From the NCBI GenBank assembly GCA_949751835.1, contig CATKHK010000044.1, positions 186,001-250,000 on the forward strand: DNA of 64,000 nucleotides, in the 5' to 3' direction. Under the pieces are notes generated by a model. It was not told where the DNA came from and ran no database searches. It saw only the letters and a list, made by a program, of their open reading frames with translations. The number at the start of each line of letters is the position of its first letter. Position 1 is the first letter of the stretch. A program made the position numbers and the translations under genes. The stretch is from Blepharisma japonicum (lineage: Eukaryota; Ciliophora; Heterotrichea; Heterotrichida; Blepharismidae). This document shows positions 1-64,000 of this stretch, one piece after another.

Positions 1-1
1 T

Positions 2-1549
2 CAAATTTCCATGAATCAGATACAAGGCACCCATCACTTTGCACTTAATATAGAAATCACAGATGAAGCAGACCCATTCTTCCTATATGCACTAGAACTT
101 GATGAGCAAGGATTCCATGTAATAAAACAAGAACAATTGCTTCATGTAGATTTCCTTACTTTCCCTCACAATATATTAGAACTTTTAAGGCTTTGCATGA
201 AACCTTATGAAGACAAATACAGCTGCTCAATTCAAAAAGCATCAAATCAAGAGGCAACACTAAGAATCAATGAAAATAACAATATGAGAGAACTCAACCA
301 TTTAGCTTTACGTTTTCGTAGCGCAAATGATGAAATCATCAAGGCTCATTTAGCAAAAAATTTAAAAGAATTCAAGGCTAGAAGCGAGGACTGGGAATCG
401 AAATTTCATAAATGTGAAGAAGCTCTTGAGCTTAGAAGTGCTGAGTTTAATGATATAAGAAGACAATATGAAAAACTGTTTGCAGATTGTGAAAGAAAAA
501 TAGAAGAGCAAAAGCTTCAAGGACAGGCTGATTGCCAAACCATAAGGCAGCAAATGCTTGATACCCAAAGAGCAGCACAAATGCACTATGAAGAAGAAAA
601 AAAATTTTCATCAGAAAGATATGAACAAAAAATCAATGAGCTTTCAAGTAAGCTAGAAATTTACCAAAATAAATCAAATGAGTTGACTGGAAATAAAAGC
701 TCACTAGAAGGAAGAGAAAGAGAGCTTATATCAAGAGTCCAATCACTTGAGCATGAGCTTGAACTTGCATTAAACGAGCTCAACCTTTTAAGAACCTCTA
801 ATAAAACCCTAGAAACGACCAAATTTGAGCACGAAAAATCCATTACAGAATTTAAACTGAGAATGCAACACTTAGAAAGGCAGCTCCAAGACAAAGAAGA
901 AATGAACCAAAAACTAAACTCTTTAATTGAAACTAATAATGTGGTAAGAACACAACAAGAAGACAACACATCTATGCTTAAAGCTACAATTATGAAGCTT
1001 GAAGACAAATTACATCAAAGTGCTGGAGAAATAAATAAAGGAAACTCAATAATTCAAAAACTCCAAAGCGAAATTAAATCAGGGAAACAAAAATTAAAAT
1101 TAAAAAATACAGTAGTTTTGCAGCAGGAAAGTATAATACAGCAAAAACAAGAGTTTTTGGATAATGCTGATAAAAATATTGCTGAGATGAAAAGAGAATT
1201 GGTTAGAAAAGATGATTTGACGAGAAATCTGGAAGAAAAAGAAGCAACTTTAAAAGCACAATTGGCTGATGCCCAGGCAAAACTGCAGACTAACCATGAT
1301 TTAATACAGTTTTTGAATTCAAAATTAAATGAAGCAGAAAAGGGGAAAATCGGGTATGTTTCGAGCTATAAACCAATTACTGCTCCTAGCCCTATTCAAA
1401 CATTTAAGCCCTCTGGCTATACTTTTGAAACTATTAAGCCAGCGCCCAGATCACCTTTATTGAATGCTACTAATACAATTTCAGGATCGACAACTCCTGA
1501 TACTGATAATTTTACTAAATTCTTGGAACCAATCAAAAATAATCCTTAA
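2..1549 (+). CDS. SAS6: SAS-6 centriole cartwheel protein, 5' partial
   Basis: SAS-6 homologue, the protein whose dimers build the nine-fold cartwheel that templates basal bodies. The start of the visible protein carries the conserved head-domain stretch ITDEADPFFLYALEL followed by LLHVDFLTFPHNILELL, which closely resembles SAS-6 of animals and Chlamydomonas. From about residue 100 to 450 it is a long, charged coiled coil, and the last ~60 residues are Pro/Ser/Thr-rich, as in the family. The first ATG in the window is at 11, but the frame stays open to the left edge. Known SAS-6 proteins have some 30-40 more residues before this point (the first head-domain strands), so the true start probably lies upstream of the window. 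It ends with TAA. Identification is secure; completeness at the 5' end is not. Confidence 0.93.
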   Translation, partial: QISMNQIQGTHHFALNIEITDEADPFFLYALELDEQGFHVIKQEQLLHVDFLTFPHNILELLRLCMKPYEDKYSCSIQKASNQEATLRINENNNMRELNHLALRFRSANDEIIKAHLAKNLKEFKARSEDWESKFHKCEEALELRSAEFNDIRRQYEKLFADCERKIEEQKLQGQADCQTIRQQMLDTQRAAQMHYEEEKKFSSERYEQKINELSSKLEIYQNKSNELTGNKSSLEGRERELISRVQSLEHELELALNELNLLRTSNKTLETTKFEHEKSITEFKLRMQHLERQLQDKEEMNQKLNSLIETNNVVRTQQEDNTSMLKATIMKLEDKLHQSAGEINKGNSIIQKLQSEIKSGKQKLKLKNTVVLQQESIIQQKQEFLDNADKNIAEMKRELVRKDDLTRNLEEKEATLKAQLADAQAKLQTNHDLIQFLNSKLNEAEKGKIGYVSSYKPITAPSPIQTFKPSGYTFETIKPAPRSPLLNATNTISGSTTPDTDNFTKFLEPIKNNP

Positions 1550-1592
1550 ATTAATCATTTACCAAACTTTTCACAGCAGATAAATTAATTAA

Positions 1593-2567
1593 TTATTTTC
1601 CGCTAATTTTCTTCGTTTTTTCATTACTTTTTTGACTCTTTTTGTCTTCGCTTTTTTGACTCTTTTTATCTTCACTTTTCTGACTCTTTTTGTCTTCGCT
1701 TTTTTGACTCTTTTTATCTTCGCTTTTTTGGCTCTTTTTGTCTCCGCTTTTCTGGCTTTTGCTTTCTTCACTGCTTATAGCGTCTTTATCAAATTCAATA
1801 TTATCAGAAAACTCTGACGACCTTAATCCCTTTTCTTCTTCTTTTTTTTCCTCTTCATTTTTTTGGGTTATTTTTCTCCCAAAGCTTTCTTTTTGCGGAT
1901 TTTGGGAGATGCTTTTATTTTCTTCTTTATTTTCAGGAATACTTTTATAGTCATTTTGCTCTACAAAGGGGTCAGAGTTCATCGAATTTTTATAGATAAG
2001 ATAATAAAGCAAACTTAAAATTCCAAAAAAGGCTGAAAAGAACATCAAAATAATTCCAGGCTGAACTTTTACATCATAATCAGAATTTAATCCTTTTGGA
2101 GGAGTTAATGTAAAAACCCCAGCAATAAGAACATATGCAATGACGCTTGCACAATAAACAGCTGTATAAATATAATGCTGTATGTTTATCTTTAGAGATC
2201 CCCATAAAGTGCATTTGCATGCCTTCCCACATAAATTCAACATTCCATAGACCATTATCAGATGTGCTATAGAAGAAACGATAATGAATATGATTCCAGC
2301 TGTCTGTCAGTCATCTTTATTATCACAAATTTCGCTAGGTGCTGCACTGCTAGAGCCACAAAAGTGGTCATCAAAACTATTAAATGAGGCAGTCACAAAT
2401 GCATCTAGGCCATTATAAGAGTATTCGAAAGTAATGTAAGTCAGCCCAATGTAATAATGATTCATGTATTGGAAAATATCAACAAAGTATAAAGTTATAG
2501 CGCAGGCGATGTAAAGGCAATCTAAAACAAGTTTAATTGTAATTCTTTTCCTATTTGGAACCAGCAT
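1593..2567 (-). CDS. Four-pass membrane protein with lysine/serine repeat tail
   Basis: 324-residue membrane protein, not recognised as a named family. One in-frame TGA (2307-2309), read as Trp, joins the N-terminal and C-terminal parts. Hydrophobic segments sit near residues 10-30, 88-110, 128-152 and 168-190, with a loop containing YNGLDAFVTASF and Cys residues between the first two. The layout and this loop match the protein at 17683-18354, so the two are paralogues. The C-terminal ~120 residues are hydrophilic and end in about six copies of the octapeptide KKSQKSED, encoded by a 24-bp tandem repeat. A cytosolic, charge-dense tail is likely. It resembles tetraspanin-like or MARVEL-like topology only in having four helices; no function is claimed. 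Confidence 0.8.
1627..1770 (-). repeat. 24-bp coding tandem repeat, six units
   Basis: Six consecutive 24-bp units starting at 1627, 1651, 1675, 1699, 1723 and 1747 on the plus strand encode, on the minus strand, the KKSQKSED octapeptide repeat in the tail of the four-pass membrane protein. The inner units differ at one to three positions; the last is more diverged. Confidence 0.9.
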
Positions 2568-2707
2568 TTTTTATAAATTTGCTAATAGAGAGAGCAAACT
2601 ACTTATTATAATAACTTTGATTTATTTAAATTAAAATATAATTGCGCTATCTTAGTTATGAAATTTTAAGAATACTTTTTTTATTAATTTAAATTGAAAT
2701 TCTAACG

Positions 2708-4414
2708 ATGAAGTACAAATTTGAAATAAGCATCTTAGAAGTCCAAGGCCTTGCTCAAGGACCTTACGAATACAAGATAGCTCTAGATTCTATGGAGCAG
2801 CGGCTGTATGATACAGATACCTTCGAAATTTATGGTCAAGGAAACTTTTCTCTAGGAATTTATAGATCAAACGGAGAAGTTTTTGGCTTCAAACTTCCTA
2901 TGAAACTTCTTCATGGGTACAAAAGCCACTGATTTCCCCTCGGATGCCCTCTCAAAGAGCTTGATTCAGTTGAAGCAGAAGAAGAAATTTCAAACCCTCG
3001 AGTGCTTCTTTCAATAACAGAAATTTCAGTTCTATCCCCAGTCATCGAGCGTCGAGAAATCAGCGAATATTCTTTACCTTCCACACCAGAAATTATACGT
3101 ACACCTCAAAACCAAAGCCAATTTGACACCAAAGACCAAGTCTCTGCTCCTGTAAAAGGCGCTTTAATGGATTCAATTCAGCTTGAACTAGAACAAAAAG
3201 AGCTTTTTTGCAACCATGTCAAAGATTTATTATACGCCAGCAAACAAGAAGTAAATAAGCTACGAGAAGTCTGCGAAGGATTACGAGAACAGCTGAAAAA
3301 ATGCATCAATGATTTTGAGGAGAAAGAAAAAATCTACATCAATGAGCTGAAGGAGGCAAAAGTTAAAACAATTTGCACTGAGGAAAAATGCTTGGCTTTA
3401 GAAGTAGAAATCACAAAGATTAGGAATCAAAATTCTATGCTTAAAAACCAAATTTCTATGGGACAGATATTTAGTACAAATATAGAACCAAAAGTAGATC
3501 TAGCTTGTATGCTGAGAGAATCAGAACAGAAGAGAAAAGAAATACAAGAAGAGCTGAAAAATGCGCATTTAAGGATAGAAGCGAATAAAGCAAATGATAA
3601 TGTAAATAATCAGCTGCATTTAGAAAACCAAGCTTTGATGAACAAGCTAAATTCTTTGGCGGAAAAATTGAAAAATGACGAATTGAAAAACTCAATGCAA
3701 AAATCTGATTCTCAACGAAAAATTGAAGAACTTACAGCCAAAGTCCAGCTGCTGGAAAATGAAAATAAAGCTATTGCACAGAGCTCACAAGATGTTTCAG
3801 AGGAAAATTATCAACTAAAAGAAGCTCTTGAGCAGCTAAGAGTTACATTAGTAAGACAAGAAGAAGAAAATAATGATCTAACTTATCAGGTGCAAACATT
3901 GTCTGAAAAATCAGCAAAAAATTTAAAGCTTGATCATATCGATTATGAGCTAAAAGGATACTTGCAAAGACTAGGGATCAAAAACCCATTTAACAAAATT
4001 TCAGAAGGAGTTTATAATTTTGGAAATAAAAGAGTCAGCATTAGCTTAAGAAATGGCGCGCCAGTTATCAGAGTTGGAGGAGGGTATATGTTTATTGAAG
4101 AATTCCTCAAAGTTTATTCTTTGCAAGGCAAAAAGAAAGCAGACGAAGAAGAAAACACCCCAAAAAGATCAAGAAGTTCAGAGCCAAAGCTAGGGAAAAG
4201 CAAAACTGTGATGGTGTTTTCTAAAGAAGATATTGAAAATTTTGTAAACACCGCTAATGTTTCAGACTTGATGAACCATTCAGGAACTCTAGAGTCAATT
4301 TCAAAGGAAAATAAAATAGCTTCAGCTTTTAAAGCGAAAATTCTTGAGCAGATTCCGAAGCAGCATACTCGGGATTTTACGCCGCTTTCAAATAGAAGGA
4401 CGCCTAGAGTTTAA
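2708..4414 (+). CDS. C2-like / coiled-coil / GAS2-like (GAR) protein
   Basis: 568-residue protein; a TGA at 2930-2932 is read as Trp and joins the halves. Residues 1-105 form a beta-rich, C2-like N-terminal module (FEISILEVQGLAQGPYEYKI..., with PLGCPLKEL near its end). Residues ~155-415 are coiled coil. Residues ~413-480 contain YNFGNKRVSISLRNG then VIRVGGGYMFIEEFL, which resembles the GAS2-related (GAR) microtubule-binding domain with its V-R-V-G-G-G-W core. The tail is basic and Ser/Thr-rich. Inference: a microtubule- or basal-body-associated scaffold, in keeping with neighbours SAS-6 and dynein. The GAR call rests on a short motif, and the C2 call on general pattern. Confidence 0.75.
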
Positions 4415-4572
4415 TAAGTTGTATTTAAAATTATTTATATAAGCAAATAATGTGAATCTTATATAAAATGGATTAATAAATACATTAATTTACCTTCTAC
4501 TCTACTATTAGCTATAATATTACATTTCTTCACTTCAAATTTCTTCATTCAAAGTTCAATCTCCATAATAAT

Positions 4573-7500
4573 ATGGACCCAAGAAAGCAGTTAGCGCAGA
4601 GGCTTTATTTTACCCCTGGCTCAAAACAGTCCCCTCTGAATAAATCATTTCAAAGAAGGTCTGAGTCAACAGATCGCAAACGAGTGTCTTCAATTCCATT
4701 AACTCCAAAGATGGTCACGTCCTTCCGTACAAGTAAACCTATTAAGCTTGATCCAATTTCTCCTCACATTCGCAATAAAGTAACTGGCCACTTAAATTTA
4801 GATACAACTTTTCGATTAGAAGAAAAACTTACTCCTCTTCAAGCTTCTACTGAGCTGCCAAAATTCTCTTCAAAGGTGCTACCTAAGCTTAAAGAAAAGC
4901 GCAGCGTATATGTGCATGGAGATTCTGAATTTCCTAAAAGCCAAGGGCCGATATCTTCTGGGAAAAGTACATCTCCTTTTGAAATCCTGCATATGATTAA
5001 ATATGATCCTGACCTAGCTGACGATTTTTGGTACCTCAACCGAAAAGAAGACCCTTATGACTTTGAATTTGTGACTTATCAAAAAAGAGACCCAAACCAG
5101 TATCTAACCATTTCTTCAAGAGGTGTCACCTATTTTATGAATGGGACAACAGAGTTTTTGACATTAGAAGAGTGGGACAGGGAATATAAATTGTATCAAC
5201 ACCTCAAAAAAATCAACTTTTTCAAACAATATAAAAAATGGAAAAACTTTTCCTTATGGAAGAACTTAAGACGCAGAAGTATGATAAAAGACAGGGCAGA
5301 ATTCCTTAAAACGCAACTGTTTATACTAGATGATATATTAAGGGAGCCTCTGCTGCAACTAAGAACTCAGACTTATAGAATCATGAAAGCTGATATTATA
5401 GATTTGTCTACAGAAGATGTGAGAGCTATTAAACAGTTTAACACTGACCAGAACTCAAAAAGAGAAAAAGTTGCTGAGCTTTTAGAAGAAATTGAAGGAA
5501 ATATAAAAACTGTGATTTCCAGAGCTACAACAGACTCAATGGAACAATTTCAGAAAGAAAATAGGACTACTATTCAAAACCAAGATGTAGACCAAGAGGA
5601 AAACCCAGAATCTTTTTTAATTGGAGATAACACCAATAAACAAATGCCATATACTCAAGAAGCTATTATAAGGACTCATTTTATGCGCCTTACGAAGTAT
5701 ATAAGGCTATGTGACTATCAAATTATTGACTCAAAGGTATCATTATGCTACCAATCGACTCAAAAGATTTTAAATACCTTTTTGCAGCATGAAGAAGCTC
5801 GTCTAGTAAAAGCTAGAGGAAGCCGAAAAGTTCCGATGCCACTTTTAAGCATTTTCGGAAACTTTGAAGGAATGGACATGGTGTTTGACCCGACAGCTGA
5901 AGAAATAAAACAATCTATGGAAGATGCTTTAATGAAAGGCATTACTGTTGTTTGTAACAATGAGCTGCTTATCAGTGCTTCCGATTTCGAGAAATTTACC
6001 TCAATGCTTGAAGATTTTGAAGACCGCCAATTTGAAGAAGAGCTTGATTTATTACAGATGGTCATTAATGATGAGCAGATTAGATATTTAGATTCCAAAA
6101 TAAAAGAATCTATACAAAGAGCCTTTGATTTAGTTATTGAGTATTCTCAAATTTTCGAGCCTCAATTAAAGACTTATAATGACAATGAAAATATGGATAT
6201 TCACTTTTTCAGAGCTGCTGAACTGGAAGAGTTCAAAAAAGCTATTGATAAATACAAAGCACAAATCCAGGAATTCACAAATATGAAAGAAACAGAAACT
6301 GTAGGAATTTATCAGCTGAACTCAAAAAACCTGAAAGAAAAATTAAAGCCTTCTCCTAAGAGGTGCTTAAATAAGCTAGAAATTTTAATGCCAGAGCTAT
6401 CATTAGAAAGGGCTACAAAGCTGCTTTCAGAACTCAACGAAGCTAACAGAAAGCTTGTAAACGTCCCTAAAATTGTAGAAGAGTACATAGATTATAGCAA
6501 ATTCCTGCGAAGAACCAATGAAAAAATGGGAGAATTTTCCCAAAGATTCAGCGATATCAAAGATCTTAACCAGCTTATGGATATGTACCAAATAAGGCTT
6601 GAAGACAACACAAAAACAAAATATTCTGACTGTCTTCAAGCTTTAAGCCTACTCAGACAGCGAGTCCAAACAGCTTCTGAAAGAGACGAAGGCGACCGCA
6701 TTAAGTTCTCAAAAGACCTCAGAGATGGAATCGTAAGTATAGAAAGAAGAGTAAAAGAAATCAATGAAAAGCTCAAAGATGACAGAATTGCTAATAAAGA
6801 GTCACAATCCAGCATGATGGTGGTATTCCTCAAAGAAATTGGCTCAATTGTAGAAGAAGTGTATGGAGAAAGTAAAGCATATGCTTCATATCAGGATGAA
6901 TTGGAAATAGAAAGGACCAATTTTGACTATGTAGCTGATATGAGAAGAGATTTTAAGCTGAAAAATGATATGTGGACTGCTCTTTATGAATGGGGCACCA
7001 AAATAGTCACATGGAACTCAACACCATTTAAGCTGATTGATGTAGAGCAGATTGGAAAAGATGTAGAAAATTATTATAGAATTGCTATAAGGAGCAGAGC
7101 GCTAGAAGACCAGGGAAACTTTGTGCCTGATCTGTTAAAGCTGAGAGTTGAAGACTTGAAGAACACAATGCCTGTTGTTGTAGATTTAAGAAGTCCAGCT
7201 TTACAGTCTAGACATTGGGACCAAATAAAAGAAACCTTACAAAAAGATATAGATATTTCAGACACATCTTTTACTTTACAATCACTTATGGATATGAAAG
7301 TTAATGATAAAAAAGATGAAATTGCTGATATTGCTCTCAAAGCAAAGAAGGAACAGGAGCTAGAAAGACAGCTGAACGAAGTAGTGAAAACATGGGAATC
7401 AGTAGAATTCCAACTGAAATACAACAAAGAAAAAGACGTTTTTACTTTGACACAGCTTGAAGATATCATTACCATGCTTGATGATACTCAAGTTGCCATT

Positions 7501-10500
7501 TCCAGCATTATTACAAACAGATATGTCGCACCTCTTTATGATAAAGTTGAGCCTTGGCAAAAAAAGTTCGCTTTATTTTCTAGCACACTTGACGAGTGGA
7601 TGAATGTCCAAAAACAATGGCTCTATTTAGAAAATATTTTCCACTCCCCTGACATTCAAAAGCAGCTTCCAGTGGAGCAGAAGAAATTCGTAAATATTGA
7701 CATAAACTTTAGAAAACTCATGAAAAACGTCAGCGAAAGGACTTTAGCATTACCTATAGCTACACAGCCTAATCTTTTTAAAGAGCTTAAAGATTATAAC
7801 ACAAAACTAGAACAAATTCAAAAGGCATTAGAAGACTATTTAGATAAAAAACGTAAACAGTTCCCAAGATTTTTCTTCTTATCTAATGATGAATTATTAG
7901 AAATTTTGGCTCAAGCAAAAGTACCGTCTGCAGTCCAGCCACATTTAAGGAAAATTTTTGAAAGCATTTATCAGCTTGATTTTGGCAGTGAGCACAGAGG
8001 AGAAGATATTTATGCTATGATTTCGGCAGAAGGCGAAAGAATTCCGCTTTCAAGAAACTTAAAAGCTAGAGGAAGCGTAGAAGAATGGCTAGGAGTTGTA
8101 GAAGGAGATATGAAAAAGAGCTTGAGAAGAGAAATTAAAGAAGGATATGGGTCTTATGATGACCAAAATAGACCAGAATGGGTTATAGGGCATTTTGCTC
8201 AAATAGTATCCTGTGTAGGCAATATCATGTGGACTTATTCAACAGAAGAAGCTTTAACCAGCAAAGATGGAGCCTCTGAAGCACTTGTAGACTGGTATGA
8301 AACTAATGTGTCTCAGCTTGATGAATTGACAGTGCTCGTAAGGACTGATTTAAATAACATCCAAAGAAGGTCAGTTGTAGCCTTAGTGACTCAAGATGTG
8401 CATAATCGTGATATCATAGAAAATTTAAAGGAAAATGAAGTGTTCAGTATGAATGATTTCAGATGGCAGCAACAATTAAGGTATTATTTTGCGTCTGAAC
8501 AAGAAGATTGCACTATAAAACAGGTCAATTCAGTGTTATATTATGGCTATGAATATATGGGAGCTACTACTAGACTAGTCATTACACCATTGACTGATAG
8601 ATGTTGGATGACTATTACAGGCGCACTTCATATAAAGCTAGGAGCATCTCCAGCAGGACCAGCAGGGACAGGGAAAACTGAAAGTGTTAAAGATCTTGCA
8701 AAAGCAGTAGGACAATATTGCATTGTTTTTAACTGTTCTGAACAAATCACATTTATGATGATGGAAAAGCTGTTTTTAGGTCTTTGTAATACTGGGTCAT
8801 GGTCTTGTCTTGATGAGTTCAACAGAATTGATATAGAAGTTTTATCAGTTATTGGACAGCAGCTGAGAACAATTAGTACAGCTCGGTGGGAAAAGAAGAC
8901 AGAATTCTATTTGGACGATAAACATTCATATCTTGTTGATACTATGGGAGTCTTCATTACTATGAACCCTGGCTATGCAGGAAGAACTGAGCTTCCTGAC
9001 AACTTAAAAGTCCTTTTTAGGCCTATGTCTATGATGGTTCCTGACTACACTTTAATTGCAGAAATCATGCTTTTTGCAGAAGGGTTTAGTGAAGCTAAAA
9101 GATTGTCAGGAAAAATGACCAAACTTTACAAGCTGTCGTCAGAACAGCTTTCACAGCAGGACCATTATGATTTTGGTATGAGGGCTGTAAAAAGCGTGCT
9201 GAATATGGCTGGTGCTTTAAAGAGAAAAGACCCAGATCTTCCAGAAGAAGTTGTCCTTATTCGAGCTATGAGAGATTCCAACGTCCCAAAGTTTTTAAAA
9301 GAAGACTTAATTTTATTCTTTGCTATTGTCCAAGATCTATTCCCAGGTGTAGAAGTCCCATTTGTAGACTATGGCGAGCTCCAAGAGAGTATCATTGAAA
9401 TCATTAAAAAAGAAAAGCTTCAGCCTGAGCCAAAATTCATTGAAAAAGTAATTCAGCTCTACGAAACCTTTTCAGTTAGATTCGGAGTTATGATTGTAGG
9501 CCCAGCCACTGCAGGAAAATCTACATGCTACAGAGTGCTCGCTAAAGCAATGACCCACCTAAGAGTCAACAAAAATTCTAAAAATCAAAATTTCCAAGAA
9601 GTTGAATACAAAGTCCTTAACCCCAAAGCTATCAATATGGGCGAGCTCTATGGAGAGTACAATGAAGTAACCCAAGACTGGAAAGACGGTCTTGCCAGCT
9701 CTATGATGCGAAATTACAGCGAAAGAGAAGACAATAACAGAAGATGGGTCGTATTTGATGGACCTGTAGATTCCCTTTGGATCGAAAATATGAACACTGT
9801 GCTTGACGACAACATGATGCTTTGTTTAGCAAATGGACAAAGAATTAAGCTGAAAAATGAAATGAGGATGCTATTTGAGGTGCAAGATTTAGCTGTAGCT
9901 TCTCCTGCCACTGTTTCAAGATGTGGAATGGTTTATATGAATCTTGAAGCTGTAGGGTGGAAACCATATGTGATTACTTGGGTTGATGTAAATCTTCCTG
10001 AGTGGTCTGAAGAAAACCGCACATTTTTGAAATACTTGTTCGAGAAATATGTAGAAAAAGGGATCGCTGTTATCAGAAAAGGACTTTTTGAGCCTATTCC
10101 GAGTATGGATATGAGCTTGGTGATGAGCACTTGTTCACTTATAAAAGCTTTAACGCTAGAAGAAGACTGCCCAAGGCTAAAAGATGAGCCAGATCAGTTT
10201 AAAAAATATTTAGAAAAGCTGTTTATGTTCTGCTTTATGTGGGGATTAGGGGGAGCCCTTGATAATAACAGCCAGCTTAAGTTCGAGTCAAGTATGAGCA
10301 GTGAGTTTTCTTTTGACCTCCCCAGAGGGTCATTATTCGACTCTTTCGTAAGCCCTGACAAAATTGGTGGCGATTACAAGCAATGGGAAAAAATCAAGCC
10401 AGATTTCTTATATGATCCTGCAATTTCCTTTTTCGAGCTTGTCGTCCCTACTAAAGATACTGTAAGATTTGCATATATTTTAAGAACCCAAATAAAAGTC

Positions 10501-13500
10501 CACAAACCTGTTTTCATTACAGGCTCTACTGGTGTTGGAAAAACTGTTATAATTACAGACACTTTATATTATATGAAGGAAAATGAAAATGTATTCCCTG
10601 TTTTCTTGACTTTTTCAGCACAGACTTCTTCTATTCAGACCCAAAATACAATTATGAGCAAGCTAGATTCGAAAAGAAAAGATATGGTCGGTGGACCAGG
10701 AGGAAAAAGAGTAGCGCTAATGATTGATGACGTGAATATGCCAGCTGTTGAAAAATATGGAGCGCAACCTCCTATTGAACTTATGAGGCAGTATTGTGAT
10801 AGTGGGTATATTTATGATAGAGCTAAACATTTCCCTGTCTATATAGCAGACACTACATTAATTTGTTGTGCAGCACCACCTGAAGGTGGAAGAAATCCGC
10901 TAACTCAAAGATTTACAAGGCACTTCCACATGCTGTGCATTCCTCCGACGTCAGAAGATTCTATGAATTTGATATTCAAAACTATTTTAGAAGGGTTTTT
11001 CAAGCCATTTAAAACAGATGTGCAGTCTTTATCAGGGATGATTGTACAAGCCACAATAAATGTTTATAATATTATATGCAAAGAATTATTGCCAACTCCT
11101 GCTAAAAGCCATTATACTTTTAACCTCCGAGACATTTCTAAAGTTTTCCAAGGCATTCTTATGAGTGATTTCAGAATTTTCCAAAATCCAGATTTAATGA
11201 TCCGGCTTTGGATTCATGAAACCTCAAGAGTATTCCATGACAGACTTATTAATAAACAAGACAAGAATTGGTTCCAAGAACAAGTAGTAAAGCAATCAGC
11301 CCACATTTTTAGAAAAGACTGGACTTATGAAGACCTATATGGAGGCTCCCCAATTTTGTTTGGAGATTTTATAAGAGGAGATTTAGAGGCTGAAGAAAGA
11401 TACTATGAAGAAATCCCTGACATAAAAAAACTTACTGATGTCACATATAGACTTTTAGAAGATTACAATTATTCAGGAAACAAACGACAGATGAGCTTAG
11501 TTTTCTTCCAAGATGCACTTGAACACTTGTGTAGAATCTGCAGGATCCTGAGACAGCCTCGAGGAAACGCAATGCTAGTTGGTGTAGGTGGCTGTGGAAA
11601 ACAGTCTTTGACTCGTCTAGCTGCTTATATATCAAACTGCCAATGTTTCCAAATACAAGTCACAAAGGTATATGGGCTTAATGAGTTTAGAGAAGACATA
11701 AAAGTCTTATTTAAACAAGCAGGAGGCCCGGATGAAGTCCCTACAGTTTTCCTTCTCTCAGACACTCAAATAGTAAAAGAGAGCTTTTTAGAAGACGTCA
11801 ATAATATCTTAAACTCAGGAGAAGTCCCTAATTTGTTTACAAAAGAAGAGCTTGAAGAAGTAGAACAAGACCTTCGGCCTATTGCAGCCCAGCGTAAAGT
11901 ATATGATAACATGTACAATTTCTTTATCCAGAGGGTCAGAGAAAATCTACATGTAGTGCTTTGTATGAGTCCTGTTGGAGAAGCTTTAAGGGTAAGAATG
12001 CGTATGTTTCCTTCATTAGTGAACTGCTGCACAATTGACTGGGTTAACCCTTGGCCAGAGGACGCACTTTTAAGTGTGTCAAGAAGCAAGATGAAAGATT
12101 TGCAATTTGAAGATGTCTCTAAAGATGAAGCCATACGATTGAGAGAGCAGCTGTCTAAAATGAGTGTATTTATACATATTTCAGTTCAAGACAAAGCTGC
12201 AGAATTTTTAAAGGCTCTTTCTAGAAAGGTATATATAACTCCAAAAAGCTATTTAGACATGATAAATCTTTACTTCAAAATTATTGAAGAAAAATCAAAT
12301 GAGATCTCAAAATTGAAAAATAAATACAAAAAAGGGGTAGAAACCATCCAAAAAACTAATCAAGAAGTGTATAAGATGCAAGAAGAGCTGACTAAACTTA
12401 AACCGGTTTTGGAACAGAAAAAAGTTGAAGCTGATGAGCTATCAAAAATTGTGGAAGCGGACACTATTGCCGCTAATAAGGTGAAAGAAGAAGTAGAAGA
12501 GGAAGAAAGAGCAGTCAGCGCACAAACAGCAGAAGTCCAGACTTTGCAACAAGATGCACAAGCTGATTTGGATGAAGCGTTGCCTGTTCTTGAGTCTGCT
12601 GTAAGAGCTTTAGATCAAATTAATCCAAGAGATATCGCAGAAATCAGGACTTTTTCACAGCCAGCTGCCCTAATTAAATATACACTCGAAGCAGTTTCAA
12701 TTTTATTGCAAGAGAAAACTGATTGGGATACAATAAAAAGAACGCTGAACAATGATTTTATCAATAGACTAAAAAATTTCGCAAGAGATAATATCCCTAA
12801 ACAAGTTCTTGTAAAACTCAAAAAGAAGATCACAGAAAACCCTGATTTCAATCCAGACAAAGTTGGAAGCGTCAATCTTGCCTCAAGATCTCTTTGTTTA
12901 TGGGCGCTTGCCATGGACAAATATGCCAAAGTATCAGAAGAAGTTGCACCAAAACGAGAAAGGCTTGAACAGATGAACAAAATTCTTCACGCTGCAGTCA
13001 GTAAGCTTAAAGCTACCCAAGCCAAACTGCAAAAAGAGCTTGACAAGGTTGCAAACTTAGAAGCAAAACGACAAAGAGTCCTTGACGAAAGAGATCGTCT
13101 AGCATATGAAGCAAAAAAAACTGCTATCAGACTTGACCGCGCAAGTGTCCTCACCAGCTCTCTTCAAGAAGAAAACGAAAGGTGGCAAAAACAAGTCGAA
13201 AAATTAATAGAGCTCATGAAAAACGTTGCAGGAGACACCTTCTTGTCAGCAGCCTGCATCAGCTATTATGGCCCTTTTACAGGAATTTACAGAAATGAGC
13301 TCGTCAGCTCCTGGCTTCAAAAATGTGAAGAATTCAAAATTTCAGTCACCCCCAATTATGATTTACAAGAAATTATGGGCGATCCTATGACAATTCGTGA
13401 TTGGAATATTAAGACTCTTCCAGCTGACACTGTTTCTATTAATAATGGCATTTTGGTCACAAGATGTGAAAGATGGCCACTTATGATTGACCCTCAAGAA

Positions 13501-16500
13501 CAAGCTAATAGGTGGATTAAAAAACTTGAAGAAAAGGGAGGAATTAAGGTTGTTAAACAAACAGAGAGAGATTTTGCAAGGTCTGTAGAGACTTGTGTTA
13601 GAAATGGGGCTGCTTTGTTAATAGAAGACGTAGGGGAGATTTTGGATCCTACACTTGACCCTATTTTGGAAAAAAATTTAGTAGAGCAAGGCGCTGGGAG
13701 ATTTTCATTGAGAATGGGAGACCAAGAAGTCGACTATGACCCTGCGTTCAAGCTATATATCACTACCAAGCTGCCAAATCCTCATTATTTGCCTGAAATT
13801 ACTATTAAAACGACACTTATAAACTTTACTGTTACAACACAAGGTCTTGAAGAGCAGCTTTTAGGCGATGTGGTCAAAAAAGAGCAGCCAAAAATAGAAA
13901 AAAGGAAAACTGAGCTGATGATTGCTATGGTAAAAGACCAAAAAAGCTTAAAACAAGCTGAAGACACCATTTTATCATCTCTTTCTGACTCAAAAGGAAA
14001 CATTTTAGATGATCCTGAAATTATTGAAACTCTAAAAAGTTCTAAAACTCTATCCAACGAAATCAGCCAAAGAATGCTGAGGGCTGAAGATATCAAAAAA
14101 GAAGTCGAAGCAGCTTTTCAACAATACCAATCTGTAGCTGTAAGAGGGTCAATCTTATACTTTGTGATAGCTGATTTAGCATTGGTAGACCCAATGTACC
14201 AATACTCTCTTTCATATTTTACAAAACTTTTCAATAAAGTGATAGATAATTCACAAAGATCAGACATAATTGAAGAAAGAATCAGCATTTTAATTTCATC
14301 AATCACTGAGTTCATTTTCATGAATGTCTGCAGAGGCCTTTTCAATGCACATAAACTTATTTTCAGCTTTTTAATTTTAGTACAAATTTTAAGAAGGGAA
14401 GGAAAAATTTCTGACTCAGAGTGAGGATTATTGCTAAAAGGGGTAGCAATCATTCCTTCAAGCTTTGTTAGGACGCCCAATCCAGATCCTTCTAAATTCT
14501 CTGATAAAACTTGGGATATCATTATTTTCTTACAAAATATTAGTGCTCCGTTTAATCAGCCTCTATTAGGCCAAGAAATTGCAAAAAATAAAGCAGAATG
14601 GATCAGCTGGGCTACTAAAAGTGAGCCTCAAGACGAGCCTCTTCCTGAGCCTTACAACTCGTTATCCACTTTTCACAAGCTTTTATTAGTAAAAGCATTT
14701 CGTGAAGAAAAAATCATTTATATGGTCATTAAATTTGTTGATGAATTTTTAGGGAGAAAATACGTAGAAGTGCCACCAATATCAATGGAAGAGGTCTATG
14801 CAGACACAAACTGTAGAAATCCTGTTATTTTTATCCTTAGTCAAGGTGCTGACCCTATGAGTATGATGAAAAGACTAGCCGAAATGACGGGATTTGCCGA
14901 AAAATTAGAAATCATTTCTTTAGGCAAAGGGCAAGGTGATAGAGCTAAAAGGCTGATTGACAGCGGATTTAAGGCTGGGAAGTGGATTGTTTTGCAGAAT
15001 TGCCATCTTGCGAAATCATGGATGCATGACTTAGAAACCATTTGTGAAAACTTTGAAGACCCGAAAGTCCATATGAATGAAGATTTTAGGCTGTTTTTGA
15101 CATCTATGCCTTGTGACTATTTCCCTGTCCCTGTCTTACAAAATGGTGTGAAAATTACTAATGAACCACCTAAAGGAATAAGGGCAAATCTTACAAGGTC
15201 ACTAAACGCTATGTCAGATGAGCAGCTAGAAAGCTGCACAAAGCCTCACGAATGGAAAAAACTGCTTGTAAGTATATCATTTTTCCATGCAATTCTACAA
15301 GAAAGACGTAAATTCGGGCCACTTGGATGGAATATCAGATACGAATTTAACGAATCTGACCTAGAAACGTCAATTTTGATGCTTAAGAACTTTTTAAATA
15401 CTACAGAAACCAATATTCCTTGGGACGCAATCAGATTTATGACTGGAGAAATCAATTATGGAGGCAGAGTCACTGATGACTGGGACAGAAGATGCTTGAT
15501 GGGCATTTTAGGGATTTTTATAACTCCACAAGTACTCAAGGATGACTATAAATTTTCTGTCTCAGGAATTTACAATGTGCCAGCAGACGGTGATTTAGCA
15601 TCTTATAAAGCTTATGCAGACACACTTCCTTTAACTGACCAGCCAGAGATTTTTGGGATGCATGAAAATGCTAATATTACTTTCCAAAACCAAGAATCTA
15701 ATTTAATATTATCAACAGCCCTTTCAATACAGCCAAGAGATGCAGGAAAAGGATCATCTGGAAAATCCTCTGATGAAATTGTAGACGAGCTCGCTGGGGT
15801 AATTTTTGATCAATTACCTACAGATATGCTGAGATCTGAAGCTGCTCCAGAAATATTTGCAAGGGATAAGTTTGGGCTTATGGAGTCACTTGGGACATTT
15901 TTAGGACAAGAAATGGTTAGATTTAACAGGCTGCTTAAAGTTATGAAGAAAAGTCTTGAAGATTTGAGGAAGGCTATTAAAGGAGTAGTTGTGATGTCAG
16001 GAGAATTAGACAGTATGTATAGAAATATGCTTAATAATCAAGTCCCTGAAAATTGGGTCAGAGTTGCTTATCCTTCTTTAAGACCTTTAGCTTCTTGGGT
16101 TAATGATCTTAAAGAGCGTGTCGCCTTTTTAAGAAAATGGCTCAGTCAAGGCAAACCTGAAGCCTTTTGGCTGAGTGCCTTTTTCTTCCCTCAAGGATTT
16201 TTGACAGCTGTTTTGCAGAGTTTTTCAAGGAAATACCAAATCCCTATCGATATTTTGAATTTTTCATTTGATTTCCAGCCATTTTTCGATGTAGATCAAA
16301 TTACAGATCTGGCAGACGATGGGTGCTATATTTATGGACTTTATATGGAAGGCTCCAGATGGGATGTAGACACAATGCAGTTAGAAGATTCATATATAGG
16401 AGAAATGTATAGCAAGGCCCCAGTAATATTTTTCACCCCTGCTGAAAGCTATACACCTGATCCTGAAGAGTATTCTATGCCTGTGTATAAAACTTCTGTG

Positions 16501-16629
16501 AGAGCTGGTGTATTGAGCACTACTGGGCATTCAACAAATTTCATTATTGCTATTGAGTGTCCAACTATGAAAAAACCAAATTATTGGGTACTTAAAGGAG
16601 CTGCATTCCTTTGTCAATTAAATGACTAA
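4573..16629 (+). CDS. Axonemal dynein heavy chain, single-headed inner-arm type
   Basis: Complete 4,018-residue dynein heavy chain, the motor ATPase of ciliary inner arms. A single TGA at 14422-14424 (SDSE-W-GLLL) is read as Trp. After a ~1,300-residue tail and linker come the AAA+ modules: AAA1 P-loop GPAGTGKT at residue 1362 with Walker B CLDEFNRI; AAA2 GPATAGKS at 1643; AAA3 GSTGVGKT at 1984 with Walker B LMIDDVNMP; AAA4 GVGGCGKQ at 2337. The stalk and microtubule-binding domain span residues ~2570-2870 (NPRDIAEIRTF within). The C-terminal domain ends TGHSTNFIIAI...AAFLCQLND. Length and C-terminus fit the DNAH3/DNAH7/DNAH12 group rather than outer-arm chains. Which of these it matches needs a tree. 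It forms one uninterrupted frame with no visible intron. Confidence 0.97.
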
Positions 16630-16942
16630 TTTTTAATTTTAAGATAATTTTAAAGCTTTGCTTTCTAGATTAAATAAAAAATATAAAATCTGTGGAATGA
16701 TTTTAGGCTGAGTAATAGGTAATTTAAACTATTTATTTTAGTTTTAGTTTCTTAATTGAAGAGGCAAAACGATTTAGTGTTTATTACCTTAATATAGATA
16801 GATTTTGTGCAGTACAGGCAAGATTTATGAAGATCTTGCAAGCCTCATGAGCATTTCTTTTTATCTAGTTTAGAAATTTTTAAAAATTACAAGTTTTAAG
16901 TTCAGAAAAAGGTTTTACACGAAGTGTGTATTATTTATTTGC
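16630..16942. other. AT-rich spacer between dynein heavy chain and eL41
   Basis: About 313 bases with no supportable ORF. The one notable element is a short hairpin: GCAAGAT at 16818-16824 pairs with ATCTTGC at 16833-16839 around an 8-base loop. It could lie in the 3' UTR of either convergent neighbour. No function can be assigned. Confidence 0.5.
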
Positions 16943-17020
16943 TTATTTGGCCTTTTGTCTCATCTTTCGGCGCTTTCTTTTGAGTCTTCTCATCCTCTTC
17001 TTCCTCCACTTGTCTCTCAT
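16943..17020 (-). CDS. RPL41: Ribosomal protein eL41, copy 1 (25 aa)
   Basis: A 25-codon gene on the minus strand, ATG at 17018-17020 and TAA at 16943-16945. The peptide begins MRDKWRKKRMRRLKRKRR and ends KMRQKAK, essentially the universal eukaryotic eL41, the smallest ribosomal protein, an arginine/lysine-rich helix at the subunit interface. Its Trp-5 is encoded by TGG. A near-identical copy lies at 52343-52420. An ATG sixteen bases upstream (17034-17036) opens a different frame running right through the gene, so the mRNA start presumably lies downstream of it, or scanning is leaky. The gene is far below usual length cut-offs and would normally be missed. Confidence 0.95.
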   Translation of the reverse strand: MRDKWRKKRMRRLKRKRRKMRQKAK

Positions 17021-17682
17021 ATTTATTATTAGCCATAATAAAATGGAAACTTTAGCTTTAACACTTTTAATTGTTTTTGTTTTGATTATTTGGAAGATAT
17101 ATATATAAATTAAATTGAAAATTTGTATAAAATAGTGAAAATATATGGGTCCTGTTTTAAATTATTAAAATTAATTCGATGATAAACATAATAGATTTTA
17201 TCTAAAGATTTATTTAATTATGTTATTTCTAGCATAATTGCTTTTGATTTAAAATTTTTTTGTAAATCAAATTTAATCGAATAGTGCATAGAAAGCTATA
17301 ATTTATATTAATTAAAATGAAATAAAGAAATGATAATTTTTTGTTAGCAAAAATAGCTATTTTAATAGTTCAAAAAGTTATATAAAATTGAAGAGGTCAA
17401 TTTTTTTAAGTTTTGTTCTCAAATTATTTCAGACAGACATCAGGCGTTCTTAATTAGATTCTTATTGCGTGTGTTTTAACAAATGTCAATAAAAGGCTGC
17501 AAAAATAGAAATTCGCTTTGATAATTTTCCTCTTTAAATTTTTTATTTTAACTTAGCCAATAAGATATATCTCGATCTATACTTACCAAAAACAGTCATT
17601 TTGATTATCAGCATAATAGCTCCTAACCATTTTTAGCCAAGTAGAAGTTTTTATTTCTATTTAAGCAGCTTGTAATTATAAA
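17021..17682. other. AT-rich spacer upstream of four-pass membrane protein
   Basis: About 660 bases between two divergent genes. The part next to eL41 (17021-17045) is shared with the other eL41 copy and is its 5' flank. The rest is AT-rich without an ORF, tRNA or recognisable RNA. A stretch ATACTTACC near 17580 resembles the 5' end of U1 snRNA, but what follows does not, and the next gene begins too soon for a U1 gene. Confidence 0.5.
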
Positions 17683-18354
17683 ATGGAAAGGCCTCTGCTA
17701 ATAAGCAGAAATCCTCGCACGAAAGCTCTGATGAAATTCAGTTTTGACCTAATCAGCTGCGTGCTTATTATCGTAACATTTTTTGTCACTGCATTTTCTT
17801 ATGGAGACACTTACTATATCTCAATGGACACAGTAACAAAGAAATTTGACTATAATGGGATGGACGCCTATACTCTGACAACTTTTAGTGACTTTGAGAA
17901 GAACTATTGCACAAATCTTGAAGGAGCTGACTTAGAAGTATGCAATTGACTTGGCCATTTTAAAGCTGCAGCTTTATGCTATTTTATTGATTCAATTGTA
18001 TGCCTAGTCATTATGGCTTATAACATACTCAATTTAATGAGCTTGTCATTCGGATGCACTTGCTTTAAATTGCTGAGCCTTCAGGTATCCCATTTTTTGC
18101 TTCCAATTGCTTATGCTATTGGAGTTATTCTTTATTTGTCTGTTTCCAACTTTTATTCGTTAAGTGAGAGTGGAGATTCGTGGTCTGGATACACAATAAC
18201 CTTTGAGGCTGGAATTGTTTTAATGCTAGTTAATGAAGCTATTATGATTATTGGAGCACTTTATTTCTGGTGGGCAAAAACTCATGGAATTGAAGATATC
18301 CTTTTGCATATTGGGGCGTATGCTCCTTTAGTTGATAATAAAGAGCTCAGATAA
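17683..18354 (+). CDS. Four-pass membrane protein, paralogue
   Basis: 223-residue protein; the TGA at 17947-17949 (EVCN-W-LGHF) is read as Trp. Four hydrophobic segments, near residues 20-42, 92-115, 128-150 and 172-198. The first extracellular/lumenal loop contains FDYNGMDAYTLTTFSDF and three Cys, matching YNGLDAFVTASFNSF of the protein at 1593-2567; the segment before TM4 (TFEAGIVLML) also matches. It lacks the repeat-rich tail of its paralogue and ends soon after TM4. No family name is assigned. The two copies flank the dynein heavy chain in opposite orientation. Confidence 0.8.
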
Positions 18355-18415
18355 GTTCTATTAAAATTAAATTACCATTAGTGGATAGCATTATGATTTA
18401 ATAATTCTTTACAGG

Positions 18416-18706
18416 TTATCTTGGTAGTTCTTGTGATATAAACTCTCTTAATTGCTTAGTGCTTGGTAAATTACTAGGCTTATTAGCTCCAGCTATTTTG
18501 GAATAAAGCATCCATATTGCCCATCCTGCTAGGATTGCACAAAATAAGACGTTTTTTATGATATTGAGAATTGGGTATCTTTCTCCCCATGTCATATCAT
18601 TAATATAAGCATTTTCATTCTTTAACTCTTTAACGCACTGATCTTCATCTTGACATTCTGCAATTATAAGCACAATCTTGTAAAAGCATAAAATCAGTCA
18701 AAACAT
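18416..18706 (-). CDS. Small secreted or single-pass membrane protein
   Basis: 96-residue protein on the minus strand. With TGA as Trp at 18698-18700, the ATG at 18704-18706 gives an N-terminus MFWLILCFYKIVLIIAECQD that looks like a cleavable signal peptide. A second hydrophobic stretch, NVLFCAILAGWAIWMLY at about residues 55-72, is a likely transmembrane helix, followed by a short basic tail. The topology would be a type I single-pass protein with a ~35-residue lumenal part. Its start is 22 bases from the stop of the kinase upstream on the same strand. The family is not recognised. The ORF is short, so it is less certain than its neighbours. Confidence 0.6.
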
Positions 18707-18728
18707 TTTTATTTAATTTTTAATTAAC

Positions 18729-20258
18729 TTACATATTTTCTCTTAAAAGATAATAGCTTGCTGTTGCATGATTCAAGTCTCCATTTCTCAGTGAATTAAT
18801 TAGATAACTTTTTGGATATCCAAATTTTGAGACTTCCGATATCGCAGCATCATCAAAAGCGCGTGGTCTTCTCTCCAAAGGAGCACCATTAAAGAAAGGT
18901 GCTATATTATTTTCATCTTTGCATCGACTTGAAAATCATGGGTGTTCCAAAGCTTTTCATATAGAAATTCTATTTTGAGGAATTAAATCTAAAAATTGAG
19001 AAATTAAATCTTTTGCTTCCTCTGATAAAAAATCAGAATAATCAATTGTCCCTGTTAAAATCGCTATTTGTAGTTCCTTAATATTTTTTGCTTTAAATGG
19101 GACAGTTCCACACAGCATTGCATATAATAAAATTCCTAAGCATCATATATCAACAGAAAACTCTTCATAGCCTTTTCCTGCAATCATTTCTGGTGCAAGA
19201 TATGCAGGAGTCCCACATTTTTCAGTCGCGACATCTCCCCTTCTCATTACCCTACTGCTCGAAAAATCACAAAACTTAATAGAAGAATAATTTGAATCTA
19301 GCAAAATATTCTCCAATTTAATATCTCTATGTAAAACTCTATTAGAATGCATAGCTTGAGCACCTTCTAAAATTTGTCGAAAAATATCTTTTGCTTCTTT
19401 TTCCACAATTTTCTTCTTTTTCTTTACGAATTGTAAAAGATCTCCACCTCCTGCATATTCCATGACTATAAAATAATGGTGTTCAGATGCAAAAACTTCT
19501 AATATTCTGTTAATCCTTTCGTGCCGAGTTTTCTTTAATATAAGAACTTCATGAAGAACCTTTTTGCGGGCTTCTTCGTTTTCTAATGCAACTTTTGCTA
19601 TTGATTTTATGGCTACATTTATTCCAGTCAGCTTATGTTTTCCTAGAAAAACTATCCCAAATGGTCCTTTTCCTATAGTTTCACCGATGCTATAGAAATC
19701 AGTTGTCGTTGGTGGACCATCTAAATAGGTTTTAAAATAATTGGAAATATGCTGGATTAATAAAGCATTTTCTCCTGGCTGAGGCTTAAACCTTTTTCTT
19801 GGCGCACTATTTAGATCTAGAAATGGGTCTTTTTCGAGATAAAATGTTTTGGGTGTTGAATCTGGGGTAATTTTGGGGCTTGTTTCGTCATCTGTTTTTA
19901 AAGAGTCTCTGAAGATAGTTTGAATTTGGTCTGAAAATACTCTTCTGTGTATTGGAAATTGGCCTGCTGTAGGGGTTAAAGGAGGCCAATGCTTTGGAGT
20001 GGGTGAAGGGCTGTTAGCATTGCAGCTTTTATTTTCTTCTAATCTTTTTTTTATGTAATCTTTAAGAATTTCTCGAGGCTTGGGAATCTTATTTGTTGAT
20101 TTTGAAGTAAGTAAAGTAGGCTTTTCACTGCTCGATCTTCGGGTAGGAAGTATATTTTTACTTTTTTTCCCTCTTAGAAACTCTTTTTGGAGCTTTCTAA
20201 GCTTCTCATCATCGATTAAAATAGGTGTTAGTATTGCTTTTGTATTTTTGCCAATCAT
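18729..20258 (-). CDS. Ser/Thr protein kinase with UBA-like tail (SNF1/MARK-like)
   Basis: 509-residue kinase; three TGA codons read as Trp, including the invariant one of VDIW at 19143-19145. Residues 1-185 are a basic, Ser/Pro-rich N-terminal extension. The catalytic domain (~188-440) has GKGPFG (residue 196), VAIK, HRDIKLEN and GTPAYLAPE. The Mg-binding motif reads DFS instead of DFG (CDFSSSR). C-terminal to the domain, FDDAAISEVSKFGYP and DLNHATASYYLL resemble the UBA-like region of AMPK, MARK and BRSK kinases, which places it in the CAMKL/SNF1 group. Known members act in polarity, energy sensing and microtubule control; which applies here cannot be told. Activity is uncertain because of the altered DFG. 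Confidence 0.88.
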
Positions 20259-21029
20259 TTTTTTATGTTTTATTTATTTTGAGCAATTTTTAATAATACT
20301 TACAATTAAGATGCTTTTTTAAAGTTTATTATAATAAATAATACAATTATTTTTTAAAATATTTCATTTTTAAATATTAAATTAAGTATTGATCTAAAAA
20401 AATCAATATAATATATTTATATTACAATCTAACTTATGTGATGGCAAGGGAGACTGATTTGTGCTTTTCTCAAGCAAGGAGTCAAATCGATGAGATTTAC
20501 AAGAAAAAGCTATAAAACTGCTAGACTTTTAAGGGAACAGTCAAATTATTTTAACACTAATTTCCATATTAAGTATAGCGAATAATAAATAAACAATCAA
20601 GGCTTACATTTAGCTCCTTTGAGTACCATTGTCCGAAATTTGTATTGGACTGTCTACTTTTTATATCAATCCGTTTCTTTGTCATCTATTCCTCTATGAC
20701 TTGTATAGAATTTAAAAAAACCTCATTTCCTGGATCTTAATTTTCTACCAGCTCATGATGGTTTGCATTTTGCCAATTTATTGCTATTTTATAATCTTAG
20801 TAAAATATTAAATGGACTTTTAAAACAAAAAAATACGATTCAATCAAATTCAAAATTATCAAAGCAAAATATATTGCCATATGCTAAAAAGGTTGTTGAC
20901 GGTTTGGGTCAAAATAATTTGTATTATCTTTTAAAAGGATATTTTGAAATATAATTGAATTATTTGAAAATCGACTGCTAATATATATATAAATTTTTCT
21001 TAAATAATTAGCTTAAGGGAAAAATTTAC
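20259..21029. other. AT-rich spacer, about 770 bases
   Basis: No supportable gene. A 63-codon ORF at 20763-20954 has a protein-like C-terminal stretch but no support beyond that. A region around 20440-20560 has somewhat higher GC and contains GTGATGG followed by CTGA, yet spacing and flanks do not fit a box C/D snoRNA. A small potential hairpin (GTCC...GGAC) occurs near 20630-20650. Confidence 0.4.
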
Positions 21030-22067
21030 TTAATTAGCAACTTCTATTCTGAGTTTTCTTCCTTCAAGTTCAAGGTCATCTAACTTTAAAGCGCGTTCAA
21101 AATCACTTTTATTACTCAAAACTACAAATCCAAATCCTTTGTTTTGTCCACTAGGATAATGTGGGATTCTCATGCATTCCACAGAAACTCCATTCCTCCT
21201 AAAAAATCTAGAGATGGATTCATCAGATGTATGATAATGCAAGTTTTGGACATGAATGGTATAATTTTTTTGGATCTCTTGTATCAAATTCTCATTAGAT
21301 ATTACTTGCACAGAAATTATGCTACCCATTAATCTTTGAGAATTCAATCTCGATGCATTTTTGGCATCTTTAAATGTAGGAAAAGTAATAATAGCAAAGC
21401 CTTTTTTCTTGCCACCTCTTCATCTTGGCATAAGGACTATCCCTGGATGAGAATCCCTAAAAAAGTCAAGAAGATCTTCAATTCCTATATTTTTATTTAA
21501 GCCAGCAACTAAAACGTCAGTTTTCAAGGAATCTGCATACTTATTTCCAGCTATCTTTTGATTAGAAAAATCATGATCAATTTTTTCAAAGTCATAGCTA
21601 GCAGCATATGGCGGTATTTTAAAAGAAGCAGGACATTTTTGAGCTTGGATTTTCCTAATTATTTCTGAGCACTCTGTTTCACTTTGGAAGACTTTTTCTT
21701 CTTTCTTTGTAGCAATTCCTATAACTCCTGAAAGTTTATATGCTGAAGCTGGGATATTTTTATTTTTGTTATCCAAAATTTCGTTCCAATCTTTTTCAAT
21801 ATTTGAGATTCTTTTAAGGGTATTGCTAAGATTTGTGTAGAGATTTATAATAAGATCAGAAGTCTCTTCTATACTAGACTTCTTAAAAGCTGAAATATTT
21901 TTTATAATCTTAGTTGCATGAATGTTTTGTCCGCATAAGAGTCAACCAATAAAGCTGCATTCTGTAATTATTTGTGAAATTTTATTCTCAAAGTGATAAT
22001 CAGGAAAATATTTTAGATTTTTTGGTAATTTTTTGAAGTTTCTTTTATTTGCGATATCTTCCGCCAT
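21030..22067 (-). CDS. RNA-binding protein with two RRM domains
   Basis: 345-residue protein once two TGA codons (FIG-W-LLC and MPR-W-RGG) are read as Trp. The start ATG at 22065-22067 begins MAEDIANKRNFKKLPKNL. Residues 1-120 form an uncharacterised N-terminal region. The first RRM (about residues 175-255) has VLVAGLNKNIGIEDLLDFF as RNP2 side and KKKGFAIITF as RNP1. The second (about 265-345) has YTIHVQNLHYHTSDESISRFF and NKGFGFVVLS as RNP1, and runs to the C-terminus. The protein is probably involved in mRNA or rRNA handling. The exact family is not recognised. The neighbouring snoRNA cluster is on the same strand, upstream of this gene. Confidence 0.85.
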
Positions 22068-22292
22068 TTTATTATATGCAAAATTTTGTGCTGATATGGA
22101 TATATCACATTAAATAAAGCTAGTAATTTTTGTCTTCATTAGGTTTAAAAATGCGAAACTGTAGACTTGATTTCACAGTATCATAAATATCCAATGGAAT
22201 AAGGAAATAGAACGATTTTTTTAAAAATTAGGCATGAATAAAGTGTTAAAATACTCTTTTTCTATTAAAATTCTTATGTTTCTCAATCTTTA

Positions 22293-22315
22293 GATGATAT
22301 AACTAATATATCATC
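22293..22315. repeat. Perfect 9-bp hairpin, loop ACTAA
   Basis: GATGATATA at 22293-22301 pairs perfectly with TATATCATC at 22307-22315 around a 5-base loop. It lies about 180 bases downstream of the snoRNA cluster on that cluster's strand. It may be a processing or termination structure; that is a guess. Confidence 0.5.
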
Positions 22316-22379
22316 CTATCTAAGAATTTTTTGTTTATGAGTATAGTCATCAAAATGAAATGCTAGCTAAAAATTATTA

Positions 22380-22453
22380 CTCTTTAATGGTCATATCGAA
22401 TAATTATCTCTCATTGTAAGCAAAAGCAATCAGGCAATCTAATGATTAAAGAG
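22380..22453. repeat. Inverted repeat bounding a 74-bp segment
   Basis: CTCTTTAAT at 22380-22388 is the exact complement of ATTAAAGAG at 22445-22453, enclosing 56 bases. The size and closing stem would fit a small RNA sitting some 40 bases downstream of the last snoRNA, but no C/D or H/ACA boxes are in the expected places. Confidence 0.4.
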
Positions 22454-22489
22454 CTTATAATATATGAAATTAAGAAAATAAAGACTAAT

Positions 22490-22555
22490 ATGAAAGTCAG
22501 CGATCTTGGTGGAAAAGATTCATCAATGAATCAGAGTAAAATATCATCAGTATAA
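22490..22555 (-). ncRNA. SNORD24: Box C/D snoRNA, U24-like (28S Cm guide)
   Basis: Fourth snoRNA of a minus-strand cluster. Boxes in order: C TGATGA (22549-22544), D' CTGA (22534-22531), C' TGATGA (22525-22520), D CTGA (22500-22497). Directly before D is the 12-nt guide CCACCAAGATCG (22512-22501), whose last 11 nt pair with the universal 28S stretch GAUCUUGGUGG; as I recall, the same guide-plus-D-box string occurs in human U24. By the D+5 rule the methylated base is the C of GAUC, equivalent to yeast 25S Cm1437. The D' guide (ATATTTTACT) resembles but does not exactly match the second U24 guide. Ends are approximate. Confidence 0.9.
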
Positions 22556-22563
22556 AGGTATAA

Positions 22564-22627
22564 ATGGGTCAGAAACGAGGAATTGTCATCATTGACAGGG
22601 TAATTCTAGAAAAGTCATCAACTTAAG
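22564..22627 (-). ncRNA. SNORD45: Box C/D snoRNA, U45-like, double guide for 18S
   Basis: Third snoRNA of the cluster. C TGATGA (22620-22615), D' CTGT (22598-22595), C' TGATGA (22591-22586), D CTGA (22572-22569). Guide 1, TCTAGAATTACC (22610-22599), is antisense to the universal 18S stretch GGUAAUUCUAGA; the D'+5 position is the second A of GGUAA, equivalent to human 18S Am159 (U45 site). Guide 2, AATTCCTCGTT (22584-22574), is antisense to 18S AACGAGGAAUU; D+5 is the G of ACGAGG, equivalent to yeast 18S Gm1572 (snR57 site). Two guides matching two known sites in one 64-nt unit make chance very unlikely. Combining these two specificities in one RNA differs from human and yeast as far as I recall. 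Confidence 0.92.
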
Positions 22628-22633
22628 AGAATA

Positions 22634-22698
22634 TGAATCAGGGCAGTATGATGTCGTCAACATTCTGAAGCAGAACTGAACAGTTGTCATCAGTTTGT
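22634..22698 (-). ncRNA. SNORD38: Box C/D snoRNA, U38/snR61-like (28S Am guide)
   Basis: Second snoRNA of the cluster. C TGATGA (22692-22687), a variant D' box CAGA (22667-22664), a weak C' TTGACGA, and D CTGA (22641-22638). The guide CAGTTCTGCTT (22678-22668) before D' is antisense to 28S AAGCAGAACUG. D'+5 falls on the A of AAGCA, equivalent to yeast 25S Am1133, the target of snR61 and human U38. The stretch before the D box has no rRNA partner I can recall. The D' box deviates from CTGA, which lowers confidence slightly. Ends are approximate. Confidence 0.85.
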
Positions 22699-22705
22699 GG
22701 TTTAT

Positions 22706-22774
22706 AAAATCAGAGAGCATTGATTTTTCATCTGGATGCAGTTGGTAATTCCAGCGTAAGAATCATCACCATTT
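22706..22774 (-). ncRNA. SNORD77: Box C/D snoRNA, U77/snR77-like (18S Um guide)
   Basis: First snoRNA of the cluster in transcription order. C GTGATGA (22769-22763), D' CTGC (22741-22738), C' AGATGAA just after, D CTGA (22713-22710). The guide GCTGGAATTACC, two bases before D', is antisense to the universal 18S 530-loop stretch GGUAAUUCCAGC. D'+5 is the U of GGU, equivalent to yeast 18S Um578 (snR77) and human Um627 (U77). The D' box is a variant of CTGA. The second guide region (before D) has no partner I recognise. It lies 13-20 bases from the next snoRNA, so the four are probably cut from one precursor. Confidence 0.87.
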
Positions 22775-22803
22775 AATTATTATAATGAAATGTAATATGG
22801 ACT

Positions 22804-22834
22804 TTAGACTCCATAAACCTAATGGTGAGTCTAA
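22804..22834. repeat. Hairpin just upstream of snoRNA cluster
   Basis: TTAGACTC (22804-22811) pairs with GAGTCTAA (22827-22834); the stem can be lengthened by CAT/ATG pairs with a bulge. It lies about 30 bases upstream of the first snoRNA on the cluster's strand. A processing signal in a snoRNA precursor is one possibility; the sequence alone cannot show it. Confidence 0.5.
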
Positions 22835-23066
22835 TTAAAAGTAATTGCTTTACAAATAGAAGTTCTAAAGGCAAAATTATAAACAAAAATATTAATTAAA
22901 ATAATACCAATTGATATATACAAAAATCATAATTATTATGATAAAATTATTAACAATAGTTAAAACCCCAATGATGGTTGTGGTTTCTTAATAAATATTT
23001 ATAAATCTTTATTAATAACTTGCAATAGGAAACTTTGATATTAAATAAACTGATAATATATGAAAA

Positions 23067-24587
23067 ATGGAAGATAGCTCTAATTCTATAGATAACACAC
23101 TATATATGACAGCCGGAATTCCTGATTTAATCCCTCAGATAAGCGAAGAGGTTGCATCAAACAAAAGTGATACTTCAAACGAATTCATTGCAAAGCATGA
23201 ATTTGATTTTGGAATCCAAGAAGAGAGGCTCGACTCAGAAGATTCTTTGCCTCTGTCAATTTCAAATCCGCGAATAATAATAACCGATCCTCATGCATTT
23301 AATGAAAGCAATAATCAAAATGCAAATAAAGAAAACGAAGAAGAATTTTGTGAAATGAAAAAATCTTTCGAAGATGTAGATTTAGCAGCGACTGTAAAAA
23401 ATCTTTGTGAAAATTTCCCTGTGCTTAAAAAAGAGCCTGAAGAGTTCCCAGAGACAGTTGTAGATGAGATTGAGCCTTCGAAAACACTAGTTATTGAAGT
23501 TAATAGGGCATCTTTAGTTAGTGATGGATGGATGGGATATAAATCTTACCACGTATATACGATTTTTACAAGAATAAATGAAGAAAGCTTTAGAGTCAAT
23601 AGAAGGTTTAGAGACTTGGAATGACTGAATGATATTCTTAGAGAAAGATATAAAGGATTTTCAATCCCCCCTTTGCCTGAGAAATCACTTTTATTCAAAA
23701 ATAACAATAAGTTTCTTGAGCAGAGACGAAAAGAAATTGAACAGTACTTGGTTCTTTTAAGCAGACATCCAATATTGAAAGAATCACCTCCATTTAAATT
23801 ATTTTTAGAGTGCCCAGATGAAAAATTTGATAAAGAGCAGCAAAACTTGAGCATTGAAAAAATTTCATTTCAATATGCAGATTTCGAAGATGCCTTTGAT
23901 CAAATTGTTAGCAAGCTTGAAGTTAAGCTAAATATGATCTTATCTCGAAGGATTTTGCCATTTAGCAAAGATTTGGCTTCAATAGAAAGAACACTAAATA
24001 TCTTAGAAGCCCCAACCTATTCTTTATCATGTGCTTTTAATAGCTGAATTTCATGCCAAAACAAAAGCTTATCTTTATTAGGAGCAATTCATTTTCCAGA
24101 CTCATCAAAATTTTATCAAATAATCCAAGAAAATCGATATAATTTGAAAAATAGTTTTTCTGAATTAAACTCATTAGCAAGAAACATTAAAGCTGAAAGC
24201 TTAAAAATAGATGGCTTAAAGAATGCCATTTCAGACTATAAAGATCTAATGAGAAAATATTCAGAATTCGATTTATTAATCAATAGAAAATTAGATAAAC
24301 AAAGATTTTCAATTGATCCAATGAAATGTGAAAAATATATAAAAGAAATCCAAAATGCGCAGACAGAAATCGAGAACCTTGAGGCAGAACTGGAAAAAGT
24401 TGAGGAAATCATTAAAAAAGAGCACGTCTGATTGCTAGCAGATCGTGAAGAGCATTTAGAAAAGGATTTAAATGAAGTTGTTGAATGCGAAAGATTAAGA
24501 TACCAAAATGAAAGCGCATTTTGGCTTGATAAAAAACATGATGTATCTAATAAATCAGGATTTGAAATAAAACGAGCTCATTTTTAA
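23067..24587 (+). CDS. PX-domain sorting nexin (SNX)
   Basis: 506-residue protein with three TGA codons read as Trp (DLE-W-LND, FNS-W-ISC, EHV-W-LLA). Residues 1-140 are acidic and low in structure. The PX domain (about 145-255) starts VIEVNRASLVSDGW and contains the phosphoinositide-binding pattern RVNRRFRDLEWL (basic-R-Y/F), IPPLPEKSL (the PxxP loop) and RRKEIEQYLVLL. The remaining ~240 residues are helical and charged, consistent with a BAR-type dimerisation region (LEAELEKVEEIIKKEH). PX-BAR proteins bind PI3P-bearing endosomes and shape tubules. The subtype (SNX1/2, SNX4/7/30) is not resolved. The stop is TAA, after which a short AT-rich spacer leads to PEMT. Confidence 0.88.
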
Positions 24588-24813
24588 ATTGAACTCATTT
24601 ATGATAATTTTGAATAATTAAGTTGCTAAGAAAAAAATTATTAAAAAGCCTTAAAGCTAATTAAAATTAATTATAAAAATATATGAGGGGCTAGAATAAA
24701 GCATTAGAAAGATTCTTTAAATTAATGCCAAATAATCAACTGATTACTGTTGAAAATATTGTAAAATTAATTTTTAAAAAATCTTCACCTAGCCACATTA
24801 TACATTAGAAAAT

Positions 24814-25386
24814 ATGGAGTGGATCGAGTACAGTCACCCAGCTTTACTTAACTCAATGCTTTATACAGCCTTAAGCCCATTCCTCTGGACTATTATAGCC
24901 CGCTTTGAGTTTCACACAAAAGGAATTTCGAAAATGTTCTTTGGCCACAAAAGAGCAGCCGTAGGATTATTCGGTGCAATAATTTTTACGCTGAACCTTG
25001 TAAGAGGTTTTGCATTCCACGAAGCAATAGAAAACGAGCCACAAATGGATATTGACAGTTTTGCACTTGACGTAGCATCTTACGCTTTTATAATTATTGG
25101 ACAATTCTTTGTCGCAGCCTCATTTTACAGATTAGGAATAGTTGGAACATATTATGGAGACTACTTTGGAATTGCTCTTTTTGATGGGCCGCTAAAGTGT
25201 TTCCCATTTAGTGTTTGTAATGATCCTATGTACTGGGGATCAACAGGAACTTTCTTTGGATTAGCTCTCTTAGGGAGAAGCCCTGCTGGGATTTTTTTAA
25301 CCGGATGGGTAGCTATTTGCTATATGATTGCTGTAGCTTTAGAATCCCAGATGCTGCAGGTGATTTATCCAAAGAAAATCGAATAA
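24814..25386 (+). CDS. PEMT: Phosphatidylethanolamine N-methyltransferase
   Basis: 190-residue integral membrane methyltransferase that turns phosphatidylethanolamine into phosphatidylcholine using S-adenosylmethionine, at the ER. The hallmark region [20 protein letters not shown] followed by FPFSVCNDPMYWGST matches animal PEMT (GITGTYLGDYFGI...FPFNILDNPMYWGS), including the GxG and downstream Glu (ALESQM) that bind the cofactor in this family. Three to four hydrophobic helices are visible. The length is close to human PEMT (199 aa). All Trp codons here are TGG. It starts at the first ATG after an AT-rich leader. Confidence 0.92.
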   Translation: MEWIEYSHPALLNSMLYTALSPFLWTIIARFEFHTKGISKMFFGHKRAAVGLFGAIIFTLNLVRGFAFHEAIENEPQMDIDSFALDVASYAFIIIGQFFVAASFYRLGIVGTYYGDYFGIALFDGPLKCFPFSVCNDPMYWGSTGTFFGLALLGRSPAGIFLTGWVAICYMIAVALESQMLQVIYPKKIE

Positions 25387-25714
25387 AGTATAATCATCAG
25401 ATTAGTCGTATAATAAATAGATTTTAAATAATAATTAATGACTTTATAAATAAATAAACAATATTTATTTTATATAATTCAATACAGATTTATATTTTAA
25501 TCTTATCTATATCTTAGACATCCTTTCATGAATTTAAAAATTTCAAATATGATGGCTTTATTTGTTTTTTAATAAAAAATCAATCAAATTTTGCAAATTA
25601 TTCTAAACAAATCCTTGAATTCCTCAATCTGGGCGAAAAAGAAAACATTAACATGATACAGTTTTTCTCTAGTAAATCCAGATTTTTTGGAAAGTATTTT
25701 CAGATAATCTAAAT
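25387..25714. other. AT-rich spacer upstream of haemoglobin 1
   Basis: About 330 bases without an ORF. AATCTGG (25626-25632) is the exact complement of CCAGATT (25678-25684), a weak 7-bp long-range stem just upstream of the first haemoglobin gene. Nothing else stands out. Confidence 0.4.
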
Positions 25715-26071
25715 ATGGCAACGAATTTCGAAAGAGTTGGTGGACACGATGCAGTGGTGGCTCTCATTGATGGATTATACTCAAAGATTCTGGCAAACCC
25801 AACCACAGCAGCTGCATTCGTTGGGAAAGATGTGAATCATGTCAAGGCCATGCAAGTTGAGTATTGGTCTGAATGGTTAGGAAGTGGAACACCTTACACC
25901 GGAAGGTCAATGGCAGACGGCCATAGAGGACTTAACCTCTCCAAAGAGCAATTTGATTTGGTTGCTGGGTTCCTGTTGGAGACTTTAAGAGAACTTCATC
26001 TCGACGAAGCATATGTCAATGCAGTTATGGGGCATGCAGGCTCCTTAGAGAGTGAAATAATTAACCTCTAA
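25715..26071 (+). CDS. Truncated (2-on-2) haemoglobin, group I, copy 1
   Basis: 118-residue truncated haemoglobin of the kind known from Paramecium and Tetrahymena. Landmarks: the GGHDAV N-terminal helix, Tyr-22 (B10, stabilises bound ligand), Phe-35 (CD1, packs on haem), the GSGTPYTGR turn, and His-70 (F8, proximal haem ligand) in DGHRGLNLSKEQFD. Likely roles in oxygen binding or nitric oxide detoxification come from the family, not the sequence. First of three consecutive haemoglobin genes, same strand and equal length; most similar to copy 2. Both Trp-rich spots use TGG. There is no intron, and the start is the only plausible ATG. Confidence 0.93.
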   Translation: MATNFERVGGHDAVVALIDGLYSKILANPTTAAAFVGKDVNHVKAMQVEYWSEWLGSGTPYTGRSMADGHRGLNLSKEQFDLVAGFLLETLRELHLDEAYVNAVMGHAGSLESEIINL

Positions 26072-26609
26072 ATTTAACCTTTCTAAAATTAAAGACTTGC
26101 TTTGTGGTGATTATTTGGGTTCTAGATAAGCTAAAAACCAAAGAAAATTTTATTCAACCATATTTCTTACTAGTTCTAAGTTGGGATAAGAAATTAATCC
26201 AATATGAAGGTGCTGATCTACTGACTCAATATCTGCCAACAGAGATTGTAGTTTTGTGTTTAAGCCTAGAGGCTTGATAAATTTTTGGTTAAATTTTCCA
26301 ATATTTCGAAACTTACTTTATAGTAATTTTCAGCCACACTTCTTGACAAAATATAGTAACTAGCATACATAGAATTGGTTTTTATGATTTTTAGATCATA
26401 AAAATTGATGGGTTAAGCTTTTCGGAAAAACTGTTAAAACTACTTTTTACATATCTTATTTAGATCAAGTAAAAATATGTATTTTCAATTCATAATAACT
26501 TCATAGACGAGAAAACTAAGCCAATTTCTCACTTTATAAATTAAATAAAAATTATTCAGTTTTCTGAGGTAATTAATGAGTTTTACAAGTAATCGTCCAT
26601 AATAAATAA
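26072..26609. other. AT-rich spacer between haemoglobins 1 and 2
   Basis: About 540 bases without a gene. It contains a perfect 10-bp hairpin (26379-26404, listed separately) and a weaker one in which ATTTCTTA pairs with TAAGAAAT around 26160-26200. I see no haemoglobin remnant here. Confidence 0.5.
26379..26404. repeat. Perfect 10-bp hairpin between haemoglobin genes
   Basis: TTTTTATGAT (26379-26388) pairs exactly with ATCATAAAAA (26395-26404) around a 6-base loop. It is AT-only except one G-C pair. It lies about 310 bases after copy 1 and 205 before copy 2. It could act in 3' end formation or be chance in AT-rich DNA. Confidence 0.45.
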
Positions 26610-26966
26610 ATGGCATCTATTTACGAGATAGTTGGTGGACACGCAGCTATAGTTGCCGTCATAGATGGACTCTATGCTAAGATCCTCGCAAACCCAGTGA
26701 CAGCTGCTGCTTTTGTCGGAAGAGATGTTAACCACACTAAAGCAATGCAAGTTGAGCTCTTTTCTCATACTCTTGGTAGTGGTACTCCATACACCGGAAG
26801 AGAAATGATCCCAGTTCACACTGGACTTCACATCACCAAGGAGCAGTTCGATTTAGTGGCTGGATTTTTATTGGCTACTTTAAACGAGCTTCATGTGGAT
26901 CAAGAAATCATCAACACTATCATGACTTTTGCAGCTTCATTGGAGCCGCAGATTATTAACCTTTAA
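26610..26966 (+). CDS. Truncated haemoglobin, group I, copy 2
   Basis: 118-residue paralogue of copy 1: GGHAAIVAVIDGLYAKIL, AAFVGRDVNH, GSGTPYTGR and VHTGLHITKEQFDLVAGF. The haem-pocket residues Tyr-22, Phe-35 and His-70 are all kept. It is clearly the closest relative of copy 1, differing mainly in the E helix (LFSHTL against YWSEWL) and the last helix. Tandem duplication is the obvious origin. Promoter and UTR sequences are not obviously shared, so the duplication is not very recent. Confidence 0.93.
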   Translation: MASIYEIVGGHAAIVAVIDGLYAKILANPVTAAAFVGRDVNHTKAMQVELFSHTLGSGTPYTGREMIPVHTGLHITKEQFDLVAGFLLATLNELHVDQEIINTIMTFAASLEPQIINL

Positions 26967-27564
26967 TAGAATCTTAGCATAACTATTAGCTTTATTATTT
27001 CTCTACCAGTCAGCATTAAAATTAATCAATACCAACTCCAACAATAACTAAATTTTTATAAAATTAGTAAATAATTTTACAAGTTTAATCCTGAAAAGAA
27101 AAAAAACATGTATTTTTAAAAGTAAAGGAAATTAAAAAATCATTTATTATGTAACTTGGATTAAAAGTAGCATAGCAATATGTTAAAAAGATTTATACAG
27201 GATGTCAGAACCGAATTAAAAATTTCATTTTATTTACCATTTAAAAGCAGCCAATATATGAAAAGTCTAAATATGGTTGATCTCTTTATATGAAAATATA
27301 TATTTATTATAAAATTTTTAACCCTTCAATTTACTAATATATAAAACTCATTTGACACATATTAAATATAATAGCAATTTTTTATTACATGACAAAATAA
27401 AATAATTTAATTAAAATCGTCTGCATTAAAGATAAAATTCTTCAATAAAGAGACTGAATAATTCTCTTTCAATCACACAAATAGTATAAATCTATAAGAT
27501 GATTTTGCACTGAATAAAATAATGAAATAGAGTGCGAATATGGAAACCAACAGAGTTATAAACA
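26967..27564. other. AT-rich spacer between haemoglobins 2 and 3
   Basis: About 600 bases with no ORF. A small hairpin (AAAGAGA...TCTCTTT with a 9-base loop) lies near 27447-27470. An out-of-frame ATG about 25 bases upstream of the haemoglobin 3 start opens only a short frame. Confidence 0.45.
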
Positions 27565-27921
27565 ATGGCATCGATTTATGACAAAATCGGTGGTCTTCCA
27601 TCCTTAGTAGCGGTGATAGATAGGTTATATTCAAAAGTCATAGCTGATCCCATTACTGGCCCAGCATTTGAAGGCAGAGACTTGGATCGAGTTAAAAGAT
27701 ATCAAGTCGAAATGTTCGGAGTTATAATGGGGGGAGGATTGCTTTACACAGGCAGAGGAATGTCAACTACTCATAAAGGCCTTCGCATTCAAAAGCAGCA
27801 ATTTGATGTTTTTTGTCGCTATTTAATGGAAACTTTGGAAGAATTGCATCTTGACCAGGAAAGCAAAGATATTATCTTGAGATTTGTAACAGAGATGGAA
27901 GGGAAAATAGTAAATCGCTAG
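27565..27921 (+). CDS. Truncated haemoglobin, group I, copy 3 (divergent)
   Basis: Third 118-residue haemoglobin in the tandem array, more diverged than the first two. Tyr-22, Phe-35 (GPAFEGRD) and the proximal His-70 (STTHKGLRIQKQQFD) are conserved, so haem binding is expected. Differences include a more basic E region (DRVKRYQVEMF), a glycine-rich turn MGGGLLYTGRG, and an extra pair of Met/Arg residues near the C-terminus. It ends with TAG. It may have a different expression pattern or ligand use; nothing in the sequence shows which. Confidence 0.92.
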   Translation: MASIYDKIGGLPSLVAVIDRLYSKVIADPITGPAFEGRDLDRVKRYQVEMFGVIMGGGLLYTGRGMSTTHKGLRIQKQQFDVFCRYLMETLEELHLDQESKDIILRFVTEMEGKIVNR

Positions 27922-28712
27922 GTATTTGACCACACAAAGCACAACTTTCAATAAATTAAGAGTTATTTATTAAACAAAGCTGTCATAACTTTGGATAATT
28001 TGATATCTTTTCTGAATAATCTTTGAAAATGTATGATTATTATATAACTTTATATCTTATTTTTACTCTTTAGGGGAATATAATGTATGCAAGTTTAAAA
28101 ATTTAAACTATTTTTGATAAATATTTATTACTGTATCGCTGAAAGGATTATTTTTAAGAAGCTTTTTCTATTTTCTTATAATGTTAATAGCACATTTGAT
28201 TTATATCTTTGGGAAACCTATGATTTTACAAAAGTTGAGAGAATTTAGCACTAGTTTCTCAATCCAGAAATTTAGGCAAAATATAACCAAAAGCTTGTTC
28301 ATACTTTTACTGGTTTATAGTAAAGAGGTAAAATATTTTCTAAATTAATAGACTGATTAGTAATATTTTATAAATCAAGAAAGATAAAATGCAGATTTCT
28401 TAAAATTTTTGTGTGATAATATAATATTTTATATTGGCTTGCATTATTTCATATAATTCATTTAAAATTTTATTAATTACTTTCCATATAATTATATATG
28501 CAGTTTATTTCTGGAATAAACCTCAACCAAGCAAACGCTCCCTCTTTCATTGGCTATAACCTCCAAAATAACTTTTAATCAGCACAATGAAATATTAAAA
28601 AACAAAACCAACACAAAACATTCCCACAAATATTTTTATTCTTTTATTTCATTATTATTACCGTTTTTTTAGTTATTTTTAACCGATCTCGACATTCCAT
28701 TATAATCCATAA
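27922..28712. other. AT-rich spacer upstream of MTHFR
   Basis: About 790 bases. Most is plain AT-rich sequence. The last ~200 bases include a segment of higher GC around 28520-28570 that would form only tiny ORFs on the minus strand (25 codons at 28473-28550). It probably contains the MTHFR promoter. No RNA gene is recognised. Confidence 0.45.
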
Positions 28713-30497
28713 ATGAAGATCATTGATTTGATCAGCGAGAGGAAGAAAGAAGGTCATATTCCTTTCTATTCATTTGAATATTTCCCACCTAAAACAGAAG
28801 AAGGTATCATCAACTTAAAATCAAGAATTGAAAGAATGGTCCATCAACTTAATCCTCTTTTTGCAGACGTCACCTGGGGAGCAGGAGGTTCTACAAGCAC
28901 CGAAACAATCAACATTTCTTCCTGAATCGAACGATACAGCGGAGCTGAAGCCATGATGCATCTTACACTTACCAATATGACTATCGAACAAATTGATGGG
29001 GCAATTGAAGAAGCTAAAGAAAAAGGCATCAAAAATATTTTAGCTCTTAGAGGTGACCCTCCTCGAGGTCAAGAAGCTTGGCGGCCTCCTGAAGGTGGTC
29101 TTCATTATGCAAAAGATCTTGTTCGTCATATAAAAGAGAAATACGGGGATTATTTTGGAATTGCAGTCGCAGGATACCCAGAAGGGCATGTTGATGCTAC
29201 AAGTAAAGAAGACGATTTAACGCACTTGAAAGAAAAAGTTGATGCTGGGGCTGATTTAATTATCACTCAGTTGTTTTACGATGACGATGTTTTCATAGAA
29301 TTCTATCACAAGTGCAGAGAAATTGGAATTAATTGCCCAATCATACCAGGAATTATGCCAATCCAAAGTTATCAAGGCTTCCATAGAATGACTTCTTTTT
29401 GCAAGACTAAAGTTCCTCAGCAAATTTTAGATGATCTCGAAGCCGTAAAAGAAGATGAAGACGAGGTCAAAAAATATGGGATCAGCCTAGCTATTAAAAC
29501 ATGCAAAAAGTTAGCAGAGCATGGGATTGAAGGTTTTCATTTCTACACTCTTAACTTAGAAAGATCAGTAATTGCGATCATTAATGAATTAGGACTTGTA
29601 GAACCAGAACGAGAAGCTCCTTGGAGAAAAGTTGCTGGAAGAAGAGATGAAGGAGTCAGACCTATCAATTGGGGAAATAGGCCTAAAAGTTATATAGAAA
29701 GAACTCTCGCATGGGATGATTATCCTAATTGGCGTTGGGGTGACGCAAGAAGTCCTGCATTTGGTGCTCCCCATCCGCTTTCCACAAGAAATTACACTAA
29801 TGCACAAATAAAAGATTTAAGGAAAAAATGGGGATCCCCAGAAACAGAAGAAGATGTAAAGAATGTTTTTGTTAGGTTTTTGCAAGGAGAAATCAACAGA
29901 CTGCCATGGCTTGAAGAAGAGCTTGAAAAAGAAACAATGCTTATTCAAAATTTATTAGTTGAGATGAATAACCATAACTTGTTAACAATTACAAGTCAGC
30001 CTCAAGTAAACGGTGTCTTATCAACAGACCCTAGAGTAGGCTGGGGTCCGAAAACACAAAAATTAAATGGCTATGTTTATCAAAGAGCCTTTATAGAATT
30101 TTTCTGCCCACCTTCATTTGTAGATATGATTATTAGTGTTCTTGATAATCATTCAAGTGTTTCTTATATGGCAGCTAATATTGCAGGAGATTTCAAGACT
30201 AATATGGAAGAAGGAACTGTAATCGCAGCAACCTGGGGTGTTTTCCCTAACAGAGAAATCCTGCAGCCAACTATTGTGGACAGAGAAGTGTTTTACAAAT
30301 GGTGGAGACAAGAAGCTTTTGCAGTTTGGCTTGAGGAATGGGCTGTAATTTATGAAGATGAGAGCCCCTCAAAGCAGCTGCTTAAGTCAATACATGATAG
30401 TTATTACCTCTTTAACGTTATAGAGAATGACTATATTGGAGGAAACATTGACTCATTATTTGAAGAAGTGCTACAAGCTTTACCGAGTAGGAATTAA
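28713..30497 (+). CDS. MTHFR: Methylenetetrahydrofolate reductase
   Basis: 594-residue eukaryotic-type MTHFR, which reduces 5,10-methylene-THF to 5-methyl-THF with NAD(P)H and FAD for methionine synthesis. One TGA (28923-28925, ISS-W-IER) is read as Trp. The catalytic barrel (about residues 1-290) has [12 protein letters not shown] with the catalytic Glu, [14 protein letters not shown], and [13 protein letters not shown]...[12 protein letters not shown] linker leads to the C-terminal regulatory domain of eukaryotic enzymes (about 340-590; [42 protein letters not shown]), which in animals binds S-adenosylmethionine. Length is slightly below human (656), mainly at the N-terminus, where the human phospho-region is missing. 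Confidence 0.96.
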
Positions 30498-30553
30498 AAT
30501 AGATAAGGTTTAGAAATTAGAATAAATCGTCTTGATAATAATTTAAATTTATA

Positions 30554-31609
30554 TTATGCTTCATTAACTGTGTGGACCATATTTATATCTCCTTCTTGCA
30601 AGAGTACACCTTCTCCCCCATTATTATAATCAACTCTAAATACCATATATTTTCCAAAATTACTCAAAGCAAATAAACAATGTGAATCAGGAACTAGCGT
30701 GGCTGTATAAGGTGATTGAAAATTTGTTCTCACTACAATATAAGATCTTGACGTCTCAAATGAGTCTTTATATGATTCAGGCACCACTAAGCTGGCAGCT
30801 GAAAAAATGGATGTTTTAATCATTTCTCCCCAAGATCTTTTTTCACTTATATCTTCTCTGCTAATATTATATATATGTATAGTCCCAGTATCACTGCATG
30901 ACATCAATAAATCTCCATTCAAGCTAAAACTCATTGAATATGTCAGTGCAGCCATCAGCCCTCTTTTAAACGTATAAAGCTTATTTCCCTCAGGAACTGA
31001 AAACACTCTAATAACCGTCCCTTTATCACTTGCAGTCGCGCATAAATCTCCTTGAACCGATATACACATAAACGCCAATTTCGAGTTATGAGCCACAACT
31101 TCTATTCTATGCTGAAAGCTAAAGCAGTCATAAATATGAAAATTCCCTCTTTCCTCACTTGAAGGATATAGCAGCCAGCACGCAGAATGTGAAGGCGACA
31201 GGGCTGCTATACCTTTGGGGTTATTCACAGTCTTCAATGTCCCTACAGTTTTCATTGTTGTGGTGTCATATATGTAAATCCCATCACAAATCACAGCAAC
31301 GATTCTGACTCGGTTCATTCTGACTGCTAAAATTGAGTCAGGGAAGGAAGTTTCACATATTGGTGTCCTTTCAGCAAGATTTCAAATAGTCAGTCTTCTT
31401 GGTGAAAATGCAGGCTGTTCGCCTGCACCCACAAGTACAATTAGTTGTGAGCTTTCATACATTTCAACAATTTTAAAGTTACCATTATCGTCATGATGTA
31501 AAAGCTCAATTGGTCAAACTTTGAAGACTTTGAAGCCTGCACGGGAGCCAGTAGTCAGCAGTGTTCGGTCTTTATTGAACCCGATATATAGAATTTCTTC
31601 TATTTCCAT
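30554..31609 (-). CDS. ATG18: PROPPIN WD-repeat protein (Atg18/WIPI family)
   Basis: 351-residue seven-bladed beta-propeller. Two TGA codons are read as Trp (KV-W-PIE, TI-W-NLA), which extends the gene to the ATG at 31607-31609: MEIEEILYIGFNKDRTLLTTGSRAGFKVF... Signature parts follow in order: LVGAGEQPAFSPRRLTIW, GTVIRVFSVPEGNKLYTFKRG, LNGDLLMSCSDTGTIHIY. PROPPINs bind PI3P and PI(3,5)P2 through an F/L-R-R-G loop and act in autophagosome formation and vacuole fission. Here the loop is FKRG, a conservative change. The gene begins 18 bases beyond the stop of the next gene on the same strand, and a VAC14 gene (same phosphoinositide pathway) lies 11 kb away. Confidence 0.9.
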
Positions 31610-31627
31610 TTGAATTAAAATTTATTA

Positions 31628-32506
31628 TTAATGTAGTCTGTTTAAAACTTGATAAGTTTCAAGAATGGTCTGATCTGGGTTGCTAACAAGCTTGCCATGA
31701 CCAACTTTTAAGTATTTTTCATTCTGAGAGTCTTCGACGTGGCAGTATTTTAGAGCTTCAGAAGCAAGAATTTTGAGTTCTTCAGGTCGGAGATCAATAC
31801 CTTTGGCTGAATGTTTTACACCTTCAATAATGTTGTAATCGAGCTTTGCAGAAGGGGTGAGGCTGGCCTGGCTTCGACTTTGGACCGTTTTGACAGCTTT
31901 AAAATAAGTTTTATGGTGGAGGCTTGCGAAGATCTGTTTTGGGGTCAGACCTTCTTCTTTGTGGGCTACATTCGCTTCAGCTTTGGAACTCCCTGGTTTT
32001 TGTCCTGGTTTTGACTGAGGGTTGTATTGTTCTCCTTCGATTTCTTCAATATTGACATGTCTTTGCATGAGTTCGTCTTTGATTCTTTCCAGATTGTTTC
32101 TTGGTTTAAAATACATTCGGTTTGGAAGAATTTTCTCCTCAATTTTAGTTTCCACTTTTTCAGCAGGTGTTACAGGATTTGACTTGATAAACTGCTCACT
32201 TTGAAGGTTTTCTAGAATTCTTTGCCTTTCACTCTTATAGCCTTTCAAAATAATATTCGCAGCCCCTTTATACTTGCTCGGGTCAGTAATTCTTCCAGCC
32301 ACTTCTAGTGGGCTTTGATATTGCTTCATTTTATACGGCTCTTTTATCATCGCAACAATAAATTGCTTAATTCTATAATCATAGCTGTCCAAATATTTTT
32401 TCCTGCTTTTTAAAGCTACTTGACGTTGAGTGACAGCTCTTTGGGCTTCTTTTTCCTTTTGTTTCCGTTCTTTTAATTTTTGATCATAAGCATATACATT
32501 AAACAT
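31628..32506 (-). CDS. Unrecognised basic, helical protein
   Basis: 292-residue protein of no recognised family. The N-terminal 45 residues are strongly charged and helical (EYAYD-like start, then LKERKQKEKEAQRAV). The middle has a conserved-looking stretch LDSYDYRIKQFIVAMIKEP and YKGAANIILKGYKSERQRIL. The C-terminal half is basic with SLHHKTYFKAVKTVQSRSQ. There are no Trp residues, no signal peptide and no membrane segments. It is transcribed in the same direction as the PROPPIN (18-base gap) and divergently from the channel gene (37 bases between the two starts, so a shared bidirectional promoter is likely). Reading-frame length and codon use like its neighbours support a real gene. Confidence 0.8.
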   Translation of the reverse strand: MFNVYAYDQKLKERKQKEKEAQRAVTQRQVALKSRKKYLDSYDYRIKQFIVAMIKEPYKMKQYQSPLEVAGRITDPSKYKGAANIILKGYKSERQRILENLQSEQFIKSNPVTPAEKVETKIEEKILPNRMYFKPRNNLERIKDELMQRHVNIEEIEGEQYNPQSKPGQKPGSSKAEANVAHKEEGLTPKQIFASLHHKTYFKAVKTVQSRSQASLTPSAKLDYNIIEGVKHSAKGIDLRPEELKILASEALKYCHVEDSQNEKYLKVGHGKLVSNPDQTILETYQVLNRLH

Positions 32507-32543
32507 TTATTTTCTTTTTGTACAATTACGAAACTGCCTAATA

Positions 32544-35045
32544 ATGGAAGTCTTAGATGGTCTCGTAAATCAAATTGGAAACGCAGTCGGAATTCAGTCC
32601 GAAGGAATAGCTGTACAAGGTGGAATTGGACTGGAAAATGAAGAAAATAAGAAAGATTTAGCTGACACAGTACAGTTTGCAGACTTAGATAAAGCGAAAG
32701 CATTTCGAGAAAGAAACACAGTCAGAGATTGGACAGATGACGGAAAATTTGTAGAATACTCTGTATGAAGCACAAGTCCACAAGTGCTAGGAGAATATGG
32801 GGTTGGGCTTGAGCTATATTTTACAATGCTTAAGTATTTTGCCTTTTTATTCCTCATCATTAGTTTCATATCAATTTGGCCAATTTTAGAAAACTGATAT
32901 GGATCTGGGCTTGATGCTGCAGATAGTGAAAAATCTTATAGCACAATAACTCTGGCAAATAATGGAGCTTTTCATTATAAGTCTATACCAATCACTGAAG
33001 ACGCAAACGCAGTTTTAGATGATGAACAAAGCGATGTTGATGACTTTGAGACCAATCAAATTCGTGTAGCAGTGGCTGATTTTTTATATACATTTATTTT
33101 TATTGGATTTTTAGTGTACTATAAAAAGCTCTCTAGAAAAGTAGCTGAGAAAAATTTTAAGGATAATGTAACTGCTGGAGATTATGCTGTTGAGATTAAA
33201 GGGCTTCCTGCAGAAGATATAGAGGAAAAAGAAATTATTGAGCATTTTAAGAAATTTGGGGAAGTTGTTGAAGTATACTTAGCAAGAAAATACAATGGCT
33301 GGCTTGGAAGCTATAAAACCAGAGCAAAACTCTCTTTTCAAGAAGGGTACTTAAAACTAGTGGTACAAAATGATCCATCACAAGAACCAAAACTAAAAGC
33401 AATCCAAGAAGACATAAGAGAATTTGATGAAAATCTCCTAAAAAAACGAAAAGACGCTGCTGAAGCCAATGAAGATTTAATTGTTGATCGTGCATATTTA
33501 GTATTCAATGATGTCAGTGCTCGTAAAAGATGCTTAACTGAATATAGTACGAAGCTTAAACTTTTCAGAAAACAAATGCAGCCGAAAGAGCTAAGATTTA
33601 GAGGAATTTACTCGTTGGTCGTAAAGCCTACAGTGGAACCATCAAATATTAAATGGGAAAATCTAGAGTATGGGCACTGGAATCGCCAAATACGCAGAAC
33701 CATTATCGTCGGCTTATCAATCGGAATCATGATCGGATCTATTATTTTAATGTGTGTCATTCAAAGAGAAGAAAATTTATTACCAAGCTCAGAAACTTGT
33801 ACAAAAAAGATTAATAAAAACGCTTCATTAGAATATGCTGAGGCTAACTATACAAGTGACACAAAAGTATACTGCTGGTGTATGCAGCAAAGTATTTCTA
33901 AAATCATGGATAATTCTGATTATCATCATTATTGCAAAGATTATATTTCACAATTATCTATTGCCACAACTGTAAGAGTGTTTGCAAGTATAGGAATTAT
34001 TGCTATTAACTACGTTTTAAAATGAACTTTAGCATGGCTTACTAAGTATGAAAGAGCCTCAACATGGACTAAAGAGCAATTGGCTATAATGAACAAACTA
34101 TTTTTTGTGCTGTTTTTCAATACTTCAATGATAAATTTATTTGTCAATGCAAATTTCGCTGACCTAGTTTTTGTCAAGGATTTAGCATTTAAAGATTATT
34201 TATTCAATGGAGATTATGATGATTTTTCAAGAGATTGGTACACAAAGGTAGGAGCCACAATAGTTGTGACTATGTTTATTGGCATTGCATCCCCACATTT
34301 TATAACACTATTCGTGATGTATCCTATAAATGTTATAAAAAGACGCTTTCTTTACAAGTACTACAAAATGCAGCACGAGCTAAACGCTCTATTCGCAGGC
34401 CCCGAATTTCAATTATCAGTCAGAGTTGCACAGATAATGAACACAATTTTTACTTGTTTTCTGTATTCAGGAGGTATGCCGCTGTTAAATATTATTTGTT
34501 TTTTTACGTTATTTTTTGCATATTGGACAGACAAGTTTCTTATTCTTCGTTATTACCGTACCCCTCCTTTGTATTCAAATCACCTTAATGATAGATTTCA
34601 AATTTATATGCCTTACGCAGTACTTTTACACTGTGGATTTTCACTTTATATGTATGGAGCTGATGAGATTTTCCCAAAGTCTCTTTATGTGAATGATTCA
34701 AGACAGATAATGCCAGAGCATGAGTCATTGAGACAAAGGATTTCAAGGGACTCAGGGATTTTGAATATGACGCTGATTTCGCTTGTTTTTGTTATTTTTA
34801 TATCTGTAATCATTCTTAATGAAGTACTGAAATTTAGAAAGACAACATCTCAGGTTGGGGATGAACAGACTAGGGATGACCAAGGGACATATAAAGCAAA
34901 TTATAAGGAAATAAAGGAGCATGGGATTCCGTCATATGATATTATGCAAAACCCGACATATAAGCCAGTACTTGTGTCGCTTAATGATGCAGCTCATGAT
35001 ATAGCAGAAGCAAAGGGTGTTAAACATACAAAGGATGATGTATAG
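32544..35045 (+). CDS. OSCA/TMEM63-type mechanosensitive channel
   Basis: 833-residue multi-pass membrane protein; three TGA codons are read as Trp (YSV-W, EN-W-YGS, VLK-W-TLA). Residues ~90-118 and ~175-195 are the first helices. Between them and the next membrane block lies a cytosolic RRM-like domain (YAVEIKGLPAEDIEEKEIIEHFKKFG and RAYLVFNDVSARKRCL) interrupted by a charged helical insert, as in OSCA/CSC1/TMEM63 proteins. Then comes IKWENLEYGHWNRQIRRTI, matching the family's I-x-W-x-N-L...R-R entry into the pore region, followed by about eight more helices to residue ~765 and a soluble tail. The family forms stretch- or osmo-gated cation channels. Ion selectivity cannot be read from the sequence. 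Annotation as anoctamin-related cannot be fully excluded. Confidence 0.82.
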
Positions 35046-35519
35046 ATATATAATCAATTATATATTTTGATTATTGCCATAATTGAATAAATTTAGATTA
35101 ATAAATGGTAGTTTTGATAAATAAAATTATAACTTTTTATTTATCATTAAATTTGTTAAGAATTTTAATAAAGAGAAGAATTAAAATATTAATATTCTGA
35201 AAAAATAAATTATAAAAATCCAATAACTTACAAATATATAAGACTCTTCAAGGATTTATGAAATGATTTATGCTATAATTATTTATTAAAGCCTTTTAAA
35301 ACGAACTAAAATAGGATTTTTGATATTTTCAATTTCTAAAGCTGCAATGCTGTAATCTTATCCTTCTATCACTCCTTTTTTATAGCAGCATCCCTCTTAA
35401 TACATAATTATTAGTCAGTTATAAAAGTTAAGAAAGATATAAAACTGTTTCACTAGAAATTCCTCTAATTTCCAACACAAAATATTTTTTCTACATCAAC
35501 TCTAAAATAGATTAATAAA
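35046..35519. other. AT-rich spacer, about 470 bases
   Basis: No ORF. A hairpin can form between ATGCTG and CAGCAT near 35345-35395, extended by TAA/TTA, in an otherwise AT-rich stretch. It contains the 3' end of the channel gene and the promoter of the ELMO protein. No RNA family is recognised. Confidence 0.45.
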
Positions 35520-38500
35520 ATGGATGTTCAAATAAAAACTCCTTCATTATCTGTAAATCAAGGCGTTCCAGCTATCAAATTAGCTTCCTCTAAATATAAA
35601 AAGGAAAGCTCAAGCAGTTCATCATCGTCCTCTTCAAGCGACTCTGTCGAAGTCTCTAATCCAAAGCAACCCATTAATAATTCTGAAGGATCATCAGCGA
35701 TTCCAGGCCTAAAAATCAGCGCAAGGTTAGAAAAAGGTGCTGAGCCAGAAAATTTTTGAAATTTTAACTCTCAAGAAGATTCACACTCATCTTCGTCGTA
35801 TGGAGACACCGCAAGTGAAGGCTCGGTCGTAGTGAATAATCAGCAAGCATCAGGCCAAAACCCACCGAGTGTGCCTGACTCGAAACTAAAATTCGATTTT
35901 AATGTCCCAAAGCCAAATCTAGCCCAAAAACAAAATAACCCAATCGCGAATATTTCTTCAGGTTTCAATGAGAAAAAACAAATAAAATTCTCAGAAAATA
36001 GCTTTTCCTCAATTTCTGATGAAGAAAACTCAAGCTTCACAAAAGGAAAAGGAGTGGAAATTAGAGGAAAAGTACCAAATATTCATCTGGATACGAATGA
36101 ATCAGAACAATCTGAAGAAAGCAAGCTGATGAATAAGGAAGAAAATCAATATGTATTAAGTTTAGGTAAAGAATCAGCAAATCCTCCAAGAAAAATCGGG
36201 TTTTCTGGACAAGGGATGGCTGGAGCAAGTGTAAATCCTCAGAGAATAAGTCCACCGAAGCCTAGGGGTTTTGAACAAGTTGACGATCTTGATGTAATAA
36301 TTCTCCAAGAAAACCCTAAAAATGTCGGGCAGCAAAAAATAGAAGAATCTAAATGGAAAAATACTCCAACGTTCCAACCCCAAGGCAATGGAGAAATCAA
36401 ACAAGATCTTAATGTCCAGAAAATTGAAATTAAAGGAGAAGGACCAAAAATCGGTGGAGGCTTTGGATTTGGAGGAAAGGCTAGTGAAAGCCAGGAAAAA
36501 GGAAAAAATGTTGAAATTAAAGCAGAAGGACCTAAAATTGGTGGAGGCTTTGGATTTGGGGGAAAGGGAAAAAATATTGAAATTAAAGGAGAAGCCCCAA
36601 AAATTAGCGGAGGCCTTGGATTAGGAGGAAGACTTAGTGAAAGCTCAGACAAAGGCAAAAATATTGAAGTGCCAAAGATGAGTGGAGGTCTTGGATTTGG
36701 AGGAAGAGCTAATGAAAGCTCTGACAAAGGCAAAAATATTGAAATTAAAGGAGAAGTTCCAAATATTAGTGGAGGTCTTGGATTTGGAGGAAAAGGTAGT
36801 GAAAGTTCAGATAAAGGCAAAAATATTGAAGTGCCAAAGATGAGTGGAGGTCTTGGATTTGGAGGAAGAGCTAATGAAAGCTCTGACAAAGGCAAAAATA
36901 TTGAAATTAAAGGAGAAATTCCAAATATCAGTGGAGGTCTTGGATTTGGAGGAAAAGGTAGTGAAAGTTCAGACAAAGGCAAAAATATTGAAATTAAAGG
37001 AGAAGTACCAAAGATTAGCGGAGGTCTTGGATTTGGGGGAAGAGCTAGTGAAAACCCTGACAAAGGCAAAAATATTGAAATTAAAGGAGAAGCACCAAAA
37101 ATTAGCCGAAGCTTCGGATTAGGAGAAAGAACTAATGAAAGCTCTGAAAAAGGCAAAATTATTGAAATTGGAGAACCTGACGCAAAACTTAAGTTCCAGG
37201 ACCCGAAAATGCAATTTGGCTTTAAAGGAGATGATAAAGGACCAAAATTAGGAGAATTTAAAATGAAAGGGGAGCCAAATATTAAAGAAAATGAAGATAA
37301 ATTCAAAGCTGGACTTGGTATGCAAAAGGGGCAGATTCTTGTGCAAGATGTAGATGAGGTGGATATGGATGTTGATATTGGGAGACCTCAGCCAATGGCA
37401 AAAATCCAAGGCAATTTGCAAGCACCTGAATTAAATGCAGCTTCTAAAGATAAAAATATTGAGCTAAAAGGTCCAAAGCCTTACAATGAAGGTTCTGCCG
37501 ATATTAAAATTCAAAAATCTGCAAAAGAACCAGACTTTGGCATAAATTTACCTGGAAAATCTTCTGCAGGCGGCAATTTTGAAAGTCCTAGCATACCAAA
37601 TTTTGGTGTAGATGCAAAAATTGAAGCCAAAAACTTGGATTTAAATAAACCAAAATTGGTAGCAGATGAAAATATTGACAAAAAAGGAACAGGTCTGCAA
37701 ATAAATTCTGAGGGCATAAAATTGCCTCAACCAAATCTTGGAGATAAAAAAGCAGAAAAAGGGAATTTAAATTTCGGATTTCAAGGAAATATGCAGGGGT
37801 TAGATGCAGGGTTAAAAGGAAACAAGCCTAAAGGAAATTTATTGCAAGATACTGAAATCAAAGGGAATATTGACAATAAGCAGTCAAAATTGAAATTTGA
37901 GCCTAAATTGACTGATAATATTGAAATAGATAAACCAAAGTTCAAGTCCGGTCTAAAAATCGGACTAAGCGGAGAAGAAGATGCAAAACTGGCTCAACCT
38001 GCACCTGAGCCTAAGCTAGACGTTCAAAAATCAAAAGAGAGTGTTGACCTCAAAGGAAAACTACAACCTGAAGAAAATCTCAAGTTAAAAGGAAATCTTC
38101 CAAATCCTAAAATCCCACAAGAAGAAATAAAAATAGGAGCTCAGTACTCATCAGTCCAAACAATCTCTCCAAGCCAGCCAGGAAATGAGCTTAAATACTC
38201 TACAAACCCGCCTACTTACCAAGCCAAAATTGATCCTAAGCTAAATATTGAAAAATCTGACCCTAAAAGCTTCGATAAAAACCTTAAATTACCTACTCAA
38301 AAATTAAATGAAGAAATCCCAAGTGTTGGCTTACCAAAAGGGAAACTCGAAATAAATACAGATATGAAAATCCAAGGCGGAAAAAGTGAAGAAAAAGCTC
38401 CTGCTAAAAAAGATATAGATATAGCAGCGAAAAATGCATTAAATCCTGTTGATTTAGAAGACGATATTGAAATTTCTATACCAAAATTTAATAGAAATCT

Positions 38501-41057
38501 TCAGTTTAATAAAGGGAAGCAAGATCCTAAAGCACCAGAAACAAAAATCCCTCAGGCTAAATTTGGTGCTAATATTCCAGACCCAAAGCCTGCACAAAAG
38601 CAAGATTTAGGTTTTCAAATGGAAAAGCCAAAGGCTGGATTTCAAGGAATTATTAGTGAGCCTCAGCTTCCTCAAGCCAAAGTTATAGAAAGCAAAGAAA
38701 TCAAGATTGAAGGTCCTAAAGAATCATTTGGTTTCCAAGGCAAAATATCTAGCCAAAACATAGAAATCGATGATAAAAATGTAGAACATAAAATCCCTTC
38801 ACTTAGAAAAGAAACAGGAAATATCGATTTAGCGCCAAAAACTAATCTCCCTGAGGCAGGCTTAGGAATGAAAGAGCCAGCTAAAAAAGGATTTGAAATT
38901 CCTAATGTAGAAAGCAAAGGCATAGCCAAATCTGACATAAAAATAAATGAACCTAGTATTAAAGTCTCACAAATGAAATCGGGACAAGGAAACTTAGATA
39001 TAAATCTTAAAGGGCCAGGGTATGAAAAACAGCCTGAAATCGGCTCTTCACAAGCAAAATTCGGAAATGCTGATATAAATAAACCTCAATTTGGGAATGA
39101 AAAAGCAGGAAAACAAGGAAACTTTGGATTTCGAGGAGGCGCAGGAATAAATATAGACATGGGAGGGAAAATAGTTGAGAGTCCTGACAGCAAGCAAGAC
39201 TCATTTTCTTCAATTGACAGCAAGCCATCTGTAAAGGAAAATGAGGCAGGGTTTAACTTTGAATTTGATGAATCCAAAAAGAAGCCAAATGTCCCACCTT
39301 TGAATATTCCTAAGACTGGAAATTTTGAGATGAAATTCGATCAAAAACCAGCTCCTGGGCCTGCAGCAAAAGAAACCGGCTTGAAAATAGAAAAAGGTGA
39401 AATAAAAATCCCAGAAATAAATGAGCCACCAATTAAGCCAAAAATTGAAACAAAAGCAAATATTCCTTCTATAAAAGGATTTTCAAACCAAGAATTCAAA
39501 GCAAGTGGCCCAGAGGTTCAAGGCAAGTCTCAATTTGACCCTAAAATTAATGCCCCTGGAATGTCTTCAGATTTCAAGGCAAGTGGTGGCTTAGAGATAA
39601 AAACAGCCTCAAATTTGCCTCCAAAGCCCAAAGCTTCTGATAAATACAATTTAAGCTATGATTCCTCTTCAGACTCTGATTCTTCAGCTTCGCGAAAATC
39701 ACTTGAACACTCCATTAAAGTTGACATAAAAGACCAAGAAAAAATAATAAAGCCTGTAACACAATTTAAGCCTTCCACAAACATCATCCAGACTGAAGAA
39801 GTTGTAAAAAAAGTCCCAGAAAAAAAATTCGAATTTTCAACGCCTAACTTTGATGAAGAATCAGTTGATATTAAATATGATGCTTCAGCAAAGCTGCCTG
39901 CAAAAAAAATTGAAGTCAATCTTGAAGCCTCTCAGCCTGATATTCCAAAACCTCAAATGAAAAAGGCAGATCCAAGCCCAGCTGTAGAAATTCCTAAAGT
40001 TTCCTCAGCCATCACAGTTGCTCAGCAGTTAAAGCAGCCTTCAAAAATTGAAGTAATAAGGACGAATCCTGACTCTTCAGCAGGATTATCAAATGGAAGA
40101 GACACTTTAGAAGCACAAATGAGAATGCCTCAGCCAAAAATAATAAATGATAAATTACAAGCAAGCGCAGTAGTAGATAATAACTGACAGGCGAACAAAA
40201 ATGACTCTCCACAAAAAATCGACCATGAAGAAATCAAGTTTGAAGAGCAAAAAATCATAAACCGAGGCCCACAGGTCCAGATGAGCGATACAAATGCAAA
40301 TTTAAATAGAGATGGCTCACTTAGAGGGCCTAGAGTATTAGAATTTGAAGATACTTTGCGAATTTTTAAAAATTTGACTATTCCTAGTGATGTTATGCCA
40401 ACCAAAACTCTTTATAAAAAACAGGATTGTTTTTTATCATTATTTAAATGCTTCGGAAAAGAACAGGATGAGCTGAGTGAGGAATTAGAAGCGACTTGCT
40501 TTAAATTGTACAAGTTTTCAAAGCTGCCGTATGATAAAGATGAGATGTTCCATCAAAGCTGCTTATTAAGTGTGTATTTTTGTATAACTACTGAAACGGA
40601 ATGGCCTTCAAATGATAGTGCATGGGAAAGAATTGGGATTAAAAATATAAATACAGATTTGTCATGAAATGGAGCTTGCTATGGATTAATCTCTGTATTA
40701 TTTATGAGCACGTTTTATTCAAATAAATTCAAAGAAATGCTTCAAGCTTCACGAAGGCCTGATACCTTATTCCCATTTCTTGAAGTCCTGATGCGATTAT
40801 CTAAAATCCCAATTAAAATATTAAGAACAAGGAAGCTGAATTCGTTTATAAAAGGAAATAATAATAAGGCACTTGAAGTTATATTTTTCTTCTATGCAGG
40901 AGTACTGCTATTTTGGTTTGGATTATTCACAAATTACCATATGACAATGGAAGACTTCGGCATCATGTACGAAAAAACCTACAAAAGAGCTAAGGCGTCT
41001 CCAAAAGATTTAATTCTGCAAGCAAAAGAAGTCTATAGTCAGCAAAGCAGACGGTAA
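35520..41057 (+). CDS. Giant low-complexity repeat protein with C-terminal ELMO domain
   Basis: 1,845-residue protein. Three TGA codons, read as Trp (ENF-W-NFN, DNN-W-QAN, DLS-W-NGA), join four segments. Residues 1-300 are Ser/Pro/Asn-rich. Residues ~300-545 hold about nine tandem copies of a ~28-residue unit (KGKNIEIKGEVPKISGGLGF then GGRASESSD). Residues 545-1600 keep the same Lys/Gly/Pro/Asn flavour with looser motifs, reminiscent of AHNAK-type sequences. The last ~260 residues are globular. WERIGIKNINTDLSWNGACY then GLISVLFMSTFYSNKF match the ELMO/CED-12 domain core (W-x-x-I-G-F...D-F-R-G-x-G-x-L-G-L), at residues ~1690-1820. ELMO domains act with Arf/Rac-type small GTPases. The combination is unusual. 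Confidence 0.87.
36412..37170 (+). repeat. Coding tandem repeat (~84 bp) with 162-bp higher-order duplication
   Basis: About nine imperfect copies of an ~84-bp unit encode the GKNIEIKGE...SGGLGFGG repeats of the ELMO protein. Within it, 36669-36830 and 36831-36992 are a near-identical 162-bp (54-residue) block, a recent duplication of two units. Confidence 0.9.
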
Positions 41058-41119
41058 TATTTTGAAATAATTCGTATTATTAAAGAGGTTATATATTTAA
41101 ATAGATCATAATTTATTAA

Positions 41120-41590
41120 ATGGCACAGCTTGTGCAAAAAAGATCTAATGATAATTTTAGAGGGCTATTGAAAAGGTCTGATTCTGACAGACAAGCTTTA
41201 CTTAACCGAAGACCTTTAAAGTTTGAACCAAAAATTTCAGAAACTATTAGGCAAAAGGAGAAAAAGATTCCGGCAAAGATTTTAACAGTTGAATCAAAAA
41301 CTAACATAAGCCACTGCTCTACTGGACAAATAGTAGGAAGAAGATCGTCTTCCAGAGCACTTGTGAGAGTGAAAAGTCTAAAACAGTCAGATATGGTTAT
41401 TTGCCCATACCAAGTGCCTCCGAAATCTAAAACCACAAAATTCGGAGAGAAAGCAAGGTTTAGCAAGTCAATGTGAGATGATATTGATCTGTCGGATATT
41501 GAACAAGACAGCTTGAATGGTTTTGAAGGCAGCCGAAAACACAATGATGAATCATTTTTGAGTATAATAACAGCTCTAAATAATGTATAA
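41120..41590 (+). CDS. Unrecognised small basic protein
   Basis: 156-residue protein; one TGA (41474-41476, KSM-W-DDI) is read as Trp. The first ~115 residues are basic (KRSNDNFRGLLKRSDSDRQ, IRQKEKKIPAKIL, GRRSSSRALVRVKSLKQSD) and the tail is acidic (WDDIDLSDIEQDSLNGFEG). It contains several RxxS sites that kinases could use. No domain is recognised. It lies 62 bases downstream of the ELMO protein on the same strand and converges with the gene at 41706. Codon use and length favour a real gene. Confidence 0.72.
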
Positions 41591-41705
41591 TTTAACCAGA
41601 GCCATAGATAGTTATTTCGATTAATATTTTGCTTAGTCATCTCAAATAACTCTAATTAATTTAAAATATGGCAACTGAGCCAAATTCATATGCAATATTA
41701 ATTAA

Positions 41706-42737
41706 TTATTCAGGCTTAACTCTTGAAAAAGAATTAATTTCTTTATCAGCTCTTGCCATAAATGAAGTATGGTTTAGCCTCCAAACTTTATGTCCACCCA
41801 AATCAATTATTTTCTGCATAACCATTGACATGTCCTCTTGAATTTCATTTGAGTCATTTTGCAAATTTTTATCGAGTTTTTTATTGTAATTCCTAGTTGA
41901 CATCATGTTATTAAATGATCGCTCATCATGAGCCATTCTTAATATGTCACCAAGATCGTTCACATAATTTAAAAAACCTTTAGAATCATCATCTCTTTCT
42001 TTTTGAGTTCTAAGAATTTCCTCATAATCAGGCTTAAGCGTAGGTTTAAATTCAATACAATTATTCATAATTGCATCTAAAGAATTCAGTCTTCCATGCT
42101 TTGCAACTAAACGAGGAGATGATTCATTTGAACTAGTTTTTTTAGGAAATTTAAAATAAGGGTCCATGTGGATTGGAGTGGATTTAATTAAAGGTGGTAA
42201 AGACTCAGTCATATCCATTGATGTATGTCTTGCGGTTGCTAAATAAGATGAAAGTAAATCATTTCTAAATGAAGTGTTAGCTCTTGGTGAGCAAGTCTTT
42301 TTCCTTTTTATTTTTTCTTTAATTAGCTTTGTTTTAAGCTTTGGCATTTCTATAGGCTTTTTTTCTGCAGGGATTGGCTCAGAAGTTTTTTCTTGAATTA
42401 TTATTTTGATTTTCAATGACGGCTTCACAGTTTCACTATTTTCAGTTGATTTTGGCTCTTTATTTATATGCAATTTGCTTAGCTCAAACTTAATTGATTT
42501 ATCGAAGTTTCTTTCTTTTTGCCGAGATAATTCTAAAGCACGATCTAGGTCTGGATTTTCTGCTAATAAATTTTGCGAACAATTGGCAGGAGAATTTTTC
42601 CTTATTGCGTCTCTGACTTTGGCAGCTACTTTTTTATATGAAAATTCTGTTAATCTTTGAGATGTTTCTGGGTTTAGTCGTTCCAGGAATGGAGATGGTA
42701 AACCATATCTTGACGGTTTAATAAAGCTTGCGTTCAT
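41706..42737 (-). CDS. Unrecognised protein, 343 residues
   Basis: Hydrophilic protein without a recognised domain. The N-terminus is MNASFIKPSRYGLPSPFLERL; residues 30-75 are helical (AAKVRDAIRKN, DLDRALELSRQKERNFDKSI). The middle is Lys/Pro-rich (KTKLIKEKIKRKKTCSPRAN), a nuclear-import-like cluster. The C-terminal third is helical again (DYEEILRTQKERDDDSKGFL, MVMQKIIDLGGHKVWRLNH). Its one Trp is TGG. It sits between two converging or diverging neighbours with gaps of ~115 bases. Inference is limited to a soluble, possibly cytoskeletal or nuclear protein. Confidence 0.75.
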   Translation of the reverse strand: MNASFIKPSRYGLPSPFLERLNPETSQRLTEFSYKKVAAKVRDAIRKNSPANCSQNLLAENPDLDRALELSRQKERNFDKSIKFELSKLHINKEPKSTENSETVKPSLKIKIIIQEKTSEPIPAEKKPIEMPKLKTKLIKEKIKRKKTCSPRANTSFRNDLLSSYLATARHTSMDMTESLPPLIKSTPIHMDPYFKFPKKTSSNESSPRLVAKHGRLNSLDAIMNNCIEFKPTLKPDYEEILRTQKERDDDSKGFLNYVNDLGDILRMAHDERSFNNMMSTRNYNKKLDKNLQNDSNEIQEDMSMVMQKIIDLGGHKVWRLNHTSFMARADKEINSFSRVKPE

Positions 42738-42861
42738 TTAATTATGGAAATGAGTATCTGAAATGTGAATAAAACTACTTTAATTTGCATTAAATTGCTA
42801 GATCATAAGTTCCTACTAATTATTTTATATAGATTAATTTAAGATTATTTATTTTATTTTT

Positions 42862-44940
42862 TTAACTTTGCTGTGAAATAGATAAAGGTGTTGGGTTTAG
42901 CTGTGAAAAGTATTTTTTAAGCTCATTATGCTTTAATAAATGAGTTTTCGTAGCATTTTCTGTTTCAAACACAATAATACAATTATGCAGAGCGGAAACC
43001 TGCTTTAGTCTTTTCCTCAAAGTTTCATGTGCGTCAGATTGAGGCAAAAACATTAAAAGTGCATACAAAGATTTCAATAAAAATGGGTATTTTTGATATT
43101 CCAGCATCTGAATCCTAAGATGCACAAAAAGTGGCGAATCCAGCACTTTTACCAGTTTTGCTAACTGAGTAAGTAATGAAAGCGTCACTCTGCATTTTGA
43201 TAAAATTCCAAATAAATCATATGCAAGCTCATAGCCTTGAATTAAATATAATAATATTAAAGTTGACCCAGGATTAATGCTTCAAGCTTTAAATAAAGAC
43301 TCAATAAATTCTATACACTCTTCATCTTGATTGCATAAACAATATCGCAGTCTGTCTCTCTGGGTTTCAAAGGATGGCTCGATTAGTAATAAATCAGTCA
43401 GAGTTTCAATCAATTTTTTACTGAATTCGCGCTCCTTATCTATTCTAAGAGTTTGAGCGAAGCATTGATAAACTTTTTCAGTTCCTAAATGCAAGCATAA
43501 GTGCTTAATTATAAAAAATCCTGAATTTTCTAATAATAGAGGGGCATCTTTAAATAAGTTTAAAACAGATTCAATCACTTTTTCGAAATATCCAGGATAG
43601 CCAGCAATTTTGCCAAAAACACAAATAATTTGGCTGACAATTGAGTAATCTGGGTCTACAAGTCTATTAGTTAATGTGCTCAAGATAACAAACAAAAAGT
43701 TTTCAAGGGACTTTGGGTTTAGGTGTTCTAAGGTCAAAATCCAATCAAGCACAGCCATGGTCGTTTTCTTTGGAGAATTTTTAAGAAAAGGCACCAAAAT
43801 AGATACTAAGGAAGAAAAATCAAATTTATCCCAATGCATGTTTTCAAACCCAAGGGACAGTTCTAATAGTTTTTTATTTGTTGCCTCTGAGAGCTCTACA
43901 ATATATTTCTCATTATCCGATAGTGTAAGAAGCACGACTTTTAAAATATTCGGAAATTGAGATGATATCATAAAATTTGCAGTACTTACAAGCTCATTTA
44001 TCCAAGTTGTCACCTCAGATTTTACACACGTATTATGCCTGTTTATCAGTTTTATTAAGGTTTCTATAACATACACAAAATTCATTTTTTCACTTTCTAT
44101 TCTTTCTTTGATATTTTCTAATAATTCCCTTAGCAGCCAATAAGCAGCATGCTGAACTTCAATTTTGGAGCTTTCGAGCATTAAAAACAGCCCTTCAAAA
44201 AAATAATTTAAATAGTCAAGTAAATTAAAGCTTGGGATTGAGTTCAAAATTATTAGCCAAGAAATAATGAATTTTTGGACATCTGGGTGGGTGGTTTGGT
44301 TAATTACTTCTTGAATAGTTTCTAAAAATTCAACAGAATCAAAAATATCTTGATCAGCTCCAGTATCAACTAAATATAGTTTTAATAAGCAGTCAAGCTT
44401 TTCAGCTGCAGATTTTACTTCATTGTTGCGGTCTGAGTATAAATAAGTTAAACATTTCATGATGACAGAAAGGTGCTGTATCACTTGTTCTTTGCAGGTT
44501 TTTGCAATATTATATAAAACTTCAACTGCATGATATCTGACTTTAGGAACTTGATCTCCAAAACAGTTTAGCGCTTGTTCAATTAAATCAGGAAAAACCA
44601 GCTCAATTTCTTGGCTGGACATTGATGATGTTGCAATTGCAGAATACGCGAATAACCCTACATTTCTATAATGGTCCTGTGAGTTATTTACAAATTCTTG
44701 TTTAAATAATTCAATAATATTTTGTATAGCATTCACATTTCCATTCTCAATCTGATGCTTCAAAAAAATTTGTAATTCATTATTCCCTTCCTTTTGTTTT
44801 TCAAAATTTTTATTTGTCAGCAATTTCAAAATGCTTACTGGCAGTTCTTTTCTTGAAATCAAATTATTGTTACTCCTAAACCCTAACCGTCCAATAAAAG
44901 ACGATGTTACCGACTGAGACCTTTCTACCCTATCTTCCAT
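42862..44940 (-). CDS. VAC14: VAC14, scaffold of the PIKfyve/Fab1 complex
   Basis: 692-residue HEAT-repeat protein; one TGA (43282-43284, FKA-W-SIN) is read as Trp. VAC14 holds together the PI3P 5-kinase Fab1/PIKfyve and the phosphatase Fig4 on endolysosomes, controlling PI(3,5)P2. Matches include the N-terminal repeats (LTNKNFEKQKEGNNELQIFL, VPKVRYHAVEVLYNIAKTCK, VQKFIISWLIILNSIPSFNL then LDYLNYFFEGLF, compare [21 protein letters not shown] in human) and the C-terminal Fig4-binding part (ELAYDLFGIL, LDSPLFVHLRIQMLEY, PFLLKSLYALLMFLPQS). Length is shorter than human (782), mainly by losing the unstructured middle. The start is 53 bases from the divergent eS17 gene. Confidence 0.95.
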
Positions 44941-44993
44941 TTCGCTATCTCTTTACAAGTGTCTGAGAAAATGGTGATAATTAGTGGATCAAG

Positions 44994-45368
44994 ATGGGTC
45001 GAGTAAGAACAAAAACTGTGAAAAAGGCAGCCAGAGCTATAGTTGAAAAATTCTACGCAAGAATGACTGCAGATTTTCACATTAACAAGAGAATTTGTGA
45101 TGAAGTCGCAGTAATTCAAACCAAGCGTTTGAGAAACAAAATTGCAGGCTACGCCACACATCTCATGAAAAGAATCCAAAAAGGCCCAGTTAGAGGAATC
45201 TCATTAAAGATACAAGAAGAAGAAAGAGAAAAGAAACTTGATTATATTCCAGAGCGCTCTATTGTTAGCACCAGAGAAATCAGGGTCGATGCCTCTACTC
45301 TTGAACTCCTCAAAGCCCTTGATCTTGCTGAGCTCCCGAATATCAAAGTGGAAGAGCCAAAACAATAA
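44994..45368 (+). CDS. RPS17: 40S ribosomal protein eS17
   Basis: 124-residue ribosomal protein of the small subunit beak/head region. The N-terminus [20 protein letters not shown] is the family signature, followed by [40 protein letters not shown], and the C-terminal region with [19 protein letters not shown]. Length is normal (human 135). There is no intron and no TGA. It is transcribed divergently from VAC14 with 53 bases between the starts, so the two must share a very compact promoter region. Confidence 0.98.
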
Positions 45369-45385
45369 GCTAAATCGTTAGATTC

Positions 45386-46474
45386 TTAATTTTTATTAAT
45401 TATCAGTGGTTTCTTGATATTGAAAATATCAGCTTTTTGTGCTCGGAGGATCCCAACATTGATCCTGCAGATATCGCTTAATGATCCTTTACTCATAAGC
45501 ATTGCGGAGTGGAAATATTTTTCAGAGTCTTCAGAGTGCTCTGTGTGGTAAAAAATATAGGCTAAAGCCATTTTCAGCTCGAGCTCAATATCTTTTGTGC
45601 CGATTTCTATAGCTTTTTCGAGTGCTTGATTTAAATTGTGCTTAGCTTTGTCGAGGTCTTCGTAGGCTTTATAACTAAATCCTAGTTGTGCTAAGGCAAT
45701 ACATTCCCCTTCAATATCATTAATTTCAACTGACATTTCAACTGCTTGCTCTAGTTTTTTTATGCTCAGCATGTGCTTTTTTAGGCTTCTATATATAATT
45801 CCCAAGTTATAATATGGGATAAATTCATCTGGGCACAGCTGTTGATGATTTTCATTCATATCTTTCGCTTTCTTAAACCTCCCTTTGTTATAATATACAA
45901 GTCCCAGCCTATTCAATGCTAGAGCTTTCCCTTCATTATCCCCATTCATTTCGCTTGCAAAATAAAGTCTCCTGTAAAACTTGGTTGCCTTTAAAATTTT
46001 GTTCCCAGACTCAAATTTATCTCCTAGTGCCAAAGACATTTTCGCTTCCCTCTGCAAGTCTCCAGGAGGGATTCCCAGCTCTGATTTCATTATTAAATCT
46101 TGCAATGTTTCTCCAGGGTTTGGGTAATCCACTGGTATTGATAAAAGTTGATGAAAAAAACCAGGAGTTTTGGTTATTTTTACCTTTCTAATTTTTTTAG
46201 GTTTTTTTGGTTTTTTTTTACCAGCTAAAGCAGGAAGACTTGTAGATTTTATAAAAACTTCATTATAAAGCAGCATTTTCCCTTCAATTCCTGATATCGG
46301 AGTATGATCTAAATGAGGAAATAATGAACTTTTTTTCGGAGATAGCCTCGGTGGAGCTTTATGAATAGTTGAAGCTGTATGATAGATTTTCGGTTCTACC
46401 ATCTCTCTATCTGCATAGTTGATAACCACGATTTCTTTTTTGTCGATAACTCGAGACCAGTCTTGAGACCTCAT
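45386..46474 (-). CDS. TPR-repeat protein
   Basis: 362-residue protein. The ATG at 46472-46474 (MRSQDWSRVIDKKEIVV) is chosen because in-frame codons further up lack an ATG. Residues 1-115 are basic with a Lys/Pro-rich patch (KKPKKPKKIRK). From about residue 135 to 350 there are at least five tetratricopeptide repeats, e.g. KALALNRLGLVYYNKGRFKK, IPYYNLGIIYRSLKKHMLSI, ECIALAQLGFSYKAYEDLDK and LELKMALAYIFYHTEHSEDS. TPR superhelices bind peptides; resemblance to ciliary TPR proteins such as TTC29 is possible but not shown. Its stop is 17 bases from the eS17 stop (convergent), and the TORTIFOLIA-like gene ends 26 bases away. Confidence 0.85.
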   Translation of the reverse strand: MRSQDWSRVIDKKEIVVINYADREMVEPKIYHTASTIHKAPPRLSPKKSSLFPHLDHTPISGIEGKMLLYNEVFIKSTSLPALAGKKKPKKPKKIRKVKITKTPGFFHQLLSIPVDYPNPGETLQDLIMKSELGIPPGDLQREAKMSLALGDKFESGNKILKATKFYRRLYFASEMNGDNEGKALALNRLGLVYYNKGRFKKAKDMNENHQQLCPDEFIPYYNLGIIYRSLKKHMLSIKKLEQAVEMSVEINDIEGECIALAQLGFSYKAYEDLDKAKHNLNQALEKAIEIGTKDIELELKMALAYIFYHTEHSEDSEKYFHSAMLMSKGSLSDICRINVGILRAQKADIFNIKKPLIINKN

Positions 46475-46500
46475 TTTATAAATTAATAACAAAAATTATG

Positions 46501-49500
46501 TTATATATGACGTTGAATATAGCCTGAAAGCTCACTTGCCAGTTGACCTTCTTCGTCATTTGAGCAGCTTATCTTTTCTAATGCATCAATTAGTTGTGTT
46601 TTTTCATCTGAAGAAATAACTGTTATGCAGCCTAACTCAATACTTTCGAGGAGCCAGGTTAAACTGAGACTTTCTATGAAATTTGAGTTTAAGATCATAC
46701 CAAGACGAGATAAAACAGCGCTAGATGTGGCAGGGGAGAGGAGATGAAAACAGGGGCCTGTCTTGTGCATAAGACGTAATAAATATATATCGTCGCCTGT
46801 TTCTAGTATCGATTTGTAGGCAGAATCGATATTAGTAGGGTCTAAATTTTTAATGGTACTACTCCATGTGAGTGTTAAGAGATCGGTAGGGTCTGGCTGA
46901 GGATTGGGATTTTCTGTGTTTTTTGGACTGCTTGGGATTTTGTTTTCAAGCTCCGCTGGCTCTACTTGTATGGATTTATCCATATCAGGATTATTAGAAG
47001 TAAGAGAAGCTTTATGTGATAATTTTGGTTTGATTTCAAGTTCTTCTTGGTCTGGTTTTACAAAGGAAGTTTGGATTTCTGCGCTAACTAAGGTTTGGGT
47101 TCACATTGGGGACTTTTGATATGACTTTTCAACCTCTTTTAAAGATAATTCATTATAAGCAGTTAATAGATAAAGAGTTTCCTGAGCTGAAAAAATTCTT
47201 TCTTCTATTGAATTTAACTGGCCGGCCATCAAATCAAAAGCTTGTTCCATTTGGTCTTGAAGCTCATACACATTTTCTTTAAATACCTCATTAAATTTCT
47301 TCAGACTATTATTTTTCTGTGATTTTATAGGGGGATGAATATAAGATTTTCTTAATTCTGGCTCTTCTTCAATAAATTCAATTTGGTCCTCTATTTTAGG
47401 CTTCTGCTGTATAACTTCTTCTATAATTTGAGCTTTAAATTCAGTTAAGCTTTGGTTGATTTCTTCTTTCAGTTTTGAATTTAATTCACTGTGATCTTTT
47501 TGATTTAATTCCTGGGTTTTTAGGTCCTTTTTTGGTGGAATAAAATTAAAAGAATGGTTTTGAATTTGGATATCAAGGGTTTTTTTAGGGATCTTTTTAA
47601 TAGAAATATCAGGATTTCCGATGTTTTCAGCTGTTTTTTTTTGAGAAATAGCTTTATTGGCGAATTCATCCTCATTTTCAGGCATATCTGGCTTATTTTT
47701 GGGTATGTTCTGAACTACTTCATCATCATGGTAAATTTCTTGTCGTGCAGCTATATTTGCTTTTGGTGAACCAATTTCCTTTATCCTGATTGTAGCTGCT
47801 TTGTTAATTCCAATTTCATTTGGAATTTCAATAGAAGCTGGAGGAAGCCCTTCGTGGCCATATTGATGTTCTTCTTCCACAAATTTATTTCTCGGATCTT
47901 CTATATATATTGATGTTTTTGCCCTACCATGCTCAACAAGCCCTGGAGATCCTGCTTTTTCATCAATTTTTTCACTTGGGTTTGCAATCTGAGCAGCATT
48001 TGGGATTTTTGCAACAATTTCTTTTGGATTTTCCTGAACTTTTCTCTCACTGTCTTTGACACTTTCTTCTGGTATTCTAAATAAATTATTCATTTTCCCA
48101 TCAGCTTTTATAGATAGCGCTTTTTGGTAAAACTCTTCTTTTAGCGCTGGGTTATTTCTGATTGCTGAAATTAGTTCAAGTTCTTGAAGCTGCTCAATTT
48201 GGTTTTGTGAAGAGATTTCTAGAGGATTTTTAGGCTTGTTTTCGACCTTAAGCTCGACTGAGTCTGATACTAATGAGCTTGGAGTCGGCTTATATCCGCT
48301 TTCTTTCATAGCTTTTAACTTCGGATAATCGCTTGGGTTTAAAAACTGCGACTCTTGCCTTTCATGAAGAAAATAAACTTCTTGCTCCTCTTTTGGAGCC
48401 TCATCTTCTTCAGGTGGAGCTGCAGTAGTTGTAACTTTTGGCGGTACTTTTTTCCTCACAATAAAGTCACCGCTGTCTTTTGGATAAATCCCAAGATTTC
48501 CTGACTCTGTAGGTTTTTCAGTCTCAGCTATCTCAAAACCCATAAATTTATTTTCCTCTTCACCTTGTCAAGAAGCTTCAGAAATTTTATCATTCCCGCC
48601 CACTATTTCTCTTATAAAAGAATTTTTTTCTTTGCCTTCTTCTTGCCTTTTATACACGTTAAGCTGAGAATCTTTTTTATATAAAATCTCTACACTTTCT
48701 CTGGGAGGAGCTGAATTAAGCCGTTTTTGTTGTAAATATTCTTTTACACTAGTTCTTTTATCAAGTGCTCGATTTATGTCAACAGCTCCTTCAGACTCTG
48801 CGTATGAATATTGCCCAGATCCTCTTTTCAGATATCCAGGCTTCGAAATTCCTCATCTTTGAACTGATTTTTCTACTTTTGGAAGATTTGCTTTTTGGGA
48901 TTTTTCTTTTTGGATTTTTACTAGATCTCTAATGGCTTTGAAATGGTTAGGGAAAATTGATTTGACTGGAGGCTGTGATGTCGATTTTATTTGTGGAAGT
49001 TCAACTGAGTCTTTACTATCTCTTATATCAGATTTTTTTAGTTCTCTTGAAATCTTTGGATCTTCAATGGAGATGGGAGAAGAGCTAAGCATTTCTCATC
49101 CTTTTAAAGCTTCTCTAGCTGCAGACTGCACTAAGGGCAATTTATCTGTCCGAACTTCTTTAAGTGCATTAATAATCTCATATACAATTTGTCCTGCCTC
49201 AAAACCACCGTTTTCTCTAAAATATGAAGAAATAAAAGATAATAATCTGCAGGCTTCGATTTTCAGAAGATGAGCATAGTTGTTTGTACACTTTAAGTAT
49301 TGGATTAACTTGGACAGCAAAGGAATTATACTTTCAGATATTGCTTGAAATCCAATAGTTTCTACCATAAGTCCTATTGCACTTACTAAATCAGCAAAAT
49401 CAGCCCTTAGCTTAAGAAAAAGAGTCATGGATCTTTGTAGTAGGACATTTAAAGTTTCTTTATCTTTTTCCTGGGCAAGAAGCTCTGATCATTTGAAAAT

Positions 49501-50142
49501 TGTTAAAGCGGCGGCTTGTTGAGCTTGAACGTCAATTCCAGATGACAAAATGCTATTTAAAGGTTCAAACATAAAGGTAAACACGATTTGTTGGGAGGTT
49601 TTTGGTAGAGAATGCTTATAAATCATGCACATTGAAACAGCTGCTGCTTCGTGAACTTTTCTGTTTAAATCTTTAAAATACATTTGAACTATTTCCGCAA
49701 GCCTTACTAGCAACCTCAATGGACTATTTTTGTCTTCAATAAGCTTTTCTTCATATATTTGACTTATATATCCAACTAAAAGTACTTCTTGCTCTCTAGC
49801 TAGCGGGCTTTTTGCTTTTCTATGCTCGCCTAAACAGCCGATATAAATCCTTAACGCTTCCATTGAGTTGTTTCTTTCAATGAGTAGTCGAACTTCTTTT
49901 GTAGCGACATCACGAGTGTCGATACTATTCAATTTATTTAAAGAATTTTGGAACTTTTGCCTGAGTTCTTGCATCAGTTCTTGGTTCAATACGCTTTTAT
50001 ATTTCGCATTTTCTTGCTTTTTTCGAGAAATTTTCAGCTTTTTCTGCATTTCTTCTATTTCTGGGTTTTCATTGTTTGCTTGGTGTTCTTGTTGGAGCTC
50101 CTTTAGCATTTCTAGTGAGCTTAATTTTTGTTCTTCCTCCAT
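46501..50142 (-). CDS. TORTIFOLIA1/SPIRAL2-like microtubule-associated protein
   Basis: 1,213-residue protein assembled across five TGA (Trp) codons, all in one frame. After a coiled N-terminus (1-75), residues ~75-360 are HEAT/TOG-like helical repeats (LREQEVLLVGYIS-type helices, VHEAAAVSMCMIYKHSL, LKIEACRLLSFISSYF) ending in LPLVQSAAREALKGWEML, which matches the last HEAT repeat of plant TORTIFOLIA1 (V-R-D-S-M-x-E-A-L-x-x-W-K). A ~650-residue disordered, Pro/Lys-rich linker follows. Near 960-1000 is a coiled helix. The C-terminus (about 1085-1213; AYKSILETGDDIYLLRLMHK, TGPCFHLLSPATSSAVLSRL, LSLTWLLESIE) resembles the TOR1-family C-terminal domain. Plant members bind and stabilise microtubules. 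Role here: probably cortical or ciliary microtubules. Confidence 0.82.
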
Positions 50143-50162
50143 TTAAATTATTTGCTAATTAT

Positions 50163-51392
50163 TTAATTCAAAGGAGAATTTCTTGCCTTAAGCTTGATCC
50201 TCAGCTTGTTAATTTTGTAAATAGTGATGTTGAGATGGTCTACATGCCTAAATATTTTTTGAGGAGTGTCAAAGTGGCTTGAAATATTATTGATTATTCC
50301 TACTACGCTGTCAATGTCGCCGTTTTGTAACTCCTTGTCAAGACCTATCAGGATTCCAAGCCCAACTTTAAAAATATATGCGTCTCCTTCAAAGAAATAG
50401 CGGTCTCATATTCGGCTTCCTAACTCTTACCTTACGATTTCTAAAGAAAAACATCTTGAATACATTGTATAGATCCACTCAAGGAGGTATACATCAGGCG
50501 AAATCCCTATTTCTTCAAATCTTGAAAGCACTCCTGGAACTTTTCTTTCCATGTAATATTCGAAGACTTTATAATAGCTTTGCATTCCGTTTAAATCAAA
50601 TGAATAAAAGGTTCGAATAAGCTCAGATTTAAAAAGCATGTTTGCAAAACACTCAAAAGCTCGATAGGTCCCTAAATGCAAAATTAATATTGCCCCTAGA
50701 TATGCCATCCCTTGGACATATCCAAAATCAGGCCTATAAGCTGCAAACCCTTCTAATAAATCGTGAAGTGATTGATGCAATGGCTGCTCTTTTTGAAAAA
50801 CTTGTAAACCACTTAGTGTTCTTTTTAAGTCCATAGGAATCAAAACAGAGCCATTTTCTTCTTTATCAGCTTGTTTACTTGCCCTTGCTCTTGCTAAAAG
50901 TATATTAAACAGCTGTGGGGTAATATGCAAACTATTCCCAATACATTTACTCCAGATTTCCCCGCGAAGTTTTGCAGGAATTCCTTTCCTGCTCAAAAGC
51001 TTCAACTTTTTGCTTTTTTCCAGCTCGTCCCAGTTGTCTATGACCCTGTTTCATACCTCGACTGTATCTTCATCGTTTGGAATTTCAAAAAACTGGTCTG
51101 GGGATCGATATTCGTCTTCTTCAGTGTCTGTTTGTTCAGCAGAAAATTGTTTTGTGAGGCCGCTTTGCTTTTCTATTTGAAGTCGTAAGCTGTTTTTCTC
51201 ATCTATTAATTGGGAAACTGAATCTAGGAGGGATTGGTTTTCATTTCGGGCTTTGTCTAATTGATTTGAATTTTCATTTAGTTTTTCTGAGAGGAGTTTT
51301 AGTTGGCGGGATTTGGAAATTGATTTATCTTCGCATTCTGCTAATTTAATTTTGGCTGCTATGAGTTCTGTGATGTATTGTTCTGTGCTCAT
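50163..51392 (-). CDS. TBC-domain Rab GTPase-activating protein
   Basis: 404-residue protein with one 15-nt intron (50416-50430) and two TGA Trp codons (VEV-W-NRV, SRI-W-DRY). Residues 1-80 are coiled coil. The TBC domain runs from about 115 to 380: RKGIPAKLRGEIWSKCIG; the arginine-finger motif IPMDLKRTL (I-x-x-D-x-x-R); the glutamine-finger motif FGYVQGMAYL (Y-x-Q); LLEWIYTMYSRCFSLEIVSR. The last joins across the intron to IWDRYFFEGDAYIFKVGLGI. Both catalytic fingers are intact, so it should stimulate GTP hydrolysis by a Rab. Which Rab is unknown. Without splicing, the frame would end at TAA (50427-50429) in the middle of the domain. The start of the TORTIFOLIA-like gene is 20 bases beyond the stop. 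Confidence 0.9.
50416..50430 (-). other. 15-nt intron in TBC gene
   Basis: On the minus strand GTAAGAGTTAGGAAG. Removing it converts a premature stop into EIVSRIWDRYF, the expected TBC sequence. It ends AAG rather than the TAG of the other introns here. Confidence 0.85.
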
Positions 51393-51551
51393 TTATGCCA
51401 GCTTACTATAATGTTTTTAATAATAGGAATGAATAAGATCTAAGAAATTAACAAAACTAATTCGAATAAAATATTTTTAGATCTTGTTTTATTATTTAAA
51501 ATCTCATCAAGAATTCTATATATATTTTGAATGCAATAGGTTGAAAGTAAA

Positions 51552-52172
51552 ATGAGTGATAGTTTAAAAAGAAAATCTCATGAGAAATACTCAGAAAGCC
51601 GAAAAAGATTTAAAGGAGCTTTAGAAACTTTAGAAGACAAGAAAATAGAGCTAAGTCGCCCAAAACGTCGAAATACAAGCGAACGTATAATAAAAAGTGG
51701 AAAGCCCTCTCAAATCTTCAATTCAATAATAGACGGAAAATGCTCTCTCAGCCCAATAATCAATCTAAAACGACACAAAAAACTTTTATCCAATCAAAAT
51801 AGGCCACCTGATGAAGTCCAAAGCCAAAATATAAAATCAAACATTGAACTAGCTGATGCTTTTAAAAAGATAAGTAAAATCCCAGACACCAAAATATTGA
51901 TTATAGAAGAAGAAGCTAGAGTTGATGACATCCCTAAATATGCAAGTCAAGAAAATGTTATATTATATGAAGAAGAAATAATTGAAGAAAACAAAATTTT
52001 GCTAACACCTAATCTCATCGAAAGATCAAATTCCCCAGTAAGGGCTTTTGATGATATTTGCTGTACACCAGTTTCCTTTGTTAAGGTTCCAAGTTCTTGC
52101 AAAAGGAAAAAGATGATAAAGCATAAAAGCAAGATAGAAGAAGAAATTATAAAACTTAATAATAAGTTATAG
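51552..52172 (+). CDS. Unrecognised basic protein
   Basis: 206-residue, Lys/Arg-rich protein with no Trp, no membrane segment and no recognised domain. The N-terminal third is very basic (SDSLKRKSHEKYSESRKRFK, LSRPKRRNTSERIIKSGK), which suggests nucleic-acid binding or nuclear import. The middle contains an acidic stretch (ILYEEEIIEENKI). The end is basic and helical (CKRKKMIKHKSKIEEEIIKL). It ends with TAG. The neighbouring genes are the TBC protein (divergent, ~160 bases) and the second eL41. No function is proposed. Confidence 0.7.
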   Translation: MSDSLKRKSHEKYSESRKRFKGALETLEDKKIELSRPKRRNTSERIIKSGKPSQIFNSIIDGKCSLSPIINLKRHKKLLSNQNRPPDEVQSQNIKSNIELADAFKKISKIPDTKILIIEEEARVDDIPKYASQENVILYEEEIIEENKILLTPNLIERSNSPVRAFDDICCTPVSFVKVPSSCKRKKMIKHKSKIEEEIIKLNNKL

Positions 52173-52342
52173 GTGTATATGAATAATTCTTTATTAGACA
52201 TTTTAAATAAATATTAATTGCATTTGTAATTTTTCCTGAAAAGATATACAATTACTGAAAAAAGAAAAAAATATTTCGTTCAAAAGTTAAAATTCTTTAA
52301 AGCCCTGAACGTTATGGAGAAGTCGATGAATTAATTATCGGT

Positions 52343-52420
52343 TTATTTAGCCTTTTGTCTCATCTTTCGACGCTTTCTTTTGAGACGTCTCATCCTTTTC
52401 TTCCTTCACTTGTCCCTCAT
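52343..52420 (-). CDS. RPL41: Ribosomal protein eL41, copy 2 (25 aa, UGA as Trp)
   Basis: Second 25-codon eL41 gene, ATG at 52418-52420 and TAA at 52343-52345, encoding the same peptide as copy 1 (MRDKWRKKRMRRLKRKRR... ending KMRQKAK). Trp-5, which is TGG in copy 1, is TGA here, so a standard-code reading would give a four-residue peptide. Other differences between the copies are mostly synonymous (AGG/AGA, CGT/CGC, GCT/GCC), showing that the protein sequence is under selection in both. The 5' flank is also similar for ~30 bases (CCATTT...GGCT...AATAAAT), but the upstream ATG of copy 1 is GTG here. Confidence 0.95.
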
Positions 52421-52899
52421 ATTTATTATAAGCCACTATAAATGGCAAAAATAAACTATTTAAGCAATTCTATTAACGACCTTTCATAGTGCAAAAAAAG
52501 AATCATTATGCAATGATTTAAAAAGGTAACTCTTAATTTAATTATAAAATTATGTCAAAATGCAATATTTTTCCTTATTATTAAATATGATACTTTTATT
52601 TGTATTGAGCTTCTTTAAAGAATTTTTTATTTTGATTATTTAGTAAAAAATTGTTGAGTTCGGATTATTGATTCACATATTAAAAATGATATTAAATCAT
52701 ATATAAATTCACCTATTATTAGTTGATTTATAATTTAAAAGAAAAATCTTTAATTTCTAAAATAGGAATACAAAGAATAACTTGTACTCTGTGTATTATT
52801 AAAAATTTATAGTTTATTTTTGTTTAAAATTCAATTTATAGAAAAATTTCAATAAACAGTTTAGGCCTATCCTTCTCCAATACAAATTTAATTCTTAAG
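52421..52899. other. AT-rich spacer between eL41 copy 2 and CDKL kinase
   Basis: About 480 bases between divergent genes. The first ~25 bases are the eL41 leader shared with copy 1. A perfect 7-bp hairpin (AATCATT ATGC AATGATT) lies near 52501-52518. Nothing else is recognised. Confidence 0.5.
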
Positions 52900-54402
52900 A
52901 TGGACAAGTATGAGACTTTGGAGATCATAGGAGAAGGGTAATCTCTATTTAGAACTTATGGAACTGTTTTCAAGGTTAGACACAAGGAAACTGGTGCTTA
53001 TTATGCGATAAAAAAATTTAAAGAAAGTGACGAAAATCAAGCTATAAGAAAAATAGCTATGCGTGAAATTCGTATTTTAAAATCTCTAAGCCATCATAAT
53101 ATAGTTACTCTCTATGAGGTCTTCCGTAGAAACAAGCATCTATACTTAGTTTTCGAGTACGTCGAGCACACAATTTTATCAGAACTTGACGCACATCAAA
53201 ATGGTCTAAATCAAAAACAAGTAAAGAAAATCATGTACCAGCTGATTTCAGCTATAAAATATTGCCACGCCCACAACATTGTTCATCGAGACATAAAACC
53301 TGAAAATTTGCTATTAACTCAAAATGGAGTTTTAAAATTATGTGATTTTGGATTCGCGAGAACGTTGGCCACTCTTAATGGGAAATATACAGATTACGTA
53401 TCAACCCGCTGATATAGAGCTCCAGAACTGCTTGTAGGGGATAACGAGTATGGGAAAGAAGTAGATATCTGATCAATTGGGTGTATTTGTGCAGAGCTCC
53501 TCACAGGTCTCCCTATATTTCCTGGGGATTCTGACTTTGACACTTTAAGGCACATTCTTTCCACGATTGGTGGAAACTTGTCGGATAAGCAGTCAAATGT
53601 ATTTAATTCAAACCCAGTATATGAAGGCGTCAAGGTATTGATTATATAGTTACCTTTACCAAAAAAAGTGATATCTCTAGAATCAAAATTTAAGGATTTT
53701 CCAAGCAATGTCATATCGTTTTTAAAAGGTTGTTTCATGTATGACCCAAAATCCCGAAAAAGCTGTGAAGAGCTGCTTAAACATGATTATTTTTCTAATA
53801 CTTTCAGGGCATCATTTGAACAAGAACTAATGGAATTGTTTAATGATGACTATGAAACAAGCAGCTCAATTAGGATTTCGAATAGTGAATATTGCTCACC
53901 TGAACCCGGAGTGTTACCAAGAACAGTTAGAGATATAACTCCAAAACGAACCGTAATAAAAAGCATAAATTTAAAGGCAGATGAATCTGTGAATAGTCAA
54001 AATAAAGAAGAAATTGAAAGAAATCAGCTTCCTCCTCCAAATTTTTTACCAAATTTAAGACTGAGGAGAGAAGAAGAGACGTATCCGAATCTATCACATC
54101 TGGAAATTAGGAAAAAAAGAAGTGATATTAAAATACCAGTATTAAACCCAGTCAAGCATCTCAACGAAAGTAGACAAATTCCAAGCTTAAAACAATTCGA
54201 TATAGAAAGAGGCCAAAATTTAACCCCAACGTTTTTTGAGCATGACGATGGAAAAATGTTTTATTCTGTGAAAGGAAGACACAATTCTAAAAGCAGCTTA
54301 AAAGCAAGAAATGGAGACCTTACGTATATTCAAGCAGTGACTCCAGCTCCGCAGCATAACTATCGACAAGTTTTCGGGAAGAAATCAAATATTAAATTGT
54401 AG
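52900..54402 (+). CDS. Cyclin-dependent kinase-like (CDKL) protein kinase
   Basis: 490-residue kinase with two 15-nt introns (52938-52952, 53635-53649) and two TGA Trp codons. The spliced N-terminus reads MDKYETLEIIGEGTYGTVFK; then comes AIKKFKESDEN, the pattern I/A-K-K-F-x-D/E-S-E typical of CDKL kinases; YLVFEYVEHTILSELD; HRDIKPENLL; LCDFGFAR; and the activation loop TDYVSTRWYRAPE with a T-x-Y motif and TGA-coded Trp. The catalytic domain ends about residue 290. The remaining 200 residues are a Ser/Pro/Arg-rich tail ending in KKSNIKL. CDKL kinases control cilium length and act on microtubule-binding proteins in several protists and animals. The subtype (CDKL1-5) is not resolved. Confidence 0.92.
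52938..52952 (+). other. 15-nt intron 1 of CDKL kinase
   Basis: GTAATCTCTATTTAG; contains an in-frame stop. Removing it restores the glycine-rich loop GEGTYG. Confidence 0.95.
53635..53649 (+). other. 15-nt intron 2 of CDKL kinase
   Basis: GTATTGATTATATAG; ends with an in-frame TAG. Removing it joins YEGVK to LPLPKK within the kinase C-lobe. Confidence 0.93.
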
Positions 54403-54617
54403 GAATTATTTAGATTGAAACCGAGAATTGGATTTGAGCAAAATATTGCTAGAGTCAAGCCTTAATTTGTTTTGCTTATATAAATTGACTTAAAAATATT
54501 TTTCAATCCCTTTTTTAAGACTATCTGCAAAGCAGTCATTTTTTCATTTAATTATCAATTATAATTCTCTGATTTAATGATAAAAAGCAATTACAAAGAA
54601 AATTTTAAACATACAAT

Positions 54618-56099
54618 TTATAATTTAGACAAAACAGAATGTTGAAACTCTTCCAAATCAATTTCTCCATCCCCATTTAAATCCGCTTCTTTTACAATTG
54701 CGTCCCAGACTTCATCATTGCTCAACTTTCCTCCTTCTAATACCCTTTTGAGCTCTCCTGCCGAAATTGACCCACTTCCATCATGATCAAACATCTTAAA
54801 CGCTGACTTCAAATTTTCAAGCGAAAAAACTTTCTTAATATCTAGCGTCGCTTTAAGGAACTCTGAATAATCAATATACCCATTATTATCTGTGTCCACT
54901 TCTTTCATTATTTTCTCTACTAAAGCTTCAGCTTCTGAATGGCCCATTGATGTTACATATTCGTCATATAGCTCTTCTTTACTTAATCTTCCATCATTAT
55001 TTCTATCAAGTCTTTTGAAGACTTGTTTTAAAGATCTGACATCTTTGAATGATAAAAATTGAGAAATTATGAAGGTATGGACAGCATCTTTTAACTTGTT
55101 GGCGCTATTGAATTGTTTTAGTCTGTCGACTACTAGGTTTAATGCCTCTGGATCAGGAGGAGCTTGGGCAGCTTTTGTGGTGATCCAAGGGTGCTCGAGG
55201 GCTTGAGAACTTGAAAGTCGTTCGTCTGGAGAGCATAATAATTTTGATAATAGATCTTTAGCTTCAGCAGAAATCCTTGGCCATGGATCATCTGTAATAT
55301 CATATGATCCTTTTGCTACATTTAATAAAATTTCGTTGTCATCTTTTCCATCAAATGGAGGGCATCCAGATAGTAAAATATACATAATAACCCCACAGCT
55401 TCATAAATCACATTTTTCGTTATAATCTCCAAGGACTATTTCTGGTGCCATATAATATGCAGTCCCTTCTAAATATCGAGAGTATTTCAAAGGCGCTTTA
55501 GCTGTTGCAGTCCCAAAATCAATGAGTTTTATATTTAAAATATCATGTTTATCCTCTAATAAAATATTTTCTGGCTTTAAATCCCGATGCATTATGTTGT
55601 GTTCATGCAAGTATCTTACAGCTGATAACAGCTGCTCCATTATTTGTGCAGCTTTGTCCTCAGAAAAAAATTTTCTTTTAATAATTTCTGCAAATAATTC
55701 GCCCCCACAGCAATACTCCATCACTATATAGATTCTCTTTGGATCTACAAAATATTCGTGTACTTTGACTATGTTTGGGTGATCTAGTGATTTTAAAATA
55801 TTAATTTCTTGTTCTATGTGGGCACGAGAAGTTTCATTAGCAATCACATCTTTTCTGAATATTTTTACAGCTCGCTTTTGTGAAGATTCTTTATGATAAC
55901 AAATTCTGACTTCTCCGTACGCGCCATGGCCTATGTAATTTCCCATTCGGTAGACGTTTTGAAAGTCAAGATTATTTTCCTGTACAAACGTGCCAGCGTT
56001 CACAACTATATCACTCTCATCGCCGATTCGGCGCTGTTCTATCACAGTTGTAGTCGCTGTTATTTTTGTTCGCAATTTTTTTGATATCGAGCAGCCCAT
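54618..56099 (-). CDS. Calcium-dependent protein kinase (CDPK)
   Basis: 493-residue CDPK; one TGA (55401-55403, CDL-W-SCG) is read as Trp. It starts MGCSISKK, with Gly-2 for myristoylation and Cys-3 for palmitoylation, so it probably sits on membranes. The kinase domain (~50-305) has GHGAYG, AVKIF, HRDLKPENIL, LIDFGTA and YMAPE. After the autoinhibitory junction (FNSANKLKDAVHTFI) come four EF-hands with complete calcium loops: DRNNDGRLSKEE, DTDNNGYIDYSE, DHDGSGSISAGE and DLNGDGEIDLEE. The architecture is that of plant and ciliate/apicomplexan CDPKs, which respond to calcium directly. A 9-bp inverted repeat lies immediately upstream of the start. Confidence 0.97.
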
Positions 56100-56952
56100 A
56101 TATTATCCAACAAAGTATATTTATATTAATTTTGGATAATGGAGGATTATATTTTATGTGGAATTTTTATTAGACAGCAGAAATTTAGCTTTAAATGAAA
56201 ATTTCATAAACAGTTAAAATAATTTATTAGAATTGTTATTAAAGGGAGAAATTGAATATAAAAAGAAGAAATTATCTAATGATATTTTAATCTTTATTTA
56301 AATTTTTAGTTTTAGCGATAAAATTGGATTCATAAGAATAATAGAGTTTTGCTATTGGTTGCATAATTTAATACCATATTTTCGTTTTTTTTATTATTTT
56401 GATTAATTATTTAGAATAGATATAAGTTAATTATTTGCTTAATTAATGCTTTTCATATATGATACATAAGCAATATCAATTTTAAATCTTTCGATTTTAT
56501 TATACTCGATCAAATTTATCAAACTTTATTTATTATTAGAAGTCAGAAGAAATTGGAATTCATAATTTTTAAATAGCTTAAAATATTCCAAATCTTATCA
56601 AGTATATATATTTATGGCTATATATCCATCTTTGATTTAAAAATCTTTAAAAACCAATTTTTACTATAACGCTTTCTAGAAAAGATTATTAAAAATGTTA
56701 AAAATAAAGAGAAAAATCATGAAACTATGTATTTAAAAATTGAGTAAGCTTAATATAAAAATTTAAATATTAAAATTTGTGAAAAAATGAATTATTAACT
56801 TTGCCAACCTTAAATTATTTACAGTAATTTATTTTTAATATAGCTGCTATTTTTTTGCAAAATTGAATTTCACATCATTCATGCTACTAATCTTTAGCGA
56901 ATACAAAACACAATAAATCCCTTGAATATCCTCTTAATAAAAATTATTTAAA
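56100..56952. other. AT-rich spacer, about 850 bases, between divergent genes
   Basis: It separates the divergent CDPK and coiled-coil genes and is the longest plain spacer in the window. There is an inverted repeat beside the CDPK start (56102-56140). Otherwise it is very AT-rich with no ORF, RNA motif or repeat that I can support. Confidence 0.5.
56102..56140. repeat. 9-bp inverted repeat at CDPK 5' end
   Basis: ATTATCCAA (56102-56110) is the exact complement of TTGGATAAT (56132-56140), with 21 bases between. It begins three bases upstream of the CDPK ATG, so it would lie in the leader or core promoter. It may be chance in AT-rich DNA. Confidence 0.45.
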
Positions 56953-58845
56953 ATGGGTGATTTTCCTTATAGCGAGTACACATCTGGCTGAACCAACTCT
57001 AAGCCTACCTACCAATTTACAAAACCTTCATCATCCAAAGAAAAAAAGCCTCCAAAAGAGCAACCAAGAATTTCCCCGGGGAAGAGTTTAACTTTTGAAA
57101 ACACCCAAGCGACTTTAAAAGACCTTTGCTCTGAAGACAAAGCCAAAGTTGGAGAGCTCGTTAAGCGTCTAGCCTTAGAAAAAAGTAAACGAGAAGAACT
57201 TGAGAAAAAAGCTATGAAAGAAATCAAAGACAAAGAAAAAGAAATTAAAAAAGTTAGAAAAGCCAACCAAAAAATCCAAGAAGAAGCTGAAGAGGTAGGT
57301 AAACAGCTTGCAAAAGCTAGAGAATTGATTAATTCCTGCCAAATGTTAAGCACTCCTCAGCCTATTGCTACACCTATTCCAGTTAATCTCCAGCAGTCTT
57401 TACAAAGCTGGAATCCTGCATATCAAAGTGCAGATCTTCCTGAAGCCCAAGGGGTCAATCCTCATCACTCCATGCAGAGCTGAAACCCATCATTTCCATC
57501 TGCAGAAATCCCAACCCACCCTCAAGAAATAATTTGCAGTCCTTTGAATTTTACTCCATCATATGCAGGGACTCCTATTCCAGATTTTGGTTCTGCAAAT
57601 AATCAGACAGAAACTTTTACCCCAGACCGTCTCGTTCCCAGAATGCTGTTTACCCAAACAACTGAAACCCAAACTCCTATAAGAGAAACAGCAACTTCAC
57701 CTATTGAAGAAGGCTCAAACCATTCCAGATGTACAAGCATTTGTACACAAACAGTTTGTGATAAAGAAATCCAAGCAGATTTTGAAGAGGTGGAATCTAT
57801 GAAAAGTGTCGACATTCAGGCTGATAGTTTGCATGAGGAAAATCCTATTGTAGTTATAAATAAGCCTGCATTTGAAAATAGAGGGAGGGAAAATTATGGA
57901 AAAGCAAGCCAGTTTACTCAAAGCTCTTATGAGTCTGAATACGAGCCTGAAGCAGCTAAAAGCATTATGTTTGAACCTGCGCTAAAGCAATCGCATGTAG
58001 TAAATAATATGAATTATTTAAAGCAAGATTTATCAGCACTGACAGAAAGCTTGAAATCTTTGAAAAACTCAAGAATGGGCCCTATGAAAGCGTCTATAAT
58101 GAAATCGCCCCCACAGACGAAGCATGTAGCCTTTAGAGGTCCGGAATCTATTGAACAAAGCACTCATAACCCTTTATTATTTGATTCCATACAATATGAT
58201 AGTCGACTACAAAGTATTCTTGAGAGAGCAGAAGCTAACTCACAAAGAGCAAAAAAATTAATAAATCAAGATTTTGAAGAAGAAACACCCCAGGTTAAGC
58301 AAGAAGAAAAACCAATATTTTCAAAGCAATTCCAGCAGTTATCTACTCCAAGCCAAAGTTTTCAAATAAAAGATCTGCAAAATTCTAAAGCAGTTAAACA
58401 GAGCTGAGAAGAAATGCCAATTCTAGAAGAAGGGTTCTACGACGATACTTTATTCCAACTTGTCGACGACTTAGAGAAGATGGAATCATGCAAAAATTCG
58501 GCCTCAAATTCTTTTATTGATAAAAATTATGAGAATAAAAAGATGAGTTATGAAATTTCACCTGAGAAACCAAAAACTTCAACTTATATTAAAAAAGCAC
58601 AAATAAAAGAAAATATTGAAAAACCTAAGCCAAAAATAGCGAATAAAATGACAATTAAAGAAATTTCGCCTGAAAAACCAAAATCTAACTATGACAAAAA
58701 CTTGATAAATATAATTGATAATTTTGAGTCTGAAGATTTTGCAAGCTCTTTAGCTTCTTCCAAGCGCTCAAACTACACTGAAGAAGATAGTTTTGAAGCT
58801 TTGAGAAACCGCGCTTATAAGTTGAGAGAAACTTTTAAATATTAA
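56953..58845 (+). CDS. Unrecognised coiled-coil, Ser/Pro-rich protein
   Basis: 630-residue protein, three TGA codons read as Trp (TSG-W-TNS, MQS-W-NPS, KQS-W-EEM). It starts MGDFPYSEYTSGW. A single charged coiled coil spans residues ~58-132 (VGELVKRLALEKSKREELEK and KEIKKVRKANQKIQEEAEEV). A short repeat SWNPAYQSADLPE / SWNPSFPSAEIPT follows, then a Thr/Gln-rich region (FTQTTETQTPI). Near the end EISPEKPK occurs twice, and the C-terminus is helical (EALRNRAYKLRETFKY). No domain is recognised. Composition resembles centrosomal or cytoskeletal linkers, but that is only an impression. Its stop is 37 bases before NUP35. Confidence 0.78.
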
Positions 58846-58882
58846 TTTTTAATTCCTTAAATATATACATTTTATTCTAACA

Positions 58883-59431
58883 ATGAATAAAAGCCGAGAA
58901 GAATTCCTCTCTCCCTCCGTGTTTGAAACTCCTGCAGTCCTACGAACTTTCACACGCTCCACCACTCCTCCACCTTCACGAGCAAGGCTTCAGCCACCTC
59001 CGTCACGATCTTCAATGTTCCAGCCGCACACCCAAACGAAATCCCCTCCTCCTTCATACGAAGACCCAGATAATTCTATAATTGTTTTCGGCTTTCCTTT
59101 GGATTTAAAAGACCAAATTATCAGGAAATTCAAAATCATTGGAGATATTGAAGAAATCAGGCCTGGCAAAGGCAATTGAATGACTATTCGGTTTAAAAAC
59201 AGTGATGACGCTATAAAAGCCCTTGTTCATAACGGACAAGTAGTAGTGGACAACACAATGATTGGAGTTAAACCAGTCAGAAGTGACATAATTACACAGC
59301 AAGATAGGATCCCATATCCAAATCCTTTAGAAGAAGTGATCCACACATCTCAGTTTATTAAGAAAACACCTAGAAGATATGCCTCTTTTTGGGAAAATTT
59401 CGTGAGATATGTACTTAATTGGGATTATTAA
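58883..59431 (+). CDS. NUP35: Nucleoporin NUP35/Nup53
   Basis: 182-residue nuclear pore protein. Residues 1-60 are Pro/Ser/Arg-rich. The RRM-type Nup35 domain spans ~62-140: NSIIVFGFPLDLKDQIIRKF, IEEIRPGKGNWMTIRFKN, VDNTMIGVKPVRSD. The Trp of GNWM, invariant in the family (human TGNWMHIQY), is encoded by TGA at 59177-59179. The domain dimerises and has lost normal RNA binding in known members. The C-terminus YASFWENFVRYVLNWDY is an amphipathic helix like the membrane-binding end of Nup53/Nup35. Shorter than human NUP35 (326 aa), mainly in the disordered N-terminus. Confidence 0.92.
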
Positions 59432-59478
59432 AATTTCTTTAATTACACAGCATATTAATTTCAGTGAGAAAAATTAGA

Positions 59479-61464
59479 TTAATAAACGGTCCTATCTATT
59501 GCTTCCATTATTTCCTCTAATTTCTTTACTTCTTTTGCACTTTGAGTCACTCCAGCTGCTATATCTTCTTGACTTAGTTGTTCAGTTTTCCTTAAATTTG
59601 GTGAAAGTTTAAAGGAATAGACAGTACCACGATCTGTGCCAACAAGGATAATAAATTGGCTTGGGTTAAAGGCAATGTGGTTGCATTTTCCATTTTTCAC
59701 TCTTTTGTCACATATTTCTGATAGTCTTTCTTGAGCGAGGTCGTAAATGTGGCATTTTGAATCTGCAGTTATGGCGGCGAAAAGAGTCGAGGAGTAAGGA
59801 GCCCAGGCAACGTCACCAACTGCAATGCCTAAGTCAAATGTGAGAAGGGGAGCTTTAATGGTATGGTCCCACATTTTTACAGTTCAATCAGCACTGGCGC
59901 TTAAAAAGATTTTGGGGTGGAATTTGTTCCATTTCACACTATAAACTGCCATAAAATGGCCGTCATAAGTATCTAAATATTGCCCTGAATAAGCTTTATT
60001 GCATTTATGGATCTTTCCTTCTTCAGTACCAACAATAAATAAGTGTTCGAAAAACGGATTAAAATCAAAGCATGTGCCTCCAGCAAGCCCACTTAAAGTC
60101 GTTTCCATATCTTCCTCACCTTCTCTTTGTCCACTGACAAGCTTCAATTTAATGACCTCTTCTGCTTCAAGCTTGCTTTTCATCAAAACCCAGTTTGTAA
60201 CTCTCCCGTCACTCGATATTGAAAAAAAGCTCAAATTTTTCATCATATCATCGTCCTGCCATTTTACTTGCCACACTGGATCTGTATGTTTATTTGTCCT
60301 TACCGTACTTTGGTATATTGGTTTTTTATGTTTAGCTCTTACATCAAATACCAGCACAGTTCCATCATAAAGCCCAACTGCCAGCAAAGCAGGGTGCTGT
60401 GGATGCCAGTCAAGGCACATCACTCCATGCTGAGTTGTGAAAAAATACTCAGGATACCTTGTATTTTTCAAAGAATAACAGCAAATGAGCCCTGTAGATT
60501 TCTTCATAAAACTATACGACCCATATCCAACCGCAAACATATCATGATATCTCGGATTCCACACAAGCGACGTGACTTCTTTTTTCTTTGTCTTTTCTGA
60601 CCCAAAAATCCACAAGTCGCTTAAAGATCCTTCGCTTGTTCTATGATTATCTGCATTTCCATCAAAATATTTATAAATATGATAAGTATTTTGTAAATCA
60701 TTTTGGTTCACCATTCTTTCCATAATTTTCAGGGCATAGCTCATCTCATTTGAATACATTGGGTCTTCCCTTCTTTCTCTTTTTTTTGAAGTCTTTTTAG
60801 TCTCTTTTTCTTTTTCCTTTTCTTTTTCTGCATGCTCAGTCTGTCTTTTCTTATCAAGCTCAGCCATAAAGTTGTCATATATATCCCACTGAGTAACCGT
60901 TCCAGAAAAACTTCTGGTTGGAGGCGGCTCAGTCGAAATGCCCCTTTCCTTTATAGGGATAGAAAAAGATTGAGCAGTTCTTTCAGCATAATTGAACTGG
61001 TTTCTCAATGATTTCAGTAACGCTTCAGGAGTTAATTGGACTGTCCCTATATCCACAGAGGAAGCTTTTATTTGGGTTTCTGCTTCAAGATTTTTGGAAT
61101 CGATAAATTCTTCTTGGTCGTGGGCTTCATTACTTTCTTTTAATAGGAAAAAACCATCCTGCGCGAAGTGGATGATCATTTGGTCAACTAAATCGTCTCT
61201 TTTGAATTGACGATCTTTATAGGAAAAATAGGCTATGTTTTGGGAAGCTTGAGGGTTTGAAGGGGTCAGGATGCGCTCTATATCTTGGTCAAGATCTTTT
61301 TCACTTAAACGAGGAACGTCGTCAAAGCCTTTTAAGCCTTGAGCGGCTTCACTGATGAGATCATCTTCTGGGGCAGAGCTTTCTTCTTGCCGAGATTCTT
61401 CTTTTAGACGGTTGCGAGGGGCTGCTCCAAACTTGCTGAGTTTTCTTGTTGTTCCGCGCTTCAT
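59479..61464 (-). CDS. DNAI1: Axonemal dynein intermediate chain 1 (outer arm)
   Basis: 661-residue WD-repeat dynein subunit; the TGA at about 59881 (SAD-W-TVK) is read as Trp. The ATG at 61462-61464 (MKRGTTRKLSKF) is the first true ATG. Close matches to human DNAI1 run along the whole length: LTPSNPQASQNIAYFSYKDR, FSGTVTQWDIYDNFMAELDK, LKIMERMVNQND, LFAVGYGSY-like MFAVGYGSYSFMK, HGVMCLDWHPQHP, DPVWQVKWQDDDM, FIVGTEEGKIHKCNKAYSGQ, DVAWAPYSSTLFAAI and SFKLSPNLRK. About seven WD repeats fill the C-terminal two-thirds. A Lys/Glu-rich segment near residue 215 matches that of DNAI1. It anchors outer-arm heavy chains to doublet microtubules. Confidence 0.96.
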
Positions 61465-61742
61465 GATAGTTATTAAAATGGTCAATGTAAACAGTTTTGA
61501 GAAACTTGAAAAGGAAGAATGTCAGAAGTTTTAAAAGAAAATAAATAAGAGATTTATGAAAAGATGAATTTATATTTTAAAAATTCTGTAATTTGATAAA
61601 TAATTCTCCCAATAATAAGTAAAATTTTGTGGAAAATAATAGTAAATCTTATTTTTAGCATATTATTCAATAAAATTAGTAGATAAATTGATTTTATATA
61701 GATATCATATTTAAATATACTATAGGATTTTATAATTATTAA

Positions 61743-62672
61743 ATGGGATGCAAACCAAGCCGAAAATTTGACTGCTATTTTTGCAAAAAACCTTGCAAAA
61801 CTTATCCTCTTGGATGCAATTCACATGGTGGCTGCGAGTCCTGTCTTTTCACTTACTTTATCAGATGTATCAGCGTTGAATCACTTGAGATTTCCCAAAT
61901 CCCCTGCTTATATTGCAGAACATTAATACCTAAAAAACTAGTGAAGTATATCCTCTCCAAAAAAGCTATACAAGCTCCCGAGCCTTGCTGAACTCAAACA
62001 ATTGAGAGCATAATCAAATCTAAGCAACCCCTTGTAAGCTTTCAATGTCCAATCTGTTTTACTCCCCAAATACCAGCAAATGGATACACTTTGAAATGTG
62101 GCGACGTGTTTTGCAGACAATGTCTAAACATGTACATAACTGAAAAAATTAGAGGGAATGATCAATCGTCTATTAACTGCCCAGATTGCAAAAAGCCACT
62201 TAATGAACAAGATATTATTTTAAATATTGAGCCACAAGTAAGCGAGCTATATGAACAAAACCGAATAAAAATGCTCTCTTTTGAATACGAAGGAGAAAAA
62301 CTAATAATTTGCCCTTTCTGCCAGGAAGGCTTCACAATAAACAAAGAAGAAATTGAAAGCCGATGCCCTTTCTGTATGAAACAATTCTGCTTCAGATGCT
62401 ATACCTACCATCCAAATACTAAATGCAATTTAATCATCGCAATCCAAGGCGTAACAAACTGCCCAAAATGTGGAGAAGGATTAATGAAGTTAGGAGGCTG
62501 CAACTTTGTGACCTGCAGATGAAAAGACTGCCGAGGAAATACCCATTTTTGTTTCCTATGCGGCCAGCAACTTAGCATTGCTGAGCATGGGTCCCACTAC
62601 GGCCGACACGGTGCATTTGGGAAATCTTGTAAAGGTTTAGAAGCTAGAAACGCTATTGCGAATTTGAAATAA
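61743..62672 (+). CDS. RBR (RING-IBR-RING) ubiquitin ligase
   Basis: 309-residue protein, two TGA codons read as Trp (EPC-W-TQT, TCR-W-KDC). N-terminal MGCKPSRK suggests myristoylation. After a Cys-rich N-terminal segment (CYFCKKPCKTYPLGC...), RING1 starts CPICFTPQIPANGYTLKCGD with VFCRQCLNMYI and NCPDCKKPL; the IBR has CPFCQEGF and CPFCMKQFCFRCYTYHPN; RING2/Rcat is NCPKCGEGLMKLGGCNFVTC with WKDCRGNTHFCFLCG. The Cys of GGCNF is in the place of the catalytic cysteine that carries ubiquitin in parkin/HHARI-type ligases. The substrate is unknown. The stop lies 17 bases before the kelch gene. Confidence 0.9.
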
Positions 62673-62689
62673 TTTTTAATTATTATAAA

Positions 62690-63646
62690 ATGGAGCAAGT
62701 TCCTCATTATGCAAGCTCCTTATCCTTAATTGAAGGAGATCATATATATGTGATAGGTAATTAAGAAATAGGAGGAGTAAAACCAGATGGCTCTCATTCG
62801 TCTATAATTCATCGCTATACAGATACATGGACTCGCTTGATGGCTTCGAATCTTGATCTTTTTCCTCAGCGCGCAAGTCATTGCGGTTTTATTACAAATG
62901 GCTGGATTTATACTTATGGAGGTCAGGAAGAATCCAAAACAACAGAAAGCAAAATATATGGGAGCTGGCTTAGAATTAACGTAGATGATTTACAATGAGA
63001 AGTTTATATCGAAGAAGGCCTATTTCCATCACGACACTCAGCCAGCTGTGTCTATAATGAAGATCTAAAATTTGCTTTAGTTTATGGAGGGCTGATTCCT
63101 CAAGATATTGTTGACGATTTACTTATTTTGAACCTTGGTATATCCTAATTAGAAAACAGAGAGTTTTCCTTACAGAGAACTACAGGAAATCACCCAAAAG
63201 TGTTTATGCATACCGCAGTTCTACATAAAAGAAATATGTATGTATTTGGAGGAATTCGAGATAATGGAGAACCTTCAGCCGAACTATTTAAGCTTTCATT
63301 AGATACTTGGGAATGGCAAAGTTTAGGGAAATTTATGGATGAAGGTGTTGAAATGAAATTTTGTGGACACTCTGCAGGGGTATGAAATGATAGAATGGTT
63401 GTCTATGGAGGCTTTGACGGTAGCAGCAAAATTTATAACCAATTCTTTGTGTATTCCTTTGAAGATAATAAATGGGGAAGAATCCATGAGAAAAAAACTC
63501 CAAGATTCTGTGGAAATATGATTGTTAAAGATAATGAAGAAATATTGCTAATTGGAGGGTACAATTTGTTGACAAGGCAGATACCTAGCCATGTAGATGT
63601 AGTCCGCATGTCAGAAATTGGGTCATTTATTGAAGTCTTTGAATAG
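62690..63646 (+). CDS. Kelch-repeat protein
   Basis: 308-residue kelch beta-propeller after removing two 15-nt introns (62757-62771, 63138-63152); two TGA codons are read as Trp (DLQ-W-EVY, AGV-W-NDR). Kelch blades are marked by the double-glycine motif and spaced Y/W: HIYVIGGVKP, GWIYTYGGQEE, FALVYGGLIP, NMYVFGGIRDNGEP, RMVVYGGFDGSS, EILLIGGYN. There is no other domain, so it probably acts as a protein-binding propeller. Without splicing the gene would be cut into three pieces. Which partner it binds is not visible. It ends TAG. Confidence 0.9.
62757..62771 (+). other. 15-nt intron 1 of kelch gene
   Basis: GTAATTAAGAAATAG; contains an in-frame stop. Removing it joins HIYVI to GGVKPDG, completing the first kelch double-glycine motif. 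Confidence 0.95.
63138..63152 (+). other. 15-nt intron 2 of kelch gene
   Basis: GTATATCCTAATTAG; contains in-frame stops. Removing it joins LLILNL to ENREFSLQ between two blades. Confidence 0.95.
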
Positions 63647-63736
63647 AAACAAATTGATATATAAACTCTTAATTTAAAAGATAAATAAATGGTTGAGTTT
63701 GGTTGAAAGATGCATTTTTCTATTATAAATCAATAA

Positions 63737-64000
63737 ATGGCCCTAGCAAAAGTGCAAAAGCTTGTCGCATTTCTCCAAAGCAAGACTACCCCGCCTTTAT
63801 TCTTCGACAAGCTAATGATCCAGCATGCAAGAGTTGAAAGTGCAGAAAAAGGCCCAGATTGCACAAAACTTGTAGTCAAGCTACCTGTTTTGCAAGAATT
63901 CGGGAATACTTTTGGACCAATGCACGGCGGTGCTATTGCAACAGTTATTGATCAATTTACTACATGGGCTATTTTTGCAGCTGACCGTGATGGACGTAGA
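63737..64000 (+). CDS. Hotdog-fold acyl-CoA thioesterase, 3' partial
   Basis: First 88 codons of a gene running off the right edge. MALAKVQKLVAFLQSKTTPP is followed by FDKLMIQHARVESAEKG and the hotdog core FGPMHGGAIATVIDQFTTWA. The H-G-G motif followed by a helix with an acidic residue (Asp) is that of the 4HBT/PaaI family, closest in style to ACOT13/THEM2, which hydrolyse long-chain acyl-CoA. The start is the first ATG after a short AT-rich leader 90 bases from the kelch stop. Its substrate cannot be told from this part. Confidence 0.85.
   Translation, partial: MALAKVQKLVAFLQSKTTPPLFFDKLMIQHARVESAEKGPDCTKLVVKLPVLQEFGNTFGPMHGGAIATVIDQFTTWAIFAADRDGRR

Follow-up and report, generated by a model that had tools for sequence, protein, structure and literature searches.

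Four clustered box C/D snoRNA units in an intergenic spacer of Blepharisma japonicum: a probable polycistronic gene for rRNA methylation guides

In Dictyostelium, several box C/D genes lie close together between protein genes as bi- and tri-cistrons (described in parts of PMC8817022), and in the ciliate Tetrahymena the adjoining box C/D genes TtnuCD32 and TtnuCD33 each carry an snRNA-like USE of their own (passages of PMC6315972). Table 2 of PMC5344495 lists the yeast sites Um578 (snR77), Am1133 (snR61), Gm1572 (snR57) and Cm1437 (U24), human 18S Am159 is in print (excerpts of PMC10164566 and PMC8797249), and the Um578 guide is called snR77 in yeast, HBII-135 in human and AtsnoR77Y in plants (a section of PMC3511168). 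Blepharisma stoltei reads TGA as Trp and has introns of 15 and 16 bp (portions of PMC9942806). No report on Blepharisma or heterotrich snoRNAs was found among the matches listed in a literature search whose coverage mostly excluded subscription papers.

The window analysed here is a 64,000-nt stretch of Blepharisma japonicum DNA (contig CATKHK010000044.1, positions 186,001 to 250,000). On its minus strand, at about 22490-22775, four successive box C/D units were found, every one with C, D', C' and D boxes (Table 1). The preferred reading, given a probability of about 90%, is an intergenic gene that stands alone and encodes four box C/D snoRNAs, probably transcribed as one RNA and guiding rRNA 2'-O-methylation. 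An RUGAUGA-like C box near the 5' end and a CUGA D box near the 3' end are present in 4/4 units, both here and in a second copy described below; in the window units the base 5' of TGATGA is not always a purine. The D' and C' boxes of all four window units were assigned by eye and include the variants CTGC, CAGA, CTGT, AGATGA and TGACGA. Spans from C to D are 59, 55, 52 and 53 nt in units 1-4, and distances from each D box to the next C box are 17, 17 and 19 nt. With about 5 nt of flank added at each end, these figures fit the lengths of 64-69 nt and spacings of 5-20 bases that a sequence-only reading of the stretch had given for four minus-strand C/D units in a spacer, and the units themselves are confirmed by their boxes and by the shuffles reported below. 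Close grouping between protein genes is shared with the Dictyostelium bi- and tri-cistrons, from which the window cluster differs in having four units, spacers of 17-19 nt and its own start motif. A possible 6-bp hairpin lies between D' and C' of unit 4 (22517-22532, minus strand), with a sequence identical in the second copy. Folding of the whole cluster region was no better than that of shuffles (z -0.39, scored over the region as a whole).

Table 1. Features of the window cluster; each TGATGA C box starts at the higher limit of its unit and each CTGA D box ends at the lower limit. Target bases are given in yeast or human rRNA numbering, of which we take the target stretches to be the equivalents; pairs are Watson-Crick.
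Feature	Position	Strand	Details
Upstream block TCTAAAGTCCATATTA, putative promoter or leader element	22793..22808	-	ends 24 nt before the first C box
TTATAAT, part of start motif TATAAT-N6-12-GG-(N)-TGATGA	22779..22785	-	motif scan
Unit 1, snR77/snoR77Y-type box C/D snoRNA	22710..22768	-	C 22763-22768, D' CTGC 22738-22741, C' 22728-22733, D 22710-22713
Unit 1 guide GCTGGAATTACC	22744..22755	-	18S 530-loop; D'+5 = yeast Um578; 12 pairs, Rfam SSU consensus; target GGUAAUUCCAGC (consensus), +5 = U
Unit 2, snR61/U38-type box C/D snoRNA	22638..22692	-	C 22687-22692, D' CAGA 22664-22667, C' TGACGA 22654-22659, D 22638-22641
Unit 2 guide CAGTTCTGCTT	22668..22678	-	28S; D'+5 = yeast 25S Am1133; 11 pairs, own LSU copy; target AAGCAGAACUG (own copy), +5 = A
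Unit 3, double-guide box C/D snoRNA (Am159 + snR57-type guides)	22569..22620	-	C 22615-22620, D' CTGT 22595-22598, C' 22586-22591, D 22569-22572
Unit 3 D' guide TCTAGAATTACC	22599..22610	-	D'+5 = human 18S Am159; 11 pairs, own SSU copy; target GUAAUUCUAGA (own copy), +5 = A
Unit 3 D guide AATTCCTCGTT	22574..22584	-	D+5 = yeast 18S Gm1572 (snR57 site); 11 pairs, Rfam SSU consensus; target AACGAGGAAUU (consensus), +5 = G
Unit 4, U24-type box C/D snoRNA	22497..22549	-	C 22544-22549, D' 22531-22534, C' 22520-22525, D 22497-22500
Unit 4 D guide core CACCAAGATC	22502..22511	-	D+5 = yeast 25S Cm1437; 11 pairs, Rfam LSU consensus (13 in the second copy, L002); target GAUCUUGGUGG (consensus), +5 = C

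The second copy, L002, lies on contig C57, where 319 bases match the window cluster with 81% identity. Identical bases in the pairwise alignment of the two amount to 24/24 in C boxes, 16/16 in D', 23/24 in C' and 53/56 in guides (the 3 missing being gaps), against 56/83 of the other within-unit bases and 31/53 of those in between-unit spacers. The D boxes agree at 12/16 because the alignment puts that of unit 2 out of register; a CTGA is present there in L002. Before unit 1, the block TCTAAAGTCCATATTA is identical at 16/16 positions while its flanks diverge, and identity is 19/26 over the other upstream bases and 7/13 downstream. With boxes and guides kept and spacers not, the pattern is what selection on guide RNAs would leave. 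In unit 3 of the second copy (L002:1688-1736) the D' box is 2 nt closer to the guide than in the window copy, and the D+5 rule therefore predicts U161 instead of A159, in what we take to be human 18S numbering.

Four units were reached in 0/2000 dinucleotide shuffles of the window region and in 0/2000 of L002 (mean units 0.37 and 0.34). Stretches of 285 nt with at least two units numbered 5 of 2236 over both strands of the window, all at the cluster. A scan of 285,840 bases (window plus loci, with 8 overlapping loci excluded and some other overlaps retained) returned 62 single units and three runs of at least two units, namely the window cluster, L002 and L079. The last of these (G000:C14, about 139.8-140.1 kb, minus strand) is an unrelated cluster of two C/D units (265-317 and 333-390), whose guides match the organism's own 18S over 11 nt at GGAAGGAGAAG near the 3' end and over 10 nt at AGGAAGGCAG; its second unit was matched by Rfam snoU83 at 26.4 bits (cut-off 50). 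This pair is an independent example of the same C/D anatomy and supports the reading of the window. L079 had entered the set through a 2-mismatch match to an snRNA element, which lies more than 1 kb past the pair and inside a coding frame on the other strand. At 415-529 the Tetrahymena H/ACA family TtnuHACA9 scored 29.3 bits (E 0.0081, cut-off 100), a lead that L079 may perhaps include an H/ACA RNA after its C/D pair.

As an exact 16-mer, the upstream block was found in the genome only before unit 1 of the window cluster and of L002. With up to 2 mismatches it was found at 97 places, against 126 for a reversed control. Thirty of the 97 were inspected by eye over 220 nt downstream; two were the clusters and 28 were without an snoRNA cluster, the unit scan of those 28 gave no run of two units, and Rfam at gathering level gave nothing in 20 of the 30 loci, both clusters included. 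A role as a general snoRNA promoter was rejected for the block at this similarity, on the lower count than control and the 28/30 places lacking a cluster. The motif TATAAT-N6-12-GG-(N)-TGATGA is present at the first unit of each of the three clusters (window, L002, L079) and nowhere else in the loci scanned, and the looser TTATAAT-N6-12-TGATGA has one further place, in L057; having been read off its own three sites, the motif is a description and not a test.

A GTCCCATAACAAAAAA-like element starts 57-58 nt upstream of U2 (3/3) and of two U3 genes scoring over cut-off; a third, sub-cut-off U3 match is without it, and a related sequence lies upstream of U6. The loci concerned (L035-L037 for U2, L050 and L051 for U3, L038 for U6) have in common a RTCCCWTAAYAAAA-like upstream element, about 57-58 nt before U2/U3, with a TATA-like stretch near -30; we take this element to resemble the plant USE. 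Searched for across the genome, the snRNA/U3 element turned up at 98 places and its control at 63. Five of the 30 fetched were U2 and U3 genes, and Rfam at gathering level, run on 19 of the other 25 loci and the U6 locus, returned only U6 (L065, L069, L072-L074 and L076 were outside this search). At the window cluster and L002, unlike at the adjoining genes TtnuCD32 and TtnuCD33 of that other ciliate, no snRNA/U3-type element was found with up to 2 mismatches.

Several units at 17-19 nt spacing, and a block and start motif that precede unit 1 alone, support the polycistronic gene proposed by the sequence-only reading, of which the single transcript would be the product. Four neighbouring snoRNA genes transcribed separately, each from its own promoter as inferred for TtnuCD32 and TtnuCD33, would have a ciliate precedent, with upstream elements 98 and 118 bp before the respective mature RNAs (passages of PMC6315972). 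The D-to-C gaps of the window cluster are too short for such an element plus leader, and the confinement of block and start motif to unit 1 also argues against this arrangement, although there might be internal promoters of some other kind; it is considered unlikely. Polymerase III would be expected to terminate at the T runs of the two copies (four TTTT in the window copy and, in L002, a TTTTT between units 1 and 2); no such run lies over the L079 cluster.

For pairing, the only full-length rDNA found in the assembly (L004:415-5479, G000:C102) was used together with Rfam consensus rRNA. L004 carries changes at strongly conserved 18S/28S positions; differing from conserved rRNA at several places, it is probably not working rRNA and is probably a diverged or dead copy. 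Intact rRNA was not found in the assembly, and an exact search for a conserved 18S motif gave 0 places. Pieces of the LSU 3' end or SSU 5' end, 49 to 201 bases long, were found at 37 further genome places; on contigs of known length they lie at or within 1 base of the contig end, many beginning at contig base 1. This suggests an assembly broken by rDNA copies at many sites.

Five guides have about 10 nt or more of antisense directly before D or D', with the +5 position on the equivalent of a base known to be methylated. In both copies they form 10-13 Watson-Crick pairs with the better-fitting rRNA (Rfam consensus or own diverged copy) and 6-11 with the worse. The D+5 pairing agrees with the five target bases proposed earlier, the equivalents of yeast 18S Um578, 25S Am1133, human 18S Am159, yeast 18S Gm1572 and 25S Cm1437. 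We take U45 to be the guide of human 18S Am159. Other pairings are given in a section of PMC3511168, with U45a at Am512 and RF00279 (SNORD45 in the Rfam search) under U44 at Am166. Among the guide names offered by the sequence-only reading, snR61 for Am1133, snR57 for Gm1572 and U24 for Cm1437 agree with print; the Um578 guide is snR77/HBII-135/AtsnoR77Y and not "U77". In alignment to the organism's own rDNA, a check proposed there, unit 2 and the D' guide of unit 3 form 11 pairs with the diverged copy (each forms 8 with the Rfam consensus, then a mismatch), and at the U24 site the unit 4 guide forms 6 (7 in L002), with T and not C as the +5 base.

For transcription as one RNA, the polymerase, RNA ends, processing and methylation, we infer the following course. 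One transcript would probably start just upstream of unit 1, most likely made by RNA polymerase II, and would be processed into four RNAs, each about 62-69 nt long. Each snoRNA would be bound by box C/D proteins (fibrillarin and partners), the stretch before D or D' would base-pair with 18S or 28S rRNA, and the base opposite the fifth position from the box would receive a 2'-O-methyl, the predicted bases being the five named above.

Unit 1 shares with snR77/AtsnoR77Y/HBII-135 the 530-loop guide, the target base (18S Um578) and the C/D anatomy, and differs from snR77/snoR77Y in its score below the Rfam cut-off, its gapped alignment to the family model and its CTGC D' box. Unit 2 has the guide, D' position and target (25S Am1133) of snR61/U38 and is set apart by a score below cut-off, D' CAGA and C' TGACGA. 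Unit 3 carries the guides and +5 bases of snR57 and of the Am159 guide, but has both in one RNA and no good Rfam match. Unit 4 resembles U24/SNORD24 in the D-box guide CACCAAGATC before CTGA (25S Cm1437); no sign of the second U24 guide (Am1449/Gm1450) before D' was seen among the best antisense matches of at least 9 nt listed against the own diverged LSU, at most 8 for each copy.

Guides were also compared with shuffles. Against the own diverged rDNA, perfect antisense of 10 nt was found for 2 boxes in the window (reached by 105/1000 shuffles) and two in L002 (82/1000), and antisense of 9 nt for 2 boxes in the window (544/1000) and six in L002 (8/1000). On this rDNA alone, guide numbers are not clearly above those of shuffles. 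After Rfam consensus rRNA had been added at three target sites, five boxes per copy were matched at 10 nt (0/1000 shuffles) and five in the window copy at 9 nt (31/1000), a control that is biased because the consensus pieces were picked for being the targets. The unbiased support is the four-unit shuffle test, the Rfam ranking and the conservation between copies.

Rfam at gathering score gave 0 matches in the window. Permissive thresholds were applied to 2 kb around the window cluster, and each of the top three by bits among the 16 matches listed fell on the unit of its type: snosnR61 on unit 2 (29.9 bits against a gathering score of 45, E 0.051), snoR77Y on unit 1 (28.6 against 52, E 0.01) and SNORD24 on unit 4 (22.7 against 41, E 0.99). 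Part of unit 3 gave a weak SNORD45 match (16.5 bits, gathering 42, E 9.7). Taken alone, the SNORD24 match of the window copy is weak, since 20.4 bits are reached by a match outside the cluster and since by E-value SNORD24 stands behind Afu_300 (0.75, on unit 1) and sR3 (0.98). In L002, again with permissive thresholds, the top three by bits of 7 were snosnR61 (34.8), SNORD24 (29.3, E 0.011) and snoR77Y (25.8); SNORD100 also fits unit 4 there (24.3 bits, E 0.016). Best bits over both copies are below gathering for snoR77Y (28.6/52), snosnR61 (34.8/45), SNORD24 (29.3/41) and SNORD45 (16.5/42), and the units are therefore named by target site and not filed as Rfam members. The family search that had been suggested for the units thus placed the right families highest by bits at units 1, 2 and 4, with all scores below the Rfam cut-offs. 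Higher scores of L002 for two of the three families would suit a pseudogene cluster in the window, dead duplicate of a working copy on C57; against this, boxes and guides are intact in both copies and snoR77Y scores higher in the window copy (28.6 vs 25.8 bits), and such decay is judged very unlikely.

Divergent genes flank the window cluster: downstream, an RRM gene that runs the same way as the cluster, with its first ATG at about 22067, and on the other side a PX-domain gene in divergent orientation, whose first ATG is at about 23067. The neighbours of L002 are a C48 (Ulp1) protease gene upstream, pointing away, and a convergent frame without Pfam match downstream. The neighbours being different, there is no sign of a host gene common to the two or of a coding-gene intron; both copies lie between coding frames (unannotated UTR introns are possible), and the earlier statement that the cluster is not intron-hosted holds. 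Frames near the cluster are open when TGA is read as Trp. An intron test by frame rescue in the window gave 4 cases at 15 nt against 2 for a control motif, with no clear peak from 12 to 30 nt, and so did not confirm the 15-nt introns given by the sequence-only reading. Elsewhere in the window, two adjoining globin genes (Pfam Bac_globin) are found on the plus strand at 25676-26071 and 26610-26966. A protein-coding exon, for which a 131-codon frame runs open through the window cluster with TGA as Trp and a 101-codon open frame spans L002, was rejected as having next to no likelihood, because indels of 1, 2 and 7 bases between the copies break the frame and their translations fail to match (at best 16.9 bits, E 0.051) though the DNA is 81% identical.

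The free-standing snoRNA gene thus preferred holds RNAs that are ordinary and guides sites that are widely conserved; its interest is in arrangement and start signals. Added here to the sequence-only reading are the second copy, the 16-base block, L079, the common start motif, the lack of an snRNA/U3 element at two copies and the 2-nt guide shift. It is suggested, tentatively, that in a lineage whose introns are thought too small for snoRNAs, guides may come from dedicated intergenic polycistrons (C/D, possibly C/D with H/ACA) with a start signal of their own, TATAAT-N6-12-GG directly before the first C box (and TCTAAAGTCCATATTA further up in one family), and not an snRNA/U3 element; and that after duplication of a cluster a guide can be displaced by 2 nt, in which case the paralogue may methylate a neighbouring base. 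The three clusters, the candidate start signal and the five target bases are concrete sequences for testing snoRNA gene organisation in such ciliates, and the locus illustrates how conserved rRNA methylation guides may be retained in a genome that lacks the space for intron-hosted snoRNAs.
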